A stretch of DNA of 64,000 nucleotides from Capnocytophaga sp. ARDL2 (GTDB taxonomy: Bacteria; Bacteroidota; Bacteroidia; Flavobacteriales; Flavobacteriaceae), in assembly GCF_041530365.1 (NCBI RefSeq), contig NZ_CP168034.1, positions 1,984,001 to 2,048,000 on the forward strand, read 5' to 3'. This document shows, piece after piece, positions 1 to 64,000 of this stretch. A program made the position numbers and the translations under genes. The first letter of the stretch is position 1. Each line of letters begins with the position of its first letter. The notes under the pieces were generated by a model. That model did no database searches, was not told the origin of the DNA, and saw nothing but the letters and a program-made list of their open reading frames with translations.

Positions 1-393
1 TTTTGAAATTTCTATGACAATATCTTTTTTAGGAAAAGGCAATTGCAATGTATTTTCAAATGTACGAGTTATTTTTTTAGCTTCGGCAGTATGTTGCCAT
101 TCTTCAAAAAGTGGATTAAATCCTTTAGAAAAAAGCAATTCTTCTGTTGTAGCATCTTTGATTTCAATACGATAATTTCCAAAAGCAGGATAAATCAATT
201 GATGAGAAGAAGCCGCCGCATAAAATGGTTCTTTTTTCATTTGATGTAAAATCACTTGCTCGGATTGATGAGTTCCTGAAAGAAAAAAATCTAAACGCAA
301 ACTTTCTTTTTCAAAGTTTTGTTCATAATTAGGTAATTGAGCATTTGCTATCAATCCTAAAAATATTACTGTAGTATAAATGAGTTTTTTCAT
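1..393 (-). CDS. Peptidase M64 family protein, N-terminal part (runs off window)
   Basis: The first 131 codons are present; the rest lies beyond the window edge. The ATG at 393 is followed by a signal peptide (MKKLIYTTVIFLGLIANAQ), so the product is exported. Residues ~25-131 resemble the N-terminal beta-sandwich domain of the IgA-protease-like M64 metallopeptidases of Bacteroidota, with phrases such as LRLDFFLSG, LLFSKGFNPLFEEW and FENTLQLPFPKKD. The catalytic zinc domain is not in view, so activity cannot be judged. A TAnnTTTG box lies about 22 bp upstream. Confidence 0.7.
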   Translation of the reverse strand, partial: MKKLIYTTVIFLGLIANAQLPNYEQNFEKESLRLDFFLSGTHQSEQVILHQMKKEPFYAAASSHQLIYPAFGNYRIEIKDATTEELLFSKGFNPLFEEWQHTAEAKKITRTFENTLQLPFPKKDIVIEISK

Positions 394-414
394 TGATTTA
401 CTTTAAAACATCGA

Positions 415-422
415 CAAAGATA
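415..422 (-). promoter_or_regulatory. Candidate -7 box for the M64 gene
   Basis: TATCTTTG on the minus strand matches the Bacteroidota -7 consensus TAnnTTTG and sits 21 bp before the start codon. No clear TTTG -33 element is visible. Confidence 0.45.
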
Positions 423-580
423 GAAATTTATTATATTATCTATAATGAAATTTTATATACGAGGAGGAATAAAATGTGTAATAATTACTATTGTGGGATA
501 CCAATGCGACAATTGAATTGATATGCTATTTTGAGCAGCGTTTCAACAGAGAAACAAAAAATCATTTTGTATTTTTTACA

Positions 581-1150
581 TCACTCCTCTCCTTCACCTT
601 CCTCATCCTCCCATTCCAATTCAAAGAATGAGAAAATAGACGAACCGTATTTTCTTTTTTCTCTAAAATGTTCAAGGTGTTCGAGGTTTGTTTGTGCTGA
701 ATGTTCGATAACTATCATACCTGTTTCTTCCAACAATTCGTTTTCAAAAACCAATTGAACGATTTTTTCAAATTGCTTTTGTGAAAAATCATACGGTGGG
801 TCGGCAAAAACAACATCATACGAACTTTTATGTTTTTCTAAAAATTTGTAAACATCAGATTTTACAGGTGTAATATCCATTTCAAACGATCTTGCCGTTT
901 GCTTTATAAAATTGACACAACCGTAATCAGCATCTACTGCTACAACAGATTCTGCTCCTCGAGAACAAAATTCATAACTGATATTCCCTGTTCCTGCAAA
1001 CAAATCCAATATCCTCAATTGAGAAAAATTGAAATGATGATTGAGTATATTAAACAATGATTCTTTGCTCAAATCGGTAGTGGGTCTCACGGGAAGATTT
1101 TTAGGTGCTACAATGCGTCTTCCCTTATATTTTCCAGAAATTATTCTCAT
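581..1150 (-). CDS. rsmD: 16S rRNA (guanine(966)-N2)-methyltransferase RsmD
   Basis: 189 aa, a normal length for RsmD, which methylates G966 of 16S rRNA using S-adenosylmethionine. The protein opens with MRIISGKYKGRRI, has the SAM-binding motif LDLFAGTGN at residues 49-57 and the catalytic DPPY at 117-120. The start codon overlaps the stop of the upstream DUF3822 gene by 4 bp (ATGA), indicating translational coupling. The acidic tail (EWEDEEGEGEE) is unusual but lies outside the fold. The gene ends in TGA, which shows that TGA is a stop codon in this organism. Confidence 0.95.
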   Translation of the reverse strand: MRIISGKYKGRRIVAPKNLPVRPTTDLSKESLFNILNHHFNFSQLRILDLFAGTGNISYEFCSRGAESVVAVDADYGCVNFIKQTARSFEMDITPVKSDVYKFLEKHKSSYDVVFADPPYDFSQKQFEKIVQLVFENELLEETGMIVIEHSAQTNLEHLEHFREKRKYGSSIFSFFELEWEDEEGEGEE

Positions 1151-1920
1151 AATGCCAGCATAAAATGTTGATGCAATTGCTCAGCTGAAAGTTGAATTTT
1201 CTTTGCCAGCAATTGTGTTTCAATGATTTGTATTTGATTAATGTATTTTTTCAATAGTAAAATATAGTCGTTTTCATTTTCAAAATCCCCTAAAAGAATT
1301 AAAGTTTGTTCTTCAAATGAAATGTATAATTGTTCGGCAACAAACAAAATATAGTACAACAAATCTTCTTTTGAAAGGATTTCGTACGCATTGAAAAACA
1401 ACAATTTACCTTCTTTAAAAACAATAATCGCTGATTGATTTTCTGATTTATATACCCAAAATTTCAAATCATCTGTAAGAGATTCTTTTTGAGTATATTC
1501 GATCAATGGGGTGTAAATATGTTGATAGGTAAAGGCTCCGAATTTTTCCAATAAATAATTGTTAAAAACCACAAAAGGCACATATACATTATGAGCTTGA
1601 ATATTTGAAAGTTCGTCCGAAGAAAAATAATCGGTTGGATACACTTTGATCGTGTATTGTAAAAAATCTCCTAAACGATCTTCGCTAAAAAATTCATTGG
1701 GAACAATCGTCTGCAAGTGATTGTTGTGCAGTACTTCCACCTCATCAAAAGAGGCATTGAGGAGTTCATCTTTGTCAAATAGTAAGTCTAATTCGGATTC
1801 AACGGGTTTCAATGGGTCGATTTCAACAGATTTGAAATGTAAAACCTCGCCAGAAAACAACTGACAAACAGCATACGAAACCTTGGTTGGGCTGACTTGA
1901 AATATGATTTTCTTTTGCAC
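1147..1920 (-). CDS. DUF3822 family protein
   Basis: 257 aa, no signal peptide or membrane segment. I recognise it as the DUF3822 family found beside rsmD across Bacteroidota; its pattern is loosely actin-like (repeated beta strands, HNNHLQTIVP near residue 66). The molecular role is unknown. It is first in a two-gene operon with rsmD (4-bp overlap), and a TATCTTTG box lies 25 bp upstream. The consistent pairing suggests a link to ribosome assembly or RNA modification, but that is inference from context only. Confidence 0.8.
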   Translation of the reverse strand: MQKKIIFQVSPTKVSYAVCQLFSGEVLHFKSVEIDPLKPVESELDLLFDKDELLNASFDEVEVLHNNHLQTIVPNEFFSEDRLGDFLQYTIKVYPTDYFSSDELSNIQAHNVYVPFVVFNNYLLEKFGAFTYQHIYTPLIEYTQKESLTDDLKFWVYKSENQSAIIVFKEGKLLFFNAYEILSKEDLLYYILFVAEQLYISFEEQTLILLGDFENENDYILLLKKYINQIQIIETQLLAKKIQLSAEQLHQHFMLAL

Positions 1921-1944
1921 TATTGAAAAATATTTTATAATCTA

Positions 1945-1952
1945 CAAAGATA
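1945..1952 (-). promoter_or_regulatory. Candidate -7 box for DUF3822-rsmD
   Basis: TATCTTTG on the minus strand, 24 bp before the DUF3822 start codon; matches TAnnTTTG. The -33 region is T-rich without a clean TTTG. Confidence 0.5.
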
Positions 1953-1983
1953 TAATTTTTAGAATGAAAAATATAAGAAACAG

Positions 1984-2017
1984 AAAAGGCTATTCAAAAA
2001 AATATGAATAGCCTTTT
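1984..2017 (-). terminator. Intrinsic terminator after ferritin
   Basis: A perfect 13-bp stem (1984-1996 with 2005-2017, arm AAAAGGCTATTCA) with an 8-nt loop, 21 bp past the ferritin stop. The A/T ends give a U-tract on either strand. Confidence 0.85.
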
Positions 2018-2037
2018 ATTAAATTTATTTGATAGGA

Positions 2038-2550
2038 TTAAATCGTTTGATCTGGTTGCTGTTGTGGAAAGTTTTTGATGTCATTGTCAAACAAGTACAA
2101 TCCACCTTTATCATCTCCAATCAAGTTGATTTTGTCTAAAATTGCACGAGCTGTTGCTTCTTCTTCGATTTGCTCTGCTACATACCATTGCAAGAAATTG
2201 TGCGTTGCATAATCTCTTTCTTGTAAAGAAATATCTACCAAATTGTTGATACTTTGAGATACAAATACTTCATGTTCAAACAATTGTTTAAACAAAGTTT
2301 TGAAAGATGAATGGTCTAATGTTGGTCGCTCTACTTGAGGAATCAAAGCCTCTCCACCACGTTGGTTGATATATTTTATCAATTTCAACATGTGCATACG
2401 CTCCTCGTCTGATTGTGCATACATAAAAGTAGCAATTCCTTCAAATCCTTGGTTTTCAGCCCAAGAAGCCATAGCTAAATATATTTGAGACGAATCTCCT
2501 TCGATTTTTACTTGCTCATTTAATGCAGCTTGCAATTTTTCAGATAACAT
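2038..2550 (-). CDS. ftnA: Ferritin
   Basis: 170 aa, the usual length of a bacterial non-haem ferritin, which oxidises Fe(II) and stores ferric iron in a 24-mer shell. The start MLSEKLQAALNEQ is typical, and ferroxidase ligands fit E17, E50 and H53 in the SDEERMHM segment. It starts 5 bp after dapA ends, so the two are probably co-transcribed, although a functional link is not obvious. A strong hairpin follows the stop. No Fur-like site was sought in detail and none stood out. Confidence 0.93.
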   Translation of the reverse strand: MLSEKLQAALNEQVKIEGDSSQIYLAMASWAENQGFEGIATFMYAQSDEERMHMLKLIKYINQRGGEALIPQVERPTLDHSSFKTLFKQLFEHEVFVSQSINNLVDISLQERDYATHNFLQWYVAEQIEEEATARAILDKINLIGDDKGGLYLFDNDIKNFPQQQPDQTI

Positions 2551-2555
2551 ACTTA

Positions 2556-3437
2556 TTATAATTTAGATTGATTTACAAAATTTTTAAGTCTATTAGATAA
2601 TTCTTCATTTACAGGAACCAATGGTAAACGCAAATGATTTTCGCACAATCCCAAATGTTGGAACAATTCTTTCACACCTGCAGGATTTCCTTGTTCGAAT
2701 ATCATATTGATAGCATCGGTCAAAGCGTAGTGGATTTCAAAAGCCTCGTCTACTTTGCGTTGCAATCCCAAACGAACCATTTCTGAAAATTGTTTTGGAT
2801 ACGCCTCACCAATCACAGAAATTACTCCTGCACCACCTGCCAAAACCATCGGTAAAGTGATGATATCATCTCCTGAAATCACCAAGAAATCTTTAGGTGC
2901 TTTACGAATCAATTCCATCGCTTGTACGATATCTCCTGCCGCTTCTTTGATTCCAATGATATTTGAAAACTCGCTTGCCAAACGCACCACAGTTGACGGA
3001 GCAACATTACTTGAAGTTCGCCCAGGTACATTGTACAAAATTACAGGCAATGGAGATTTTTCGGCAATGGCTTTAAAATGTTGGTAAATACCTTCTTGAG
3101 TTGGTTTGTTGTAATAAGGAGATACTGACAATATCGCTGAAAATCCTTTTAAGTTTTCCTCGTTTAAAGCAGCTAAAACATTGGCTGTATTATTACCACC
3201 AACTCCCAAAACCAAAGGTACACGATTGCTGTTGGCTTCTATGATGGTTTGTTTTACCAAGTCTTGCTCTTCTTTGGTTAGTGTAGCTGTTTCGGCAGTT
3301 GTCCCCAACACTACCAAATATTCTACACCACCTTCTATATTATAGTTTACAATTCGTTTCAAAGCTGCCACATCTACTTGTTTGTCAGCTGTGAATGGAG
3401 TAATCAATGCTACTCCTGTTCCTATAAATTGTTTCAT
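2556..3437 (-). CDS. dapA: 4-hydroxy-tetrahydrodipicolinate synthase
   Basis: 293 aa. DapA condenses pyruvate with aspartate semialdehyde in the lysine/diaminopimelate pathway. The Schiff-base lysine is K164 in IGIKEAAGD and the catalytic tyrosine is Y135 in ILYNVPGRT; the substrate loop GTTAET sits at 45-50. Length is normal and the TIM-barrel sequence is intact. The upstream TACCTTTG box at 3461-3468 gives a short leader. Ferritin follows 5 bp downstream. Confidence 0.96.
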
Positions 3438-3460
3438 TTTTATTCTGATAATTTGTACTA

Positions 3461-3468
3461 CAAAGGTA
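3461..3468 (-). promoter_or_regulatory. Candidate -7 box for dapA-ferritin
   Basis: TACCTTTG on the minus strand, 23 bp before the dapA ATG; matches TAnnTTTG. No convincing -33 element. Confidence 0.5.
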
Positions 3469-3524
3469 CGTATTATTTGTTATGATTCTAATTTTTTGAA
3501 ATCTATTTAATTCAAATATTTTTC

Positions 3525-5199
3525 CTAACTCAAACCTGTGATATTTCCGTTTTCGTCAATGTGCATTCCTTCGGCAGCTGGTACTGCTGGTAGCCCTGGC
3601 ATACGCATCATATCTCCTAAAATTGGAATGATAAATCCAGCTCCTGAAGCAAACTCAAATTCTCTTACGGTAACTTCAAAATCGGTTGGTCTTCCAATTT
3701 TCTTTTCGTCATCACTCAATGATTTTTGAGTTTTTGCCATACAAATTGGCAAGGAATCAAATCCCAATTCTTTGATGATTTTCAAGTCGGATTTGGCTTT
3801 TTGTGCGTAATTTACACTTGTTGCTCCGTAAACTTTCTTGGCAATGGTTTCAATTTTTTCCTCAATACTCATTTCCAACGGATATAAAAATTGAAAATCA
3901 TCTCTTTGTGATTCGGTACTTGCTACTACTTCAGCCGCCAATTCTTTCATTCCTTCTCCTCCCATTGTAAATTCGTCTGCCAAAATGGCTTTTACTCCCA
4001 ATTTTGCACATTCATCTTTGATGTATTGGATTTCTTCTTCCGAATCTGTTGCAAAATGATTGATGGCAACTATGGGTTGTAAGTTGTAATTTCCTGCATT
4101 TTCGATGTGTTTTTGCAAATTACCAAAACCTTTTTTCAAATATTCTAAATTTGGACTTCCGTATTCATCTTTTTTTGCTCCTCCGTGATAACGCAAGGCT
4201 CTCACCGTAGCCACAATCACATAAGCATCGGGCTGTAAATTTCCGTAACGACACTTGATGTCGATGAATTTTTCTGCTCCCAAATCACCTCCAAATCCTG
4301 CTTCGGTTACGACATAATCTCCTAACGACAATCCCATTTTAGTAGCGATAATCGTGTTGGTTCCTTGAGCAATATTAGCAAATGGTCCTCCGTGCAAAAT
4401 CGCTGCGTTGCCTTCCAAAGTCTGAACTAAATTGGGCTTTATCGCATCTCTCAACAATATAGCCATTGCGTTTTCGGCTTTCAAATCACGAGTATAGACT
4501 GGCTTTTTGTCATAAGTATAACCAACGAAAATATTTCCTAATCGCTCTTTCAAGTCATTGAAATCTTTGCTCAAACACAAAATCGCCATTACTTCCGATG
4601 CAGGTGTAATATTGAATCCGTCTTCGCGAGTCGTTCCGTTTTTGTCGCCAATACCGATGATGATATTACGCAACGCACGATCGTTCATATCCATTACGCG
4701 TTTCCACACAATGGTTTTTGGGTCAATGTTTAGGCTGTGTTTTTTATTTTGTAGATTGTTGTCAATCAATGCAGAAAGCAAATTGTTAGCTTTTTCAACT
4801 GCTGCAAAATCGCCTGTAAAATGCAAGTTGATATCCACCATCGGAATCACTTGAGCATATCCACCACCAGCAGCTCCTCCTTTGATTCCGAAAACAGGTC
4901 CAAGTGAAGGTTCACGAAGTACAGCGATGGCTTTTTTACCGATTTTGTTCAATCCGTCGCACAATCCCACCGAAACGGTTGTTTTCCCTTCTCCAGCAGG
5001 TGTTGGATTGATAGCTGTAACCAATATTAATTTTGATTTTTTGATTTTTTCCTCGTCGATGTAGTTCAATGGAATTTTAGCTTTGTATTTACCATATTGT
5101 TCCAAATCATCTGAGTTGATGCCGATTTTCTCAGCAATATTTTTTATTGGTTGTATGTCTGCACTTTGTGCAATTTCAATATCTGTAGGAAAAGCTCAT
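3525..5199 (-). CDS. fhs: Formate--tetrahydrofolate ligase, apparent +1 frameshift at codon 4
   Basis: Fhs makes 10-formyl-tetrahydrofolate from formate, THF and ATP in one-carbon metabolism. The intact frame holds the P-loop PTPAGEGKTT and the whole family sequence to the normal C-terminus. However, the expected N-terminus (MSF-PTDIEIAQS...) begins with ATG at 5199 in another frame. The start reads ATG AGC TTT TCC TAC..., and removing one T from the TTTT at 5190-5193 restores a continuous 557-aa protein, the family's usual size. Without that, the best start in the long frame is TTG at 5105, which would lose about 31 residues including conserved ones. This is either a real frameshift, slippage, or a homopolymer sequencing error. 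It lies 12 bp after porT, probably in the menG-porT operon. Confidence 0.9.
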
Positions 5200-5211
5200 A
5201 GTATATGTATT

Positions 5212-5931
5212 TTAGTGAAAAGTAAAGTTTATAAATACCGCTCTGGTTCTCAATGCATCCACATTTCCTGTAAAAATAGAATTGATATTACCATCGCGAA
5301 TCATTTCGTCTTGCATTCCAAATACTCCTCGGATAGAAGGAGAAAATTTAAATGTTGAAAAATACAAATCCACACCAAATCCCAATTCGTAGTTTGATGT
5401 CCATTTTTTCATTCGAAATGTTCCTGTGTAATTGTCTTCTTTTGAATTTTGTCTTGCACTCAAATTCAAACTTTCAGAAAATCCTCCTACCAAATACGGA
5501 CGAATATTCCCTGTACGCATAGTAGAAACCTTCAACAACAAAGGCATGTGAATATAGGTGCTCGACAAATGCTTTACCTTATGAATAGGATTGTTGATAT
5601 GAGGATAGGTTATAGTTCGTTTTGCATAATACAAACCTGGTTCGAATCTCAAATCTAAATATTCCATTATGCGAAGATTTCCCACCAATCCAACATTAAA
5701 TCCTGTGTCGCCTTCTACTTGAATTTGATTGCTTCCGTATTTGTCATAAAAAGATTGTGGATATTCGTATTTGAAATCATAGCGATTAAACCCTAAGAAA
5801 TATCCATAATGCATTTGTTGTTCATCCCAATCTTGAAGATTTTTGTAAGGATTTTTACCAAACATATTTTGTGCTTGCATCGAGCAAAAAACACCAACCG
5901 TCAAAATGAGTGTCCATATAGTTTTTTTCAT
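5212..5931 (-). CDS. porT: Type IX secretion system outer membrane protein PorT/SprT
   Basis: 239 aa with a signal peptide (MKKTIWTLILTVGVFCSMQAQ) followed by alternating beta-strand sequence ending in aromatic FINFTFH, as expected for a small outer-membrane beta-barrel. Its position directly after menG/ubiE (2-bp gap) is the conserved flavobacterial location of porT/sprT, needed for T9SS secretion and gliding. The assignment rests on length, barrel pattern, the phrase KNLQDWDEQQMHYGYFLG and synteny. T9SS cargo encoded elsewhere here (37529 and 46009) fits. Confidence 0.85.
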   Translation of the reverse strand: MKKTIWTLILTVGVFCSMQAQNMFGKNPYKNLQDWDEQQMHYGYFLGFNRYDFKYEYPQSFYDKYGSNQIQVEGDTGFNVGLVGNLRIMEYLDLRFEPGLYYAKRTITYPHINNPIHKVKHLSSTYIHMPLLLKVSTMRTGNIRPYLVGGFSESLNLSARQNSKEDNYTGTFRMKKWTSNYELGFGVDLYFSTFKFSPSIRGVFGMQDEMIRDGNINSIFTGNVDALRTRAVFINFTFH

Positions 5932-5933
5932 AG

Positions 5934-6662
5934 TTATTTTTTTGATATATATATCGTTGCTACTCCCATTGTTTGAGGTAAATGTTGTACATTGTTAAAA
6001 CCTACATTTCTCAAAATAGCGTTTAATTTTTCTCCAAATGGAAATTTTTTCATCGATTCAGACAAGTATTCATAAGCTTCTTGATCTTTAGAAAACAATT
6101 TTCCCATGAGAGGAACAATTGATTTTGTATAAAGATTATAACCTTGTTTAAACGGAAATTTTGTTGGAACAGAAGATTCTAAAATCACAAATATTCCTCC
6201 AGGTTTCAAAACTCGTAAGATTTCTCCTAATCCTTTTTCTAAATTTTCAAAATTTCTCACTCCAAATGCTACCGTAATGGCATCAAACGTATCATTTTCA
6301 AAAGGTAAATTTTCAGAATCTCCTTGAATCATTTCTATTTTATGACTCAATTTTAGCTCTTCGACCTTTTTTCTTCCTACTGCAAGCATTCCTTCTGACA
6401 AATCTAAACCTACAATTTTTTCTGCTTGAGTTTCTGCCAACATGATAGCCAAATCTCCAGTCCCTGTGGCAATATCCAATACTTTTTTAGGTTGAATTTC
6501 GCCAACAAGTTTCACCACATTTTTTCTCCAACCGATGTCAGTTCCAAAGGTCATCATACGATTGAGGTAGTCATAATTGTCTGAAATATTGTCAAACATT
6601 TGTTTTACCTGAGTTTTTTTACCCAATTGAGAATCTTTATATGGTTTTACTTCTTGTTTCAT
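5934..6662 (-). CDS. menG: Demethylmenaquinone methyltransferase (MenG/UbiE)
   Basis: 242 aa class I SAM methyltransferase that makes the last step of menaquinone synthesis. It shows the family start [19 protein letters not shown], the SAM motif [10 protein letters not shown] at 61-70 and the later motif [13 protein letters not shown]. Bacteroidota use menaquinone, so MenG is the likelier role than ubiquinone UbiE. First gene of a tight run with porT and probably fhs; a TATCTTTG box lies just upstream. Confidence 0.93.
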
Positions 6663-6678
6663 TTGTAAATTTTTTTGT

Positions 6679-6686
6679 CAAAGATA
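6679..6686 (-). promoter_or_regulatory. Candidate -7 box for menG-porT-fhs
   Basis: TATCTTTG on the minus strand, 16 bp before the menG ATG. The leader would be very short. No clear -33 box. Confidence 0.5.
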
Positions 6687-6732
6687 AAAATTTGTTTTCT
6701 ATTTTCATTAAATGAACAGGTCAAATATTTTA

Positions 6733-8400
6733 CTAAAATCTCGCTTTATAGCCTATGTGAAAAATGGCATTTTGAAAGGAAAATTTTTCTTCTGGACGTT
6801 TTCCTATAGCATAGGACAAATCAAATATTCCTCCGTTGGTTTCCAAACCTATTCCCAATCCTGTCGAAAAGGCTCCTTTCCAAGTGTCATCATAGTTGAA
6901 TACGGCTCCATCTAATATCAAAAAAGAATACATCGTACTACTCAACAATTGCCTGATTTCTTGATAACTACCCACTATTTTTTGGGCATACATACTATTT
7001 TGAGCAAATCCCCTTAGTGAATTTTGTCCTCCAAAACGATACATTTCGTTGTACAATGGTTGTTTCGTTTGCAAAATAAATGTTTCTACCGATTGATGTA
7101 TAAAATGTTTGGGATGCAATTGCCAAAGTTTTTCTATTTTCCATTTCACAAACCATTGACTTACTGTAGGAGAAATCTCATTAGTTCGTTTTCCATAACC
7201 CAATTTAAAAGAAGAAGAAAACTGCACAGGAAATAATTCTAAATCTGAATTTTGACTTGAAAAATGAGAAAGTGTATAAAATAAATTTGAATAATCTTCT
7301 GTTACCCAAGAATTAGTAGTTGAGGTAGTAGATTTTTGACTCTGAATTCCCAACCCTACATAGTTTTTAGTCGATAAACTATAAAGTACCTCCAGTCCTA
7401 ACTGAGTATTTTGCATCAAACTATCTTGTTTGAAAATATGAATTTGCGAACTCACCCCCAAAGCAGTAGATGCAATATTAGGAAAAATTGTTTCCACTTG
7501 AAGAGAGGATTGCTGATTTCCATCGTTTTTCCAATGCAATTTTAATGTTTCACCTGCATTCAACGTATTTGCCAATTGAATATTGATGTAGCCATTAAAA
7601 ACGAGTTTTTTACTTTCTTCGCTATTTGCAAAACCAATCAAACCATCAAATTGATTGGCATTTTTCTTTTCGCTATACAGATATAAAACGGTAGTATTTT
7701 CTGTAAAAAGGACTTCGGATTCTCTATTTTTTTTGACATAAGAAAGTTGAAAAATATCTTGTTCAACCTGATGAATACTCAACGAAGAAACCAATTTGTT
7801 TTTATGTCGTCTTTCTACAAATTTCTTTACATTTTTGGGGAATTCGGTATAGGGAGTGGTATAAAGTTGATTAATTTTTCGTTGAACATCTTGTTTTACA
7901 TTTAATTGTACTTCGACATACGGAAAGTTAATCGTTTGATTTTCGATGGAAATTTCCGTCATTGGATACCCTTCTTTATCAAACTGTTGTAATGTATTTG
8001 TAAGAAAACCCTCAAAATCATTAGTTGCTATTATCAAAGTATCAGCTTTCCAATTTGCTATTTTTTTTATTGATGGGTCAACTTTGTCTATATAAATTTT
8101 TGTCTTTTCAAAACATTGCCCCAAATGTATAGTTCCCACCAACAAAGTATCATTTTTTTGTTCTAATTTTTGGGATTTTAAATGCAAATACCCTTTTTTT
8201 ATCAACTGATTTTGTATAGAAATGTAGGATTTATTAGCGTCTTCAATCGAAGGAAAAATGTCAATAGTTTGAAAAGGAGTAATCGTACTTTGCTCTGAAG
8301 AAATTTCGCTTTTTACATGCAAAAAATATTGCTGAGCCACCATACTATCGGTACTCAGCAATAAGAATATAGCAAATAAAAATTGAAAAAATTTTTTCAT
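6733..8400 (-). CDS. Omp85/BamA-like outer membrane protein
   Basis: 555 aa with signal peptide (cleavage after SMVAQ). The N-terminal ~200 residues look like POTRA repeats (alternating helix/strand, e.g. QLIKKGYLHLKS and QQFDKEGYPMTEI). The C-terminal half is beta-barrel and holds the Omp85 signature MYRFGGQNSLRGF (near residue 463), ending in FHIGYKARF. It is shorter than true BamA and lacks a full five-POTRA array, so it is a BamA/TamA-like relative, probably moving or inserting some outer-membrane substrate. It is followed upstream by a lipoprotein gene only 13 bp away, likely one operon. Confidence 0.8.
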   Translation of the reverse strand: MKKFFQFLFAIFLLLSTDSMVAQQYFLHVKSEISSEQSTITPFQTIDIFPSIEDANKSYISIQNQLIKKGYLHLKSQKLEQKNDTLLVGTIHLGQCFEKTKIYIDKVDPSIKKIANWKADTLIIATNDFEGFLTNTLQQFDKEGYPMTEISIENQTINFPYVEVQLNVKQDVQRKINQLYTTPYTEFPKNVKKFVERRHKNKLVSSLSIHQVEQDIFQLSYVKKNRESEVLFTENTTVLYLYSEKKNANQFDGLIGFANSEESKKLVFNGYINIQLANTLNAGETLKLHWKNDGNQQSSLQVETIFPNIASTALGVSSQIHIFKQDSLMQNTQLGLEVLYSLSTKNYVGLGIQSQKSTTSTTNSWVTEDYSNLFYTLSHFSSQNSDLELFPVQFSSSFKLGYGKRTNEISPTVSQWFVKWKIEKLWQLHPKHFIHQSVETFILQTKQPLYNEMYRFGGQNSLRGFAQNSMYAQKIVGSYQEIRQLLSSTMYSFLILDGAVFNYDDTWKGAFSTGLGIGLETNGGIFDLSYAIGKRPEEKFSFQNAIFHIGYKARF

Positions 8401-8413
8401 CTTTCAACTAAAA

Positions 8414-8869
8414 TTAATAGACATTGGAAGATAAAACGTGAAATTCTGTAGGACGTTCAGCATGGTATTGATAATTTAATAAGAGTTCCCCCACTTCCAC
8501 AGGATTTCCAGTTTCGTCTTTCACATAATAATCCAAAATTATCCATTTGTTGTTTAATACAGCGGCTTTGTTAATAAAAATTCGCTCATCGGCAGAACGA
8601 CCAATTTTTAAAAAACCATCGGATTTGTTGCTTTCTTGTGCCAAATCAAAACGAACTTTATCCATAGCATTTTCTACCTGAGTATCAGTAAACATTGCTC
8701 GAGCATTCTCGTTGTCTTCTATCGAAAAATAATTGGCCGCTTTATAAGCTTGTTTAAAATATTGGAGCGAATCTTTTTGTTTGAAATAATCCTCTACCGA
8801 AACTTCTTTTTTACATGAAATAAAAGAAAAAGCCAAACCAAAAATGACAACTAAAGTATTATTTTTCAT
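8414..8869 (-). CDS. Predicted lipoprotein, unknown function
   Basis: 151 aa. The lipobox FISC is followed by KKEVSVEDY, so it should be lipidated; the remainder is soluble, mixed alpha/beta. I do not recognise a named domain. The start overlaps the preceding 60-aa gene by 11 bp and the Omp85-like gene follows 13 bp later, so the three are probably one transcript. An accessory lipoprotein to that outer-membrane protein is possible but unproven. Confidence 0.65.
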   Translation of the reverse strand: MKNNTLVVIFGLAFSFISCKKEVSVEDYFKQKDSLQYFKQAYKAANYFSIEDNENARAMFTDTQVENAMDKVRFDLAQESNKSDGFLKIGRSADERIFINKAAVLNNKWIILDYYVKDETGNPVEVGELLLNYQYHAERPTEFHVLSSNVY

Positions 8870-9041
8870 AAGCGAGAAGTTGATTTTTCAATTGAATAAT
8901 ACTATCATTTTGTCGTTCGATTTTCTTTTCCAAACGCTCAATTTCACTTTCTTTTTCTTTCATAATATTTGTACTACTTACATACAAAAACACATTGATT
9001 GCCAGTGAAAAAACAAATAGATATAGGTAAATTCTTTTCAT
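8859..9041 (-). CDS. Small membrane-anchored coiled-coil protein
   Basis: 60 aa. Residues 1-23 form one hydrophobic helix (YLYLFVFSLAINVFLYV); residues 28-58 are a charged heptad-like helix (KESEIERLEKKIERQNDSI). This layout resembles small cell-envelope anchors, but no family is recognised. It sits 7 bp after the MBL-fold gene and overlaps the next lipoprotein gene by 11 bp, which supports it being translated. Confidence 0.6.
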   Translation of the reverse strand: MKRIYLYLFVFSLAINVFLYVSSTNIMKEKESEIERLEKKIERQNDSIIQLKNQLLAYEK

Positions 9042-9048
9042 AAAATTA

Positions 9049-9816
9049 TTAAATTTCTAAAATTAATCCGTCATACGCCAAAAACACATGTTCAGGCAAT
9101 TCTTTTTGTACCTCTTCATGCAAGCCCAATTGAAAACCAATATGTGTCAAATAGGCTTTTTTGGGAGCAATTTTTTTAATATGCTCCAATGCCAATTCTA
9201 AGTGATTGTGCGAAGGATGTGGTTCTTTTCGCAAACAATTGATGACCAACACCTCTACTCCATTGAGTAATTCATACACCTCATCTTTTAGGAAAGTACT
9301 ATCGGTTATGTATGCAAAATTATCAAATTTATAGCCCAAAATAGGAAGTTTTCCGTGAGTAACAGGAAAAGATTGAATTTCTTTACCTTTTACATCAAAT
9401 TTTTGAAAGTCTTCAATCGGATTCAACAATACATTGGGAGCACCTGGATATCTATCCACAGTACAAAAAAAGTAATCAAACCTTTTGATAATGCTATCCA
9501 ACACCCTTTGTTGAGCAAAAAAAGGCATAATCTTTCCTTCCGCAAAACAATACGGACGAATATCGTCCAAACCAGCTGTATGGTCGCTATGTTCGTGGGT
9601 AAATACGATGGCGTCGATATTTCTATTTTTTGCTCTCAACATTTGATAGCGAAAATCAGGACCACAATCGATAACAATATCCACACCGTCCCACTCTACC
9701 CACACAGAAGTACGCAAACGATTGTCCCTCGGGTCATCACTCTGACATACAGGATCATCAACCCCAATAATAGGTACACCTTGAGAAGTTCCAGTTCCTA
9801 AAAAATGTATTATCAC
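9049..9816 (-). CDS. MBL-fold metallohydrolase, PhnP-like
   Basis: 255 aa. The metallo-beta-lactamase motif THEHSDH (H74, H76, D78, H79) is intact, with FLGTGTSQGVP at the start and D151-161 region histidine PVTHGK. The sequence is of the PhnP / lipoate-ligase-associated phosphodiesterase type, which hydrolyses cyclic phosphodiester or similar substrates; the substrate here is unknown. No other phn gene is nearby, so a C-P lyase role is unlikely. It heads a run of small envelope genes on the same strand. Confidence 0.85.
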   Translation of the reverse strand: MIIHFLGTGTSQGVPIIGVDDPVCQSDDPRDNRLRTSVWVEWDGVDIVIDCGPDFRYQMLRAKNRNIDAIVFTHEHSDHTAGLDDIRPYCFAEGKIMPFFAQQRVLDSIIKRFDYFFCTVDRYPGAPNVLLNPIEDFQKFDVKGKEIQSFPVTHGKLPILGYKFDNFAYITDSTFLKDEVYELLNGVEVLVINCLRKEPHPSHNHLELALEHIKKIAPKKAYLTHIGFQLGLHEEVQKELPEHVFLAYDGLILEI

Positions 9817-10057
9817 GGTATTACTTTTTTGATTTTAAAATATTTGCAAACAAACTTACACAAAAAAGTTGGATTTATTGAAAATGTGAGGGGAATTATT
9901 TGACAAAATAGTACAATTATTCATAAAAATTGTTTTCAGATTAAAGTATAAATTATAAAGTTGTGGTAGGCAAAAATCAAATATCTCCTTTTTTTCACAC
10001 GTTTTTTTCAAAAATAATAGTAATTTTACAAATTGAACATTCAACAAAAAATCATCA

Positions 10058-11494
10058 ATGGATACTGAATTGATATTGCCTGGAGATAGAGTGCTAAAAC
10101 ATCAGCATTCAATCCGAGATAAAGCGTTAAAAATCAACTTAAACAAAAATATTTACGGTTCGTTTTCAGAAATTGGTGCTGGTCAAGAAACGGCTCGACA
10201 CTTTTTCCGTGCTGGGGCGGCTTCGCGTACCATTGCAAAAACCATGTCTGCCTACGACAAGCAGTTTAGCGACGCTATTTATACTACCGAAGCTGATGGT
10301 CGCTATGTAACCGAAACGCGTTTGCGTAAAATGCTCGATTATGAATTTAACCTCCTACTCGACCGCATCGACCCTACAATCAACCCTGAACGCTACTATT
10401 TTAGCTTTGCCAATACAGTGGCGACTATCGATTTTGCGAAAAAATTTAAAGGTCATGGTTGGCTTGGGGTAAAGTTTCAAACTTGTCCTGGGGAAAAAGT
10501 CAACGAAATCGTTGTACATGTACAGTTCAAAGAAAACGATGCCAATCTACAACAGCAAACTCTTGGGATACTTGGTGTAAACCTTATTTACGGTGCGTTT
10601 TATTACAATCACTCTCCCAAGAAACTCATCGACCAATTGTACGACCACCTCGACACAGACCAAATTGAGATAGATACCATCAATTTTAGTGGGCCGTGTT
10701 TTGAAAAAGTTGACAACCGTTTGATGAGTTTGTATTTGGTAAAAAGCCACATGACCGAAGCGGTAATGTTTTCTCCTGACGCAAAAAATGTACTTCCTGC
10801 CAATGTGCTTTTCAAGAAAAATGTATTGATTCTTAGGGGAAGTTTCCGTCCTGTGACAACGGTAAACATTAATATGTATAAAAAATCCTTGGATTTGTTT
10901 TTGAAAGAAAATAATCTTTCAGAGGAAAACACTCAAGTGATTTTTGAAATTACATTGTACAATCTTTTGAAACAAGGAGATTTGGATGAAAACGATTTCC
11001 TTTCTCGTGCCGAATTATTATGTGCATTAGGCTACACGGTGATGGTTTCAAATTTCAAGGAATATTTCAAAGTGATTGATTATTGTTCGCAGTATTCTCA
11101 AGAATTTAAGGCATTGACGATTGGAGTAAATTCGTTGTATGAAATTTTCAATGAAAGACATTACCACGATTTGAGCGGTGGGGTTTTGGAAGGATTGGGA
11201 CGCTTGTTTAAAGACAATTTAAAAATCTATTTGTATCCGATTATCGACAAAAAAACAGAAGAAATCACTTCGTCGAAAAATTTAAAATTGACTTGTCAAG
11301 ACATGCAACCATTTTACGAATATTTTGTTAACAAAAAACAAATCATAGACATTGAAAATTACGAATTTAAAAACTTGAAAATTTTCTCTCAAGATGTATT
11401 AGACCGATTGAAAAATAACGACGAAAGTTGGAAAACAATGGTGCCTGACGAAGTTGCCGAAATCATCGAAAAACGCAATTTATTTAGAGAATAA
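10058..11494 (+). CDS. Conserved 478-aa protein of unknown function
   Basis: Soluble, no signal peptide or membrane helix. It opens with an unusually conserved-looking segment (GAGQETARHFFRAGAASRT) and has Gly-rich and charged motifs throughout (KFQTCPGEKVNEIV, SGGVLEGLGRLFKDN). I recall proteins of this type in Flavobacteria and other phyla, often under unreliable names, and I assign no function. The next gene (DUF4199) starts 2 bp later. A TAATTTTAC sequence at 10021-10029, similar to the spacer promoters of the lipoprotein array, precedes it. Confidence 0.75.
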   Translation: MDTELILPGDRVLKHQHSIRDKALKINLNKNIYGSFSEIGAGQETARHFFRAGAASRTIAKTMSAYDKQFSDAIYTTEADGRYVTETRLRKMLDYEFNLLLDRIDPTINPERYYFSFANTVATIDFAKKFKGHGWLGVKFQTCPGEKVNEIVVHVQFKENDANLQQQTLGILGVNLIYGAFYYNHSPKKLIDQLYDHLDTDQIEIDTINFSGPCFEKVDNRLMSLYLVKSHMTEAVMFSPDAKNVLPANVLFKKNVLILRGSFRPVTTVNINMYKKSLDLFLKENNLSEENTQVIFEITLYNLLKQGDLDENDFLSRAELLCALGYTVMVSNFKEYFKVIDYCSQYSQEFKALTIGVNSLYEIFNERHYHDLSGGVLEGLGRLFKDNLKIYLYPIIDKKTEEITSSKNLKLTCQDMQPFYEYFVNKKQIIDIENYEFKNLKIFSQDVLDRLKNNDESWKTMVPDEVAEIIEKRNLFRE

Positions 11495-11496
11495 TC

Positions 11497-11970
11497 ATGG
11501 AAAAATTTGGAATAGAAATCAAATGGGCAGCGATTTTTACGCTATTTTCATGTGTTTGGGCGTTTGGCGAAAAACAATTAGGCATACACCAAGATTTTAG
11601 CAATATTGTTTTCAGTACATTAGCTTTGTTTTTGGCACAAATCATATTGATTTTGATATTTTTTATAGACAAAAAGAAAAATTTCTTTGCCAATGAAGCA
11701 ACATTTAGCCAATTGTTCAAATCAGGATTGTTTTATACAGGAATAATTACCTTGTTGAGTCCATTGGCTATTTACATTATTTATCAATCGATTAGCCCAG
11801 AGTATTTCGACAATCTCATCAACTATCAATTAGCAAAAGGAAGATTTACCAAAGAAAGTTTACTCGAAACTCACAACATCGATGTAAAAATCCGTGAAGG
11901 AGTAACCTATACCCTTTCTATGGGGGTAATTTTTTCTGCATTATTTGCAACGGTTTTTAAAAAAAAATAA
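11497..11970 (+). CDS. DUF4199 family membrane protein
   Basis: 157 aa with four predicted membrane segments (about residues 10-25, 37-57, 74-94, 134-153), matching the DUF4199 layout common in Bacteroidota. Function unknown. It starts 2 bp after the preceding gene and ends 5 bp before kdsA, so the three form a tight operon. Confidence 0.75.
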   Translation: MEKFGIEIKWAAIFTLFSCVWAFGEKQLGIHQDFSNIVFSTLALFLAQIILILIFFIDKKKNFFANEATFSQLFKSGLFYTGIITLLSPLAIYIIYQSISPEYFDNLINYQLAKGRFTKESLLETHNIDVKIREGVTYTLSMGVIFSALFATVFKKK

Positions 11971-11975
11971 AAAAA

Positions 11976-12791
11976 ATGAACCTATCAAACATACCAAATA
12001 TCAAACATTTAGACTCAAAAAACTTTTTTGTTTTAGCGGGTCCTTGTGCCATAGAAGGCGAAGAAATGGCATTTAAAATTGCCGAAAGATTGCTGACCAT
12101 TACAGACAAACTCAACATTCCATTGGTGTTTAAGGGAAGTTTCAAAAAGGCAAATCGCAGTAGAATCGACTCATTTACAGGAATCGGCGATGAAAAAGCC
12201 TTGAAAATCCTCGAAAAAGTTGGAAGAGAATTTCAAGTGCCTACCGTTACCGATATACACGAAAGCAGCGATGCCGCATTGGCAGCCGAATATGTAGATA
12301 TTCTGCAAATTCCAGCATTTTTGGTTCGTCAGACCGATTTGGTAATAGCAGCGGCAAATACTGGAAAAACGGTAAATTTGAAAAAAGGACAATTTATGAG
12401 TCCAGAAAGTATGAAACACGCCGTGCAGAAAGTATTAGATTCGCACAACGAAAATGTGATGGTTACCGACCGTGGGACGATGTTTGGCTATCAGGATATG
12501 ATTGTAGATTTTAGAGGAATTCCGACGATGCAACAATACGCAACTACAGTTTTGGATATTACACATTCATTGCAACAACCCAATCAGATGAGTGGTGTAA
12601 CAGGTGGAAGACCCGATTTGATTGAAACCATTGCCAAAGCAGGAATCGCTGTAGGAGTGGATGGAATTTTTATCGAAACACACCACGATCCAGCCAATGC
12701 AAAAAGCGACGGAGCCAATATGCTACATTTGGATTATTTTGAAAATCTGATGAAAAAATTGGTAGCTATTCGTCAAGTAGTTGTGGAATAA
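11976..12791 (+). CDS. kdsA: 3-deoxy-8-phosphooctulonate synthase (KDO-8-P synthase)
   Basis: 271 aa, the usual size. KdsA condenses arabinose-5-phosphate with phosphoenolpyruvate to give KDO-8-phosphate for lipopolysaccharide core. Diagnostic segments include LAGPCAIEGEE, KGSFKKANRSR, GMSxVTGGRPD-like SGVTGGRPD and ETHHDPANAKSDG. It ends an operon with DUF4199. The next pathway enzyme, the KDO-8-P phosphatase, is at 22341. Confidence 0.96.
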   Translation: MNLSNIPNIKHLDSKNFFVLAGPCAIEGEEMAFKIAERLLTITDKLNIPLVFKGSFKKANRSRIDSFTGIGDEKALKILEKVGREFQVPTVTDIHESSDAALAAEYVDILQIPAFLVRQTDLVIAAANTGKTVNLKKGQFMSPESMKHAVQKVLDSHNENVMVTDRGTMFGYQDMIVDFRGIPTMQQYATTVLDITHSLQQPNQMSGVTGGRPDLIETIAKAGIAVGVDGIFIETHHDPANAKSDGANMLHLDYFENLMKKLVAIRQVVVE

Positions 12792-12866
12792 TTAGAAAAA
12801 AACAACAAAAAAGTAATATTCTATAAGATTTTTTTTATATTGCACCATATTTATTTCAATCAAAAA

Positions 12867-13742
12867 ATGAAAAAGTACTTTTTCGCCATAATAACTTTGC
12901 TATCAATCAACGCTTGTAAAGACACAAAAACTCAAGAAACAAGCGAAACGCATACAACCGGATCTACAACGATTTGGGTGGATGAATCCATTGCACCCTT
13001 AGCTGAAGACATTACAACAGTATTTGAAAGATATTATGACAGAGCTTCGATTGAAATAAAAACGTCCAATGCAACCTCTATCACCAATAGTTTGCTAAAA
13101 AATGATATTTCTTTAGCAATGATTTCTCGTGATTTGACAGAAAAAGAAATCAAACACATTTCTCAACGCATTGCACCCACAATTATTCCTGTGGCAAAAG
13201 AAGCTGTAGTATTCATCACTCATAAAACGAATAAGGACAGTTTGCTGAACTTTCAAAAGTTTTTACTCGAGTTAAAAGAACCCAATTCAGATAAAATCAT
13301 CGTGTTTGACAATGCTAATTCGACGATTACAAAAATGATTCAGGAACAAGGTGAAATAGACTTCAATCAAAAAAACATGTATTATATGAACAATACAAAA
13401 GAAGTCATCGAATATATTTCACAAAATCCCAAAGCCATAGGAATCGTTGGTAGTAATTGGATGCTAAACATGTATGACAATAATGAAGAAAACATAGCAC
13501 ATTTGCGAACAATGAAATTGTGGAATGAAACTCAAAAACAATATATAAAACCCTCACAATCTACCCTGGCTGACAATACCTATCCATTGGTACGTACCAT
13601 CAACATAGTAGATATCAAAGGAGCAGCAGGATTAGGCAGAGGATTGGCGAGTTTTGCAGCCAGTGACAAAGGACAACGCATCGTACTAAAATCAGGTTTG
13701 ATGCCTATAGAAATACCACCAAGAGAAATTGTTGTAAAATAG
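12867..13742 (+). CDS. PstS-like phosphate-binding lipoprotein
   Basis: 291 aa from the ATG at 12867; an upstream in-frame ATG at 12840 is less likely because it would bury the signal peptide. The lipobox INAC marks a lipoprotein. The body is a periplasmic binding protein of the PstS type (STTIWVDESIAPLAEDI, SRDLTEKEI, and the closing GAAGLGRGLASFAASDKGQ). No PstABC transporter is adjacent; in Flavobacteria such genes often sit with ExbB/TonB-related and TPR genes, and here a TPR gene follows 25 bp later. Confidence 0.75.
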   Translation: MKKYFFAIITLLSINACKDTKTQETSETHTTGSTTIWVDESIAPLAEDITTVFERYYDRASIEIKTSNATSITNSLLKNDISLAMISRDLTEKEIKHISQRIAPTIIPVAKEAVVFITHKTNKDSLLNFQKFLLELKEPNSDKIIVFDNANSTITKMIQEQGEIDFNQKNMYYMNNTKEVIEYISQNPKAIGIVGSNWMLNMYDNNEENIAHLRTMKLWNETQKQYIKPSQSTLADNTYPLVRTINIVDIKGAAGLGRGLASFAASDKGQRIVLKSGLMPIEIPPREIVVK

Positions 13743-13767
13743 TTATAAACATACAAAAACATAATTT

Positions 13768-15414
13768 ATGAATAAAAAAATTACATTGACATTCGCTTTA
13801 ATTTCAGCGACACTTTCTGCACAAAATCCTATGATGGATGCAGAAAAAGTAATTGCATATGGACATTTTGATGTTGCAAAAAAATATTACAAAGAAGAGT
13901 TAGAAAAAGACGCTTCGAGAGGAGATTTCTACTACAACTTAGGAAGAATTCATTTGGCACAAAACCAAAAAGATTCGGCTGAATTGTACTTTAAAGAAGG
14001 ACTAAGAGCAGCTCGAAATGCTGATATTAATAATTTAGGTATTGCATTTTTGTCTTTAGAAAACGGAAAAGACAAAGAAGCATTGTCTAAGATGAAGGCT
14101 TATGTTTTGGCTGATAAAAAAATCAATCCAGAAAAAATCTTACAATCTGCAAAAATCTATTTAGAAAGTTCAAAACCAAATGCAGAAAGAGCATTGGAAT
14201 TTGCTTTAGAAGCACAAACTCATGACAAGAAAAGTGTTAATGCCAAATTAATTGAGGCTGATGCACACTTGGCAGATGGAGTAAAGAAAATTGCTGAATT
14301 GAGATACAAACAAATATTGAGAGACCAGCCAAAAAATGTAGAAGCTATGTTGCGTTTGGCTAAAATTCACTTGATTGAAAACAATTATCCAGAGGCAATT
14401 GCTTTGTACAAACAAGCAGCTGAAATCGAACCAGGAAATCCACAAATACACAAAGATGCTGCCTTTGCTTATAGAGATTATGCAAAATTTTCAAATAATA
14501 ATGCCTACAAAAAAGAAGCAGCAGCAAGTTATAAAGAATTTTATAAATTAGTACCTGAAAGTTTTGATATAGATAACCAATACGGAGAGTTTATCGTAGG
14601 TTTGAGAGACTTTAATGCTGTGACTGAATTGGTGGAAAACCGTTGGGAAACAAGAGGAGACAATTTCCAAATGTACCGTTTTGCAGCTGTATCAGCATTT
14701 GAAAATGAAAATTCTGAAAGTTCGCTTTTGTATTCTGAAAAATATTTTGACGTTCAAGACAAAGTACAAAAATTAACAGCTGTTGATTATTTCTACTTAG
14801 GATTAGGTCAAGTGATGCAAGCGACGAAACATAAAAACACAGACGAAAAATTGTTTTCTAAAGGAATCGAAAACATGAAAATAGGTATTCAAAACGACGC
14901 TTCATTAGCAAATTATATTTATGACAAAGGATTGACTTTGTTCCAAAAAAATCTTTACAAAGAGGCATATCAAGTTTTTGATTTAGGTACAAAAAATGAA
15001 AATGTAGAGCATTTTATTTCAAACTTGTACTACAAAGGAGCGTGTTTGTTTATGACTCAAGACGACCCAATCACATCAGATCCGCTATCAAAAGCAAATG
15101 ATTGTTTTGAAAAAGTGCTTTCATTGGCTCCTAATACACACGAAGCGTATATTATGAATGCACGTACATACGACAGAAAGGGAGATAAATTCCATCAAAA
15201 ATCTATTGACAATTACAAAAAATTCATTGAGGCTATAAACAGTAAAGATTATGGTACTACAAATGAAATCAATGAGATGAAGGTAGAAGCATATACAAAC
15301 ATTGGCGATTTTTATAGATACTCTGACAGAGGAAGAGCGAGAGCTAATTTCCAAAAAGTTTTATCTATTGACCCTAATAATCAATATGCTAAAAAAGCTT
15401 TGAACTCTTTATAA
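13768..15414 (+). CDS. Tetratricopeptide-repeat protein
   Basis: 548 aa with a signal peptide (MNKKITLTFALISATLSAQ), thus exported. Multiple 34-residue TPR units run through the chain, for example around YYNLGRIHLAQNQKDSAELY, AMLRLAKIHLIENNYPEAIALYKQAAEIEPG and the C-terminal YSDRGRARANFQKVLSIDPNN. TPRs mediate protein contacts; the partner is unknown. It is the last gene of the PstS-like pair and is followed by a perfect terminator hairpin. Confidence 0.85.
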   Translation: MNKKITLTFALISATLSAQNPMMDAEKVIAYGHFDVAKKYYKEELEKDASRGDFYYNLGRIHLAQNQKDSAELYFKEGLRAARNADINNLGIAFLSLENGKDKEALSKMKAYVLADKKINPEKILQSAKIYLESSKPNAERALEFALEAQTHDKKSVNAKLIEADAHLADGVKKIAELRYKQILRDQPKNVEAMLRLAKIHLIENNYPEAIALYKQAAEIEPGNPQIHKDAAFAYRDYAKFSNNNAYKKEAAASYKEFYKLVPESFDIDNQYGEFIVGLRDFNAVTELVENRWETRGDNFQMYRFAAVSAFENENSESSLLYSEKYFDVQDKVQKLTAVDYFYLGLGQVMQATKHKNTDEKLFSKGIENMKIGIQNDASLANYIYDKGLTLFQKNLYKEAYQVFDLGTKNENVEHFISNLYYKGACLFMTQDDPITSDPLSKANDCFEKVLSLAPNTHEAYIMNARTYDRKGDKFHQKSIDNYKKFIEAINSKDYGTTNEINEMKVEAYTNIGDFYRYSDRGRARANFQKVLSIDPNNQYAKKALNSL

Positions 15415-15424
15415 CAAGTGTACT

Positions 15425-15460
15425 AAAATGCAACTATTAAAAATAGTTGCATTTTTTTTA
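15425..15460 (+). terminator. Intrinsic terminator after the TPR gene
   Basis: A 14-bp perfect stem (15425-15438 with 15442-15455, arm AAAATGCAACTATT), 3-nt loop and a run of T. Confidence 0.88.
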
Positions 15461-15479
15461 TACTTACTTCAAATTTCAT

Positions 15480-15510
15480 TTTGTTTATATTCACATTTAC
15501 CCTACATTTG
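15480..15510 (+). promoter_or_regulatory. Bacteroidota promoter for the 15546 gene
   Basis: TTTG at 15480-15483, a 19-nt spacer, then TACATTTG at 15503-15510: both boxes fit the TTTG / TAnnTTTG consensus. It predicts a leader of about 30 nt to the ATG at 15546 and rules out the upstream in-frame ATG at 15447. Confidence 0.8.
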
Positions 15511-15545
15511 TTAACGCAAATGTTAATCTCTTAAACAAACATAAT

Positions 15546-16115
15546 ATGAAAAAATTATTTCTAACCGCACTATTTTCAATAGGAAGTTTTAGTGCAAATG
15601 CTCAATACTTTGTACAAGTAGTTGAAAAAATTGATTACAAAACTCATTTTGGATACATCAACGTAGGAGGTATCTCAGGTGTAGAATTTGAAACGAGTGC
15701 AAGATATGAAAACAAACCAATCGTTGTAGGTTCAGAAATTCAATACTTATTTTTACCGAAACTACCATCATCAGTTACAGTAGGCGACATGACTTTTGAT
15801 GTAACTTATGACAAAGTAAAACGCTTTATGCAAGGATTTAATGCTGGTGTATATTTTAGAGGTCATTTAGGTAGTCTTTGGGATTTGAACAAAGATATTC
15901 TTGACCCTTATATAGGATTAAACGTTGGTACAAATGCAATTGGAGGACATATCGGTGCTCGATACATGGTTACTCCATATATTGGTTTTTATGCAAAAGC
16001 TCAGTATAACTTTTCTGGATCTTTGGGAGGATTTTTAGATTCTGAAGAAGGATGGGGAAATCCATACAAAAATCAGTTTTTAGGTGCAGCTGGTATTGTA
16101 CTTGACTTGTTTTAA
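15546..16115 (+). CDS. Small outer-membrane beta-barrel protein
   Basis: 189 aa. The start at 15546 gives a good signal peptide (MKKLFLTALFSIGSFSANAQ) and follows a complete promoter; an earlier in-frame ATG lies upstream of that promoter. The mature part alternates hydrophobic strands and Gly-rich turns and ends GAAGIVLDLF, typical of an 8-stranded barrel. Function unknown. It is monocistronic, bounded by terminators on both sides. Confidence 0.75.
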   Translation: MKKLFLTALFSIGSFSANAQYFVQVVEKIDYKTHFGYINVGGISGVEFETSARYENKPIVVGSEIQYLFLPKLPSSVTVGDMTFDVTYDKVKRFMQGFNAGVYFRGHLGSLWDLNKDILDPYIGLNVGTNAIGGHIGARYMVTPYIGFYAKAQYNFSGSLGGFLDSEEGWGNPYKNQFLGAAGIVLDLF

Positions 16116-16130
16116 TTGAAAATATAAAAT

Positions 16131-16168
16131 AAAATAGGCTGTCCGAAATCCAACTGACAGCCTATTTT
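16131..16168. terminator. Bidirectional terminator between convergent genes
   Basis: 13-bp perfect stem (16131-16143 with 16156-16168, arm AAAATAGGCTGTC), 12-nt loop, shared by the 15546 gene and recR. Confidence 0.85.
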
Positions 16169-16174
16169 ATAAAA

Positions 16175-16795
16175 TTACTCCGCTTTCAAACTTGTATCAA
16201 AAGGTACGCGATTTATCAAACTGCGACCAAGCGTTACCTCATCTGCATACTGCAATTCGTCTCCTACTGCTATACCTCTTGCAATAATGGAAGTTTTGAT
16301 ACCGTATTGTTCAATTTGTTTGTAAATATAAAAATTGGTGGTATCTCCTTCGATAGTAGAACTCAAAGCAAAAATCAATTCTTTCACTTGATCGTTTTTC
16401 ACTTTTTCTACCAAAGGTGCAATGTGTAACTGACTTGGACCAATTCCATCGATTGGAGAAATTTTCCCTCCCAACACATGATAAATTCCCTTGTATAATT
16501 GCGTATTTTCAATAGCCATTACATCGCGTATATCTTCTACCACACACACCAATTGATGATCTCTACTGACATTGCTACAAATATGACAATATTCCGTATC
16601 TGAAAGCGTAAAACATTCTTTGCAATACTGCACCTGCTCTCTCAAATTGCTCAATGCGGTAGTCAGCGACTGTGTCATAGAAGATGGTTGTCGCAACAAA
16701 TGCAACACCAATCGCAAGGCAGTACGCTTACCTATTCCAGGTAATTGAGCCATTTCTTCAACAGCTTTTTCTAATAATTTTGAAGGAAAATCCAT
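16175..16795 (-). CDS. recR: Recombination mediator protein RecR
   Basis: 206 aa. RecR acts with RecO/RecF to load RecA at gapped DNA. Visible are the helix-hairpin-helix [17 protein letters not shown], the four-cysteine zinc finger CKEC..CHIC near residues 58-72, and the Toprim domain opening VCVVEDIRD. Full-length. A TAAGTTTA sequence upstream on the minus strand may be its promoter. Confidence 0.96.
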
Positions 16796-16911
16796 TTTGT
16801 TTTAATTTATTTTTAAACACATCTAAACTTAGGACACATAGTCACCAGTTTTCGTGTCATGATGTAAACATCAATTTAGTTTTTTGTTTATTGAGGGTTA
16901 TTGCATATACA

Positions 16912-19359
16912 TCAATAAAAATCTACATTGATCACCACTCGTACGCTTTTAAACTGTGAAATATTCTCAAATGACTGCAAACTTCTCTGTATGTGTTTTT
17001 TGGTATCCAAAAGCGAAGCATTGGCTGGTACTTTTATCATTACATTTCGCAAATACAGATTCTTTATTCGGTTGATAGTAGGTTCTTCCGGTCCTAAAAT
17101 CGGAATTTGCAATTTTTGTTTTAAATGTTCTACCATCCATTGCGAAGCCTCTTTTACTCGTTGAAAATCGACATGACGAAATTGCAAATGTATCAATCGA
17201 AAATACGGTGGATAATGAAAATTATGACGGTCAAACATCTGTTCTTTAAACATTTGCTCGTAATCATAATTGACTATCTGTTGCACCACATTGTGAAAAG
17301 GATTGTAGGTTTGTAAATAAACTTTTCCTTGTTGCTTACGCCCTGCTCTACCTGCTACTTGCACTATGGTTTGAAAGGCTCGTTCGTGGGCTCGAAAATC
17401 TGGAAAATACAATGAATTGTCTACATTCAACACGCCCACCAATCCTACATTGTCAAAATCCAATCCTTTGGTAATCATCTGTGTACCTACAATAATATCG
17501 ATTGCTCCGTTTTTGTATTTTTCAATAATCTCTGCCAAAGCATATTTTCGTTTGGTCGTATCTTGGTCTATTCGAGCAATGGAATACTGTGGAAATAATT
17601 TCAGCATCTCTTCCTCTATTTGCTCGGTTCCTACACCTTTGGTAGAAATATCAACCGTTTTGCACACCATACAATTTTTGGGGTATGCCATACTAAAACC
17701 GCAGTAATGACATTTGAGTTTATGTTGTGATTTATAATAAGTTAAACTCACATCACATTGCGTACATTGAGGTACATATCCACAAGTTCCACATTCTAAA
17801 ACTGGGGAAAATCCACGACGATTTTGATAAATTACCACTTGTTTTCCTTCCGAAAGCGTTTGATTGATTGCATCGATTAATTCGGTAGAAAAATGCCCCA
17901 CCATGGCTTTTTGTTTGTAGGCTTCCTTTATATCGATAAGGTGCATTTTTGGCAAAGGCACATCGTTGTATCGCTTGTTTAGCATAACTTTTCTGTATTT
18001 TCCCAACAGGCAATTGTAATACGATTCGATACTCGGAGTCGCTGATCCCATCAACAATTTTGCTTTGAATGATTTTGCCAACACCACCGCCATATCTCTG
18101 GCGTGATAACGAGGAGCTGGATCGTGCTGTTTGTACGAAGTATCGTGTTCTTCATCAACAATCACCAAACCCAAATCGGTAAACGGCAAAAACACAGACG
18201 AACGCGTACCGATGATGATTTTACTTTCCATTGGTTTTTCGAGCATACGCATCCATACCTCATAGCGTTCATTGGGCGAATATTTTGAGTGATACACCAT
18301 CACCTCTTTTCTAAATTGCTGATTGAGTCGCTGTACCAACTGAGTGGTCAGTGTAATTTCTGGTACTAAAAACAAAATTTGTTGATTGTTTTTCAACGCA
18401 TTTTCAATCAATTGGAAATAAATTTCCGTTTTACCCGAACCTGTTATCCCGTGTAATAAAACAGTATCTTTTTCTCTAAATTGCGTTTCAATTTCGTTTA
18501 AAGCCGTTTGTTGTTCAGTTGAAAGTTGATATTCATTGGCATAGGCATCTTCCATTTGCACGCGATAGACCGATTGCTCTGAAATTTCAAATATGCCTTT
18601 TTCGACCAAATTTTTAAAAACAGCCTGAGAGACCTCTGCTTTTTCCAACAAATCTTTCACTAAAATTCCCTTGGGAAAAGCAGGAACCATTTGAAAATAG
18701 GTAAACAACAGTTTTTTTTGTTTTTCCGTTCGTGCTACTTCATCAATCAAATTTCGCAAGGCATCATCCGACTGAAAATGAGCAGGAAGCACTACATATT
18801 TTTCAGTTTTAGGTTTGTATTTTTCCTCAGTTTCTTCATACAATCGCACAATACCTTTTTCAGACATTTTTTCAATGAGTGGATACACTCTGTTTTTTCC
18901 TAAAATCGCTTGTATTTCGTGAATTTTCAAAATAGGTTGTAATTCCAAGGCTTCGTAAATCACAAACTCTTCATCGGTCAATTGGCTAATATCCACCGTT
19001 TTATCTATATTGAGATACACAATGGTTTCATTTTCCAAAATAAACAACGAAGGAACAGCCGTAGAATAGACTTCTCCCAAATTGGACAAATAATAATCCG
19101 CTACAAATTGCCACAATTCCAATTGTTTTAAGGTAATTTTGGGCGTTTTGTCTATGATTTCGTAAACATTTTTAGCTTGATATAAAACGGGAGGATTTTG
19201 ATGTTTATTGACCACAATGGCAGTGTAGTACTTGCTTTTCCCAAAAGGTACAATCACCCTACAACCGATTTGCAATTGCTGAAATTCCTCTAGCAAAACA
19301 GAATAGGTAAATATATTGGGCAAAGAAAGTGGTACGATAACATCAACAAAATAACTCAT
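16912..19359 (-). CDS. priA: Primosomal replication restart helicase PriA
   Basis: 815 aa. PriA recognises stalled forks and reloads the replisome. The N-terminal DNA-binding domain begins YFVDVIVPLSLPNIFTY. The helicase core has Walker A GITGSGKTEI and DEEH in VIVDEEHDTSYKQHD, and the Cys cluster CGTCGYVPQCTQCD...CHYCGF...CMVCK binds zinc. Length and motifs are complete. It begins 8 bp after the sodium symporter ends, so it is probably transcribed with it, an odd functional pairing. Confidence 0.96.
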   Translation of the reverse strand: MSYFVDVIVPLSLPNIFTYSVLLEEFQQLQIGCRVIVPFGKSKYYTAIVVNKHQNPPVLYQAKNVYEIIDKTPKITLKQLELWQFVADYYLSNLGEVYSTAVPSLFILENETIVYLNIDKTVDISQLTDEEFVIYEALELQPILKIHEIQAILGKNRVYPLIEKMSEKGIVRLYEETEEKYKPKTEKYVVLPAHFQSDDALRNLIDEVARTEKQKKLLFTYFQMVPAFPKGILVKDLLEKAEVSQAVFKNLVEKGIFEISEQSVYRVQMEDAYANEYQLSTEQQTALNEIETQFREKDTVLLHGITGSGKTEIYFQLIENALKNNQQILFLVPEITLTTQLVQRLNQQFRKEVMVYHSKYSPNERYEVWMRMLEKPMESKIIIGTRSSVFLPFTDLGLVIVDEEHDTSYKQHDPAPRYHARDMAVVLAKSFKAKLLMGSATPSIESYYNCLLGKYRKVMLNKRYNDVPLPKMHLIDIKEAYKQKAMVGHFSTELIDAINQTLSEGKQVVIYQNRRGFSPVLECGTCGYVPQCTQCDVSLTYYKSQHKLKCHYCGFSMAYPKNCMVCKTVDISTKGVGTEQIEEEMLKLFPQYSIARIDQDTTKRKYALAEIIEKYKNGAIDIIVGTQMITKGLDFDNVGLVGVLNVDNSLYFPDFRAHERAFQTIVQVAGRAGRKQQGKVYLQTYNPFHNVVQQIVNYDYEQMFKEQMFDRHNFHYPPYFRLIHLQFRHVDFQRVKEASQWMVEHLKQKLQIPILGPEEPTINRIKNLYLRNVMIKVPANASLLDTKKHIQRSLQSFENISQFKSVRVVINVDFY

Positions 19360-19367
19360 AAAATCTT

Positions 19368-21047
19368 TTATTTAATCCTTCTCCTTAAAAACTCTAAAAC
19401 TAATGCAATAAGCATCGTTAATAGTGTTCCAAAAATTACTAACCATAAATAACTGATAACATTTAGACAAAACAAAACGATCACCGCTATTTGTGCAAAT
19501 AATCCAGCATAAAACACTGAAAACGCTTGACAATATTTAACAAAAAATCCGATGAGAAACACTCCTAAAATAGATCCATAAAAAATAGAACCAATGATGT
19601 TTACCAACTGAATCAAATTTTCAAAATAATTGATTATACTTGCTGCCAAAATAGACAAACCTCCCCAAATCAATACAGAGAGTCTGGTCATTTTCAAATA
19701 GTGTTTTTTACTCTTGTTGGGTACATACGACTTGTACAAATCCAATGAAGAGGTATATGCCAAAGCATACACCCCTGCCGATGCCGACGACAACGCTGCA
19801 CTAAAAACAATCGCTAATAACAAACCTACCAAACCTATTGGTAAGTAATTGATTACATAGTATATAAACACAAAATCTTTATCATTAGTTTCTGCTTGAT
19901 GGTCAACAGTCTTAATTATTTTTTTAGCTTCTTCGCGTATATGTTTTTCTTCGTTATGTAGCATTTTCAACTTCATTTCCAGCATCGGATTATTAAATCC
20001 CTGATTGAGCTGTCCAGAATAAATAGTTGCAATTTCTTTTTTTTCATCTTGCAAATAACTCAATTGCATCTGCATATATTGATATTCATTTTGCAAAGGA
20101 CTATTCAATACTTTTTGTGTATTTACAGGATTGAAATGTAAGGGAGCTTTTTCATAATGAAAAAAGATAAAAATCATAACACCTGTCAACAATATAAAAA
20201 ACTGTACAGGTATTTTAAACAATCCATTGATAACTAAGCCTTTTTGTATATGTCCTAAGGATTTTCCAGAAAGATATCTACCTACCTGTGATTGATCAGT
20301 TCCAAAATATGCCAACATCATAAAAAATCCTCCTAATATCCCATTCCAAAGCGTATATCTTTCAGTAAAACTAAATGAAAAATCTAATAGGTTCAGCTTT
20401 CCTTCTACATTTGCCAATGCCAATGCATTGTTGAAATCTGTTTCATCAGACAAATTGAATACTATGTAAAAAAAGATGACAACCAACCCTAAAAACATAA
20501 CAAAGGCTTGTTGCTTTTGCGTAATATTCAGTGCTTTAGTACCTCCGAAAAAAGTATAAACAGTGATAGCAACACCAATACATAACACCAATAATGAAAA
20601 ATTCCATCCCAAGGTTGCGTGCAAAATTATTGCAGGTGCATAAATGGTAACTCCTGTTCCTATGCTTCGTTGAATGAGAAATCCAAGTGATGCAAGTGTA
20701 CGAGTTTTTTTATCAAATCTTTTTTCAAGGTATTCATAAGCCGTATATACTTTCAATTTATGATAAACTGGCACAAAAAATACACAAATCACAATCACAG
20801 CCAGAGGCAAACCAAAATAAAACTGAATAAACCCCATTCCATCGTGATACGCCTGACCCGGTGTGGATAAAAATGTAATCGCACTCGCCTGAGTAGCCAT
20901 GACAGACATTCCAATGGTAAACCAATCGGTTTGTCTATCGCCCATAACATAATCATTTATGGATTGATTTCTTAATGACTTTACTGTACCATAAATTATG
21001 GTAAAAAGTAAAGTAATCAACAAAATACTCCAGTCTATAATACTCAT
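19368..21047 (-). CDS. Sodium:solute symporter (SSS family)
   Basis: 559 aa with about 13 membrane helices of the SSS/SLC5 type; substrate unknown. Conserved stretches include the N-terminal MGDRQTDWFTIGMSVMATQASAITFLSTPG and GYVLAYTSSLDLYK-like ALAYTSSLDLYKSY. A ~90-residue hydrophilic insertion (about residues 290-390, rich in Lys/Glu) is long for the family. A second SSS symporter is at 51694. A 38-aa membrane protein gene precedes it by 9 bp and priA follows by 8 bp. Confidence 0.88.
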   Translation of the reverse strand: MSIIDWSILLITLLFTIIYGTVKSLRNQSINDYVMGDRQTDWFTIGMSVMATQASAITFLSTPGQAYHDGMGFIQFYFGLPLAVIVICVFFVPVYHKLKVYTAYEYLEKRFDKKTRTLASLGFLIQRSIGTGVTIYAPAIILHATLGWNFSLLVLCIGVAITVYTFFGGTKALNITQKQQAFVMFLGLVVIFFYIVFNLSDETDFNNALALANVEGKLNLLDFSFSFTERYTLWNGILGGFFMMLAYFGTDQSQVGRYLSGKSLGHIQKGLVINGLFKIPVQFFILLTGVMIFIFFHYEKAPLHFNPVNTQKVLNSPLQNEYQYMQMQLSYLQDEKKEIATIYSGQLNQGFNNPMLEMKLKMLHNEEKHIREEAKKIIKTVDHQAETNDKDFVFIYYVINYLPIGLVGLLLAIVFSAALSSASAGVYALAYTSSLDLYKSYVPNKSKKHYLKMTRLSVLIWGGLSILAASIINYFENLIQLVNIIGSIFYGSILGVFLIGFFVKYCQAFSVFYAGLFAQIAVIVLFCLNVISYLWLVIFGTLLTMLIALVLEFLRRRIK

Positions 21048-21056
21048 CTTTCCTTA

Positions 21057-21173
21057 TTAATTATAAAATTGCATTAATAAATAAAAAAACATAATATATG
21101 CAAAATTGACTATAAAAATCAATGTATATGAATTTCTCCAACGTATTTTTTCAGGTGTTTTTTTTGTTGACAT
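21057..21173 (-). CDS. 38-aa small membrane protein upstream of the symporter
   Basis: Read directly from the minus strand: start at 21173, stop TAA at 21057-21059. The product begins MSTKKTPEKIRWRNSY, then a single hydrophobic helix (about residues 17-35) and ends MQFYN. A basic N-terminal tail and one helix suggest an inner-membrane peptide. Support: a TATTTTTG box 18 bp upstream, a 9-bp gap to the symporter, and my recollection of similar tiny genes before SSS symporters in Flavobacteria. It may be a symporter subunit or regulator. Too short for standard ORF cut-offs. Confidence 0.65.
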   Translation of the reverse strand: MSTKKTPEKIRWRNSYTLIFIVNFAYIMFFYLLMQFYN

Positions 21174-21191
21174 AACTTAAACGTTTTTTTG

Positions 21192-21199
21192 CAAAAATA
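21192..21199 (-). promoter_or_regulatory. Candidate -7 box for the 38-aa gene / symporter / priA
   Basis: TATTTTTG on the minus strand, 18 bp before the 38-aa ORF. Its position supports transcription starting just before that ORF. Confidence 0.5.
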
Positions 21200-21227
21200 A
21201 AGATTTTGAGGTTGATATAAAATAAAA

Positions 21228-21247
21228 AGTAGGACTGCTGTCCTACT
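21228..21247 (-). terminator. Intrinsic terminator overlapping the mscS stop
   Basis: Stem GTAGGAC (21229-21235) with GTCCTAC (21240-21246), loop TGCT. On the minus strand it is followed by TTTTTATTTT. Ends the lipoprotein-to-mscS operon. Confidence 0.75.
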
Positions 21248-21749
21248 CTTCTTTAACTTCTACAGATTTTTGCAAAAACAAATTGTTGGGATAGCAAATT
21301 CGCTCGCCATTATCTGTGATTAATATCGTGTGAAAAGTTTTGATGTCATCGATAATTGCTTCAAAGGGAAAATCTTTGTCATGTATCAATATTCTGTCTC
21401 CAATTTTATAGGGAAACGAAAAAAACATAATGATTCCTGCTGTAAAATTACTCAATACAGACCATTGTGCAAACAAGGCTACTCCCACAAAAGCAATAAT
21501 CGAACTCAAAAAAGTAAATGCTTTCAAGGGCTCAATACCCCATACCAACAAAACCGCAGTTGAGGCAAAAAACATCACCATTCCATTGATATACTTAAAA
21601 ATCATCTTACTGCGTTTGTCTGTACGATGATAAGAAGTAGCAAATTTGTCAATAATTTTCTTTGTCAAAAATCGGATGATGTAATAAATTACAATCACTA
21701 TCGCCGTGATGATGAATTGTTCTGTATGTTTTATAAAAAATTCTTTCAT
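21243..21749 (-). CDS. Small mechanosensitive ion channel (MscS family)
   Basis: 168 aa, shorter than E. coli MscS (286). It has membrane helices at about 12-32, 52-72 and 78-103, then the pore-lining/beta segment VGVALFAQWSVLSNFTAGIIMFFSFPYKIGDRI and a short beta domain; the large cytoplasmic cage is missing. Such short MscS-like proteins are known in Bacteroidota. It overlaps maf by 4 bp and ends the operon at a hairpin. Confidence 0.85.
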   Translation of the reverse strand: MKEFFIKHTEQFIITAIVIVIYYIIRFLTKKIIDKFATSYHRTDKRSKMIFKYINGMVMFFASTAVLLVWGIEPLKAFTFLSSIIAFVGVALFAQWSVLSNFTAGIIMFFSFPYKIGDRILIHDKDFPFEAIIDDIKTFHTILITDNGERICYPNNLFLQKSVEVKEE

Positions 21750-22333
21750 TTATCCCAATTTATCAAATGTTTGTATAATTTTTCCATCGGCATTCCTACT
21801 ACATTGGTATAACTCCCATTAATTTTTTCGATTCCAATCAATCCTATCCATTCTTGGATACCGTATGCTCCTGCTTTGTCAAACGGACGATAAGTTTCAA
21901 TATAGTATCGAATATCTTCATCTGTCAATTGGCTAAACGACACTTCTGTACTTTCGTGAAATACTACGATTTTTTCCTTAGATTTCATACAAACCGAACT
22001 CACCACACTGTGTGTTTTGCCAGACATAGATGAAATAATCTCAAAAGCCTCATCGGCATTTTTTGGTTTTCCCAAGGCTTTGCCATCGTGCCAAACAATG
22101 GTATCACAAGTAATAATCACATCGTTTTCATTAGTAAAATCGGCATGTTCGGCTTTCAACTGACATAAAAAATCGGTGATTTCTTCTTTTTGTAAATGAG
22201 AAGGATAGTTTTCCTCTATATCTATTTTTACCAATTGAAAATCCACCCCCAAATCACGCAAAAACTGCTGTCTTCGTGGAGATTGAGACGCCAATTTCAC
22301 TGTATATTTTTGATTAATTTCTTTTAGCTTCAT
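21746..22333 (-). CDS. maf: Maf family nucleoside triphosphate pyrophosphatase
   Basis: 195 aa. Maf proteins hydrolyse non-canonical or pyrimidine nucleotides (dTTP/UTP type) and affect septum formation. Diagnostic motifs: LASQSPRRQQFLRDLG near the start, ITCDTIV, LGKPKNADEAFEIISSMSGKTHSV and PFDKAGAYGIQE. Starts 7 bp after kdsC and overlaps mscS by 4 bp. Confidence 0.92.
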   Translation of the reverse strand: MKLKEINQKYTVKLASQSPRRQQFLRDLGVDFQLVKIDIEENYPSHLQKEEITDFLCQLKAEHADFTNENDVIITCDTIVWHDGKALGKPKNADEAFEIISSMSGKTHSVVSSVCMKSKEKIVVFHESTEVSFSQLTDEDIRYYIETYRPFDKAGAYGIQEWIGLIGIEKINGSYTNVVGMPMEKLYKHLINWDK

Positions 22334-22340
22334 AAAGATA

Positions 22341-22835
22341 TTACCATTTTCCTTGCACTTTCATCACTTGTTCTATCACATCACGAACAGCACCTTTTCC
22401 ACCTTCTTTGTGCGAAATATACTGAGCCACCGCTTTTACTTCGGCTACGGCATCTTGCGGACATGAAGGCAACGCACACTCGTTCATTGGCTCGATATCT
22501 GGAATATCGTCGCCCATATACAGCATTTCGTCAAAAGAAATCTTGTATTTTTCAGCTATTTCGTTCAAAACCTTGATTTTGTCTTTAACGCCAAGATGTA
22601 CTTCTTGCACCCCCAATTTATTTAAGCGTACACGCACACCCTCGTTGGTTCCACCCGAAATAATCACAACGGTATATCCTTTATCGATCGCCGTTTTTAT
22701 TGCAAAACCGTCTTTGATATTCATCGAGCGCAACAACTGTCCTTCTTCTGTAACCAAAATACTGCCGTCGGTCAATACGCCATCGACATCAAATATAAAA
22801 GTGGAAATATTATTTAGTGTATGTTTATAACTCAT
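22341..22835 (-). CDS. kdsC: KDO-8-phosphate phosphatase-type HAD hydrolase
   Basis: 164 aa, the compact HAD subclass without a cap, as in KdsC. The catalytic DxD is in FIFDVDGVLTDG and the metal-binding acidic pair is in YMGDDIPDIEPM. KdsC removes phosphate from KDO-8-P, made by KdsA (gene at 11976). A related YrbI-type sugar phosphatase role cannot be excluded. The start overlaps the DUF2520 gene by 11 bp. Confidence 0.85.
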   Translation of the reverse strand: MSYKHTLNNISTFIFDVDGVLTDGSILVTEEGQLLRSMNIKDGFAIKTAIDKGYTVVIISGGTNEGVRVRLNKLGVQEVHLGVKDKIKVLNEIAEKYKISFDEMLYMGDDIPDIEPMNECALPSCPQDAVAEVKAVAQYISHKEGGKGAVRDVIEQVMKVQGKW

Positions 22836-23577
22836 GTGTTTGAATAATAGAATTTGTCAATAGTTTATATATTTCTTTATACGATTCGTTTTCAATCGTT
22901 TGTAAATGTTTTTCTATCACTGTCAAATCTTTTCTCACCGCAGGACCAGTCTGTGCTTGTTTGGGTGAAAGATATTGTATTTTATCTACCGTTTCCTTGA
23001 TTAGAGGATGTAAAAACTGAAAAGGAATTTGGTTTTTAGAAGCAATATCTTCGCTAATCGTCCACAAATGATTGACAAAATTACAAGCAAAAACAGCGGT
23101 TATATGCAGTTGCTTTCTTTGTTGAGAATTGAGAAAACAATACGACGAACTAATCGATTTTGTAAAATGTTCGATAATCTGTCTATCTCTTTCATATTCA
23201 ACTTCTAAAAAAAAAGAAATTTCTGCGTAATTTATTGTTTTTTCCTTTGAAAATGTCTGCAAAGGATACCAAACCCCTTTCCTATTTTTTGAAGATAAAA
23301 TTTCCATAGGTTGAGAACCCGAAGTATGCACAACCAACGAATCTTTGTAGGGCAATTGTGTTGAAATCTCAGCAATTGCATCGTCTTTTACAGAGATAAT
23401 CGTAAGATCTGCAAAAGGCATTTCATCTAATGAAAGAACATTTTCAAAAGGCAAATTTTCCTGTTCAATCGGTGTTCGAGTATAAACCGCTTGTAATTGA
23501 AAATCCGTGAGATGTGAAAACATATTTGCAATATGTTGTCCAACATTTCCATAGCCAACAAGATTGATTGTTTTCAT
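22825..23577 (-). CDS. Rossmann-like / DUF2520 domain protein
   Basis: 250 aa. The N-terminus has a NAD(P)-binding fold (INLVGYGNVGQHIANMF) and the C-terminal half is the helical DUF2520 domain (FACNFVNHLWTISEDIA). It resembles F420/NADP-type oxidoreductases, but the reaction is unknown. It sits between a TlpA-like lipoprotein gene (1-bp gap) and kdsC (11-bp overlap), a frequent arrangement in this phylum. Confidence 0.82.
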   Translation of the reverse strand: MKTINLVGYGNVGQHIANMFSHLTDFQLQAVYTRTPIEQENLPFENVLSLDEMPFADLTIISVKDDAIAEISTQLPYKDSLVVHTSGSQPMEILSSKNRKGVWYPLQTFSKEKTINYAEISFFLEVEYERDRQIIEHFTKSISSSYCFLNSQQRKQLHITAVFACNFVNHLWTISEDIASKNQIPFQFLHPLIKETVDKIQYLSPKQAQTGPAVRKDLTVIEKHLQTIENESYKEIYKLLTNSIIQTHEL

Positions 23578-23578
23578 A

Positions 23579-24958
23579 TTAATCGAGTTGAATAGTTTCT
23601 TTTTGCATATTTACAAAACCTTTTTTTACTGTACCATCTTTGTCGATATAAATGGCACGATTGAGTTTTAATATCACCCAATCTTTTTTCAATTCGTTAA
23701 AATGTTTTGCCTGAATGTAACGAAAATCTTTTTGGAAAATCCCTTTGTATTTTTGCAATACATTAGGGTCGTTGTCCACATTGATAGCAACTACATCAAG
23801 GTTTAGGTGCCTTTTTTTCAACTCTTTGATTCGTTCGGTACTTGTATTCAAATGTCCCAACATATAGCTACTCCAGAAGAAAATGAGTGTAGGTTTTTGG
23901 ATAGTTGGCAACAGGTAAAACGATTTACCTTCAACCGAGCGAAACTCAAAATCTTTTAGTTTTTCATGATTTTCAAACGACGCAATACATTTGTTGAGAT
24001 TTTCAATTTCATCGATTTTCAACTGATCTTTTGCGATTGAAAGATAGTGTTTCATAAATTCATTATTTCTTTCCACATTCTGATCTTCCAACATATACAT
24101 AAAAGCCAAATCACTCAAAATGCGTTCTTTTACCTTTTGATTGTCAATCATCGAATCCACAATTTGCAAACGCAACAATCCTTTTTCCAATGGCTCGGTT
24201 ACATTTTTTTCGTAGGAAATCGAAGTCATCAACATGGTTAAATAATGGGTAAACGGCAGATAATTTGAAAATTTCTCTTCGTTGAAATTTACTTTTTTCC
24301 TAAAGTCGAAATAGTTTTTAGGCAAAGGGTCGTTTTCCAAATGTTTGTACCTTTTACGAATAAAAGAATAGGCTTCCAAACGAGTGAAATATACATAATC
24401 TATCAAGGCTTTTGCATATTGATCAAATTCATTATTCCATGAAATTTCACCTTTACGTTTCTGGTATAATTTTTCTTTTTCCAATTTTACAGAATCGACC
24501 GATTTCATAAAATTGTTATAATTTTCTTGAAAAATATCTTGATACGAATTGTTATTTTCGAAGGTTATCGCAAATAATTCAAACAAAAAATTGTTTTTTT
24601 CGTTGCCTCTACCGTGAAATGAAGTTAGATTATGAAAATCTTGAGCATTTGCATTTAAATAGATGCTATCGTTGTTTTCAAAATAAATGTATTTGATAAA
24701 GTTTTCGTATTTCATCACATACATTCCCTCTTGATAATCTGAAAAACATTTGTGAAACTGATTATTTTCGTTTAAAAACAAAGTATCCAGCACACTATCA
24801 TCCTTTCCAAATAGCAAATATTTGGTTTTTGCATTAGAAATTTTTCCACCGAAATGAAAAGTTTTTTCCTCGCAAGCAGATTTTTTACAAGACGTAAATA
24901 TGCTGACAATTGCAATAAATAACAATAAAGAATATGTAGAAAAATAGTAGTTTTTCAT
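23579..24958 (-). CDS. Lipoprotein with C-terminal thioredoxin-like (TlpA) fold lacking CxxC
   Basis: 459 aa from the ATG at 24958; the in-frame ATG 24 bp upstream is possible, but the downstream one gives a cleaner lipoprotein signal ending FTSC. The middle is helical and unknown. The last ~120 residues resemble TlpA/AhpC-TSA proteins (PTLIFFWSSYMLGHLNTSTERI, VVAINVDNDPNVLQKYK), but the usual CxxC is replaced by SYML, so thiol redox activity is unlikely. First gene of a five-gene operon ending in mscS. Confidence 0.7.
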   Translation of the reverse strand: MKNYYFSTYSLLLFIAIVSIFTSCKKSACEEKTFHFGGKISNAKTKYLLFGKDDSVLDTLFLNENNQFHKCFSDYQEGMYVMKYENFIKYIYFENNDSIYLNANAQDFHNLTSFHGRGNEKNNFLFELFAITFENNNSYQDIFQENYNNFMKSVDSVKLEKEKLYQKRKGEISWNNEFDQYAKALIDYVYFTRLEAYSFIRKRYKHLENDPLPKNYFDFRKKVNFNEEKFSNYLPFTHYLTMLMTSISYEKNVTEPLEKGLLRLQIVDSMIDNQKVKERILSDLAFMYMLEDQNVERNNEFMKHYLSIAKDQLKIDEIENLNKCIASFENHEKLKDFEFRSVEGKSFYLLPTIQKPTLIFFWSSYMLGHLNTSTERIKELKKRHLNLDVVAINVDNDPNVLQKYKGIFQKDFRYIQAKHFNELKKDWVILKLNRAIYIDKDGTVKKGFVNMQKETIQLD

Positions 24959-25122
24959 AAACAAATACAAAATAGATTTCAAGTAAAGGTAAAAAATAAT
25001 ACTATAAAAAAAGTAATAATGAAAAAGATTAACGATATTTTATAGATATTCACAATTTATTATTTAAAAATAGACTTTTTTTTCGTATATTGCATATTAT
25101 TAAACATTCACATTATATAATT

Positions 25123-25719
25123 ATGAATAGAATCAAAAAATCAATTTTAGGAATAGCTTTAGTAAGCTCGGCAATTGGATTTTCACAAAACAGTAAACCT
25201 TTGTCAATGAAAAACATGTTGAAATTAGGTGTAAACGCTGGTTATTCAGTACCGTCTACCAATGCCGGTATGTCAGTGGGAGCAGATATTACTTATCAAT
25301 ATTTAGTAACACCACATTTTGGATTGGGAGTTGCTACAGGACATACGTATTATTTTGGTAAAGAAAACACGGTAAATAATGTAAAGATTGAAAACAACGA
25401 TTTTGGTATTGTTCCAGTTGCTGCATTGGTACGTTATTATCCTGCAAAGAAAGGTATTTACTTTGGTGCTGATTTAGGATATAGCTTTATTACTGGAAAT
25501 AAATATGTTGCAGACAATTTTTCAGTAGAAAGACCAACAGGTGGAGCCTACATAAAACCAGAAATTGGCTATCACAACAGAAATTGGAACGTGGCTCTAC
25601 AATACCAAAAAGTATTTACAGGAAATAGTGGCGAAATTCTTTCTCAAGATTACAACGTAGGTTCTCTTGGGTTGGGTGTGAACTACAATATTCCATTAGG
25701 TAAAAAAGTAAAAAAATAA
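25123..25719 (+). CDS. Outer-membrane beta-barrel protein
   Basis: 198 aa from 25123, where a signal peptide (MNRIKKSILGIALVSSAIGFSQ) begins; an earlier ATG at 25090 would place 11 polar residues before it. The mature part has GVNAGYSVPS, GADITYQYLV, GADLGYSF and LGLGVNYNIPLG strands, as in OmpW/OmpA-like 8-strand barrels. Function unknown. Monocistronic, with terminator. A TATATTGC sequence about 30 bp upstream may be a variant -7 box. Confidence 0.75.
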   Translation: MNRIKKSILGIALVSSAIGFSQNSKPLSMKNMLKLGVNAGYSVPSTNAGMSVGADITYQYLVTPHFGLGVATGHTYYFGKENTVNNVKIENNDFGIVPVAALVRYYPAKKGIYFGADLGYSFITGNKYVADNFSVERPTGGAYIKPEIGYHNRNWNVALQYQKVFTGNSGEILSQDYNVGSLGLGVNYNIPLGKKVKK

Positions 25720-25727
25720 TCCAATAA

Positions 25728-25764
25728 AAATCAATCCGTTAGCACTAAAATAACGGATTGATTT
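25728..25764. terminator. Bidirectional terminator
   Basis: 14-bp stem (25728-25741 with 25751-25764, arm AAATCAATCCGTTA), 9-nt loop, between convergent genes. Confidence 0.87.
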
Positions 25765-26752
25765 ATTTTAATGGATTCATTATCCTAATCGAAATTTTCT
25801 TCAACAATTCCTTTCCATCTCTGTTTTTCTTTGGTTGCTCTTTTACATTCCAAATTCCGTTTTCTTCATTCAACAAATACGAAAAAGCAAATTGATGATC
25901 TGATTCTTCATTTTTCAACAAACCAAATCTCATATCATTTACAACCAATCCTTGCGATGATTTTTCCACTGTATATTGTCCTTGTGTGATATTTTTCAAT
26001 TGTTTTTTCAATGGCAAAGAAACTTCTTTTAAATATTCATGATTTTTATCAAACGACAAAAACGGTTCGATGGATTTATCAAAAATATGCACTTGCGTTA
26101 AATAAAACTTTTCATCTGTTTCTACTATCACATTCCACAAAATAGTATTCATAGCTGTAGGTTTTGCAACCATAGAAACAACTTTTTGATTTGTAAACTT
26201 ATCATTTACTTTTATTTCAATATACTTCTGTATCAATAAAGTAGAAATCAAATAAGCCGTACTACTAATTAATCCTATCCTATTATAAGTCTGATTTGTT
26301 TTTTTTATAGACATCCACAATCCAAAGGTCAAAGGTAAACTGTATAACGGATCTATTACAAAAATAGAATGCAAACTCAATTTGTCTGCAAACGGCCAAA
26401 ATAATTGTGTTCCCCAAGTAGTAAATATATCCAACAATGAATGGGTAAACAATATCACAAACAATGAATAGAATAGTGTTTTGAACGATATGTGATGAAA
26501 GATTACAATTTTCCGTAAAAAATAAGCAGAAAAAACACTCAAAAGTACAAAAAACACTATGGAATGACTAAACCCTCTGTGAATCATAACTTCTGTCAAT
26601 GGGTCTGAGTAAAAAACACGAGCAATCCAAACGTCTAAATCGGGAATCGTACCAAACAATGCACCAATCCACAAGCGGTGTTTGCCCATTTGCTTAGGCA
26701 AAGTCAAATAGGCGACAGATGCTCCTAAAACTATTTGTGTAAATGAATCCAT
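25763..26752 (-). CDS. Membrane-bound metal-dependent hydrolase (YdjM/DUF457 type)
   Basis: 329 aa. The N-terminal half has about five membrane helices with the family motifs GTIPDLDVW (near 37) and HRGFSHS (near 58) whose Asp/His residues bind metal; a further SLLDIFTTWGTQLFWPF segment matches. The C-terminal ~170 residues are soluble. Related proteins are annotated as metal-dependent hydrolases with no proven substrate. Monocistronic. Confidence 0.82.
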   Translation of the reverse strand: MDSFTQIVLGASVAYLTLPKQMGKHRLWIGALFGTIPDLDVWIARVFYSDPLTEVMIHRGFSHSIVFFVLLSVFSAYFLRKIVIFHHISFKTLFYSLFVILFTHSLLDIFTTWGTQLFWPFADKLSLHSIFVIDPLYSLPLTFGLWMSIKKTNQTYNRIGLISSTAYLISTLLIQKYIEIKVNDKFTNQKVVSMVAKPTAMNTILWNVIVETDEKFYLTQVHIFDKSIEPFLSFDKNHEYLKEVSLPLKKQLKNITQGQYTVEKSSQGLVVNDMRFGLLKNEESDHQFAFSYLLNEENGIWNVKEQPKKNRDGKELLKKISIRIMNPLK

Positions 26753-26855
26753 GGGAATTTTAGTCGATTTTTTTACAAAAGTAATGGGATTTTTTTCAAT
26801 TTAATTATTTACCTTTCATGAAAATTTTATTATTCAACTCAATAAAAACGAAATT

Positions 26856-27119
26856 ATGATTGATTACAAGCGTTTTAGAAAAAATAGAAATGTCAATATC
26901 CAATACGCTCTTTACGATGACGACGACCATGGTTATGCTACAGGTTTGGTGCTTCGTGAACTTTTAAAACCTGAACATACATTTACCGCTGAACAACTTA
27001 CTGAAAATAATGAAGAAATATGGAGTTGAAAATCTTGACTCAATGACGAAACTATTTTTGAGGCATTGAGAAATAATCAATCACTAGTAAAACCTGAAAA
27101 AGAAGTGTATACTTCTTAG
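26856..27119 (+). pseudogene. Decayed small gene with two in-frame TGA codons
   Basis: The ATG at 26856 opens a frame MIDYKRFRKNRN... that stops at TGA 27027-27029 after 57 residues. It then continues coherently through a second TGA at 27036-27038 (...EEIWS*KS*LNDETIFEAL...) to TAG 27117-27119. No frameshift is needed. Both TGAs sit where a tryptophan (TGG) would fit. TGA is clearly a stop elsewhere (rsmD), so this is most simply nonsense decay. The product family is not recognised; acidic, Trp-rich small proteins like this are often immunity or accessory proteins, but that is a guess. Confidence 0.5.
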
Positions 27120-27563
27120 TTTACATTAATAAATTATTGATATTCAGTAGATTTGACAGAAGAGCTAAAAGAATGGGAACAAATTCCTTTTTTGTTTCCA
27201 AATAAAGAAATTTCTTTAGAAAACCTCAAAAGATTTTCGGATTCGGAATATTTCCCTCTAATGACAAATATCATAGACGATGATAAATTGCAATTGGAAT
27301 ACTGGCGAAACCATATTTTTGTACGCATTCACAAGTCCTTAAACGAAAAACTTTGGGCAGTTTGTTTCTAACAAAATCAAGATTTTGCAGTCGTTGCAGT
27401 CAATGAAAGCGAATTTATGATACAATTTCATAGATTAGGTTATGGAGGATGGTACGAGGTAACACCTAAAGGTTTTCCCAAGGCCTATGAGTTCTATCGT
27501 CAGCAATGGGAATATTTAATGTGGGAATATTCAAAAATGGTGCATTATAAGGAAGAAATATAA
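27120..27563 (+). pseudogene. Decayed gene interrupted by TGA and TAA, same frame as its neighbour
   Basis: The frame continues directly from 27119. TGA at 27138-27140 precedes a readable stretch from TTG 27153 (LTEELKEWEQIPF...LWAVCF), interrupted by TAA at 27369-27371, then another 63 residues (QNQDFAVVAVN...MVHYKEEI) to TAA 27561-27563. The two halves have the same Trp/Tyr/Glu-rich character and join without a frameshift, so one ~140-aa protein was probably encoded. No ATG start remains. Function not recognised. Confidence 0.5.
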
Positions 27564-27994
27564 CTTTAAATAAATACCAAGCGGTTTTTGAAATTCCTTT
27601 GGTAAAAAAATACGCCAGCGAATATGCTTATGAAAATTCTATCTTGTATTTTGGTGATTATTGCATACAAGCTCGACCTGGGACTGAGAAAAAATGCCTA
27701 CGATTAACAGTCGCAGGAGGTGGAAAATACGATGAAAATAGAGAGTGGCAACCAACATCCTTCCATTTGGAATACGATGAATTATGAAGACAAAATAAAG
27801 CTCTTTACCCAAGATGGCAACGGCTATGAATTCCAGCTTATGAGGTGAGTTATAACGATACAAAAATGTATGCCGAAGCTGCGGAACTATTCGATAGGAT
27901 AGAAATTTGATTTTCTAAATATGCCATAGAAACAGGCTCAGGTAAAATCATTTATCCAGAAAATTTGGACGAAAATGGAGAGGAAATAGAATAA
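27551..27994 (+). pseudogene. Third decayed gene with three in-frame TGA codons
   Basis: In a different frame from the preceding remnant, an open stretch (...YQAVFEIPLVKKYASEYAY... to ...FHLEYDEL) is broken by TGA at 27785-27787, 27827-27829 and 27908-27910, and ends at TAA 27992-27994 (...PENLDENGEEIE). The frame stays aligned across all three. At each site Trp would fit a neighbourhood already rich in Trp (RWQRL, REWQP). No ATG start is visible. Unknown family. Confidence 0.5.
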
Positions 27995-27998
27995 ACAA

Positions 27999-28142
27999 TT
28001 GCTTTTTCACGTCCATCTAATAAAACAAAAAATATACCTAATTTTAGACAAAAACAATAGTATTCAATTTTTGAAAAACTATAAAAATAAGAATCATTCT
28101 GTTGAAAATAAAGACAAAATTGAATATATCATTAAAAAATAA
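27999..28142 (+). other. Possible short coding remnant
   Basis: A 47-codon open stretch from TTG 27999 (LLFHVHLIKQKIYLILDKNN... ending EYIIKK, stop TAA 28140-28142) has plausible protein composition but no ATG. It may be a further fragment of the decayed cluster. The rest of the gap to bamD (28143-28284) holds AT-rich sequence and the bamD promoter. Confidence 0.25.
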
Positions 28143-28232
28143 AAACAAACAACTGTTGAAAAGAAATAATTTTCATTGATATAAAAACAAAAAATAATCA
28201 CCAAAAAACACATTTCATTTCCAATAAATTAG

Positions 28233-28240
28233 TATTTTTG
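28233..28240 (+). promoter_or_regulatory. Candidate -7 box for the bamD operon
   Basis: TATTTTTG, 44 bp before the bamD ATG; matches TAnnTTTG. No TTTG at the right distance upstream. Confidence 0.5.
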
Positions 28241-28284
28241 CATTTACGAAAAAAAAGAAATATCGTAAAAATCACGAGAAGTAT

Positions 28285-29091
28285 ATGAAAAAATGGTATG
28301 CAATAGTATTGTTTTCAGCGTATTTGGTTGGTTGTAATACCTATCAAAACGCTTTGAAAGTTGATGACTCTATGTATAAAAACGAAGTAGCGGATCAACT
28401 GTTTGAACAAAAAAAATATAAAAAAGCCATTAATCTCTATGCTCAAGTGTTTAGCAAAGAAAAATGGGATCAAAAATTGGCTTCTACTTATTACAAATAC
28501 GGTAAATCTTTGTATTTAGTAGAAAGATATGAGCTGTCAAGTGCTTTTCTTAAAGGATACAACAACAATTTTCCTTTGAGTCCATTTAGAGAAGAAACCA
28601 TGTATTTAGAGGCAATGTCTGATTATCACTTATCAGACGATTATTCGCAAGACCAATCCAATACAATCGGAGCTATTGCAAAATTTGAAAATTATTTAGC
28701 TCAATTTCCCGAAGGTGAAAATGCTGAAAAAGCAACACAAGCAATTAGCGAACTCAAAGGAAAAATAGAGAAAAAAGCCTACGAAGCAGCAAAGTTGTAC
28801 AACCAAATTGGTGAATACACACGCGATTACAATGCCGCTATTGTCGCTTTGGACAATTTTCTTTTAGATTATCCAGGATCAAAATATAAAGAAGATGCCT
28901 TGTTTTACAAATTTGATTCTGGTTACCGTTTGGCAATGAATAGTGTACAACATAAAAAAGAAGAGCGATTGAAAAACGCAATTTCTTTGTATGAATCACT
29001 CATTTCATTCAACGAATCTACAAAATACAAGTCGCAAGCTGACGATATGATTAAAAGAGTACAAAACGAATTGAAACAATTTTCTAAATAG
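28285..29091 (+). CDS. bamD: Outer membrane assembly lipoprotein BamD
   Basis: 268 aa. The lipobox LVGC gives a lipid anchor at the outer membrane. The body is TPR repeats (ADQLFEQKKYKKAINLYAQV, YYKYGKSLYLVERYELSSAFLKG, YNAAIVALDNFLLDYPGSKY) as in BamD/YfiO, the BAM-complex lipoprotein that works with BamA to insert outer-membrane proteins. The order bamD-omega-coaBC-DUF4835-recN is conserved in Bacteroidota and supports the call. Confidence 0.92.
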   Translation: MKKWYAIVLFSAYLVGCNTYQNALKVDDSMYKNEVADQLFEQKKYKKAINLYAQVFSKEKWDQKLASTYYKYGKSLYLVERYELSSAFLKGYNNNFPLSPFREETMYLEAMSDYHLSDDYSQDQSNTIGAIAKFENYLAQFPEGENAEKATQAISELKGKIEKKAYEAAKLYNQIGEYTRDYNAAIVALDNFLLDYPGSKYKEDALFYKFDSGYRLAMNSVQHKKEERLKNAISLYESLISFNESTKYKSQADDMIKRVQNELKQFSK

Positions 29092-29100
29092 TCAACGAAA

Positions 29101-29421
29101 ATGAATTTAAAAAAGAGTAAAGCACCAGTAAACACGGTAACTTACAACAGAGATGCTGTAGAAGAAGCTACAGGAAATATCTACGAAGCAATCACAATTA
29201 TCGCAAAAAGAGCAAGCCAAATCAACACCGAAATTAAAAAAGAATTGGTGGACAAATTGGACGAATTTGCTACTTACAGCGATAGCTTGGAGGAAATTTT
29301 TGAAAATAAAGAGCAAATCGAAGTGTCTAAATACTACGAAAAATTGCCAAAACCTCAAGCATTGGCTGTTGAAGAATGGTTAAACGGCGAAATTGCTTAC
29401 AGAGAAAACAAAAAACAATAA
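29101..29421 (+). CDS. rpoZ: RNA polymerase omega subunit (Rpb6-like)
   Basis: 106 aa. The Bacteroidota omega type: NTVTYNRDAVEEATGNIYEAITIIAKRA in the N-terminal third is the conserved RNAP-binding region, followed by an acidic C-terminal half. It helps assemble and stabilise RNA polymerase. It lies 9 bp after bamD and 11 bp before coaBC, in the standard order; E. coli also places rpoZ and coaBC in separate but analogous housekeeping contexts. Confidence 0.88.
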   Translation: MNLKKSKAPVNTVTYNRDAVEEATGNIYEAITIIAKRASQINTEIKKELVDKLDEFATYSDSLEEIFENKEQIEVSKYYEKLPKPQALAVEEWLNGEIAYRENKKQ

Positions 29422-29432
29422 ACTGATTTGAG

Positions 29433-30632
29433 ATGGTTTTAAGCGGTAAAAAAATAGTACTGGGTATAACTGGTGGTATCGCCGCCTATAAAACCCCAAT
29501 CTTGATTAGACAATTTATAAAAGCAGGTGCAGAAGTCAAAGTAATAATGACTTCTGCAGCTGCTTCTTTTGTTTCTCCTCTCGTGTTGGCTACACTTTCC
29601 AAAAACGATGTCATCACTGATTTTACTTCAGAAAACAACGATTGGAACAATCATGTTGAACTCGCTCTTTGGGCTGATGCTATCATTTTTGCTCCACTCA
29701 CTCTCAACAATTTGGGCAAAATGGCTAATGGCTTGTGCGACGAATTTCTTCAAGCCGTTTACTTTTCTGCCAAATGTCCAGTGTTTTTTGCTCCTGCAAT
29801 GGATTTGGATATGTACCAACATCCAACTACTGAGCAAAATATCAACTTGCTAAAATCTTTTGGAAATATCGAAATCGAAGCCGAAGAAGGCGAATTAGCC
29901 TCTGGATTGATTGGTAAAGGTCGAATGGCAGAACCTGAAACGATTTTTCAATCGGTGGTAGATTTTTTTACTCAAAAACAGACACTTACTGATAAACATT
30001 TCCTCATTACCGCTGGTCCAACCTACGAAGCTATAGACCCTGTGCGTTTTGTAGGTAATCATTCTACAGGAAAAATGGGCTATGATTTGGCATTAGAAGC
30101 TGCCAATCAAGGTGCAAAAGTTATCTTGGTTTCTGGCCCCTCTTACCTAAAAATCAATCATCCAAATGTGCAATTAATCAAAATTCAATCGGCTCAGCAA
30201 ATGTTGGAAATATGTGAACAAAATTTCCCAACTACTGATGTATTTATTGCAGCTGCAGCTGTAGCTGATTATCGACCAAAAAATATTGCAACCCAAAAAA
30301 TTAAGAAAAACAAAGATTCATTTATCATAGAATTAGAAAAAAATCCCGATGTTTTGGCTACCTTAGGCAATAAAAAAACACATCAATTTGTGGTGGGATT
30401 TGCCTTGGAAACCGAAAATGAAATCGAAAATGCCAAAGGAAAAATTCAAAGAAAAAATCTAGATCTGATTGTCCTCAATTCGCTCAACGACAAAGGAGCA
30501 GGTTTTGGACATCCTACTAATAAGGTAACTTTTATCGATAGGAAAATGAATATTTTTCCTCAGGAATTAAAATCAAAAAAAGAAGTTGCCAAAGATATTA
30601 TCAACCAAATCATCAATTATTATGAAAAATAA
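29433..30632 (+). CDS. coaBC: Bifunctional phosphopantothenoylcysteine decarboxylase / phosphopantothenate--cysteine ligase
   Basis: 399 aa, full-length. CoaC (residues 1-~175) has the flavoprotein start KKIVLGITGGIAAYK and the catalytic His in NDWNNHVELALWADA. CoaB (from ~185) has ITAGPTYEAIDPVRF and NHSTGKMGYDLA. The two activities turn 4'-phosphopantothenate into 4'-phosphopantetheine for coenzyme A. The end overlaps the DUF4835 gene by 11 bp. Confidence 0.96.
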   Translation: MVLSGKKIVLGITGGIAAYKTPILIRQFIKAGAEVKVIMTSAAASFVSPLVLATLSKNDVITDFTSENNDWNNHVELALWADAIIFAPLTLNNLGKMANGLCDEFLQAVYFSAKCPVFFAPAMDLDMYQHPTTEQNINLLKSFGNIEIEAEEGELASGLIGKGRMAEPETIFQSVVDFFTQKQTLTDKHFLITAGPTYEAIDPVRFVGNHSTGKMGYDLALEAANQGAKVILVSGPSYLKINHPNVQLIKIQSAQQMLEICEQNFPTTDVFIAAAAVADYRPKNIATQKIKKNKDSFIIELEKNPDVLATLGNKKTHQFVVGFALETENEIENAKGKIQRKNLDLIVLNSLNDKGAGFGHPTNKVTFIDRKMNIFPQELKSKKEVAKDIINQIINYYEK

Positions 30633-31509
30633 ATGGATTTTTAGTGTAATTGTTCTCATCTTTTCAGGAGTATCTTATGCTCAAGAATTGAATTGCAATG
30701 TAGTAATCAATCACGACAAATTAGCTCAGTCCAATACTCAAATTTTCAAGGCATTGGAATCTTCTGTGCGTGATTTTATGAACAATACAAAGTTTACTTC
30801 GTACGAGTTCGCTACAAATGAAAAAATCGACTGTCAATTGATTTTCAACATTGTAGGCTACGAAAACAATAGCTTTACAACCACATTGACGGTTGGTTCA
30901 TCACGCCCTATCTACAATAGCAATTACAACTCTCCAGTGTTTTCGTATAGCGAAGAAGGTGTAGTATTTCGTTATATAGAATTTGAACCTATTGTGTATT
31001 CCGAAAATGCCTATACCTCTGAATTGGCTGCCCTCCTATCTTTTTATGCCAATCTTTTTATAGGTCTGGATGGAGATACATTTGCTGCTAATGGTGGAAC
31101 AGAAAATCTGAACAAAGCACGAGCAATCATGCAATTTGCACAGGCAAACGGAGGATCAGGTTGGCAACAAGGTTCATCAACCAACAACAGATATTATTTA
31201 ATAACTGATATATTATCAACGCAATTTTCGAGTTATCGTCAAGCCTTATATCAATATCATATCAACGGAATCGATTTGTTGGCAAGCGAACCAGAAAGAG
31301 CGAAAAAGAATATGAATAACGCATTCAAATTGCTAAACAACAATCACAACACCAGACCAAACAACCTTACTAACCAATTGTTTTTCAATGCAAAAGCAGA
31401 TGAAATCATCAATATATATTCAGGAGGACCAGAATTTGATAAAAAAGAATTGGTAGAATTATTAAATAAAATCAACCCTGGTAACAGTATGAAATGGTAC
31501 CGTTTGTAG
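30622..31509 (+). CDS. DUF4835 family exported protein (PorD-like)
   Basis: 295 aa from the ATG at 30622, which gives a signal peptide (MKNKWIFSVIVLIFSGVSYAQ); an in-frame ATG at 30586 lies deep in coaBC. Family DUF4835 always follows coaBC and precedes recN in this phylum. I recall that this family includes a protein called PorD in T9SS work, but I am not certain, so no symbol is given. The overlap with coaBC (11 bp) implies coupling. Confidence 0.78.
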   Translation: MKNKWIFSVIVLIFSGVSYAQELNCNVVINHDKLAQSNTQIFKALESSVRDFMNNTKFTSYEFATNEKIDCQLIFNIVGYENNSFTTTLTVGSSRPIYNSNYNSPVFSYSEEGVVFRYIEFEPIVYSENAYTSELAALLSFYANLFIGLDGDTFAANGGTENLNKARAIMQFAQANGGSGWQQGSSTNNRYYLITDILSTQFSSYRQALYQYHINGIDLLASEPERAKKNMNNAFKLLNNNHNTRPNNLTNQLFFNAKADEIINIYSGGPEFDKKELVELLNKINPGNSMKWYRL

Positions 31510-31560
31510 TGACAAATCGCAATTTGCCCCTACCGTTATATTATCAATGAAATAAATTTT

Positions 31561-33207
31561 ATGTTAACAAAATTAAACATCAAAAATTTCGCATTAATCA
31601 GCCATACTACGGTTGATTTTTTTTCCGATTTTTCAATTATTACAGGAGAAACAGGTGCAGGAAAATCTATTATATTGGATGCATTGGGATTGGTTTTAGG
31701 AAAAAGAGCCGATTTAAATGCCTTGCGTGACAAAAAAGAAAAATGTGTAATTGAGGCTGTTTTTTCGATTGAAAATTATCCTTTACAAGCATTTTTTAAT
31801 GAGAATGATTTGGATTACGAAACAGAAACCGTGATTCGTAGAGAAATTTTACCTTCTGGAAAATCGCGTGCGTTTGTCAATGATACCCCTGTAGCATTGG
31901 CTACTTTGCAAGAATTAGGAAATTTTCTCATCGATATTCATTCCCAACATCAAACACAGGAATTATTTGACGAAAATTACCAATTACAATTGGTTGATGC
32001 ATTTGCTAAAACTGATTCGTTGATAGAAAATTATAAAATCGAGGGAAAATCATATAAAAATTTGTTGAAAGAACTCGAACATCTAAAAGAAACACAAGAC
32101 CAATTGACCAAAGAATTGGATTACAACAGTTTTCTTTTAGAGGAATTGTCACAGCTCAATTTGCAAAAAGACGAAGAAGAAGAATTGAAAGAAGAGGAAA
32201 ATCTATTATCAAATGTAGAACGTATTCAAGAGGGTTTTTCGACAGTTTTACAATTGTTTTCGGAAGAAAATTATGGAATTTTAGAACAATTGAGAGAAAT
32301 AAAAAATCAATTGAATAAATTGGACAATTTCTCAGATTTGTCGCAGCGAGTAGCTTCTGCTGAAATCGAATTGCAGGATATTTCACAAGAAATCCATCAA
32401 AAAACAGACGGATTGGTTGCCGATCCACAACGATTGGAGTTTATCCAAACTAGATTACAAACTATCGAGCAATTGTACCGTAAACACAAGGTACAAACCA
32501 TCGCCGAATTGTTGGAAATACAAGAAGATTTGTCGGAAAAAGTTCAAAAAGGACATTTCATCGACCACGAAATCGAAGCAAAACAAAAAGAGTGTACAGC
32601 ACAAAAAACAAAAGTAGATACAATAGCAAAAAAATTGCACGAAAAACGCTGTGAAGTATTGCAAACTTTGGAACAATCGATTCAAGAAAAATTACAACCG
32701 TTGGGAATGCCCAATGCCAAATTTCAATTTGAACTCACCTCAACAGATCAATATTTTTCCACAGGAAAAGACCAATTGCAACTGTTATTTTCTGCCAACA
32801 AAGGAATGGATTTTGGTTTGTTAAAAAAAACAGCCTCAGGCGGAGAATTGTCGAGAATTATGTTAGTAGTAAAATCTATTTTGGCGAGTAAAAGTCAGTT
32901 GCCAACCATTATTTTTGATGAGATAGACACAGGAGTTTCAGGCGAAGTAGCCGACAAAATGGGAAATATTATGAAAGAAATGGCGGGGTATATGCAGGTA
33001 TTTGCCATTACACATTTACCACAAGTGGCAGCTAAAGGAACACAACATTACAAGGTTTACAAACACGACCAAAACGACAAAACCATATCAGAATTAATAG
33101 CTTTGGATACAAAAAATCGAGTAAAAGAAATCGCACAAATGCTTTCTGGAACATCGATTACCGATGCGGCACTGCAACAAGCGAGAGAGTTGTTGGGAAA
33201 AAATTAG
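31561..33207 (+). CDS. recN: DNA repair protein RecN
   Basis: 548 aa SMC-like ATPase acting in double-strand-break repair. Walker A is in TGETGAGKSIILDALGLVLG (residues ~29-48), the central region is a long coiled coil (residues ~155-370), and the C-terminal ATPase half has ASGGELSRIMLVVKS and IIFDEIDTGVSGEVAD. Complete. It ends 7 bp before a small lipoprotein-like gene. Confidence 0.96.
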   Translation: MLTKLNIKNFALISHTTVDFFSDFSIITGETGAGKSIILDALGLVLGKRADLNALRDKKEKCVIEAVFSIENYPLQAFFNENDLDYETETVIRREILPSGKSRAFVNDTPVALATLQELGNFLIDIHSQHQTQELFDENYQLQLVDAFAKTDSLIENYKIEGKSYKNLLKELEHLKETQDQLTKELDYNSFLLEELSQLNLQKDEEEELKEEENLLSNVERIQEGFSTVLQLFSEENYGILEQLREIKNQLNKLDNFSDLSQRVASAEIELQDISQEIHQKTDGLVADPQRLEFIQTRLQTIEQLYRKHKVQTIAELLEIQEDLSEKVQKGHFIDHEIEAKQKECTAQKTKVDTIAKKLHEKRCEVLQTLEQSIQEKLQPLGMPNAKFQFELTSTDQYFSTGKDQLQLLFSANKGMDFGLLKKTASGGELSRIMLVVKSILASKSQLPTIIFDEIDTGVSGEVADKMGNIMKEMAGYMQVFAITHLPQVAAKGTQHYKVYKHDQNDKTISELIALDTKNRVKEIAQMLSGTSITDAALQQARELLGKN

Positions 33208-33214
33208 TTGACTT

Positions 33215-33880
33215 ATGAAAACTATCCTAATTACCTTTTTAGCGAGTTTATTTTTTATCAAATGTGAAAGAAAATCAAAGACAAATGAAAGTTCAGAATC
33301 ATCCAACGATACTCTATTGGTAAAACATGAGATAGAAATAGACACAACAAAAAATTATTATCAAAAAAAGCAAACTGATTATTTTTGGATTTTAGCACAA
33401 GACACTATGGGTTTGCAACTAAATGTGAATAAATCATACGGCACAACAAACAATATTTGGATTGGGATACATCACGAAAAACCTTTGAATTTCACTTATG
33501 TTATAAAGAAAATAAACGAAGCCATACCAATGATTTTGGAAGATTTTGATTTAAATGAAATGAGTGCAATTTATTTTAAAACACCTATGTATTATCCAGA
33601 TTTGTCATGGGAAATTTATGAAAAATATCAGCCATATTTTGGAGAAAAAGAAATAAGACAACACCAATTGACTGACTTTCTAAAAACAACAACTATTGAT
33701 AATCAACTAAATAGCTTACTAACACCATTCAACAAAAAAGTTTTTTCATATAGCATTGAAAAATTACATAAATCTAAAAAAGAAAATTTTCAGAATTATG
33801 TTGAAGACTATGATCTTTCAGAATATCCAGATTTTGTCTTTTATGGTGGTGGATTGTATGTACAATTTAAAGAAAAATAA
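33215..33880 (+). CDS. Hypothetical exported protein
   Basis: 221 aa. A hydrophobic N-terminus (MKTILITFLASLFFIKC) ends in Cys22-like FIKC followed by charged residues, so it may be a lipoprotein, although Lys before the Cys is a poor lipobox. The rest is soluble, with aromatic-rich repeats (MYYPDLSWEIYEKYQPYF). No domain recognised. It begins 7 bp after recN and is probably read from the same transcript. Confidence 0.55.
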   Translation: MKTILITFLASLFFIKCERKSKTNESSESSNDTLLVKHEIEIDTTKNYYQKKQTDYFWILAQDTMGLQLNVNKSYGTTNNIWIGIHHEKPLNFTYVIKKINEAIPMILEDFDLNEMSAIYFKTPMYYPDLSWEIYEKYQPYFGEKEIRQHQLTDFLKTTTIDNQLNSLLTPFNKKVFSYSIEKLHKSKKENFQNYVEDYDLSEYPDFVFYGGGLYVQFKEK

Positions 33881-33881
33881 C

Positions 33882-33919
33882 AAATAAAAGTGCTGATTTT
33901 CATCAACACACTTTATTTT
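33882..33919. terminator. Imperfect bidirectional hairpin between convergent genes
   Basis: AAATAAAAGTGCTGAT (33882-33897) can pair with most of ATCAACACACTTTATTTT (33902-33919) with small bulges. It lies between the 33215 and 33918 genes. Confidence 0.45.
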
Positions 33920-34544
33920 ATTTAAAAATCAAAATCATTCGTTCGGAAGTTTCTTTGTTGAATTTGTGCAGTTTGTAATCCGAGAAAACATCTAATAAAT
34001 ACATTTCGTTTTCTTCTAAAATTTGTTCAATATCGTTTAGAGATATTACAGGATATTCATCTTTTTTATCAATTAAAATAGCTCCTTCACTTTCAACTTT
34101 TAATGAATATTCCATCAAATCTCCCTTTCTCTTCACATTTGTCAAGGCTTTCACTCCTTCATTTTCAAATTCGCTTTCAATACCCTTTATATAATCTTCG
34201 CAATCTGGATTGTCCATTTCTAATACAATCAATCCAAATTCGGTAATCGAATTTTTAAACTTTTGAATCAATTCTACAAATTGCCCTTTCGATTCAAATC
34301 GTGAAATAATCGAAATATTAAAAATGGTATCGTATTTTTCATTGAATACTTTCTCATTGAATCTATCGTCTTCTCCATTGTCGTAAAGTACTACTTCACA
34401 ACCAATGTCTTCTTTCAATAATTCCAAATAATTAGTCAATCGATTCATATTCAAAACCTTTGACTCTTCCGAAAGATTGACATATTGCAACAAAGGATCT
34501 ATTTCACTGAGAAACTCTCTATACACTTCTATATTTTTTTCCAT
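33918..34544 (-). CDS. Hypothetical protein with a possible degenerate methyltransferase fold
   Basis: 208 aa, soluble, acidic. The order VVLYDNGE (residue ~50), KYDTIFNISIISRFESKGQF and FGLIVLEMDNPD resembles strands of a Rossmann SAM methyltransferase, but the glycine-rich motif I is not convincing, so activity is doubtful. No neighbour clarifies its role. A TAATTTTG box sits 29 bp upstream. Confidence 0.5.
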   Translation of the reverse strand: MEKNIEVYREFLSEIDPLLQYVNLSEESKVLNMNRLTNYLELLKEDIGCEVVLYDNGEDDRFNEKVFNEKYDTIFNISIISRFESKGQFVELIQKFKNSITEFGLIVLEMDNPDCEDYIKGIESEFENEGVKALTNVKRKGDLMEYSLKVESEGAILIDKKDEYPVISLNDIEQILEENEMYLLDVFSDYKLHKFNKETSERMILIFK

Positions 34545-34572
34545 TTTGTAGTCTATAAATTTATTTACCCAA

Positions 34573-34580
34573 CAAAATTA
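34573..34580 (-). promoter_or_regulatory. Candidate -7 box for the 33918 gene
   Basis: TAATTTTG on the minus strand, 28 bp before the start codon. Confidence 0.45.
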
Positions 34581-34583
34581 CAT

Positions 34584-34591
34584 TATTTTTG
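34584..34591 (+). promoter_or_regulatory. Candidate plus-strand -7 box
   Basis: TATTTTTG, 266 bp upstream of the methyltransferase gene at 34858. It would give a long leader or an independent small transcript. Confidence 0.35.
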
Positions 34592-34653
34592 CAGTTTACA
34601 GAAATTAAAGACATAATATTGTGGGATATTTTTACACCTACGGTGTTTGAGAT

Positions 34654-34842
34654 GGCACGAATTACATGAATTTCGATGAATTATTATTCATAATTAATTA
34701 GTGTAATTTGATTCTCAACATTCGAGAGAAATCCTCAGTTCTTGGCTTATAATAAACAATGTATGTAATTGTACTCCGTACTGTTAGGCAAAGTCTTGGG
34801 GGTGAAATAAAAAATTTGTGAAAATTAGTGTAATACGTGGCT
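34654..34842. repeat. Imperfect inverted repeat of the CACGAATTACAC-type intergenic element
   Basis: The left arm GGCACGAATTACATGAATTT and the reverse complement of the right arm (AGCCACGTATTACACTAATTTT...) agree at roughly 17 of 24 positions. I recall similar CACGAATTACACGAATT elements scattered in Flavobacteria. This copy looks degraded. Confidence 0.4.
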
Positions 34843-34857
34843 AAAAAAAAATAACAA

Positions 34858-36015
34858 ATGAAAAACTTTCAAATGGTAGCCAAAACCTTTTTTGGTTTTG
34901 AAGATATATTGGCGGAAGAACTCCTACAATTGGGAGCCCAAAAGATTGAAAAAGGTACGCGTATGGTGAGTTTTCAAGGAGACAAAGGTTTTATGTACAA
35001 AGCCAATCTTGCCTTACGTACAGCTTTGAAAATTTTGAAACCTATCAAACAATTCAAGGTCTATAACGAAAAAAGTTTGTATAACGGTATCAAAAGCATC
35101 GATTGGTCGAAATATTTGAAACTACACCAATCGTTTGTGATTGATGTCACGGTAAATTCAGAGCAGTTTACACATACACAATTTGTTGCCTTGAAATCTA
35201 AAGATGCGATTGTCGATCAATTTAAAGAAAATTTTGACGACAGACCTGACATCGACAAAGAATATCCCGATTTGCGTATTCATGTACATATTCAAAAAGA
35301 CCAATGTACCGTATCTTTGGACAGTTCGGGCGAATCTTTGCACCACCGAGGCTACCGTACTGCAACCAATATCGCACCCATCAACGAGGTATTGGCTGCA
35401 GGAATTTTGCTATTGAGCGGATGGAGTGGTAACAGTGATTTCTTAGACCCAATGTGTGGTTCTGGAACATTTTTGGTCGAAGCGGCTATGATTGCTTGTA
35501 ATATTCCACCCAATATCAACAGAAAGGAATTTGCTTTTGAAAAATGGAACGATTGGGATGCCGATTTGTTTGAAACCATCGAGGAAAGTTTATTAAAAAA
35601 AATCAAAGATTTCCCATACACATTGACAGGTTTTGACAAAGCACCATCGGCTGTAAAAAAAGCCATTGACAATATCGAAAATGCCAATTTGAGTGAATAC
35701 ATCGAGGTAAAACACGAGAATTTCTTTGAAACCAAAAAAGAAGAAAATCGTCCGTTGCACATCGTATTCAATCCGCCGTATGGAGAACGATTGAATATCG
35801 AATTGGAAAGATTTTACAAAGAAATTGGCGATACGCTAAAACAAGGTTATCCAGATACTCAAGCGTGGTTTATCACTGGAAATATCGAAGCCTTGAAATA
35901 TGTAGGATTGAAACCCTCGAGAAAAATCAAACTCTTTAACGGAAAGTTGGAATCTCGTTTGGTAAAATATGAAATGTATGCAGGAAGTAAAAAACAAAAA
36001 TATCAAAATCAATAA
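34858..36015 (+). CDS. THUMP-domain class I RNA methyltransferase (RlmL N-terminal type)
   Basis: 385 aa. The THUMP RNA-binding domain covers residues ~1-160 (QMVAKTFFGFEDILAEELLQLGA) and the SAM methyltransferase domain follows with FLDPMCGSGTFLVEAAMIA and the catalytic NPPYGERL. This is the layout of RlmL/Trm14/YpsC enzymes that make m2G in rRNA; E. coli RlmL is longer because of a fused RlmK half, absent here. The 79-aa membrane gene follows by 3 bp. Confidence 0.9.
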   Translation: MKNFQMVAKTFFGFEDILAEELLQLGAQKIEKGTRMVSFQGDKGFMYKANLALRTALKILKPIKQFKVYNEKSLYNGIKSIDWSKYLKLHQSFVIDVTVNSEQFTHTQFVALKSKDAIVDQFKENFDDRPDIDKEYPDLRIHVHIQKDQCTVSLDSSGESLHHRGYRTATNIAPINEVLAAGILLLSGWSGNSDFLDPMCGSGTFLVEAAMIACNIPPNINRKEFAFEKWNDWDADLFETIEESLLKKIKDFPYTLTGFDKAPSAVKKAIDNIENANLSEYIEVKHENFFETKKEENRPLHIVFNPPYGERLNIELERFYKEIGDTLKQGYPDTQAWFITGNIEALKYVGLKPSRKIKLFNGKLESRLVKYEMYAGSKKQKYQNQ

Positions 36016-36018
36016 GTT

Positions 36019-36258
36019 ATGAACAAAAAAACGAAATCCTATATCGTATCATTTCTTTGCTTTTTCGTAATTTTTATTGTCATTCGTACAATATTGAGCG
36101 AATTGCAATTAGCTGAAGGAATTTGGCTACCAATTGTAAGTGCTTTGATTACGAGTTTCATAGCACCCCAATTTAAAGTTTTTCGCATCGACGGAAAAGA
36201 CATCATTTATGTTGCTTGGATTTTTTCAAAAAAAGGAAGAGCATTGCCTTGGTTGTAG
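36019..36258 (+). CDS. Small membrane protein, unknown
   Basis: 79 aa with two hydrophobic helices (about 9-26 and 36-50) and a basic C-terminus. Unrecognised. It begins 3 bp after the methyltransferase gene, which suggests translational coupling and supports it being real. Confidence 0.55.
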   Translation: MNKKTKSYIVSFLCFFVIFIVIRTILSELQLAEGIWLPIVSALITSFIAPQFKVFRIDGKDIIYVAWIFSKKGRALPWL

Positions 36259-36281
36259 AGCAAGGTACAGAATATTAAGTA

Positions 36282-36298
36282 TCCCGAAAGACTCGGGA
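36282..36298. repeat. Short GC-rich hairpin
   Basis: TCCCGA (36282-36287) pairs with TCGGGA (36293-36298) around AAGAC. It lies after the small membrane gene and is unlike the usual A/T-ended terminators here. It resembles scattered palindromic elements of Flavobacteria. Confidence 0.35.
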
Positions 36299-36351
36299 CA
36301 GGCAATAAAGTATTAAGATTTAAGAATTTTCAATTTTAAAATAAAAAAACT

Positions 36352-36672
36352 ATGTTTGATTTAATGGGAATGATGGGCAAATTGCAAGAAGCCCAAAGTA
36401 AAGTAGAAGAAACAAAAAAACGTTTAGACACCGTATGGGTGGACGAATCTTCGTCTGATGGATTACTAAAAGTAACGGTTACAGCCAATCGTCAAATCAA
36501 ATCATTAACAATTTCACCAGAATTGTTGGAAGATGCTGAGCAATTAGAAGATTATTTAGTAATGGTATTAAACAAAGCCTTGACAAAGGCAGAACAAATC
36601 CACGAAACAGAAATCGCTGCTGTTGCAAAAAACAATATGCCGAATATTCCAGGAATGGATCTATTTAAATAA
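36352..36672 (+). CDS. YbaB/EbfC nucleoid-associated protein
   Basis: 106 aa, matching the YbaB family that binds DNA as a dimer. Starts [21 protein letters not shown] and has [26 protein letters not shown]. In many bacteria ybaB sits beside recR; here recR is 19 kb away. A DUF4369 lipoprotein gene follows by 6 bp. Confidence 0.88.
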
Positions 36673-36678
36673 AATAAA

Positions 36679-37395
36679 ATGAAAAAAAGAGCTATCTTTT
36701 CACTATTGTCGGCTACTGTTTTATCTTGCTCACAATCTCCTAAAGGAAATACAGTAGTAAAAGGCGAAATCGAAGGATTGAAACAAGGAACCCTGTACAT
36801 ACAGAAGTTGGCAAACAACCAATTGCAAACAGTAGATAGTGCTGTGGTTTCCAAAACCTCAACATTTGAAACTTCATTTGATTTAGATGAAGCTGAAGTG
36901 TTGTATTTGACCTTAGACAGAGGACAAACCATTTCAGAAGACAATCATATCTTATTTTTTGCAGAACCAGGAAAAATCACTATCAACACTACTTTGGAGC
37001 ATTTTTCGTATGACGCAACTGTATCTGGGTCGAAAACTCATGAAGATTTGAAAAAATATTACATCTCTAAAAAACAATGGATAGACCGTAAAAATGAATT
37101 AATCAAAGAGCAATTGAATGCCGCTAAAAATAAAAATACTCAAAAATCTGATGAATTGCACAAAGCTATCATCAATAATGATCAAAGAATAATGCTCAAT
37201 GCTGTTCAGTACTCTCTAAAAAATCCAGAAAGTATTGCTTCTGCATATATTACATTAACAGACGTATTACCATTGAGTGACAAATATTTAGACACCATCT
37301 ACAATAGTTTACGTGCAGATGTTAAAAAACATAAATATGCTCAACTCATCAATGAATATCTGACTCATTCAAAGTCTGATGTAAATATCAGATAA
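36679..37395 (+). CDS. DUF4369 domain lipoprotein
   Basis: 238 aa. Lipobox TVLSC, then the DUF4369 domain (VVKGEIEGLKQGTLYIQKL, residues ~25-125) that usually precedes a thioredoxin domain in Bacteroidota; here the thioredoxin part is absent and a helical C-terminus follows. Likely an outer-membrane lipoprotein of unknown role. Followed by a strong terminator. Confidence 0.75.
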   Translation: MKKRAIFSLLSATVLSCSQSPKGNTVVKGEIEGLKQGTLYIQKLANNQLQTVDSAVVSKTSTFETSFDLDEAEVLYLTLDRGQTISEDNHILFFAEPGKITINTTLEHFSYDATVSGSKTHEDLKKYYISKKQWIDRKNELIKEQLNAAKNKNTQKSDELHKAIINNDQRIMLNAVQYSLKNPESIASAYITLTDVLPLSDKYLDTIYNSLRADVKKHKYAQLINEYLTHSKSDVNIR

Positions 37396-37400
37396 AATAA

Positions 37401-37440
37401 AAAAAGAGGTTGTTCTTACGAGTAGAACAACCTCTTTTTA
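37401..37440 (+). terminator. Intrinsic terminator after DUF4369 gene
   Basis: 16-bp perfect stem (37401-37416 with 37424-37439, arm AAAAAGAGGTTGTTCT), 7-nt loop, T-tract. Confidence 0.9.
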
Positions 37441-37528
37441 CATTTGATTTGTTAGAATTTCTTTTAATAAAGAATAATCATGTTTTTCCAATTTCAATTA
37501 TTGGATAAACATCCAATATCCCTCACCC

Positions 37529-38746
37529 CTATTCCACTATTAATTTTCTAAAAAAACTACCTCCGTTGTGTGTAGTAAATTTCAACAGATAGGTTCCTTT
37601 TTCCAAAAGCGAAATATCTATCAATGGAGATTCAACTACTTTGTTAAACATTTGTTTTCCTGCAATATCAAAAATTTGTACTACATGGATTTCCTCCCAT
37701 TTTTCTACTATTATAAAATCTTTTGCAGGATTGGGATATATAGCAAAACCCTCAATTTCTACCGATTGTGTACTTAATGAAACTATTTGTACTTTTTTGG
37801 TTAGTGAATAGGTACAACCGTCTTTTGACAGCTGTAATTTTATTTCCTTTTCCCCTACCGAATCAAAGGTATGGGTATCATTGTCCAATGTTGTTTCTAC
37901 TCCATCGATATGCCAACTAAAAGCATCGTATCCAATAGAATTGTTTTCTAAAGTTACGGTAGCATTGGTTACAGTTACCTGAAAATCAACATAGGTTTGC
38001 GATCCTATACGCCATTCACTTAAGGAATTGAATACGGTATCATCTGCTAAAGTTTGTAAATAATGAGCTAAAGTTTCGTCTGTGCCTACAAAAGTAGATG
38101 GATATACAGGCGCTGCAAACAAAGTAGTATAAACAGACGCAGCTACCAAATACGAACCGTAGTAATTGGGATGTACATCGTTGTACATCGGGTGCAACAA
38201 AAGATTTTGATTGTCGGTATAATGGGCTCTAAAAGCTTCGCCTGCTGGAATATACGGTACATTCAACGCAGTGGCAATAGTGGTAATGGTATTTTTTATA
38301 GCCGTTTGCGTTTGAAAATACAAATTGAAATTTGGTTGATTATTGGGAGCAGGTATTCCATTGGAAACCTCGTAAATAAAAATTCTTGCACATTCGTTTT
38401 GAGCTTTTACCAAATTGACAATCGTCTGTGCGTGTTGAATGGTCTGATTTACAGGTACTTGACCTCCAGATTCGGCTGTACCAGGTTGTATGATTACGAT
38501 ATCCCAATCCAACGAATTGATTTTGTTATGCAAGGCTGTCTGTGCTGAAAGATACGCCAAACCAGCTCCACCAATCGTAAAAGAATCGACATATACATCT
38601 TTGCCTTTACTCTCCGCCAATTGACGAAACAACTGTGGCATACCGTTGTAATAAGTCATGCTATTTCCGATAAATAATATGTTTTCCTGTGCAAGGATAA
38701 GTGATGTTTGCAATAAAAATGCAAAAAAGAATAATGTTTTTTTCAT
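37529..38746 (-). CDS. T9SS-sorted SGNH/GDSL-type hydrolase
   Basis: 405 aa. Signal peptide MKKTLFFFAFLLQTSLILAQ, then an SGNH fold (residues ~22-235): the nucleophile Ser in ILFIGNSMTYYNG (~28) and the catalytic Asp-x-x-His in YNDVHPNYYG (~190). A PKD-like linker (~240-320) leads to a type A T9SS sorting domain of ~75 residues (FAIYPNPAKDFIIVEKWEE... to the conserved KLIVE end). So it is probably secreted by the T9SS and surface-bound or released. Monocistronic. Confidence 0.88.
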   Translation of the reverse strand: MKKTLFFFAFLLQTSLILAQENILFIGNSMTYYNGMPQLFRQLAESKGKDVYVDSFTIGGAGLAYLSAQTALHNKINSLDWDIVIIQPGTAESGGQVPVNQTIQHAQTIVNLVKAQNECARIFIYEVSNGIPAPNNQPNFNLYFQTQTAIKNTITTIATALNVPYIPAGEAFRAHYTDNQNLLLHPMYNDVHPNYYGSYLVAASVYTTLFAAPVYPSTFVGTDETLAHYLQTLADDTVFNSLSEWRIGSQTYVDFQVTVTNATVTLENNSIGYDAFSWHIDGVETTLDNDTHTFDSVGEKEIKLQLSKDGCTYSLTKKVQIVSLSTQSVEIEGFAIYPNPAKDFIIVEKWEEIHVVQIFDIAGKQMFNKVVESPLIDISLLEKGTYLLKFTTHNGGSFFRKLIVE

Positions 38747-38863
38747 GATATTATTTTTACTTGGTAAAACTAAGGATATTTTTCAAAATAAAAAAATCGC
38801 CAAAGACATCATATTACTGATTTCTTTAGCAATTCGTATTTATTGTGAGCAAACTACTTGCTA

Positions 38864-40273
38864 CTATTTAGTTGAACAAGAAGAAACACATGCTTGAGTT
38901 TCGATAGGCAATTGTGTAGTTTTGATTTGTCCAAAACCTCCGATTACATCGATCATATTGTGATACCCTCTTGCTTTCAAAATCGAAGCGGCAATCATTG
39001 AGCGATATCCTCCAGCACAGTGCAAATAAGTGGTCTCTTTTTCAGGAAAATCTGCAATGTGTTCATTGATATAATCCAAAGGGATATTTGGTACTTTAGT
39101 AACATGGGCTGAGTTGTATTCACCTGGTTTTCTTACATCGATGATTGGTTGTTTTCCTTCGTTGTAGATTTCTTCCAACTGTGCAGCTGTAATCCTCTGA
39201 ATAGAATCTGTCTGCATTCCGTCTTTTTTCCATTGTTCAATTCCACCTTTTAGATATCCCAAAGTATTGTCATATCCTACACGAGCCAAACGCGTTATGG
39301 TTTCTTGTTCTCTTCCTTCTGGAGTTACTAACACGATATTTTGTTGAATATCTGGAATCAAAGCACCCACCCACGGAGCAAATCCACCGTCAATTCCGAT
39401 GAAAATAGACCCCGGAATATGCTCTTTTGCAAAGCTATCTGCATCACGTACATCCAATATCAAGGCATCGTCTGCTGCTCTTTTAAACTCTTCTGAACTA
39501 AACGCTTGATTTTTATTTAGCACACTATCAATAGAAGGATAACCTTCTTTGTTTAAACGCACATTTTCTGGAAAATACGCCGGTGGAGGCAACAATCCGT
39601 CTGTTACTTCTTTTACAAATTCTACTTCAGTCATATCAGCACGCAACGCATAATTTGTTTTCTTTTGTTCTCCCAAAGTTCCTACAGTTTCTTTGCTCAA
39701 ATTTTTTCCACAAGCCGAACCTGCACCGTGAGCTGGATATACGATTACCTCATCTTCCAACGGCATGATTTTATCTCTCAAACTGTGGAATAAAGTAGCT
39801 GCCAATTGCTCTTGCGTCATATTTGCAGCTTTTTGAGCCAAATCGGGTCTTCCTACATCACCCAAAAACAAAGTATCTCCACTGAAAATCGCATGATTTT
39901 TTCCTGTAGTATCTTTCAACAAATAAGTAGTACTCTCCATTGTATGCCCTGGAGTATGCAAAGCTACAATTTCAATATCCCCCAATTTAAAAACTTCGCC
40001 ATCTGTTGCAATATGTGCGTCAAATTTTGGATTGGCTGTTGGTCCATAAACGATTTTAGCTCCTGTTTTTTCAGCCAGTGTAACATGTCCGCTTACAAAA
40101 TCTGCATGAAAATGCGTTTCGAAGATGTATTTGATTTTTGCTCCTGCTTGATTGGCTTTATCAATATATGATTGTACCTCACGCAATGGATCGATAATAG
40201 CTACTTCGCCATTACTTTCGATATAATATGCTCCTTGAGCTAAACATCCTGTGTAAATTTGTTCTATTTTCAT
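38864..40273 (-). CDS. Persulfide dioxygenase-type MBL protein with two rhodanese domains
   Basis: 469 aa. The ETHE1-like MBL domain has THFHAD (H54, H56, D58), HTPGHT near 110 and SGDTLFLGDVGRPD near 130-143. Two rhodanese domains follow; the first carries VTPEGRE where the catalytic Cys should be, the second has Cys419 in CAGGYRS. The C-terminal CVSSCSTK is unusual. The layout matches CstB-like fusions that oxidise glutathione or low-molecular persulfide. The TauE/SafE exporter and CBS genes lie upstream on the same strand, consistent with sulfite handling. Confidence 0.9.
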   Translation of the reverse strand: MKIEQIYTGCLAQGAYYIESNGEVAIIDPLREVQSYIDKANQAGAKIKYIFETHFHADFVSGHVTLAEKTGAKIVYGPTANPKFDAHIATDGEVFKLGDIEIVALHTPGHTMESTTYLLKDTTGKNHAIFSGDTLFLGDVGRPDLAQKAANMTQEQLAATLFHSLRDKIMPLEDEVIVYPAHGAGSACGKNLSKETVGTLGEQKKTNYALRADMTEVEFVKEVTDGLLPPPAYFPENVRLNKEGYPSIDSVLNKNQAFSSEEFKRAADDALILDVRDADSFAKEHIPGSIFIGIDGGFAPWVGALIPDIQQNIVLVTPEGREQETITRLARVGYDNTLGYLKGGIEQWKKDGMQTDSIQRITAAQLEEIYNEGKQPIIDVRKPGEYNSAHVTKVPNIPLDYINEHIADFPEKETTYLHCAGGYRSMIAASILKARGYHNMIDVIGGFGQIKTTQLPIETQACVSSCSTK

Positions 40274-40298
40274 TAATTGTAATTATTATTAGTTATTG

Positions 40299-41093
40299 TT
40301 AAAAAATTTCTTTCCTTAATATAAAAATTGCCATTGCTAAAATAAACCAACCAAATATTTTTTTCAATTTGGCATCTACTATTTTCTTTGACCATCTGAT
40401 TCCGACAAAAATACCGATAATTGAGCAGAAACAAAACATTAGTAAAAACGTCCAGTCGATAGTCAAGTGCTTTACATCACCTAAAAAACCAATCAATGAT
40501 TGAATAGCAACGATAATTAGGGAAGTTCCCATTGCTTTTCGAATGGGCAATTTTGCAAACATCATCAAAGCTGGTACTATCAAAAATCCGCCACCTGCTC
40601 CTACCAATCCTGCTACCAATCCTACAATACCCCCCTGTAGTACAATCCAAAAATGATTGATTTCTTGGTTATCATCTTGAGTAACTCTCACTTTGTTTTG
40701 AATCATTTTCAAAGCCGAAAACAGCATCACTATAGCAAACAACACCATAATAAAGGTGTTTTTGGAAAAGGAAATCGTTTCGGACAATCGTATCGTTTCG
40801 GATATTGCAGGAACAATCACCGAGCGTGTCATAAATACTGTGAGCAACGATGGTATTCCGAAAAGCAATGCTGTATTAAAATCGATATTTTTATCTTTAG
40901 AATTGAGAACACTCCCTGTCAATGCGGTACTTCCGACGATAAAAAGTGAATAGGCTGTAGCTACAACAGGCTGAACCCCAACAATATATACCAAAATCGG
41001 TACAGTAAGTATAGAACCTCCACTCCCCATAAATCCCAAAGTAATACCAACAAAAAAAGACAGTAGCAATCCTATGGTAGTAGGTAAATCCAT
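40299..41093 (-). CDS. Sulfite exporter TauE/SafE family protein
   Basis: 264 aa, about eight membrane helices. The repeated Gly-rich motifs GFMGSGGSILTVP (near 20) and GLVGAGGGFLIVPAL (near 160) are the two halves of the TauE/SafE fold. Exports sulfite or related anions in known members. It sits between the CBS gene (6 bp) and the persulfide dioxygenase (25 bp), so it probably removes sulfite made by that enzyme. Confidence 0.88.
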   Translation of the reverse strand: MDLPTTIGLLLSFFVGITLGFMGSGGSILTVPILVYIVGVQPVVATAYSLFIVGSTALTGSVLNSKDKNIDFNTALLFGIPSLLTVFMTRSVIVPAISETIRLSETISFSKNTFIMVLFAIVMLFSALKMIQNKVRVTQDDNQEINHFWIVLQGGIVGLVAGLVGAGGGFLIVPALMMFAKLPIRKAMGTSLIIVAIQSLIGFLGDVKHLTIDWTFLLMFCFCSIIGIFVGIRWSKKIVDAKLKKIFGWFILAMAIFILRKEIF

Positions 41094-41099
41094 AATCTT

Positions 41100-41522
41100 T
41101 TATTCCGAAAACTGACTGATTAGATAATTGATCAAATCTGTGGTAGTAATCATTCCTACAATTTGCTCTTCTTGTACTACAGGCAATGCTCTAAAATCAT
41201 GAGAGTTCAAAATTTCCGCTGCTTCTTTGATTGTTGTATAGTGAGGAATCGAAATTACATCTTTGGTCATTACTTGTTCAATAGAAAACATATTGAAAAC
41301 CGTCGTTTCTACACATTCATCGTCATCGCTAAAATCTGCAAAAGAAGCCTTCAATAAATCGGTATAACTCAACATACCCACAATTTTATTTGCAGAAACT
41401 ACAGGAATATGTCTGATTTTATGATTTTTAAACAATTGTTCAGCTTTTGACAAAGAATCGCTAAGATTTAACTTTACGATTTCTTTACTCATGATATCCG
41501 ATACTGGAACTTTTATTTTCAT
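41100..41522 (-). CDS. Two-CBS-domain protein
   Basis: 140 aa from the ATG at 41522. A TTG start 24 bp upstream would overlap the promoter's -7 box, so 41522 is the better start. Two CBS domains (residues ~8-60 and ~75-138; IRHIPVVSANKIVGMLSYTDLL, FRALPVVQEEQIVGMITTTDLI) typically bind adenosyl nucleotides. First gene of the sulfur operon, so it may sense cofactors and tune the transporter, but that is inference. Confidence 0.8.
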   Translation of the reverse strand: MKIKVPVSDIMSKEIVKLNLSDSLSKAEQLFKNHKIRHIPVVSANKIVGMLSYTDLLKASFADFSDDDECVETTVFNMFSIEQVMTKDVISIPHYTTIKEAAEILNSHDFRALPVVQEEQIVGMITTTDLINYLISQFSE

Positions 41523-41543
41523 TTCTTTTGTTTTAAATCTCCT

Positions 41544-41551
41544 CAAATTTA
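41544..41551 (-). promoter_or_regulatory. Candidate -7 box for the CBS-tauE-PDO operon
   Basis: TAAATTTG on the minus strand. It overlaps the alternative TTG start, which supports translation from the ATG at 41522. Confidence 0.5.
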
Positions 41552-41735
41552 CGAAAAAAATATGGTTATATACTATGTATTCACACTTTTTAAAAACTTT
41601 TTCGGTTCAATAGTTTCTTTATCTCTAAACATGAACTGTAAAAAAGTTGAAAATCTTTTATTTTAAAAAACAATAATTTTAACATTCTTTCTAAAAACAT
41701 TTTAATAATTTTACCAATAACTAAAAAAACTCATT

Positions 41736-42278
41736 ATGAAAAAACTTATTTTACTTACTATTTCTTTACTGTGTTTAGTATCATGTAAAGAAGACGAAAA
41801 ACCAATTGATATCGACCCTGTAGATTTATTACCTCCAGCTACGCAACACGGTGCTGTAATGTTTGCTTGTACAGTAAATGGTGAACCCTACATTTGCAAA
41901 GGATATGACCAAGTAACCAGCTACTACCAATGGGTAAATGGTGGATATGGATTTGTTGTTACAGGTAGAAAAAAAACAAATCTAATTTGGACAATTACAA
42001 TAGGGAATCGAGGTAACTCTCCCATACAGATGGGTACATTTATATTAAATCACGAAAATCCAGGTTATGCTGGAGGGGGGGGGGTAATAGGAGGAGTAAA
42101 CAATTCCTATCAAACATCCCTGACTACTAACATATACACAGGAGAAATGACAATAACAAAGTTTGATTTACAAAACGAAATCGTGTCAGGAACTTTTTGG
42201 TTTGATATAGAAAACCCATGGACAGGCGAGACTATTGAAATCCGAAATGGTCGCTTTGATACACATTTTTCTCAATAA
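41736..42278 (+). CDS. Array copy 1: DUF6252-like surface lipoprotein, poly-G tract in frame
   Basis: 180 aa. The signal MKKLILLTISLLCLVSC ends in a lipobox Cys, followed by KEDEKP, which resembles the K-(D/E)2 lipoprotein export signal that sends lipoproteins to the cell surface in Capnocytophaga. The body matches the small DUF6252-type lipoprotein pattern with the ending GTFWFDIENPWTGETIEIRN. A G10 tract at 42075-42084 encodes Gly and is in frame. The variable segment is about residues 75-135. Its own promoter region lacks the shared 84-bp spacer; TAATTTTAC at 41708 is a weak -7 candidate. Confidence 0.85.
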   Translation: MKKLILLTISLLCLVSCKEDEKPIDIDPVDLLPPATQHGAVMFACTVNGEPYICKGYDQVTSYYQWVNGGYGFVVTGRKKTNLIWTITIGNRGNSPIQMGTFILNHENPGYAGGGGVIGGVNNSYQTSLTTNIYTGEMTITKFDLQNEIVSGTFWFDIENPWTGETIEIRNGRFDTHFSQ

Positions 42279-42362
42279 TAAAAAATGCTAATAATTTTCA
42301 AAATTTAACATTTTTATAAAAATATTTTTATAGCTTTACAAATAATTCAAAACCTTTTCATT
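42279..42362 (+). repeat. 84-bp promoter-bearing spacer (also 43488, 44112, 44736, 45359)
   Basis: A near-identical block precedes copies 2, 4, 5, 6 and 7. It contains TTTAACATTTTTATAAAAAT and TAGCTTTAC (42331-42339), a variant of the TAnnTTTG -7 box, so each of these copies probably has its own promoter. The spacer before copy 3 (42903-42947) is only 45 bp and lacks it. Confidence 0.7.
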
Positions 42363-42902
42363 ATGAAAAAACTTATTTTACTTACTATTTCTTTACTGTG
42401 TTTAGTATCATGTAGAGAAGACGAAAAACCAATTGATATCGACCCTGTAGATTTATTACCTCCAGCTACCCAACACGGTGCTGTAATGTTTGCTTGTACA
42501 GTAAATGGTGAACCCTACATCTGCAAAGGCTACGACCAAGTAACTAGCTATTACCAATGGGTAGATGGTGGCTATGGGTTTATCGTAAGAGGAAGAAAAA
42601 AAACAGATTTAATGAGGAGTGTAGCTCTATTTAATCGACAACATGCTCCAATGGAAATAGGCACATTTATACTTAATGGCGAAACACCTGGTTACGGAGG
42701 GGGGGGGTATATAATCCGAGAATTTAATCAAATAGAAATATCCAGAACTAATTCAAAGTACACAGGAGAAATGACAATAACCAAATTTGATTTAGAAAAC
42801 GAAATAGTATCAGGAACTTTTTGGTTTGATATCGAAAATCCTTGGACAGGTGAGACTATTGAAATCAGAAATGGTCGTTTTGATACGCATTTTTCTCAAT
42901 AA
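42363..42902 (+). CDS. Array copy 2, poly-G tract in frame
   Basis: 179 aa. Same signal and export motif as copy 1 (LVSCREDEKP). Middle segment distinct from copy 1 (RKKTDLMRSVALFNRQHAPMEI...). The G9 tract at 42709-42717 is in frame. Nearly identical to copies 4 and 6 in the middle, which implies recent duplication or gene conversion. Copy 3 follows after only 45 bp without its own promoter block, so it may share this transcript. Confidence 0.85.
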   Translation: MKKLILLTISLLCLVSCREDEKPIDIDPVDLLPPATQHGAVMFACTVNGEPYICKGYDQVTSYYQWVDGGYGFIVRGRKKTDLMRSVALFNRQHAPMEIGTFILNGETPGYGGGGYIIREFNQIEISRTNSKYTGEMTITKFDLENEIVSGTFWFDIENPWTGETIEIRNGRFDTHFSQ

Positions 42903-42947
42903 CAGAAAATACAAATATTTTCATAATCAATTAAAAATCTTCACATT

Positions 42948-43487
42948 ATGAAACATTTTATTTTACTTACTATTTCTTTACTGTGTTTAGTATCATGTAG
43001 AGAAGACGAAAAACCAATTGATATCGACCCTGTAGATTTATTACCTCCAGCTACCCAACACGGTGCTGTAATGTTTGCTTGTACAGTAAATGGAGAACCT
43101 TACATCTGCAAAGGCTACGACCAAGTAACCAGCTACTACCAATGGGTTAATGGTGGGTATGGTTTTGTTGTAACTGGTAGTAAAAAAACAGAATTAATGT
43201 TAACGGTTGGATTGTTTAATCGTGAACATGCTCCAATAGAATTAGGTACATTTATTCTTAATGATGAAAAACCTGGTTATGGGGGGGGGGGGCATGTTAG
43301 AAAACAAACATTACAAACTAATGTTTCATACACTAATTCAATATATACCGGTGAAATGACAATTACCAAATTTGATTTACAAAACGAAATTGTTTCTGGA
43401 ACTTTTTGGTTTGATATCGAAAACCCATGGACAGGCGAGACTATTGAAATCCGAAATGGTCGCTTTGATACACATTTTTCTCAGTAA
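42948..43487 (+). CDS. Array copy 3, poly-G tract in frame
   Basis: 179 aa. The start MKHFILLTISLL differs from the MKKLILL of most copies and is shared with copy 7. The G12 tract at 43281-43292 is in frame, followed by HVRKQTLQTNVSYTNSIYTGEM, again closest to copy 7. The preceding spacer lacks the promoter block, so expression probably depends on copy 2's transcript. Confidence 0.85.
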   Translation: MKHFILLTISLLCLVSCREDEKPIDIDPVDLLPPATQHGAVMFACTVNGEPYICKGYDQVTSYYQWVNGGYGFVVTGSKKTELMLTVGLFNREHAPIELGTFILNDEKPGYGGGGHVRKQTLQTNVSYTNSIYTGEMTITKFDLQNEIVSGTFWFDIENPWTGETIEIRNGRFDTHFSQ

Positions 43488-43571
43488 TAAAAAATGCTAA
43501 TAATTTTCAAAATTTAACATTTTTATAAAAATATTTTTATAGCTTTACAAATAATTCAAAACCTTTGCATT

Positions 43572-44111
43572 ATGAAAAAACTTATTTTACTTACTATTTC
43601 TTTACTGTGTTTAGTATCATGTAAAGAAGACGAAAAGCCGATAGATATTGACCCTGTAGATTTATTACCACCTGCTACGCAACACGGTGCAGTGATGTTT
43701 GCTTGTACAGTAAATGGTGAACCCTACATCTGCAAAGGCTACGACCAAGTAACTAGCTATTACCAATGGGTAGATGGTGGCTATGGGTTTATCGTAAGAG
43801 GAAGAAAAAAAACAGATTTAATGTGGAGTGTAGCTCTATTTAATCGACAACATGCTCCAATGGAAATAGGCACATTTATACTTAATGGCGAAACACCTGG
43901 TTACGGAGGGGGGGGGTATATAATCCGAGAATTTAATCAAATAGAAATATCCAGAACTAATTCAAAGTACACAGGAGAAATGACAATAACCAAATTTGAT
44001 TTAGAAAACGAAATAGTATCAGGAACTTTTTGGTTTGATATCGAAAATCCTTGGACAGGCGAGACTATTGAAATCCGAAATGGTCGCTTTGATACACATT
44101 TTTCTCAGTAA
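43572..44111 (+). CDS. Array copy 4, poly-G tract in frame
   Basis: 179 aa, nearly identical to copy 2 through the middle (DLMWSVALFNRQHAPMEI, then YIIREFNQIEISRTNSKYTGEM). The G9 tract at 43908-43916 is in frame. Codon choices in the first 50 codons differ slightly (AAGCCGATAGATATT), so the first and middle parts have different histories. Confidence 0.85.
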   Translation: MKKLILLTISLLCLVSCKEDEKPIDIDPVDLLPPATQHGAVMFACTVNGEPYICKGYDQVTSYYQWVDGGYGFIVRGRKKTDLMWSVALFNRQHAPMEIGTFILNGETPGYGGGGYIIREFNQIEISRTNSKYTGEMTITKFDLENEIVSGTFWFDIENPWTGETIEIRNGRFDTHFSQ

Positions 44112-44195
44112 TAAAAAATGCTAATAATTTTCAAAATTTAACATTTTTATAAAAATATTTTTATAGCTTTACAAATAATTCAAAACCTTTGCATT

Positions 44196-44735
44196 ATGAA
44201 AAAACTTATTTTACTTACAATTTCTTTACTGTGTTTAGTATCATGTAAAGAAGACGAAAAACCAATAGATATTAACCCTGTAGATTTATTACCACCTGCT
44301 ACGCAACACGGTGCTGTAATGTTTGCTTGTACAGTAAATGGAGAACCCTACATCTGCGAAGGCTACGACCAAGTAACCAGCTACTACCAATGGGTTAATG
44401 GTGGATATGGATTTGTTGTAACAGGAATTAAAGAAACCAATTTATTATATACTGTTGGGATATATAATAGAGGAAATGCTCCCATTGAACAAGAAACATA
44501 TTTTCTAAATGGGGAAAACCCAGGTTATGGAGGAGGGGCTGGAGTTACTAGAAATTTAAATGAATTGGAGGGGAGTAAAACGGATTCAATATACATCGGC
44601 GAAATGACAATAACCAAATTTGATTTAGAAAACGAAATCGTATCAGGAACTTTTTGGTTTGATATAGAAAACCCTTGGACAGGCGAAACCATTGAAATCA
44701 GAAATGGTCGTTTTGATACGCATTTTTCTCAGTAA
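44196..44735 (+). CDS. Array copy 5, poly-G tract interrupted (stable)
   Basis: 179 aa. The only copy whose tract is broken: GGAGGAGGGGCTGGAG instead of a long G run (44529-44543), so it should not slip readily. Middle segment unique (KETNLLYTVGIYNRGNAPIEQETYF). Also unusual in having CEGY in place of CKGY and INPVD in place of IDPVD. It may be a constitutively expressed member. Confidence 0.85.
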   Translation: MKKLILLTISLLCLVSCKEDEKPIDINPVDLLPPATQHGAVMFACTVNGEPYICEGYDQVTSYYQWVNGGYGFVVTGIKETNLLYTVGIYNRGNAPIEQETYFLNGENPGYGGGAGVTRNLNELEGSKTDSIYIGEMTITKFDLENEIVSGTFWFDIENPWTGETIEIRNGRFDTHFSQ

Positions 44736-44819
44736 TAAAAAATGCTAATAATTTTCAAAATTTAACATTTTTATAAAAATATTTTTATAGCTTTACAAAT
44801 AATTCAAAACCTTTGCATT

Positions 44820-45170
44820 ATGAAAAAACTTATTTTACTTACTATTTCTTTACTGTGTTTAGTATCATGTAGAGAAGACGAAAAACCAATTGATATCGAC
44901 CCTGTAGATTTATTACCACCTGCTACACAACACGGTGCAGTGATGCTTGCTTGTACAGTAAATGGTGAACCCTACATCTGCAAAGGCTACGACCAAGTAA
45001 CTAGCTATTACCAATGGGTAGATGGTGGCTATGGGTTTATCGTAAGAGGAAGAAAAAAAACAGATTTAATGAGGAGTGTAGCTCTATTTAATCGACAACA
45101 TGCTCCAATGGAAATAGGCACATTTATACTTAATGGCGAAACACCTGGTTACGGAGGGGGGGGTATGTAA
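44820..45170 (+). CDS. Array copy 6, frameshifted at poly-G (phase OFF)
   Basis: As sequenced it encodes 116 aa and stops at TAA directly after the tract (GGTATGTAA). The tract is G8 (45156-45163). One more G would restore YVRKGINQLESSKTDSNYTGEM... and the shared C-terminus to 45358. The first 105 codons match copies 2 and 4 closely, apart from MLAC replacing MFAC. The product would lose the conserved final third, so it is probably not made or not stable. Confidence 0.85.
   Translation: MKKLILLTISLLCLVSCREDEKPIDIDPVDLLPPATQHGAVMLACTVNGEPYICKGYDQVTSYYQWVDGGYGFIVRGRKKTDLMRSVALFNRQHAPMEIGTFILNGETPGYGGGGM
45156..45163 (+). repeat. Poly-G tract of copy 6, OFF length
   Basis: G8, one short of the in-frame length of G9 in copies 2 and 4, which have the same flanks. 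Confidence 0.85.
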
Positions 45171-45442
45171 GAAAAGGAATTAATCAATTAGAATCATCAA
45201 AAACAGATTCTAATTACACTGGCGAAATGACCATAACAAAATTCGATTTGTCTAATGAAATCGTATCAGGAACTTTTTGGTTTGATATAGAAAACCCTTG
45301 GACAGGTGAGACAATTGAAATCAGAAATGGTCGTTTTGATACACATTTTTCTCAGTAATAAAAAATGCTAATAATTTTCAAAATTTAACATTTTTATAAA
45401 AATATTTTTATAGCTTTACAAATAATTCAAAATCTTCACATT

Positions 45443-45856
45443 ATGAAACATTTTATTTTACTTACTATTTCTTTACTGTGTTTAGTATCATGTAAAGAAG
45501 ACGAAAAACCAATTGATATCGACCCTGTAGATTTATTACCTCCAGCTACCCAACACGGTGCAGTGATGTTTGCTTGTACAGTAAATGGTGAACCCTACAT
45601 TTGCAAAGGATATGACCAAGTAACCAGCTACTACCAATGGGTTAATGGTGGGTATGGATTTGTTGTAACTGGTAGAAAAAAAACTGATTTAATGTTGACA
45701 GTTGGATTATTTAATCGCCAACATGCTCCAATAGAAATAGGTACATTTATTCTTAATGGCGAAACACCTGGTTATGGGGGGGGGGGGGAGATGTTAGAAG
45801 ACAAACGTTACAAACTAATGTTTCGTACACTAATTCAATATATACAGGTGAAATGA
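45443..45856 (+). CDS. Array copy 7, frameshifted at poly-G (phase OFF)
   Basis: As sequenced it encodes 137 aa, ending in an out-of-frame tail (EMLEDKRYKLMFRTL...). The tract is G13 (45776-45788); 14 or 11 G would rejoin DVRRQTLQTNVSYTNSIYTGEM and the shared C-terminus ending at 45984, giving 180 aa. Starts MKHFILL and has a middle like copy 3. The out-of-frame remainder reaches to within 24 bp of the lipase-like gene, so the two may be co-transcribed. Confidence 0.85.
   Translation: MKHFILLTISLLCLVSCKEDEKPIDIDPVDLLPPATQHGAVMFACTVNGEPYICKGYDQVTSYYQWVNGGYGFVVTGRKKTDLMLTVGLFNRQHAPIEIGTFILNGETPGYGGGGEMLEDKRYKLMFRTLIQYIQVK
45776..45788 (+). repeat. Poly-G tract of copy 7, OFF length
   Basis: G13, the longest single-base G run in the array. 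G11 or G14 would be in frame. Confidence 0.85.
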
Positions 45857-46008
45857 CAATAACCAAATTTGATTTAGAAAACGAAATAGCATCAGGAACT
45901 TTTTGGTTTGATATCGAAAATCCTTGGACAGGTGAGACAATTGAAATCAGAAATGGTCGTTTTGATACGCATTTTTCTCAATAATATTAATTTTAAAATT
46001 TTTGTACT

Positions 46009-49000
46009 ATGAAAAAATACATTTTATTTTTAGCCTTAGGGTTCTTAGTGCAAATAGGTTTTGCACAAAAAGACCCAAATAGTTTTGTCAATAGGCAGTA
46101 TGCCGAACAAGCACACGCTATTTTTGGAAAACTGGAACGAGACCGTATCCCTTATGGTCTTTTAGATGATTATGCCTTTCCTTTCACAGACTTAAAGGCA
46201 TACAATGGTACTCTAACTGATAGTACCAAAATCGATGTCAATGTATATGGCGAAATCTACAAAACATTACATGCAGCTCGAATGACTCCTCAAACGGGTA
46301 ATGATTTTATGGATTTTGAGGAATTAGCTACTAAATGGGCTACCTATCGAATGAATAATAATACAGATGAAAATGATGTTACTTTGATTCTGTCTGGTTT
46401 GTACTACAAATACGCAAGTATTGACAGTAATTCCATCATAAACGGAAAGCTAAATGTCGAAAACAATGAATTGCACGATGTCTATGTAAATGGAGTATGG
46501 CAAAATCCTTATAAAGTACATGAAACAGTTGCAATTGCACCTCCTGTTTCTGTAATCAATTCGCTAAACTTTAGCGTATTACTGCCTTCAGAATTGTTTT
46601 TGTCGAATGCAAAACACAATAAAATAGTGAATATTTCAGCTGATTTTGATAACAATAATGGTTATCAGCCTATTGCATTTAACCAGAAAATAAATGTACA
46701 TTATCAAAATGCAGGAACCTATAATTGGAAGTTTAAATTAGAAAAACAAAATGGAGGATTTTTATTTATTCAAATCCCTATCATCATTAAAAATCCAATT
46801 TTCTCGTTTCCAACAAATGGAAAAAACAATGTGCTTATCAGCCATACCAATCACAATGCTATATTGAGGATAGATTACGCACCAAGCAGTAACAATAAAA
46901 TAATGAAACCACTCATAGTAGTAGAAGGTTTTGACGCAGAAAGTGTTTTGTATCCCGAAACAATAGGAGGCAGTGTTACTTTAAAAGATTTTTTTAAATC
47001 TATTCAAACAGTACAAAACAGTCAATTAAATAACTTATTAGATGGAAATACCCAACAATACGACATCATTTATGTAGATTGGAAAAATGGTGTGGGTGAC
47101 ATCAGAGAAAATGCCGAAACCCTTATCAAAGTCATCGAGTGGGTAAACCAAGAAAAGGTTGCAAATGGTAGTCTAGCAAAGAATGTGGTATTGGGGCAAA
47201 GTATGGGAGGATTGGTTGCCACATATGCCTTGAGTAAAATGGAAAAAACACCTGGCAAAAATCATGATACTTCCTTGTTTATCGCTCACGATTCTCCGTT
47301 TCAAGGGGCGAATACTCCTGTGAGTACTCAGTTTTTATTTCGTCATCTAAGCGATGTTTATTTTAGTAACCCATTAGCAGTTGCTGCTGGTGAAATGATA
47401 TTGCCTTTTATTCAAAATTTATCTTCACTAATGGGAAGTAATTTTTTATCACAATATGTTTCTCCAAATACGATTTTAGGAATACAAGATACACCTGCTG
47501 CATTGCAAATGACAAAGTATCATATAACACCAAATAATCAAGTAACAGATATTCATTTCAGCACTTGGAGAAATCAATTTGAAGCAATGGAATATCCTCA
47601 ACAAACACGAAATGTAGCCATTAGTAATGGTAATATGTGTGCAGAACCTCAAGAGGTAAATGCTGGAGAACAAATGTTTTTAATAAGTGAAACTCTGAGT
47701 ACTAAAAATGGTCTTAAAGAATTTTTATACCATTTAGGAGCATCTCTTTGGGGAATTACGAGCAGAAATTATGAATTAGGAATAGTTGCTTTAATTCCAG
47801 GCAAAGCAAAGATTGATTATGTAGTTGATTTAAGAGCTATACCAGAACAATCTCAAAATAATCGATTGGTTTATAGAGGAAAAACACGTTACCATGTAAA
47901 GCTATTCGATTTAGGTTTTTGGACTCCGACTATTTCAACAGATGTTGTTCCGTTAAGAGAAAAATCAGCCCCCACTTTTACGTACCCTTTAGAAACTTTT
48001 TCAGGAGGAGTTAACAGTTTGAAAAGTGTTGTTGATGGAGTAAATTTCATTAATTTTCCAGATTATTATTTCAAAAAACCTCGTTATGGTTTTATTCCAG
48101 TTGCAAGTGCTTTAGATATTAGAAGATCAAATGGAAATCTAACTGTTAATGATTTTAAAACTCCTTATTATCATCCTGTGCTAAGCGATGCAAATCTTTC
48201 TACTCCATTTGATAATTTTGTTACAGAAAAAACTGTAGGAAATAATGCGAATTTTGGTCATATTTCTTTTAGTTTGAAAAATAGTAACTGGTTAGCAACT
48301 GAACTTTTGGCAAATGCAAATTCGACTAATAATTTTCCTGAAAACTGTTCATTTTTGTGTGAGGCTAATGAAATTTTTGGTAATAACAGAGTGTGTTCTT
48401 TTATAAACTACACCTATTCTATACCTACACCACCAGCAGATGCTACCATTCATTGGACAGTAGACGGAATGGAAATAGTTTCTGGACAAGGTACACCACA
48501 AGTAGTTATTAATACTTTAAATATTTCAGGCACAAAGAAAATCAAAGTAACCATTACATCTCAAGAATGTGGCGTTGTAACTCTACAAAAAAATGTGAGA
48601 ATTGGCGTACCAACAATGTTTGGAGACATCGAAGGAAATAATACAATTACCGTTTACAATAATATAAACATAAATACCCCTCTGACATATACTGCACCAT
48701 CAGCAATAGGAGCTACCTATTATGAATGGATATTACCTGGAAATTTTGAAATAGTGCAAAGTTTTGGTAGCCATTCAACTACACCACAAAACTGGCAACT
48801 ATTGGCATCTACTCAAAATAGTAACCAAATACAAGTAAAATCGCCTCATCAAGGGCAAGGACAGATAAAAGTAAGAGCTTGTAATGATTGTGGATGTACA
48901 GCATATACCTCATTAAATGTAAATCATGTTTATAAAAATCTTCCTCCAGGTTTTGAAATTATTGCCAATCCTGTAGAAGACGGAATACTTGGTATTTCTT

Positions 49001-49215
49001 GGAACAACAATATTGGAACCCCTCCAGTTTTCTACAACAATGAAACGACTGTTTCTATTTTTGATTTACAAACAAGATTGGTACATCAGTTTCAAATGAA
49101 TAATCAAGGAGGAACAACTAATGTTCAACATTTATCAAACGGTTTTTACAAAGTACATATAGATTTGCAAAATGGAAGTCATCAAACGTTAAATTTAGAA
49201 ATGTCAAATAATTAA
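46009..49215 (+). CDS. T9SS-secreted alpha/beta hydrolase (lipase-like)
   Basis: 1068 aa. Signal peptide MKKYILFLALGFLVQIGFAQ. A hydrolase domain at about residues 300-560 holds the nucleophile elbow GQSMGG (Ser398) after VVEGFDAESVLYPETI and DIIYVDWKNGVGDI, as in lipases/PGAP1-like enzymes. A PKD-like Ig region (~770-980) and a C-terminal T9SS sorting domain (FEIIANPVEDGILGISW...) follow, so it is expected outside the cell. It begins 24 bp after the last array copy, with no clear promoter between, and ends at a hairpin terminator. Confidence 0.85.
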   Translation: MKKYILFLALGFLVQIGFAQKDPNSFVNRQYAEQAHAIFGKLERDRIPYGLLDDYAFPFTDLKAYNGTLTDSTKIDVNVYGEIYKTLHAARMTPQTGNDFMDFEELATKWATYRMNNNTDENDVTLILSGLYYKYASIDSNSIINGKLNVENNELHDVYVNGVWQNPYKVHETVAIAPPVSVINSLNFSVLLPSELFLSNAKHNKIVNISADFDNNNGYQPIAFNQKINVHYQNAGTYNWKFKLEKQNGGFLFIQIPIIIKNPIFSFPTNGKNNVLISHTNHNAILRIDYAPSSNNKIMKPLIVVEGFDAESVLYPETIGGSVTLKDFFKSIQTVQNSQLNNLLDGNTQQYDIIYVDWKNGVGDIRENAETLIKVIEWVNQEKVANGSLAKNVVLGQSMGGLVATYALSKMEKTPGKNHDTSLFIAHDSPFQGANTPVSTQFLFRHLSDVYFSNPLAVAAGEMILPFIQNLSSLMGSNFLSQYVSPNTILGIQDTPAALQMTKYHITPNNQVTDIHFSTWRNQFEAMEYPQQTRNVAISNGNMCAEPQEVNAGEQMFLISETLSTKNGLKEFLYHLGASLWGITSRNYELGIVALIPGKAKIDYVVDLRAIPEQSQNNRLVYRGKTRYHVKLFDLGFWTPTISTDVVPLREKSAPTFTYPLETFSGGVNSLKSVVDGVNFINFPDYYFKKPRYGFIPVASALDIRRSNGNLTVNDFKTPYYHPVLSDANLSTPFDNFVTEKTVGNNANFGHISFSLKNSNWLATELLANANSTNNFPENCSFLCEANEIFGNNRVCSFINYTYSIPTPPADATIHWTVDGMEIVSGQGTPQVVINTLNISGTKKIKVTITSQECGVVTLQKNVRIGVPTMFGDIEGNNTITVYNNININTPLTYTAPSAIGATYYEWILPGNFEIVQSFGSHSTTPQNWQLLASTQNSNQIQVKSPHQGQGQIKVRACNDCGCTAYTSLNVNHVYKNLPPGFEIIANPVEDGILGISWNNNIGTPPVFYNNETTVSIFDLQTRLVHQFQMNNQGGTTNVQHLSNGFYKVHIDLQNGSHQTLNLEMSNN

Positions 49216-49226
49216 TCTTTACTAAT

Positions 49227-49265
49227 CAAGAGGTGGAAATTAAATTCCGCTTCTTGTTTTGTTTT
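49227..49265 (+). terminator. Intrinsic terminator after the lipase-like gene
   Basis: 12-bp stem (49227-49238 with 49245-49256, CAAGAGGTGGAA / TTCCGCTTCTTG; two G-U pairs), then TTTTGTTTT. Confidence 0.8.
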
Positions 49266-49311
49266 AAGAAAAATTAAATCTATCTACAAATTCAATTTCC
49301 CCTAATATTCG

Positions 49312-49319
49312 TATCTTTG
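49312..49319 (+). promoter_or_regulatory. Candidate -7 box for mtaB
   Basis: TATCTTTG, 37 bp before the ATG; matches TAnnTTTG. No TTTG at the right distance. Confidence 0.5.
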
Positions 49320-49356
49320 CACGTTAAACGTTTTATTTGACCTATTTCATCACACC

Positions 49357-50676
49357 ATGGAAAATAGAAAAAAAGTAGCCTTTTACACCTTGGGATGTAA
49401 ATTGAATTTTTCGGAAACTTCTACCATCGCTCGCAGTTTTTCTGACGAAGTTTTTGACCGTGTAGATTTTGAAGATGCCGCTGATATTTATGTCATCAAC
49501 ACTTGTTCGGTAACGGAAAACGCCGATAAACAGTTTAAACAAATCGTGCGAAAAGCTCTAAAAACCAACGAAAAAGCTTTTGTGGCTGCTGTTGGATGCT
49601 ACGCTCAACTCAAACCTGAAGAATTGGCAGCTGTTGACGGTGTAGATTTGGTATTGGGGGCTACGGAAAAGTTTAAAATTACCGACTATATCAACGACCT
49701 TTCGAAAAATGACATGGGTGAAGTGCATTCTTGCGAAATCGAAGAGGCTGATTTTTATGTAGGTAGCTATTCTATCGGCGATCGTACGCGTGCTTTTTTG
49801 AAAGTGCAAGATGGTTGTGATTACAAATGTACTTATTGTACTATCCCATTGGCTCGTGGTATTTCTCGCTCTGATACGATGGAAAATGTAATGAAAAACG
49901 CTGCTGAGATTTCCGCTAAGGGCATCAAAGAAATCGTTTTGACTGGTGTAAATGTGGGCGACTATGGAAAAGGTGAATTTGGAAATAAAAAACACGAACA
50001 CACTTTTTTTGATTTGATACAAAACCTCGATACTATCCCTGGTATCGAACGATTGCGTATTTCATCTATCGAACCCAATCTTTTAAAAAACGAAACTATC
50101 GACTTCGTAGCTCAATCACGTACTTTTGTACCGCATTTTCACATACCCTTGCAATCAGGGTCAAATGAAATTTTAAAGAAAATGAAACGCCGCTATTTGC
50201 GTGAATTGTACGCTGATAGAGTTTCTAAAATCCGTGAAGTGATGCCCAATGCTTGTATTGGTGTAGATGTAATCGTAGGTTTTCCTGGCGAAACAGACGA
50301 ATTGTTTTTGGAAACCTACAATTTTCTAAACGAGCTAGACATCTCATATCTTCATGTATTTACCTATTCAGAAAGAGACAATACCGAAGCCATACAAATG
50401 GACGGTGTGATTCCTAATAATGTACGTGCAAAACGCAGTAAAATGTTGCGAGGATTATCGGTAAAAAAACGCAGAGCCTTTTACGAAAGTCAATTAAACA
50501 GCTCACATACTGTATTATTTGAAGGAGAAAACAAAGAAGGATACATCCACGGATTTACTGAAAACTATGTAAAAGTAAAAACTCCTTGGAATCCAGAATT
50601 AGTAAACACACTACACAAAATCAAACTGACTACCATAGACCAAGATGGTATTGTACGCTTTGAATATGAATCATAA
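49357..50676 (+). CDS. mtaB: tRNA t6A37 methylthiotransferase MtaB
   Basis: 439 aa. MtaB converts t6A37 to ms2t6A37 in ANN-reading tRNAs. The N-terminal UPF0004 domain has GCKLNFSE and NTCSVTENADKQ cysteines; the radical-SAM motif is CDYKCTYC near residue 155, with the TRAM-like C-terminus. Length fits MtaB rather than MiaB (which starts differently). A strong terminator follows. Confidence 0.94.
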   Translation: MENRKKVAFYTLGCKLNFSETSTIARSFSDEVFDRVDFEDAADIYVINTCSVTENADKQFKQIVRKALKTNEKAFVAAVGCYAQLKPEELAAVDGVDLVLGATEKFKITDYINDLSKNDMGEVHSCEIEEADFYVGSYSIGDRTRAFLKVQDGCDYKCTYCTIPLARGISRSDTMENVMKNAAEISAKGIKEIVLTGVNVGDYGKGEFGNKKHEHTFFDLIQNLDTIPGIERLRISSIEPNLLKNETIDFVAQSRTFVPHFHIPLQSGSNEILKKMKRRYLRELYADRVSKIREVMPNACIGVDVIVGFPGETDELFLETYNFLNELDISYLHVFTYSERDNTEAIQMDGVIPNNVRAKRSKMLRGLSVKKRRAFYESQLNSSHTVLFEGENKEGYIHGFTENYVKVKTPWNPELVNTLHKIKLTTIDQDGIVRFEYES

Positions 50677-50714
50677 ACAAAAAAGACGTTTCTATCGAAA
50701 CGTCTTTTTTGTTT
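50675..50714. terminator. Bidirectional terminator between mtaB and mscS
   Basis: 18-bp perfect stem (50675-50692 with 50697-50714) with loop TATC. It overlaps the stop codons of both genes. Confidence 0.9.
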
Positions 50715-51567
50715 ATTTATTAATAATGTGAATATCTCGTTGTGGATACGGAATATTAATCCCCTCTTTATCAAGAGCTACTTTAATTTTTTCTTTTAAT
50801 TCAAAGTACATTTTCCAATAATCCTCCCTCAATGCCCAACATCTCACATTTAGATTTATCGCACTATCTGCCAATTCGCTTACAAACACAATCGGCGGAT
50901 CATCTCTCAACACCTTATCATTTTGCAAAACAGTTTCTATAATGACCTCTTTGGCAACTTTTATATTAGATTCGTATCCGATTCCAATAATAAAATCCAT
51001 ACGTCTTCTCGAAATTTTTGTAAAATTTTGAATAACAGAGTTTGCTAAACTACCATTGGGACTATATACTTTGATACCTTCCAAAGTTGTCAATGTAGTA
51101 TAAAGCAAATCGATTTTTTCAACTGTACCACTGGTACCTGAGTTGTTTTCGATATAATCACCAACTTCAAACGGTCGAAACAATAAAATCAAAACCCCTC
51201 CCGCAAAATTGGAAAGTGAACCTTGTAATGCCAACCCCGTCGCCAAGACAATACCTGACAACGCTCCCAAAATGGCGGACGTTTGCAATCCCAAATTTTG
51301 CACCACCAACAAAAGCAATACTGCATACAAGACAAACTTTAATACAGATAATAAAAATCCTCTCAAAGAAGCATCAACATTTCTTGCCTCCAATCGCTGC
51401 TTGATAAAACGCATCAAAATACGGATGATAAACAACCCTACAAACAAGGCAATCAAGGCTCCAATAATCGATGGAATAGAATTGACTAACTTTATCGACA
51501 AAACCTCAACATACTTTGACATTTCACCAAATTGATTTGAAAAACCTTCTTTTAACTCTTCGTTCAT
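50713..51567 (-). CDS. MscS-family mechanosensitive channel
   Basis: 284 aa from the ATG at 51567, which begins MNEELKEGFSNQF; an in-frame ATG 36 bp upstream is less likely as it lies in the probable promoter/leader. Three membrane helices (about 20-45, 65-85, 90-115), then the pore helix GLALQGSLSNFAGGVLILLFRPFEVGDYI and a cytoplasmic beta domain: the classical MscS layout. It opens to release solutes on hypo-osmotic shock. The shorter relative is at 21243. Confidence 0.92.
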   Translation of the reverse strand: MNEELKEGFSNQFGEMSKYVEVLSIKLVNSIPSIIGALIALFVGLFIIRILMRFIKQRLEARNVDASLRGFLLSVLKFVLYAVLLLLVVQNLGLQTSAILGALSGIVLATGLALQGSLSNFAGGVLILLFRPFEVGDYIENNSGTSGTVEKIDLLYTTLTTLEGIKVYSPNGSLANSVIQNFTKISRRRMDFIIGIGYESNIKVAKEVIIETVLQNDKVLRDDPPIVFVSELADSAINLNVRCWALREDYWKMYFELKEKIKVALDKEGINIPYPQRDIHIINK

Positions 51568-51662
51568 TGTGTACTCTTTTATTTTGTATGCGAAAATAAA
51601 CATATCTTTTCAAAAATCTACCAATCTTCTATTTTTATTGTCATTATTCAACATAGTTTAAC

Positions 51663-51670
51663 TATTTTTG
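51663..51670 (+). promoter_or_regulatory. Candidate -7 box for the 51694 symporter
   Basis: TATTTTTG, 23 bp before the ATG. A TTG at 51638-51640 is 22 nt upstream, slightly long for the -33 spacing. Confidence 0.5.
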
Positions 51671-51693
51671 CATTTCTTTAAAAAATAATCAAC

Positions 51694-53181
51694 ATGAGTG
51701 CTACCGTCATTTTATCAATATTTATCATTTACTTTTTAGTTTTGATATCTATTTCGCATTTCATAGGGAAAAAAGATAGCAGTAATCAAGCGTTTTTTTC
51801 TGCCAATCGCAATTCTAAATGGTATTTGGTTGCCTTTGGAATGATTGGGACTGCTCTATCGGGGGTTACGTTTATTTCTGTACCGGGAGAAGTAGGAGCT
51901 GCCGCAGGAAATCAATTCAAGTATTTTCAGTTTGTACTGGGAAATGCCGTTGGGTTTATCATTACCGCAACCGTTTTGTTGCCGTTGTATTACAGATTAC
52001 AACTAACTTCGATTTATGAGTTTTTTGAAAATCGAATGGGAAATCACACTTATAAAACGGCTTCGGGAATCTTTTTGATTAGTCGTAGTATTGGGTCTGC
52101 CTTTCGTTTGTATTTGGTAGTGATTGTATTGCAACGTTTTGTTTTTGACGAACTCCATGTACCCTTTGTAGCGACTGTGGCAGTTTCGCTTGCTCTCATT
52201 TATGCCTATACGTACAAAGCTGGTTTGAAAACCATCGTCATCACAGACACTCTTCAGACGTTTTTTATAGTAGCCTCTGTCGTTTTCACAATTATCTTTG
52301 TGAGTAATCAGCTAAATTTTTCATTGGTAGAAGCCTTTGAAAAGGTAAAAAACAGTGGATATAGCAAAATCTTTTTCTGGGAAGATTTTATAGAAAATAA
52401 ATTTCACTTTTCAAAACAGTTTATTGGTGGTATATTCATCACAATTGCTACCAATGGGTTGGATCAGGATATCATGCAAAAGAGTTTGAGCTGTTCAAAT
52501 ATCAAAGATGCTCAAAAAAACATGTTTAGTTTTACAACTATTTTTGTCATTATCAATTTGTTGTTTTTGGGTGTTGGTGCCTTGTTGTATTTGTATGCCG
52601 AACAACAAAATATTGGTATCCCAACAGATGCTATGGGAAATATACGTACAGATTTGTTATTTCCTTATATTGCATTCAATGATTTTTCGTTTTTTCCTGC
52701 GTTGATTTTCCTTTTAGGATTGATCGCAGCAACTTTTGCAACCACTGATTCTGCCATTACTGCACTGACGACATCGTTTTGTGTAGATTTTTTAGGAATG
52801 CAAAAAAGAAAAGACGAAAACAATGCAAAAGACATACGTACAAGAAAACTCATTCACTTGGCATTTTGCTTTGTATTATTTGCCATTATAGTGATTTTCA
52901 ATAGCATCAATGATGCCTCTGTAGTAAGTATGATTTTCAAGGTAGCCTCATATACTTACGGACCATTATTGGGATTATTTGCCTTTGGGATATTTGTAAA
53001 AAACAGACAAGTAATTGACAAAATCGTTCCTTTTATATGCATTGCGGCTCCATTGATTTGTCTTTGGATTAGCTACAATTCACAATCTTTGACGGGATAT
53101 GCCTTTGACAACGAAATCATCGTCATCAACGGATTGGTTACTTTCATCGGTTTGTATCTGATTTCAAAACCAAAACAATAA
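51694..53181 (+). CDS. Sodium:solute symporter (SSS family)
   Basis: 495 aa, about 13 helices. Conserved SSS features: FFSANRNSKWYLVAFGMIGTALSGVTF near residue 33, GLDQDIMQKSLSC and FATTDSAITALTTSFCVDF. Substrate unknown. It lacks the long hydrophilic insertion of the symporter at 19368, so the two are separate types. Single gene between promoter and terminator. Confidence 0.9.
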   Translation: MSATVILSIFIIYFLVLISISHFIGKKDSSNQAFFSANRNSKWYLVAFGMIGTALSGVTFISVPGEVGAAAGNQFKYFQFVLGNAVGFIITATVLLPLYYRLQLTSIYEFFENRMGNHTYKTASGIFLISRSIGSAFRLYLVVIVLQRFVFDELHVPFVATVAVSLALIYAYTYKAGLKTIVITDTLQTFFIVASVVFTIIFVSNQLNFSLVEAFEKVKNSGYSKIFFWEDFIENKFHFSKQFIGGIFITIATNGLDQDIMQKSLSCSNIKDAQKNMFSFTTIFVIINLLFLGVGALLYLYAEQQNIGIPTDAMGNIRTDLLFPYIAFNDFSFFPALIFLLGLIAATFATTDSAITALTTSFCVDFLGMQKRKDENNAKDIRTRKLIHLAFCFVLFAIIVIFNSINDASVVSMIFKVASYTYGPLLGLFAFGIFVKNRQVIDKIVPFICIAAPLICLWISYNSQSLTGYAFDNEIIVINGLVTFIGLYLISKPKQ

Positions 53182-53182
53182 A

Positions 53183-53220
53183 AATATCGCCTCATAGGTT
53201 CAATTCTACGAGGCGATATT
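53183..53220. terminator. Bidirectional terminator
   Basis: Stem AATATCGCCTC (53183-53193) with GAGGCGATATT (53210-53220), with extra inner TAG/CTA pairing; between symporter and folC. Confidence 0.85.
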
Positions 53221-53223
53221 ATT

Positions 53224-54441
53224 TTAAACTATTTCCGCAACAACAAAGGTGCTACCACCTACATAAATCATATCGTTGACAGTCGCATATTTTTTGGCAA
53301 TTTCCAAGGCTTGAGCGATACTTTCAAAAGCGTGTACTTCCCTACCCTTTTCCTTTAATTTATGATACAAAATCTGAGCTTCCAATCCACGAGGTACATT
53401 GGGTTTTGAAACCAAATATATTGCATCCTGAGGAAACAAATCGATGATTTTGTCCACATCTTTGTCATTGACCATTCCTATAACAATGTACAATTTTTCG
53501 TAGATCTGTTCCAAAATCTGAGGAATTACTTCTTTCAATCCGTGTTCGTTGTGAGCAGTATCTGCAATAATCAAAGGTCGCTCGTTGAGCTGGTGCCATC
53601 TCCCTAATAGCCCTGTCAAAGCTACTACTTTTTGCAAAGCAGTCTGAATGTGTTGCTCTGTAATGTTAAAATGCTTTTTCAACAATTCGACTGCAACTCT
53701 TGCTGTTTGGATATTGTGTTTTTGATAATTTCCTTTCAAATCTGAAGTGTAATTTTCATCAAATTTGACAGTATCAGCAAAAACAATCGTTGTTTCTACT
53801 TCATTAGCTTTTTTTCTAAAAACATCTTCTGTTTGAGGGTCAGAAACACCGATTACGGCAGGAACATTTGCTTTGATAATCCCAGCTTTTTCAGTAGCAA
53901 TTTCCTCTATCGTTTCACCCAAAATCGCTTGATGGTCTTTTCCAATATTGGTAATTACCGACACCAATGGAGTAATGATATTAGTAGAATCCAATCTTCC
54001 ACCCAATCCCACTTCGATAACCGCAACGTCCACATGTTCTTTAGCAAAATAGTCAAAAGCCAAACCAACAGTCATTTCAAAAAAGCTCAACTTTTGGGCA
54101 ACCATAAATGATTGATGTTTCTCTACAAAATCAACAACAAATTGCTCAGAAATTGGTATCCCATTGATTTTTATTCGTTCGCGGTAATCTTTCAAATGTG
54201 GAGACGTATATAATCCTACTTTGTATCCAGCTTCTTGCAAAATAGCTGCAATCATAGACGAAGTTGAACCTTTACCATTGGTTCCGCCTATGTGTATGCT
54301 CTTGAATTTTTCTTGTGGATGATCTAAATATGCTGCAAATGCCCAAGAATTATCCATTTTTTTTGTATGAGCATTCATTCCAATTGATTGATAAATAGGC
54401 AATTGTAAAAACATCCATTGTACCGTTTCTGTATAATTCAT
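53224..54441 (-). CDS. folC: Bifunctional folylpolyglutamate / dihydrofolate synthase
   Basis: 405 aa. FolC adds glutamates to folates. ATP loop in GGTNGKGSTSSMIAAIL (near 52-68), then EVGLGGRLDSTNI and TNIGKDHQAILG (Mur-ligase type). Length is normal. It shares folate metabolism with fhs at 3525. Single gene, terminator shared with the symporter. Confidence 0.94.
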   Translation of the reverse strand: MNYTETVQWMFLQLPIYQSIGMNAHTKKMDNSWAFAAYLDHPQEKFKSIHIGGTNGKGSTSSMIAAILQEAGYKVGLYTSPHLKDYRERIKINGIPISEQFVVDFVEKHQSFMVAQKLSFFEMTVGLAFDYFAKEHVDVAVIEVGLGGRLDSTNIITPLVSVITNIGKDHQAILGETIEEIATEKAGIIKANVPAVIGVSDPQTEDVFRKKANEVETTIVFADTVKFDENYTSDLKGNYQKHNIQTARVAVELLKKHFNITEQHIQTALQKVVALTGLLGRWHQLNERPLIIADTAHNEHGLKEVIPQILEQIYEKLYIVIGMVNDKDVDKIIDLFPQDAIYLVSKPNVPRGLEAQILYHKLKEKGREVHAFESIAQALEIAKKYATVNDMIYVGGSTFVVAEIV

Positions 54442-54762
54442 TTTTTGATGTAAGCTAATAGTTTTTTTATTTTAGCAAATGTAAAAATTTCCTACAAACA
54501 TTTTATCAAAAATTGTATTTCGGACGTTTGACTGTATAATAAACTGTAATTTATTTATACTAAAACTAATTCTCTTTCAATATATTAAATTTATTTAGTA
54601 AAAATAATTTTATATTATTTAGAATAATTAAAATAATATAGTTACTTTTGCCAAAATTTTTGTTAGAAACCTATAGTTCTTTCACATAAATCTAACAAAT
54701 AAACACAATATATAAGTAAAAATAAATTTTAATTAAAAACTTTTATTAAATAAGAAGATAAA
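54442..54762 (+). other. 321-bp AT-rich intergenic region with a promoter
   Basis: No gene is seen. TACTTTTG at 54643-54650 matches TAnnTTTG, with a TTTAG 20 nt upstream as weak -33. The leader to the receptor would be about 105 nt. No riboswitch or Fur-box sequence was recognised, though a Fur site is expected for a siderophore/iron receptor. Confidence 0.4.
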
Positions 54763-56963
54763 ATGAAAAACAAGTACATTTTAGGACTTATGCTCATGGG
54801 AGCAATTGCTGCAAATGCACAAACACAAGAAAAAGAGGAAAAAAATCATGAAGAATTGGAAGAAATTGTGATTTATTCGCAATTTATCTTTCCTGAAAAA
54901 GACATGAATGAAAAGGCTTCATCAAACTTTTACATCAATACAAAAGAATTGAGAAAATACAATTACACGGATCCAAATCGTGTTTTGATGGGAAAAAATG
55001 GTATATCTGTAATCGAAGAGGACGGTTTTGGTTTGCGTCCGAACATCATTTTGAGAGGTGCATCGTCATATCGTAGTTCATCTATCAACTTGATGGAAGA
55101 TGGAATCTTGGCTGCTCCAGCTCCATATCTGGCTCCAGCAGCGTATTACTTCCCAACAATGGGTAGAATGGCGGGAGTGGAAGTGCTAAAAAGTAGTGGT
55201 CAAATCCTTTACGGCGAAATACTGTGGGAGGAAGCGTAAATTTGATTTCTACTCAAGTTCCTAACTCTTTTGGAGGAACAATCAACCTTGGATATGGTAG
55301 TTTTGATACAAAAAACTTGTTAGTAAATGTTGGTGATCGTATTGGAAAATTTGGATACTTGGTAGAGTATTTCAATGGTTCGTCTGCTGGCTTTAAAACA
55401 TTGCCTGGGAATAAAAACACAGGATTTAACACCAACGACGGAGTAATCAAATTATTGTACGACAATTCGGATGCTGAAATTCCAAACAAATTGCAGTTCA
55501 AATTGCAAACTTCTTCGCAATTGGACAACGAAACTTATTTAGGTCTTACAAAAGAAGACTTCAACAAAGATCCGTACCAACGCTACATCGCTTCAGAATT
55601 GGATTATATGAAAAACCATCATAGACAATATGTGTTGTCGTACGAAATCAAACCTGCGGAAAAATTGTCTTTGAACTTGGATGTGTACCACAACGACTTT
55701 AAACGTAACTGGCACAAATTAAACGACATAAAAGTAGAAGACGGAGACAAAATCGGATTGAGCAAATTGCTAACTTATGACAATGCTACCGACGAAATTG
55801 CCGTTTTGAAAGGTGAATATGAAGGAAAAAACACATTGTATATCCGCAACAACAACCGTTTGTACTATTCGCAAGGTATCCAGTTGAATGGTAATTACCA
55901 ATTGACAGACAACGGTAAATTGCGTTTTGGTACACGCTATCACAGAGAGGAAGAAGACCGTTTCCAATGGGACGACACCTACTCTACTAAAGCCTTGGGA
56001 ATATCATTGAACAAAAAAGGTGAAGGAGGAAGTCATTCAAACAGAATTTCAAATGCAAACGCATCAGCATCGTATGTACAATACCAACACACTTTAGACA
56101 AATGGGTATTGACAGGAGGATTGAGATACGAAAATATTTCGATGAAACAGAAAGACTTTGGAAAAACAGACCCAAAGCGTACGGGTGCTAATGCCAAAGA
56201 AAAATCACACAAAGTAGATGTAATCATTCCTGGATTTTCGGCATTGTACAACTATAGTGACGAAGGTTCAGTGTTTGCAAGTATCCACAAAGGTTTTGCA
56301 CCTCCGGGAATCAACGAAGGACAAAAAGCAGAAAGTAGCTGGAATTACGAATTGGGTACTCGTTACAAAAACGAATTTTGGGATGCTGAGGCAAGTGCTT
56401 ATATCAACAATTACAGCAATATTTTGGGTGCTGATACCAATGCAGTTGGAGGAAATACAGGTCAAGGAGATTTGTTCAACGCAGGAGAAGTGCTGGTAAA
56501 AGGAATCGAATTGTATGGAAAATACACCATCAATGGTAAAAACAGCGAAATCAATTTCCCTATCAGTGTAAATTATACATATTTTGATTCGTCATTCAAA
56601 AAAGACTTTAATTCAACCACTTACGGAAATACATTAAAAGGTGATGCCTTGCCATTTATTCCAAAACACATGTTAACAGTAGAGGCAACAGCAAACTACA
56701 AAGACTTTACTTTTGGAACTATCTGGCGATACAGAGGAGATGTGAGAAACAAAGTAGGACAAGGAGCAATAGCAGAAAAAGATTTGGTGCCAAGTGTATT
56801 GTTGGTTGACGCTGTAGCGAGATACCAAGTTTCGTCAAAAGCCAACTTCTTTGTTACTGCACAAAACTTGTTGGACAAAAAATACTTAGCATCACTCAAC
56901 CCTGCAGGATACAGACCAGGAATGCCATTCTTTGTGTCAGTTGGTACAAATGTTAAGTTTTAA
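54763..56963 (+). pseudogene. FecA-like TonB-dependent receptor, split by a -1 frameshift
   Basis: Two overlapping frames (54763-55239 and 55224-56963) form one receptor. The first has a signal peptide (MKNKYILGLMLMGAIAANAQ) and the plug domain, with RGASSYRSSSINLMEDGILAAPAPY as in FecA-type proteins. The plug then breaks at ...GQILYG: the DNA reads TACGGCGAAATACTG, but GAAAATACTG gives the family motif LYG-ENTVGGSVN. The second frame carries the 22-strand barrel and the typical end (FFVSVGTNVKF). One lost A in a run, near 55218-55222, breaks it; with that base the protein is 733 aa. May be a true null or a sequencing error. Confidence 0.85.
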
Positions 56964-56983
56964 TTTGAAGTAATTTTGCAGAC

Positions 56984-57020
56984 AAAAGACCATTTGATTT
57001 TCTCAAATGGTCTTTTTTTA
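56984..57020 (+). terminator. Intrinsic terminator after the TonB receptor
   Basis: 14-bp stem (56984-56997 with 57003-57016, AAAAGACCATTTGA), 5-nt loop, T-tract. Confidence 0.87.
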
Positions 57021-57057
57021 TTTATCAACATGTATTCAAAATATCAAACAATTTTAC

Positions 57058-57065
57058 TAATTTTG
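57058..57065 (+). promoter_or_regulatory. Candidate -7 box for the dgkA-ftsK run
   Basis: TAATTTTG, 26 bp before the dgkA ATG. Confidence 0.45.
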
Positions 57066-57091
57066 TTGTTTCAATTTTTTAGTAAAAATTC

Positions 57092-57463
57092 ATGCAATCC
57101 AAAGACGGTTTTTTTATTGGTAGAATAAAAAGCATCAAGTATGCTTTCAAAGGTTTTTTTATCTTGATTACCACCGAACATAGCGTCAGAGCACAGTTTT
57201 TTGTGTTGCTGGCTTGTGTGGGATTGGGAATCTATCTACAAATTTCTCCTTATGAATGGATGGCAAAAATCCTTGCCTTTGGGTTGATTTTTACTGCCGA
57301 AAGCCTTAATACCGCTATCGAAGAAATTGCAAATTTTATTCATCCTGAATATCACAAACACATCGGAAAAATCAAAGACATTGCAGCGGGTGCCGTTACC
57401 TTTGCTGCATTGACCACTTTTATCGTATTGTGTTTTATCTATTTACCAAAATTTTTCGCTTAA
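57092..57463 (+). CDS. Diacylglycerol kinase family protein (undecaprenol kinase type)
   Basis: 123 aa with three helices; the active-site segment AESLNTAIEEIANFI is clear. In Gram-positive relatives this family phosphorylates undecaprenol; E. coli DgkA phosphorylates diacylglycerol. The substrate here is open. It ends 6 bp before ftsK and heads the conserved run dgkA-ftsK-lolA-lptF-ribBA. Confidence 0.88.
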   Translation: MQSKDGFFIGRIKSIKYAFKGFFILITTEHSVRAQFFVLLACVGLGIYLQISPYEWMAKILAFGLIFTAESLNTAIEEIANFIHPEYHKHIGKIKDIAAGAVTFAALTTFIVLCFIYLPKFFA

Positions 57464-57469
57464 TCAATT

Positions 57470-59896
57470 ATGAGTAATAAAAAATCTACAGATAAAAAAA
57501 CAACTCCATCTACTGAAAAAGTAAACAACAAAAAACGCATACTTTTTAGCATTAGTGCTATCTGTATGCTCACCTCTATTGCTTTTTTGCTGAGTTTTAC
57601 TTCGTATTTCTTTACAGGAGAATATGACCAAACTACTATTGATTCATTCAATGACCGTGAGGTTACTACCGAAAATTGGTTAGGCAAAATCGGTGCCTAT
57701 CTATCACATACTTTTATCTTTAAAGGGTTTGGAATCGCCTCATTTCTTTTTGTGAAAATATTCGCAGCCTTTGGTTTTTGGTTTGCTGATAAAATGAGTA
57801 CTTCTAAATTGCGTGCCTGGTTGTTTTGGGATTTATTTGCTTTATTTACTTTGACAATTTCTTTGGGTACTTTTGGAAAAAATTATCCTTATTTAGGCGG
57901 AGTTACTGGTCATGAAATATATTTGTTTTTGGAACATTACATTGGAAAAATCGGAACACTGTTCTTAGTAATGTTTTTAGTAGTATTTTTCTTGGTTTTC
58001 AGAATCAAACTTTCACCAGCAAAATTTACATCCATTGTAGATAGTAGCAAAGAAAAAATCAATCAGACAATTGCTACATCAAAAGAAATCTTCAAAGAAA
58101 GTCAAGAGAGGATGGTAAAAGAAGGTGAAATTGTTGCAGAAAAACCATCTACTACTCCTCAAAAAGTTGAACAACCATTTATTGTTGATACTCCAGCTTT
58201 TGACCAAGTAGAATTTGCACCAATAGAAACAAAAGTAGAAGAAAAAGAACCAATATCTACTTCAATTTCTATCGAAAATACTTCAGTTGAAAACACTACT
58301 CCAATCATAGAAACAGACGATTTCATTGTAGAACAAGCAGTGGAAGAACCTGTTATTGAAGAAAATTTGGCTGCAAAATTGGTTGAAGATTTTGGAGAAT
58401 TTGACCCTACTTTGGATTTGGCCAACTTCAAATTTCCTACACCAGAATTGTTAATAGAACATTCCTCAGGAGGAATTACCATCAACCAAGCCGAATTGGA
58501 AGAAAATAAAAACCAAATCGTAAAAACACTCAACAACTACAAAATCGGAATTGATAAAATCAAAGCAACGGTAGGACCTACTGTAACGCTGTATGAAATC
58601 ATACCGGAAGCAGGAGTTCGTATTTCCAAAATAAAGAGTTTGGAAGACGATATCGCCTTGTCATTGGCTGCATTGGGTATCCGTATCATTGCTCCTATTC
58701 CTGGAAAAGGTACGATTGGTATCGAGGTACCTAATACGCAACCTACTGTTGTATCTATGCGTAGTTTGATTACTTCACCAAAATTCCAAAATGCCGAAAT
58801 GGAATTGCCTATCGCATTAGGTAAAACCATTTCCAACGAAACTTTTGTAGTGGATTTAGCAAAAATGCCTCACTTGTTGATGGCGGGTGCTACGGGACAA
58901 GGTAAATCTGTCGGATTGAATGCTGTATTAACTTCGCTTTTGTACAAAAAACATCCAGCGGAAGTAAAATTCGTTTTGGTTGACCCGAAAAAAGTAGAAT
59001 TGACCTTGTTTAACAAAATCGAACGACACTATTTGGCAAAATTACCAGATACCGAAGATGCGATCATCACCGACAATACAAAGGTAATCAACACTTTGAA
59101 CTCATTATGTATCGAAATGGACAACCGTTATTCTTTGTTGAAAGACGCTATGGTTCGTAACATCAAAGAATACAACCAAAAATTCAAACAGAGAAAGCTC
59201 AACCCAAACAATGGACATAGATTTTTGCCATACATCGTATTGGTAGTCGATGAGTTTGCCGACTTGATTATGACCGCAGGAAAAGAAGTAGAAACTCCAA
59301 TCGCACGATTGGCACAGTTGGCTCGTGCAATTGGTATTCACTTGATTATCGCTACGCAAAGACCATCGGTAAATGTAATAACGGGTATCATCAAAGCCAA
59401 TTTCCCTGCGAGAATAGCGTTTAGAGTATCTTCAAAAATCGACTCAAGAACTATTTTGGATGGACCAGGTGCTGACCAATTGATAGGTCGTGGAGACTTG
59501 CTTTACACTCAAGGAAACGATATGATTCGTGTGCAATGTGCCTTTGTTGACACACCAGAAGTAGAAAAAATCACAGAGTTTATTGGTTCGCAAAAGGCAT
59601 ACTCAGATGCATATTTATTACCAGAATATGTAGGAGAAGAGAGTGGCACAGCTCTTGATATTGATATATCCGAACGCGACAGTCTATTCAGAGAAGCAGC
59701 CGAAATCGTTGTAACTAATCAGCAAGGTTCGGCTTCGCTCTTGCAACGAAAACTAAAATTGGGCTACAACCGTGCCGGTCGATTGATTGATCAATTAGAA
59801 GCAGCAGGAATTGTAGGACCTTTTGAAGGAAGTAAAGCAAGAACTGTAAACTTTACAGATTTGACGAGTTTGCAGAGTTTTTTAGATAATGAATAA
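57470..59896 (+). CDS. ftsK: DNA translocase FtsK
   Basis: 808 aa. Four N-terminal membrane helices (~25-180), an acidic Ser/Thr/Glu-rich linker (~200-330), then the RecA-like motor with Walker A GATGQGKSVG (~475) and Walker B YIVLVVDEFADL (~585), and the DNA-reading gamma domain at the C-terminus (LLQRKLKLGYNRAGRLIDQLE). FtsK pumps chromosome termini at the septum. Its last 8 bp overlap an alternative start of the next gene. Confidence 0.96.
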   Translation: MSNKKSTDKKTTPSTEKVNNKKRILFSISAICMLTSIAFLLSFTSYFFTGEYDQTTIDSFNDREVTTENWLGKIGAYLSHTFIFKGFGIASFLFVKIFAAFGFWFADKMSTSKLRAWLFWDLFALFTLTISLGTFGKNYPYLGGVTGHEIYLFLEHYIGKIGTLFLVMFLVVFFLVFRIKLSPAKFTSIVDSSKEKINQTIATSKEIFKESQERMVKEGEIVAEKPSTTPQKVEQPFIVDTPAFDQVEFAPIETKVEEKEPISTSISIENTSVENTTPIIETDDFIVEQAVEEPVIEENLAAKLVEDFGEFDPTLDLANFKFPTPELLIEHSSGGITINQAELEENKNQIVKTLNNYKIGIDKIKATVGPTVTLYEIIPEAGVRISKIKSLEDDIALSLAALGIRIIAPIPGKGTIGIEVPNTQPTVVSMRSLITSPKFQNAEMELPIALGKTISNETFVVDLAKMPHLLMAGATGQGKSVGLNAVLTSLLYKKHPAEVKFVLVDPKKVELTLFNKIERHYLAKLPDTEDAIITDNTKVINTLNSLCIEMDNRYSLLKDAMVRNIKEYNQKFKQRKLNPNNGHRFLPYIVLVVDEFADLIMTAGKEVETPIARLAQLARAIGIHLIIATQRPSVNVITGIIKANFPARIAFRVSSKIDSRTILDGPGADQLIGRGDLLYTQGNDMIRVQCAFVDTPEVEKITEFIGSQKAYSDAYLLPEYVGEESGTALDIDISERDSLFREAAEIVVTNQQGSASLLQRKLKLGYNRAGRLIDQLEAAGIVGPFEGSKARTVNFTDLTSLQSFLDNE

Positions 59897-59906
59897 CACA
59901 ACAACT

Positions 59907-60521
59907 ATGAAAAAAATCATCTTATTATTTGCATTATTAGCGACAACAACCCTTTCATTTGCTCAAAACAATGCTAAAAAATTATTGGACGAGGCAATCG
60001 AAACCATCAAAAAACAACCAAAATTTTCGGCAAATTTTTCAGTTTCTATCAATGGGAAAAATCACAACGGTTCACTCGATGTGGACAATCAGAAATATGT
60101 TATCAAATTGATGGGAATTACGCAATTGTACGACGGAAACAAAACCTATCATATTAGCCCATCAGATGAAGAAGTAACTATTTCAAAAAGCAAAGCAGCA
60201 AGTGATTACAATTTGGCAAATCTCTTGACCATGTATCAAAAAGGGTTTACCTATACAATGGATACTAAAAAAACGGAAAACAAACGCAATATTCAATACA
60301 TAAAACTCGTTCCAACGGATAAAAACAACGCCTTTAAAGAAATTGTTTTAGGTATTGATACACAAAATAAACAGTTGTACAAAAAAACAGATGTGTTGAA
60401 AAATGGAACTAAAACTACTTTAACCATTCAATCGTTTAATGTTTATCCAAAATTTTCAAAAACACATTTTACATTCAACAAATCGGCTTATAGCAGTTAT
60501 TTCTTTAATGAAATAGATTGA
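59907..60521 (+). CDS. LolA-like outer-membrane lipoprotein carrier
   Basis: 204 aa from the ATG at 59907, which gives a signal peptide (MKKIILLFALLATTTLSFAQ); an ATG at 59889 overlaps the ftsK stop and would add six residues, so start choice is uncertain. The rest is a LolA/LolB-like beta fold (FSANFSVSINGKNHNGSLDV, GIDTQNKQLYKKTDVLKNG). LolA ferries lipoproteins across the periplasm. Its place between ftsK and an LptF-type gene is typical of the phylum. Confidence 0.8.
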   Translation: MKKIILLFALLATTTLSFAQNNAKKLLDEAIETIKKQPKFSANFSVSINGKNHNGSLDVDNQKYVIKLMGITQLYDGNKTYHISPSDEEVTISKSKAASDYNLANLLTMYQKGFTYTMDTKKTENKRNIQYIKLVPTDKNNAFKEIVLGIDTQNKQLYKKTDVLKNGTKTTLTIQSFNVYPKFSKTHFTFNKSAYSSYFFNEID

Positions 60522-60562
60522 TTTGTGAGTAATTAGAAAGCAGTAAAGAGTAAATAGAAATT

Positions 60563-60587
60563 AAAGAGGGAGATTTTTCTCCCTTTA
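60563..60587 (+). terminator. Weak hairpin after lolA
   Basis: GGGAGA (60568-60573) pairs with TCTCCC (60578-60583), with flanking A-T pairs and no strong T-tract. A weak terminator at most. Confidence 0.4.
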
Positions 60588-60699
60588 AACATACATTACA
60601 TAAATGAACAAAGACATCATCACGCATACTGAATGGATTGAAAATTGGCATTCAAACAAAATTATGTTTCTTTAAGGGCATTAAACATCACCTCCTATG

Positions 60700-60717
60700 T
60701 TTTATTAATTAATAAAA
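60700..60717. repeat. 18-bp perfect palindrome upstream of lptF
   Basis: TTTTATTAATTAATAAAA equals its own reverse complement and ends 9 bp before the GTG start. It could bind a dimeric regulator, though AT-rich DNA yields such palindromes by chance. Confidence 0.35.
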
Positions 60718-60726
60718 TGTTTCCTT

Positions 60727-62163
60727 GTGAAAATCATAGATAAATACATTTTAAAAACATTCACCAAAATTTTCTTATCGGTCTTTGGCATCCTGTATTT
60801 CATTTTTATTTTACAGGCGGTATGGTTGTTTGTCGGTGAATTTGCAGGAAAGGATTTGGACGGTTGGATCATCGTACAATTCCTTTTTTACTATTCTCCC
60901 AATATGATTCCAATGGTATTGCCATTGACGGTACTTTTGGCTTCTATCATGAGTTTTGGAGAACTCTCAGAACATTATGAATTTGCCGCAATGAAATCAG
61001 CTGGTGTTTCACTTCAAAGAGCTTTAAGACCATTGTTTTTTATGATGATAGGTCTTAGTATTCTTTCATTTTGGTTTACTAATAATGTAGCTCCGAGGGC
61101 AGAATTCAAATCTCAAAACATCAAACAAGAAATCATTCATACCAAACCTGCCATGGCTATTACTGCAGGTCTTTTCAACGATGTGGGTAATATGAACATT
61201 CGCGTGGAAAAGAAAACCGGCGATAGAGGACAATACCTCGATCAAGTAACCATGCATCTCAAAAACGATAATGGTATGACCAACTCTACCGTTATCAAAG
61301 CAGACAGTGGAGTGATTACAACCTACGAAAACATTCAGCTTTTGAAATTGAAATTGCTCAATGGTACCTATTATGAAGATGTAAAGGAGAAATCATATTC
61401 TAACAGGATTTATCCTCATGCAAAAGCAACTTTTGACACTTATACCATCAATGTGGACTTGTCAAAACTAAACAACAAGCAAGAATTGGAAGAAATTAAC
61501 AATACTGCAAAAATGATGAATATCAACCAATTAGTAAAAACAATTGATTCTTTAAAAATTGAAAAATCAAATGAAGAAGAATCTTTTATTGTAAACAATA
61601 ATTCGATGTTGTTTAGAAAATATTCAAAACGAGAAATTGTAGAAGTACAAGATACACTTTCTAATCGATTGGATTTATACAAACCAAGAGAAAAAGCAAA
61701 TATTTTACGAAATGCACTTTCAACCACTGAAAGTATGTTTTCCTCTTTGCAAAACAATACAGTATATACCGACGAATTGCAAAAAAACATCAACAGACAT
61801 TGGATTATTTTCAACGAAAAATTTGTCATAGCTTTTTCTTGCATTCTTATGTTTTTTATCGGAGCACCTTTAGGAGCTATTATTAGAAAAGGTGGTGTGG
61901 GATTGCCTATGATTTTAGCTATTTTGATTTTTATCATTTTCCATTTCATCAATACCTTTGGAAGAAAAGTAGCTCAAGAAAATGGAATGAATCCCTTCTT
62001 AGGAGCGTGGCTTTCTACATTAATTTTGTTACCTTTGGCGTTTTTTAACACCTATAAAGCAGCAAAAGATAGAGGAATCAACAGTTTGGACAACACCCTC
62101 TACCCTGTTACACAATTTATCAAAAAACACATTAAGAAATTAAAAAAACAAAAAGATGTCTGA
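60727..62163 (+). CDS. LptF/LptG family lipopolysaccharide transport permease
   Basis: 478 aa starting with GTG ([19 protein letters not shown]), the standard LptF/G opening; no ATG lies nearby in frame. Six membrane helices in two groups (residues ~12-130 and ~370-455) flank a large periplasmic domain, as in LptF and LptG, which with LptB extract lipopolysaccharide from the inner membrane. The 3' end overlaps ribBA by 8 bp. Confidence 0.88.
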
Positions 62164-63295
62164 AATAAAATTAAATACCATAGAAGAAGCCATTGAAGAT
62201 ATTCGCAATGGGAAAATCATCATCGTAGTGGACGACGAAGACCGTGAAAATGAAGGAGATTTTGTAGCTGCAGCTGAAAAAGTTACTCCAGAAATGATCA
62301 ATTTTATGGCAACGCACGGACGCGGATTGATTTGTGCTCCACTCACGCAAAAACGCTGCGAAGAGTTGGACTTGCAACCTATGGTTCACAACAATACAGT
62401 ATTGCACCAAACAGCTTTTACAGTTTCTATCGACTTGATTGGTCATGGGTGTACAACGGGAATTTCTACTTACGACCGAGCAAAAACCATCGAGGCATTG
62501 ACCAAAGACGAAACCAAACCAGAAGATTTGGGTCGCCCTGGGCACATTTTCCCTTTGATTGCCAAAGAAGGAGGCGTATTGCGTAGAACAGGACACACCG
62601 AAGCATCGGTGGATTTGGCTCGTTTAGCAGGTTTAAACCCAGCGGGAATTTTGGTTGAAATTCTAAACGAAGATGGTACAATGGCTCGCTTGCCACAATT
62701 GGTGGAAGTGGCTAAAAAATTTGATATGAAATTGATTTCTATCGAGGATTTGGTAGCCTACCGAATGAAACACGACAGTTTGATTCAAAAGAAATTGGAT
62801 TTTGACATTCAGACAAAATTTGGCTTATACCGATTAAAAGCCTATCAACAAATTGATAATCAACAGATGCACATTGCTCTAACCAAGGGAACATGGAATA
62901 CAGGCGAATCGGTTTTGACTCGTATCAGCTCAACGAATGCCAACAACGACATTTTAGATTTATTGGCAAATCAATCTGCGGATGAAAAATTAAACGCAAT
63001 GTTTAGTGCCATTGAAAACGAAGGCAGAGGAGCGATTGTTTTCATCAATCAAGAAAATCCAACCATTGGATTGCTCAAACGCTTAGAAGAATTGAAAAAT
63101 CTACAAGTAGAACAACCAAATGAAATCATTGCACCACCAAAAGTGGCAATAGACAGTAAAGATTTTGGAATTGGGGCACAGATTTTACACGAATTGAATA
63201 TTTCTAAAATCAAATTGATGACTAATTCTTGGCAAAGCAAACGCGTAGGAATCGTAGGTTACGGTTTGGAAATTACGGAATATGTAAAATATTAA
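62156..63295 (+). CDS. ribBA: 3,4-dihydroxy-2-butanone-4-phosphate synthase with degenerate GTP cyclohydrolase II domain
   Basis: 379 aa. RibB (residues 1-~205) is complete: [11 protein letters not shown] near residue 24, [24 protein letters not shown] and [14 protein letters not shown]. The C-terminal half is homologous to GTP cyclohydrolase II, but no CxxxC..C zinc cluster (the usual CLTGD..RCDCG) is visible, so it probably cannot open GTP. Riboflavin synthesis then needs a separate RibA elsewhere. The 5' end overlaps lptF by 8 bp. Confidence 0.9.
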
Positions 63296-63406
63296 CGTAT
63301 ATCTGTTCTAATTGCATTTTACTCTAAAAAATGTTTTCTTTTATTCAAAAATTCGCAATTGAAATTCAATAGTTTAAAAAATAATTCGATTTTTTATTAA
63401 AAATTA

Positions 63407-63438
63407 TTTGGAAGATTAAAAAAAGTATTATACTTTTG
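63407..63438 (+). promoter_or_regulatory. Bacteroidota promoter for the tRNA pair
   Basis: TTTG at 63407-63410, 20-nt spacer, TACTTTTG at 63431-63438; about 50 bp before tRNA-Ser. Confidence 0.78.
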
Positions 63439-63488
63439 CACCACGATAATTCAGAAAGGCATTTGCTAAGTAAGATATCATATCGACT

Positions 63489-63573
63489 GGAGAAATGGCA
63501 GAGTGGTCGAATGCGGCGGTCTTGAAAACCGTTGACTGTAACAGGTCCGGGGGTTCGAATCCCTCTTTCTCCG
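63489..63573 (+). tRNA. tRNA-Ser (anticodon UGA)
   Basis: 85 nt with a long variable arm. The acceptor GGAGAAA (63489-63495) pairs with TTTCTCC (63566-63572) and the discriminator is G. The anticodon loop CTTGAAA has TGA at 63523-63525, reading UCN serine codons. The T arm GGTTCGAATCC is canonical. No CCA is encoded. Confidence 0.93.
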
Positions 63574-63586
63574 CAAAAAATAGGCT

Positions 63587-63667
63587 GGGGAGATACTCAA
63601 GCGGCCAACGAGGACGGACTGTAAATCCGTTGGGAAACCTTCGCAGGTTCGAATCCTGCTCTCCCCA
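63587..63667 (+). tRNA. tRNA-Tyr (anticodon GUA)
   Basis: 81 nt. The acceptor GGGGAGA (63587-63593) pairs with TCTCCCC (63660-63666) with discriminator A. The anticodon GTA is at 63621-63623. A long variable arm and the T arm AGGTTCGAATCCT are clear. It lies 13 bp after tRNA-Ser in the same transcript. Confidence 0.93.
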
Positions 63668-63668
63668 C

Positions 63669-63704
63669 AAAACTGTTGAAAATATTCAACAGTTTTTTTT
63701 TATA
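63669..63704 (+). terminator. Terminator after the tRNAs
   Basis: 12-bp stem (63669-63680 with 63685-63696, AAAACTGTTGAA), loop AATA, long T-tract. Confidence 0.88.
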
Positions 63705-63710
63705 TAAACA

Positions 63711-63741
63711 TTTGTCAAAAATATTTTTTTTATTATTTTTG
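63711..63741 (+). promoter_or_regulatory. Bacteroidota promoter for rplS
   Basis: TTTG at 63711-63714, 19-nt spacer, TATTTTTG at 63734-63741. The leader to the ATG would be about 65-70 nt. Confidence 0.82.
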
Positions 63742-63754
63742 CAAAATATTTGAA

Positions 63755-63793
63755 TCAACCTCTGGCGAGGTACGTGTATGTTGGTTCGAGGTT
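63755..63793 (+). promoter_or_regulatory. Structured leader before rplS, possible L19 autoregulatory element
   Basis: ACCTC (63758-63762) can pair with GAGGT (63767-63771), or AACCTC (63757-63762) with GAGGTT (63788-63793), so two alternative folds compete within a short leader that ends 20 bp before the start. Ribosomal-protein leaders for L19 in Flavobacteria have, as I recall, been described. Identity not verified. Confidence 0.45.
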
Positions 63794-63813
63794 AATTAAT
63801 AAATTTTTATAAA

Positions 63814-64000
63814 ATGTCTTTAGATTTAGTAAAATTCGTACAAGACGAATTTGTAACAAAAAAAGATTTCCCTGAATTCAAATCAGGAGACACAATCACT
63901 GTGTATTACGAAATTAAAGAGGGTGACAAAACTAGAACTCAGTTCTTTAAAGGTGTTGTTATCCAAAGAAGAGGAGCTGGAACTTCTGAAACATTTACAA
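63814..64000 (+). CDS. rplS: 50S ribosomal protein L19, N-terminal part (runs off window)
   Basis: The first 62 codons are present ([19 protein letters not shown]..., then [16 protein letters not shown] and [12 protein letters not shown]), clearly bL19 of the large subunit. It follows its own promoter and a structured leader; the 3' end is beyond the window. Confidence 0.95.

Follow-up and report, generated by a model that had tools for sequence, protein, structure and literature searches.

The lipoprotein array

Seven paralogous genes stand in tandem on the + strand at positions 41736–45984 of the window, as the whole 64-kb stretch of DNA analysed here is called, and a gene for a secreted alpha/beta-hydrolase-like protein follows them (Table 1). 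Six of the seven had been reported in a sequence-only reading to carry runs of G within the gene (10, 9, 12, 9, 8 and 13 bases), and these lengths are confirmed, all of the runs lying on the sense strand. The gap between copies 2 and 3 measures 45 nt and is unlike the other five.

Table 1. Positions of the array genes, the repeated spacer and the downstream gene in the window
Feature	Position	Strand	Description
Copy 1	41736..42278	+	180-aa lipoprotein, in frame; tract G10 at 42075-42084
Copy 2	42363..42902	+	179 aa, in frame; tract G9 at 42699-42707
Copy 3	42948..43487	+	179 aa, in frame; tract G12 at 43281-43292
Copy 4	43572..44111	+	179 aa, in frame; tract G9 at 43908-43916
Copy 5	44196..44735	+	179 aa, in frame; tract site 44529-44538 interrupted (GGAGGAGGGG), longest run 4
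Copy 6	44820..45358	+	out of frame; tract G8 at 45156-45163
Copy 7	45443..45984	+	out of frame; tract G13 at 45776-45788
84-nt spacer	42279..42362	+	gap 1/2; near-identical in five of six intergenic gaps (1/2, 3/4, 4/5, 5/6, 6/7)
Alpha/beta-hydrolase-like protein	46009..49215	+	1068 aa, secreted; starts 24 nt after copy 7; PKD-like domain

Reading frames and the tails of the OFF copies

The frame of each copy was checked against a conserved downstream anchor. Copies 1–5 are in frame (ON) and copies 6 and 7 are out of frame (OFF), which agrees with the states assigned earlier to copies 1–4, 6 and 7. Copy 5, previously described as locked, is indeed in frame with a broken tract. Both OFF copies are open from the start codon to the tract. 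The open frame of copy 6 (116 aa) ends at 45170 and that of copy 7 (137 aa) at 45856, and beyond these points the tails continue intact to stop codons at 45356–45358 and 45982–45984, respectively, with no stop codon inside either tail. Compared with the ON copies, the 44-codon tails of copies 6 and 7 have pN/pS values of 0.050 and 0.044; among the ON copies themselves the value is 0.017. The similarity of the OFF tails could be maintained solely by gene conversion from the ON copies.

Origin of the G tracts

The longest run of G or C outside the array in the window is 6. Under a first-order Markov model of the window outside the array, 0.004 G runs of at least 8 are expected in 4.25 kb and 6 are observed, which rules out chance as the source of the tracts. 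Codon usage is ruled out as well, as synonymous resampling of copies 1–4 produced a run of at least 8 in only about 1.3% of draws per copy. The whole genome of 2,508,668 bases holds 11 other G or C runs of at least 8, with 4.8 expected genome-wide. Two of these lie inside an open reading frame (ATG start, at least 60 aa), acetyltransferase-like and MenD-like by eye, and the other nine fall outside such frames, one touching a stop codon. Because these other runs are only about twice as frequent as chance predicts, a genome-wide habit of poly-G cannot account for six in 4.25 kb.

The runs encode three to four glycines in a loop where many relatives also have glycines, and it might be argued that they merely supply glycines that the protein needs and are stable in length. 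This is highly improbable, since GGG makes up only 8.4% of glycine codons (81 of 963 in the 46 other ORFs of the window), relatives often have fewer glycines at this place (family alignment, one row in two), and most family ORFs in the homologous loci have no G run longer than 6.

Recurrence of the tract in homologous loci

Among 42 named homologous loci, all eight G or C runs of at least 8 are sense-strand G runs inside family genes (47.8 kb), and none occurs in the 415.7 kb outside the family genes of these loci (Fisher p 1.3e-8, with the loci treated as independent). When 169 overlapping loci are considered, all ten distinct tracts from beyond the window again lie inside family genes. Seven of them are found at reference residues 112–115, the same loop as in the window (110–114), and the remaining ones at residues 69, 81 and 97. 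A long tract occurs in 7 of the 42 named loci, two of which (L089 and L092) represent one locus in two genomes; most family genes thus lack a long tract, and switching therefore does not characterise the family as a whole. The tract-bearing copies are accompanied, in eight of the ten tract loci, by a full-length copy that has no run of 8.

The confinement of the tracts to family genes also bears on the idea that the paralogues are decaying by neutral slippage in a glycine loop, so that the OFF copies would be pseudogenes on the way out. Two of the seven copies are out of frame, and gene fragments occur in the arrays of L088, L091, L101 and L108, as decay would lead one to expect. However, the OFF tails lack stop codons and keep pN/pS at 0.04–0.05 (to which gene conversion could contribute), copies 6 and 7 are open up to the tract, and the tracts of the 42 named loci occur in this family alone. 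Decay is thus considered quite improbable.

One pair of closely related loci comes from Mesonia. They are 97.7% identical over 10,462 aligned columns, with a G10 tract in frame in L089 and a G9 tract out of frame in L092. The first part of the 222-aa ORF of L089 (1883–2551) does not align in L092, and the latter has two further single-base gaps in this ORF. As L092 is a metagenome-assembled genome (MAG) with these gaps, its G9 could be an assembly error. Other out-of-frame tracts with open tails are G11 in L081 and G8 in L217, and two protein-database entries, P0038 and the chimaera P0005, were recognised by eye as truncated relatives of the OFF type. L109 was rejected as a tract-borne OFF state, its frame break lying after the tract.

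These data bear on the possibility that G8 and G13 are sequencing, base-calling or assembly errors in this single-contig assembly and that all copies are truly in frame. Long G runs are error-prone, errors the size of one slip would look identical to real slippage, and L092, the out-of-frame locus from Mesonia, has other single-base gaps. Nevertheless, other genera also have poly-G at this site, in assemblies made independently, and separate data hold further forms that are truncated or out of frame (L081, L092, L217, P0038 and P0005). Errors of this kind would also account for the frame states but not for the tracts. An artefact of sequencing is therefore judged unlikely.

Variation and probable recombination between copies

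Differences among the copies concentrate in a central variable segment, residues 69–135. Copies 6 and 2 are 100% identical over the 130 aligned columns before the tract and 74% identical over the next 75. Additionally, P0005 joins a first half like copies 2, 4 and 6 to an OFF tail like copy 7, with the junction at the tract. The tract could accordingly be seen mainly as a recombination joint between variable cassettes, with frame changes as a by-product. This is rather unlikely as the main role, as there is one clear breakpoint in the array, P0005 derives from a 561-base contig and is possibly a chimaeric assembly, and two loci with a single full-length copy (L091 and L201) carry tracts all the same. 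In the variable segment dN/dS is 0.28–0.53, raised yet below 1, and hence gives no direct sign of immune-type diversifying selection.

Protein family and predicted location

The family had been taken as one without a known description, which does not hold: it is already named as NF052634 (Riean_0653 family) and DUF6252, and its member Riean_0653 has been studied genetically. Three of the seven copies were scored. Copies 1, 3 and 5 reach 157.6, 147.0 and 145.2 bits with the NCBIfam model NF052634, whose curated cut-off for the whole protein is 57 bits. With PF19765 (DUF6252; gathering threshold 27.2), copies 1 and 3 score just above (27.5 and 28.1) and copy 5 below (23.2). By these scores, the array copies belong to NF052634 and, weakly, to DUF6252. 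In Riemerella anatipestifer, a pathogen of ducks, Riean_0653 is tied to haemolysis and virulence; Riean_0653 mutants lose much of their haemolysis, and the recombinant protein is not haemolytic, according to the portion of that report available (PMC7881567).

In the five aligned copies the lipobox cysteine is followed by K or R and then by E-D-E, which places the basic residue at +2. These residues resemble a lipoprotein export signal (LES). In the K-(D/E)2-type signal, a basic residue at +2 is a minority position, and R is absent from the motif as given in the accessible text (PMC5080379). Judged by this N-terminal motif, the lipoproteins probably sit on the outside of the outer membrane. The structure model of the lipoprotein is confident (pLDDT 91), and fold comparison returned weak barrel matches only; a fold in common with LpqH-like or fHbp-/TbpB-type lipoprotein barrels is at most tentative. 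A sequence search of solved structures found no convincing relative (best E 0.14), and none of 23 viral-contig stretches matching a pattern encodes a relative.

The downstream hydrolase-like gene

The hydrolase-like protein carries GQSMGG at residues 396–401, invariant in all 13 aligned sequences. This GxSxG nucleophile elbow is conserved, with PF05057, PF00561 and PF02450 all below cut-off. Scores for a T9SS C-terminal domain also fall below cut-off (PF18962 23.3 bits against 27; TIGR04183 21.6 against 23), and a homologue 61% identical to the window protein, P0060, carries PF18962. The structure model is of low confidence (pLDDT 59).

By an ORF-distance rule, an ORF matching the hydrolase model lies directly downstream in 25 of the 42 named loci, some of which hold fragments or tails (L084, L086, L100 and L111). 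The stricter figure, one ORF covering at least 400 positions of the model, is 18 of 42. Among them are four of the seven tract-bearing named loci (L081, L088, L091 and L109). L212 lies in a genome of a different family and has three lipoprotein genes followed by a 1007-aa hydrolase homologue. Furthermore, short 5' fragments of the hydrolase gene lie between lipoprotein copies in L081, L090, L097 and L106, and the two kinds of gene were therefore probably duplicated together.

The linkage suggests a partner role for the lipoproteins. They may be dedicated partners of the hydrolase, serving as anchor, as activator or for self-protection in the manner of the lipoprotein immunity proteins of T6SS lipase effectors, with tracts that tune the dose or specificity of the partner and not the display of antigens. 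The neighbouring gene in so many loci, L212, the interspersed fragments, and the lost haemolysis of Riean_0653 mutants despite a non-haemolytic recombinant protein all point in this direction. On the other side, the ORF-distance rule finds no adjacent hydrolase-model ORF in 17 of the 42 named loci, including the tract-bearing L089 and L092 (a further one of the 17, L121, has the hydrolase and a lipoprotein gene cut by the contig end), and in the tract-bearing L086 only a T9SS-tail-like match follows the array. A partner role in place of display is thus held as a tentative though serious possibility.

Proposed mechanism

The best explanation of the array is a contingency locus of the slipped-strand (simple-sequence-repeat) type, acting on lipoproteins that are probably exposed at the surface; it is given a probability of roughly three in four. 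The product of each tract-bearing gene would be a small lipoprotein, rich in beta structure, that probably faces outward from the outer membrane. As the DNA is copied, the G run would lengthen or shorten by one base. An in-frame length would yield the full lipoprotein, whereas an out-of-frame length would lead to a stop within about 25 codons, so that the model's final four beta strands, with the most conserved part among them, would be lost. Six independent switches and one locked-on copy would give many ON/OFF combinations per clone, while at least one copy would stay on, and the variants would differ in the central variable segment. The variable halves are probably reshuffled by exchange between copies, one of the breakpoints falling at or close to the tract. 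In the least certain step, the lipoproteins may act with the neighbouring secreted hydrolase-like protein as partner, anchor or regulator.

The earlier proposal of phase variation is thus strengthened by non-random tracts, in-frame and out-of-frame alleles, conserved OFF tails, the same site in other genera and the Mesonia pair, and we infer from these that switching probably takes place within populations. The notion of a display system is carried over in part: exposure at the surface is read from the N-terminal motif, and the partner role suggested by the hydrolase linkage had gone unseen. A more speculative and doubtful extension is a module spread across the Bacteroidota: arrayed surface lipoproteins, equipped with poly-G switches in some lineages, would be cognate partners of a secreted hydrolase, and cells of one clone would differ at random in the partner that they show. 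Phase variation would then act on the enzyme's repertoire of partners (for anchoring, specificity or self-protection) and not on an antigen.

Relation to known systems

A switch driven by replication slippage is classical and is familiar from Neisseria and Helicobacter. The mechanism proposed here is therefore of a known kind, and the family, the tract site and the hydrolase linkage are new in the literature covered. No paper on poly-G switching in the NF052634 family was found in the open-access papers searched, in part among the top matches listed. If the reading is true, it would place the classical switch in Flavobacteriaceae, at a tract site found again in other genera. It would also offer a handle on function, through the haemolysis- and virulence-linked Riean_0653 and the frequent enzyme-like neighbour. 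As a warning, homopolymer "errors" or "pseudogenes" at the tract site may be real biology.

Comparisons were drawn from the parts of the cited papers that were available. By the NF052634 model score of the array copies, Riean_0653 belongs to the same protein family, and the terms phase variation, homopolymer, frameshift and paralogue were not found in the main text of the report on it (PMC7881567). The adhesin ("FSD") genes of Ornithobacterium hominis, for which a "putative phase variation mechanism" is described, share with the array the wider bacterial group, many paralogous surface proteins and a suggested switching; they are named adhesin genes, however, and the accessible text does not describe the NF052634 family (PMC13183296). 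Tle3/Tli3 likewise pairs a secreted lipolytic enzyme, a T6SS phospholipase effector, with an outer-membrane lipoprotein, its immunity protein. The secretion route is different and the available text mentions no phase variation, whereas here linkage alone is known and immunity would be hypothetical (PMC9860674). The meningococcal HmbR/HpuAB are poly-G contingency genes in which, as here, the frame set by a run inside the ORF decides the expression of a surface protein; they comprise two receptors, whereas the present locus has members of a single lipoprotein family side by side, each tract lying past the middle of its gene (PMC3786947). Finally, gonococcal Opa also comprises many phase-variable paralogues, but its roughly 11 genes are spread over the chromosome, whereas the seven genes here are in tandem and one is without a tract (PMC3745409).

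Structure of the array and its G tracts

The array of tandem lipoprotein genes is best read as a slipped-strand contingency locus, a reading held with a probability of roughly three in four. The sequence-only reading had placed in-gene G tracts of 10, 9, 12, 9, 8 and 13 in copies 1, 2, 3, 4, 6 and 7, with copies 1–4 ON, copy 5 locked by an interrupted tract, and copies 6 and 7 OFF; re-inspection of the sequence and a frame check bore out these tracts, lengths and frame states, with copies 1–5 in frame and copies 6 and 7 out of frame. Elsewhere in the window the longest run of G or C is 6, and the chance expectation for G runs of this kind in 4.25 kb is 0.004. The runs are also contrary to codon usage, as GGG accounts for only 8.4% of glycine codons in 46 other window ORFs. 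Outside the array, the whole genome, a single contig of 2,508,668 bases, carries another 11 G/C runs of at least 8 (lengths 8–13). Measured against ATG-started ORFs of at least 60 aa, two of these runs are internal and the remaining nine are not, one of the nine touching a stop codon. Some of the 11 sit a short way 5' of ORFs, where they could affect transcription.

Coordinates of the array, its neighbour and related features
Feature	Location	Strand
Seven tandem lipoprotein genes, 179-180 aa each	41736-45984	+
Secreted hydrolase-like protein, 1068 aa	46009-49215	
11 further G/C runs, own genome (G000:C1)	516144, 525150, 538741, 565213, 642003, 740425, 777053, 1457398, 1544649, 1680640, 1711335	
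Hydrolase-gene 5' fragments between lipoprotein copies (three in L106)	L081:1537-1803, L090:6061-6348, L097:7550-7798, L106:1735-3821	

Being OFF does not make copies 6 and 7 mere dead genes. Each keeps a tail of 44 codons, up to the stop, that reads open in its own frame, and the pN/pS of these tails versus the ON copies is 0.050 for copy 6 and 0.044 for copy 7, against 0.017 among ON copies; part of this similarity could stem from gene conversion by ON copies.

Tracts in related loci

A scan using one genome per species yielded 42 named homologous loci, with the tract present in seven and absent in 35. Every one of their eight G/C runs that reach a length of 8 is a sense-strand G run within a family gene (47,760 bases in all), and the flanks have none in 415,727 bases (Fisher p 1.3e-8, assuming independent loci, which is untrue for the Mesonia loci L089 and L092). 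Additionally, a set of 169 loci, many overlapping, was selected by protein and not by tracts; 160 had a tblastn hit, own-genome loci were omitted except for one window excerpt, and tracts preceded by the same 40 bases were counted once. Counted in this way, the set has 10 different tracts of at least 8 besides those of the window, and all fall in family genes, seven of them at reference residues 112–115 (L081 twice, L086, L088, L089, L091, L134) and the others at residues 69 (L109), 81 (L165) and 97 (L170); the window tracts map to residues 110–114. Runs of exactly 7 number six, two in family genes and four outside. Tract bearers include Mesonia hippocampi, M. oceanica, Mesonia sp. HuA40, Salegentibacter sp. 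R32, one Bacteroidetes MAG and one Flavobacteriaceae MAG. Even near relatives do not always carry the tract: no run longer than 6 occurs in the arrays of Paenimyroides aestuarii (L070) and P. tangerinum (L080). The L080 array has broken ORFs and is interrupted by stretches of undetermined bases, and its assembly may have failed at repeats.

A full-length copy free of runs of 8 stands next to tract copies in eight of 10 tract loci, L089 and L092 being counted once (the window, L081, L086, L088, L089, L109, L208 and L217); in L091 and L201 just one full-length copy is present.

Length and frame differences between relatives

The loci of Mesonia sp. HuA40 (L089) and an uncultured Mesonia MAG (L092) are 97.7% identical over 10,462 columns, and the family-gene tract is an in-frame run of 10 G in the former and an out-of-frame run of 9 G in the latter. 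The 9-G state is possibly a MAG error because the alignment has 10 other gaps, including two single-base gaps within a 222-aa ORF of L089 (1883-2551) that is broken or incomplete in L092, its first part being unaligned there. Five of the 10 gaps fall in two ORFs and cancel mutually, and three lie outside any ORF in one or both loci. Further out-of-frame tracts with open tails occur in L081 (G11) and L217 (G8), and the truncated database protein P0038 stops shortly past its glycine run, by eye apparently in the shifted frame of its relatives. Between the close relatives P0017 and P0018 (the latter named Avrilella dinanensis), the tract site varies by a single glycine (PGYGGGGF vs PGYGGGF), possibly an in-frame length variation.

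Protein family and precedents

The three copies scanned (1, 3 and 5) score well over the cut-off of NCBIfam NF052634 and near the threshold of Pfam DUF6252. The former is the Riean_0653 family, a name that matches Riean_0653 of Riemerella anatipestifer, whose transposon mutants M18, M27, M29 and M31 are reported to have greatly reduced haemolysis (PMC7881567). According to the same report, M18 regained haemolysis when it carried Riean_0653 on a plasmid, and the recombinant protein had no haemolytic activity of its own. For M18 the lethal dose rose about 12–13-fold, an effect that the plasmid-borne gene did not clearly reverse, although it raised blood counts. In the window lipoproteins, the lipobox cysteine is followed by K or R and then acidic residues, resembling the lipoprotein export signal described for Capnocytophaga (PMC5080379); therefore, surface exposure is predicted.

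The array works like well-known systems, namely poly-G contingency genes and multi-copy switching families, with classical examples in Neisseria and Helicobacter. Among the matches listed, no open-access paper on switching in the Riean_0653 family was found; the main text of PMC7881567, the one paper found naming Riean_0653, contains neither "phase variation" nor "homopolymer". A term search of the main text of a general paper on homopolymeric tracts (PMC2831843) gave no "Bacteroid-" or "Flavobacter-". Phase variation has already been proposed in these bacteria, since adhesin genes of Ornithobacterium hominis are reported to have a "putative phase variation mechanism" (PMC13183296). Within the literature searched, what is new is the family concerned, the recurrence of the tract at one site, the layout of locked beside switchable copies and the linkage to an enzyme-like gene.

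The neighbouring hydrolase-like gene

Physiologically, the array may serve to vary antigens or adhesins, or it may switch a repertoire of partners for the secreted hydrolase-like protein encoded just downstream. The lipoproteins are plausible partners of this protein, given the gene linkage and the Riean_0653 haemolysis phenotype. The protein has sub-threshold alpha/beta-hydrolase matches, a PKD-like domain and a sub-threshold T9SS sorting domain, and its GQSMGG motif is invariant in 13 of 13 sequences. An ORF matching the hydrolase profile lies directly 3' of a family gene in 25 of the 42 named loci, 18 of them with one ORF spanning at least 400 model positions; by the ORF rule used, 17 have none directly downstream. 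The pairing also occurs in Sphingobacteriales MAGs (L097, L107) and in a genome of another family (L212), with three lipoproteins and a 1007-aa homologue to which a 995-aa ORF of L216 is similar by eye. Short hydrolase 5' pieces between lipoprotein copies suggest that the lipoprotein gene and the hydrolase start were duplicated together.

An in-frame stop or a frame change splits the hydrolase-like gene in several relatives (L070, L101, L106, L118, L088, L129, L139, L148), and its place differs among them. P0059 (11 member sequences, 15.9-kb contig) is 97% identical to the window hydrolase and by eye diverges noticeably at about residues 300–395, just before the nucleophile elbow, as if this patch had been exchanged by recombination.
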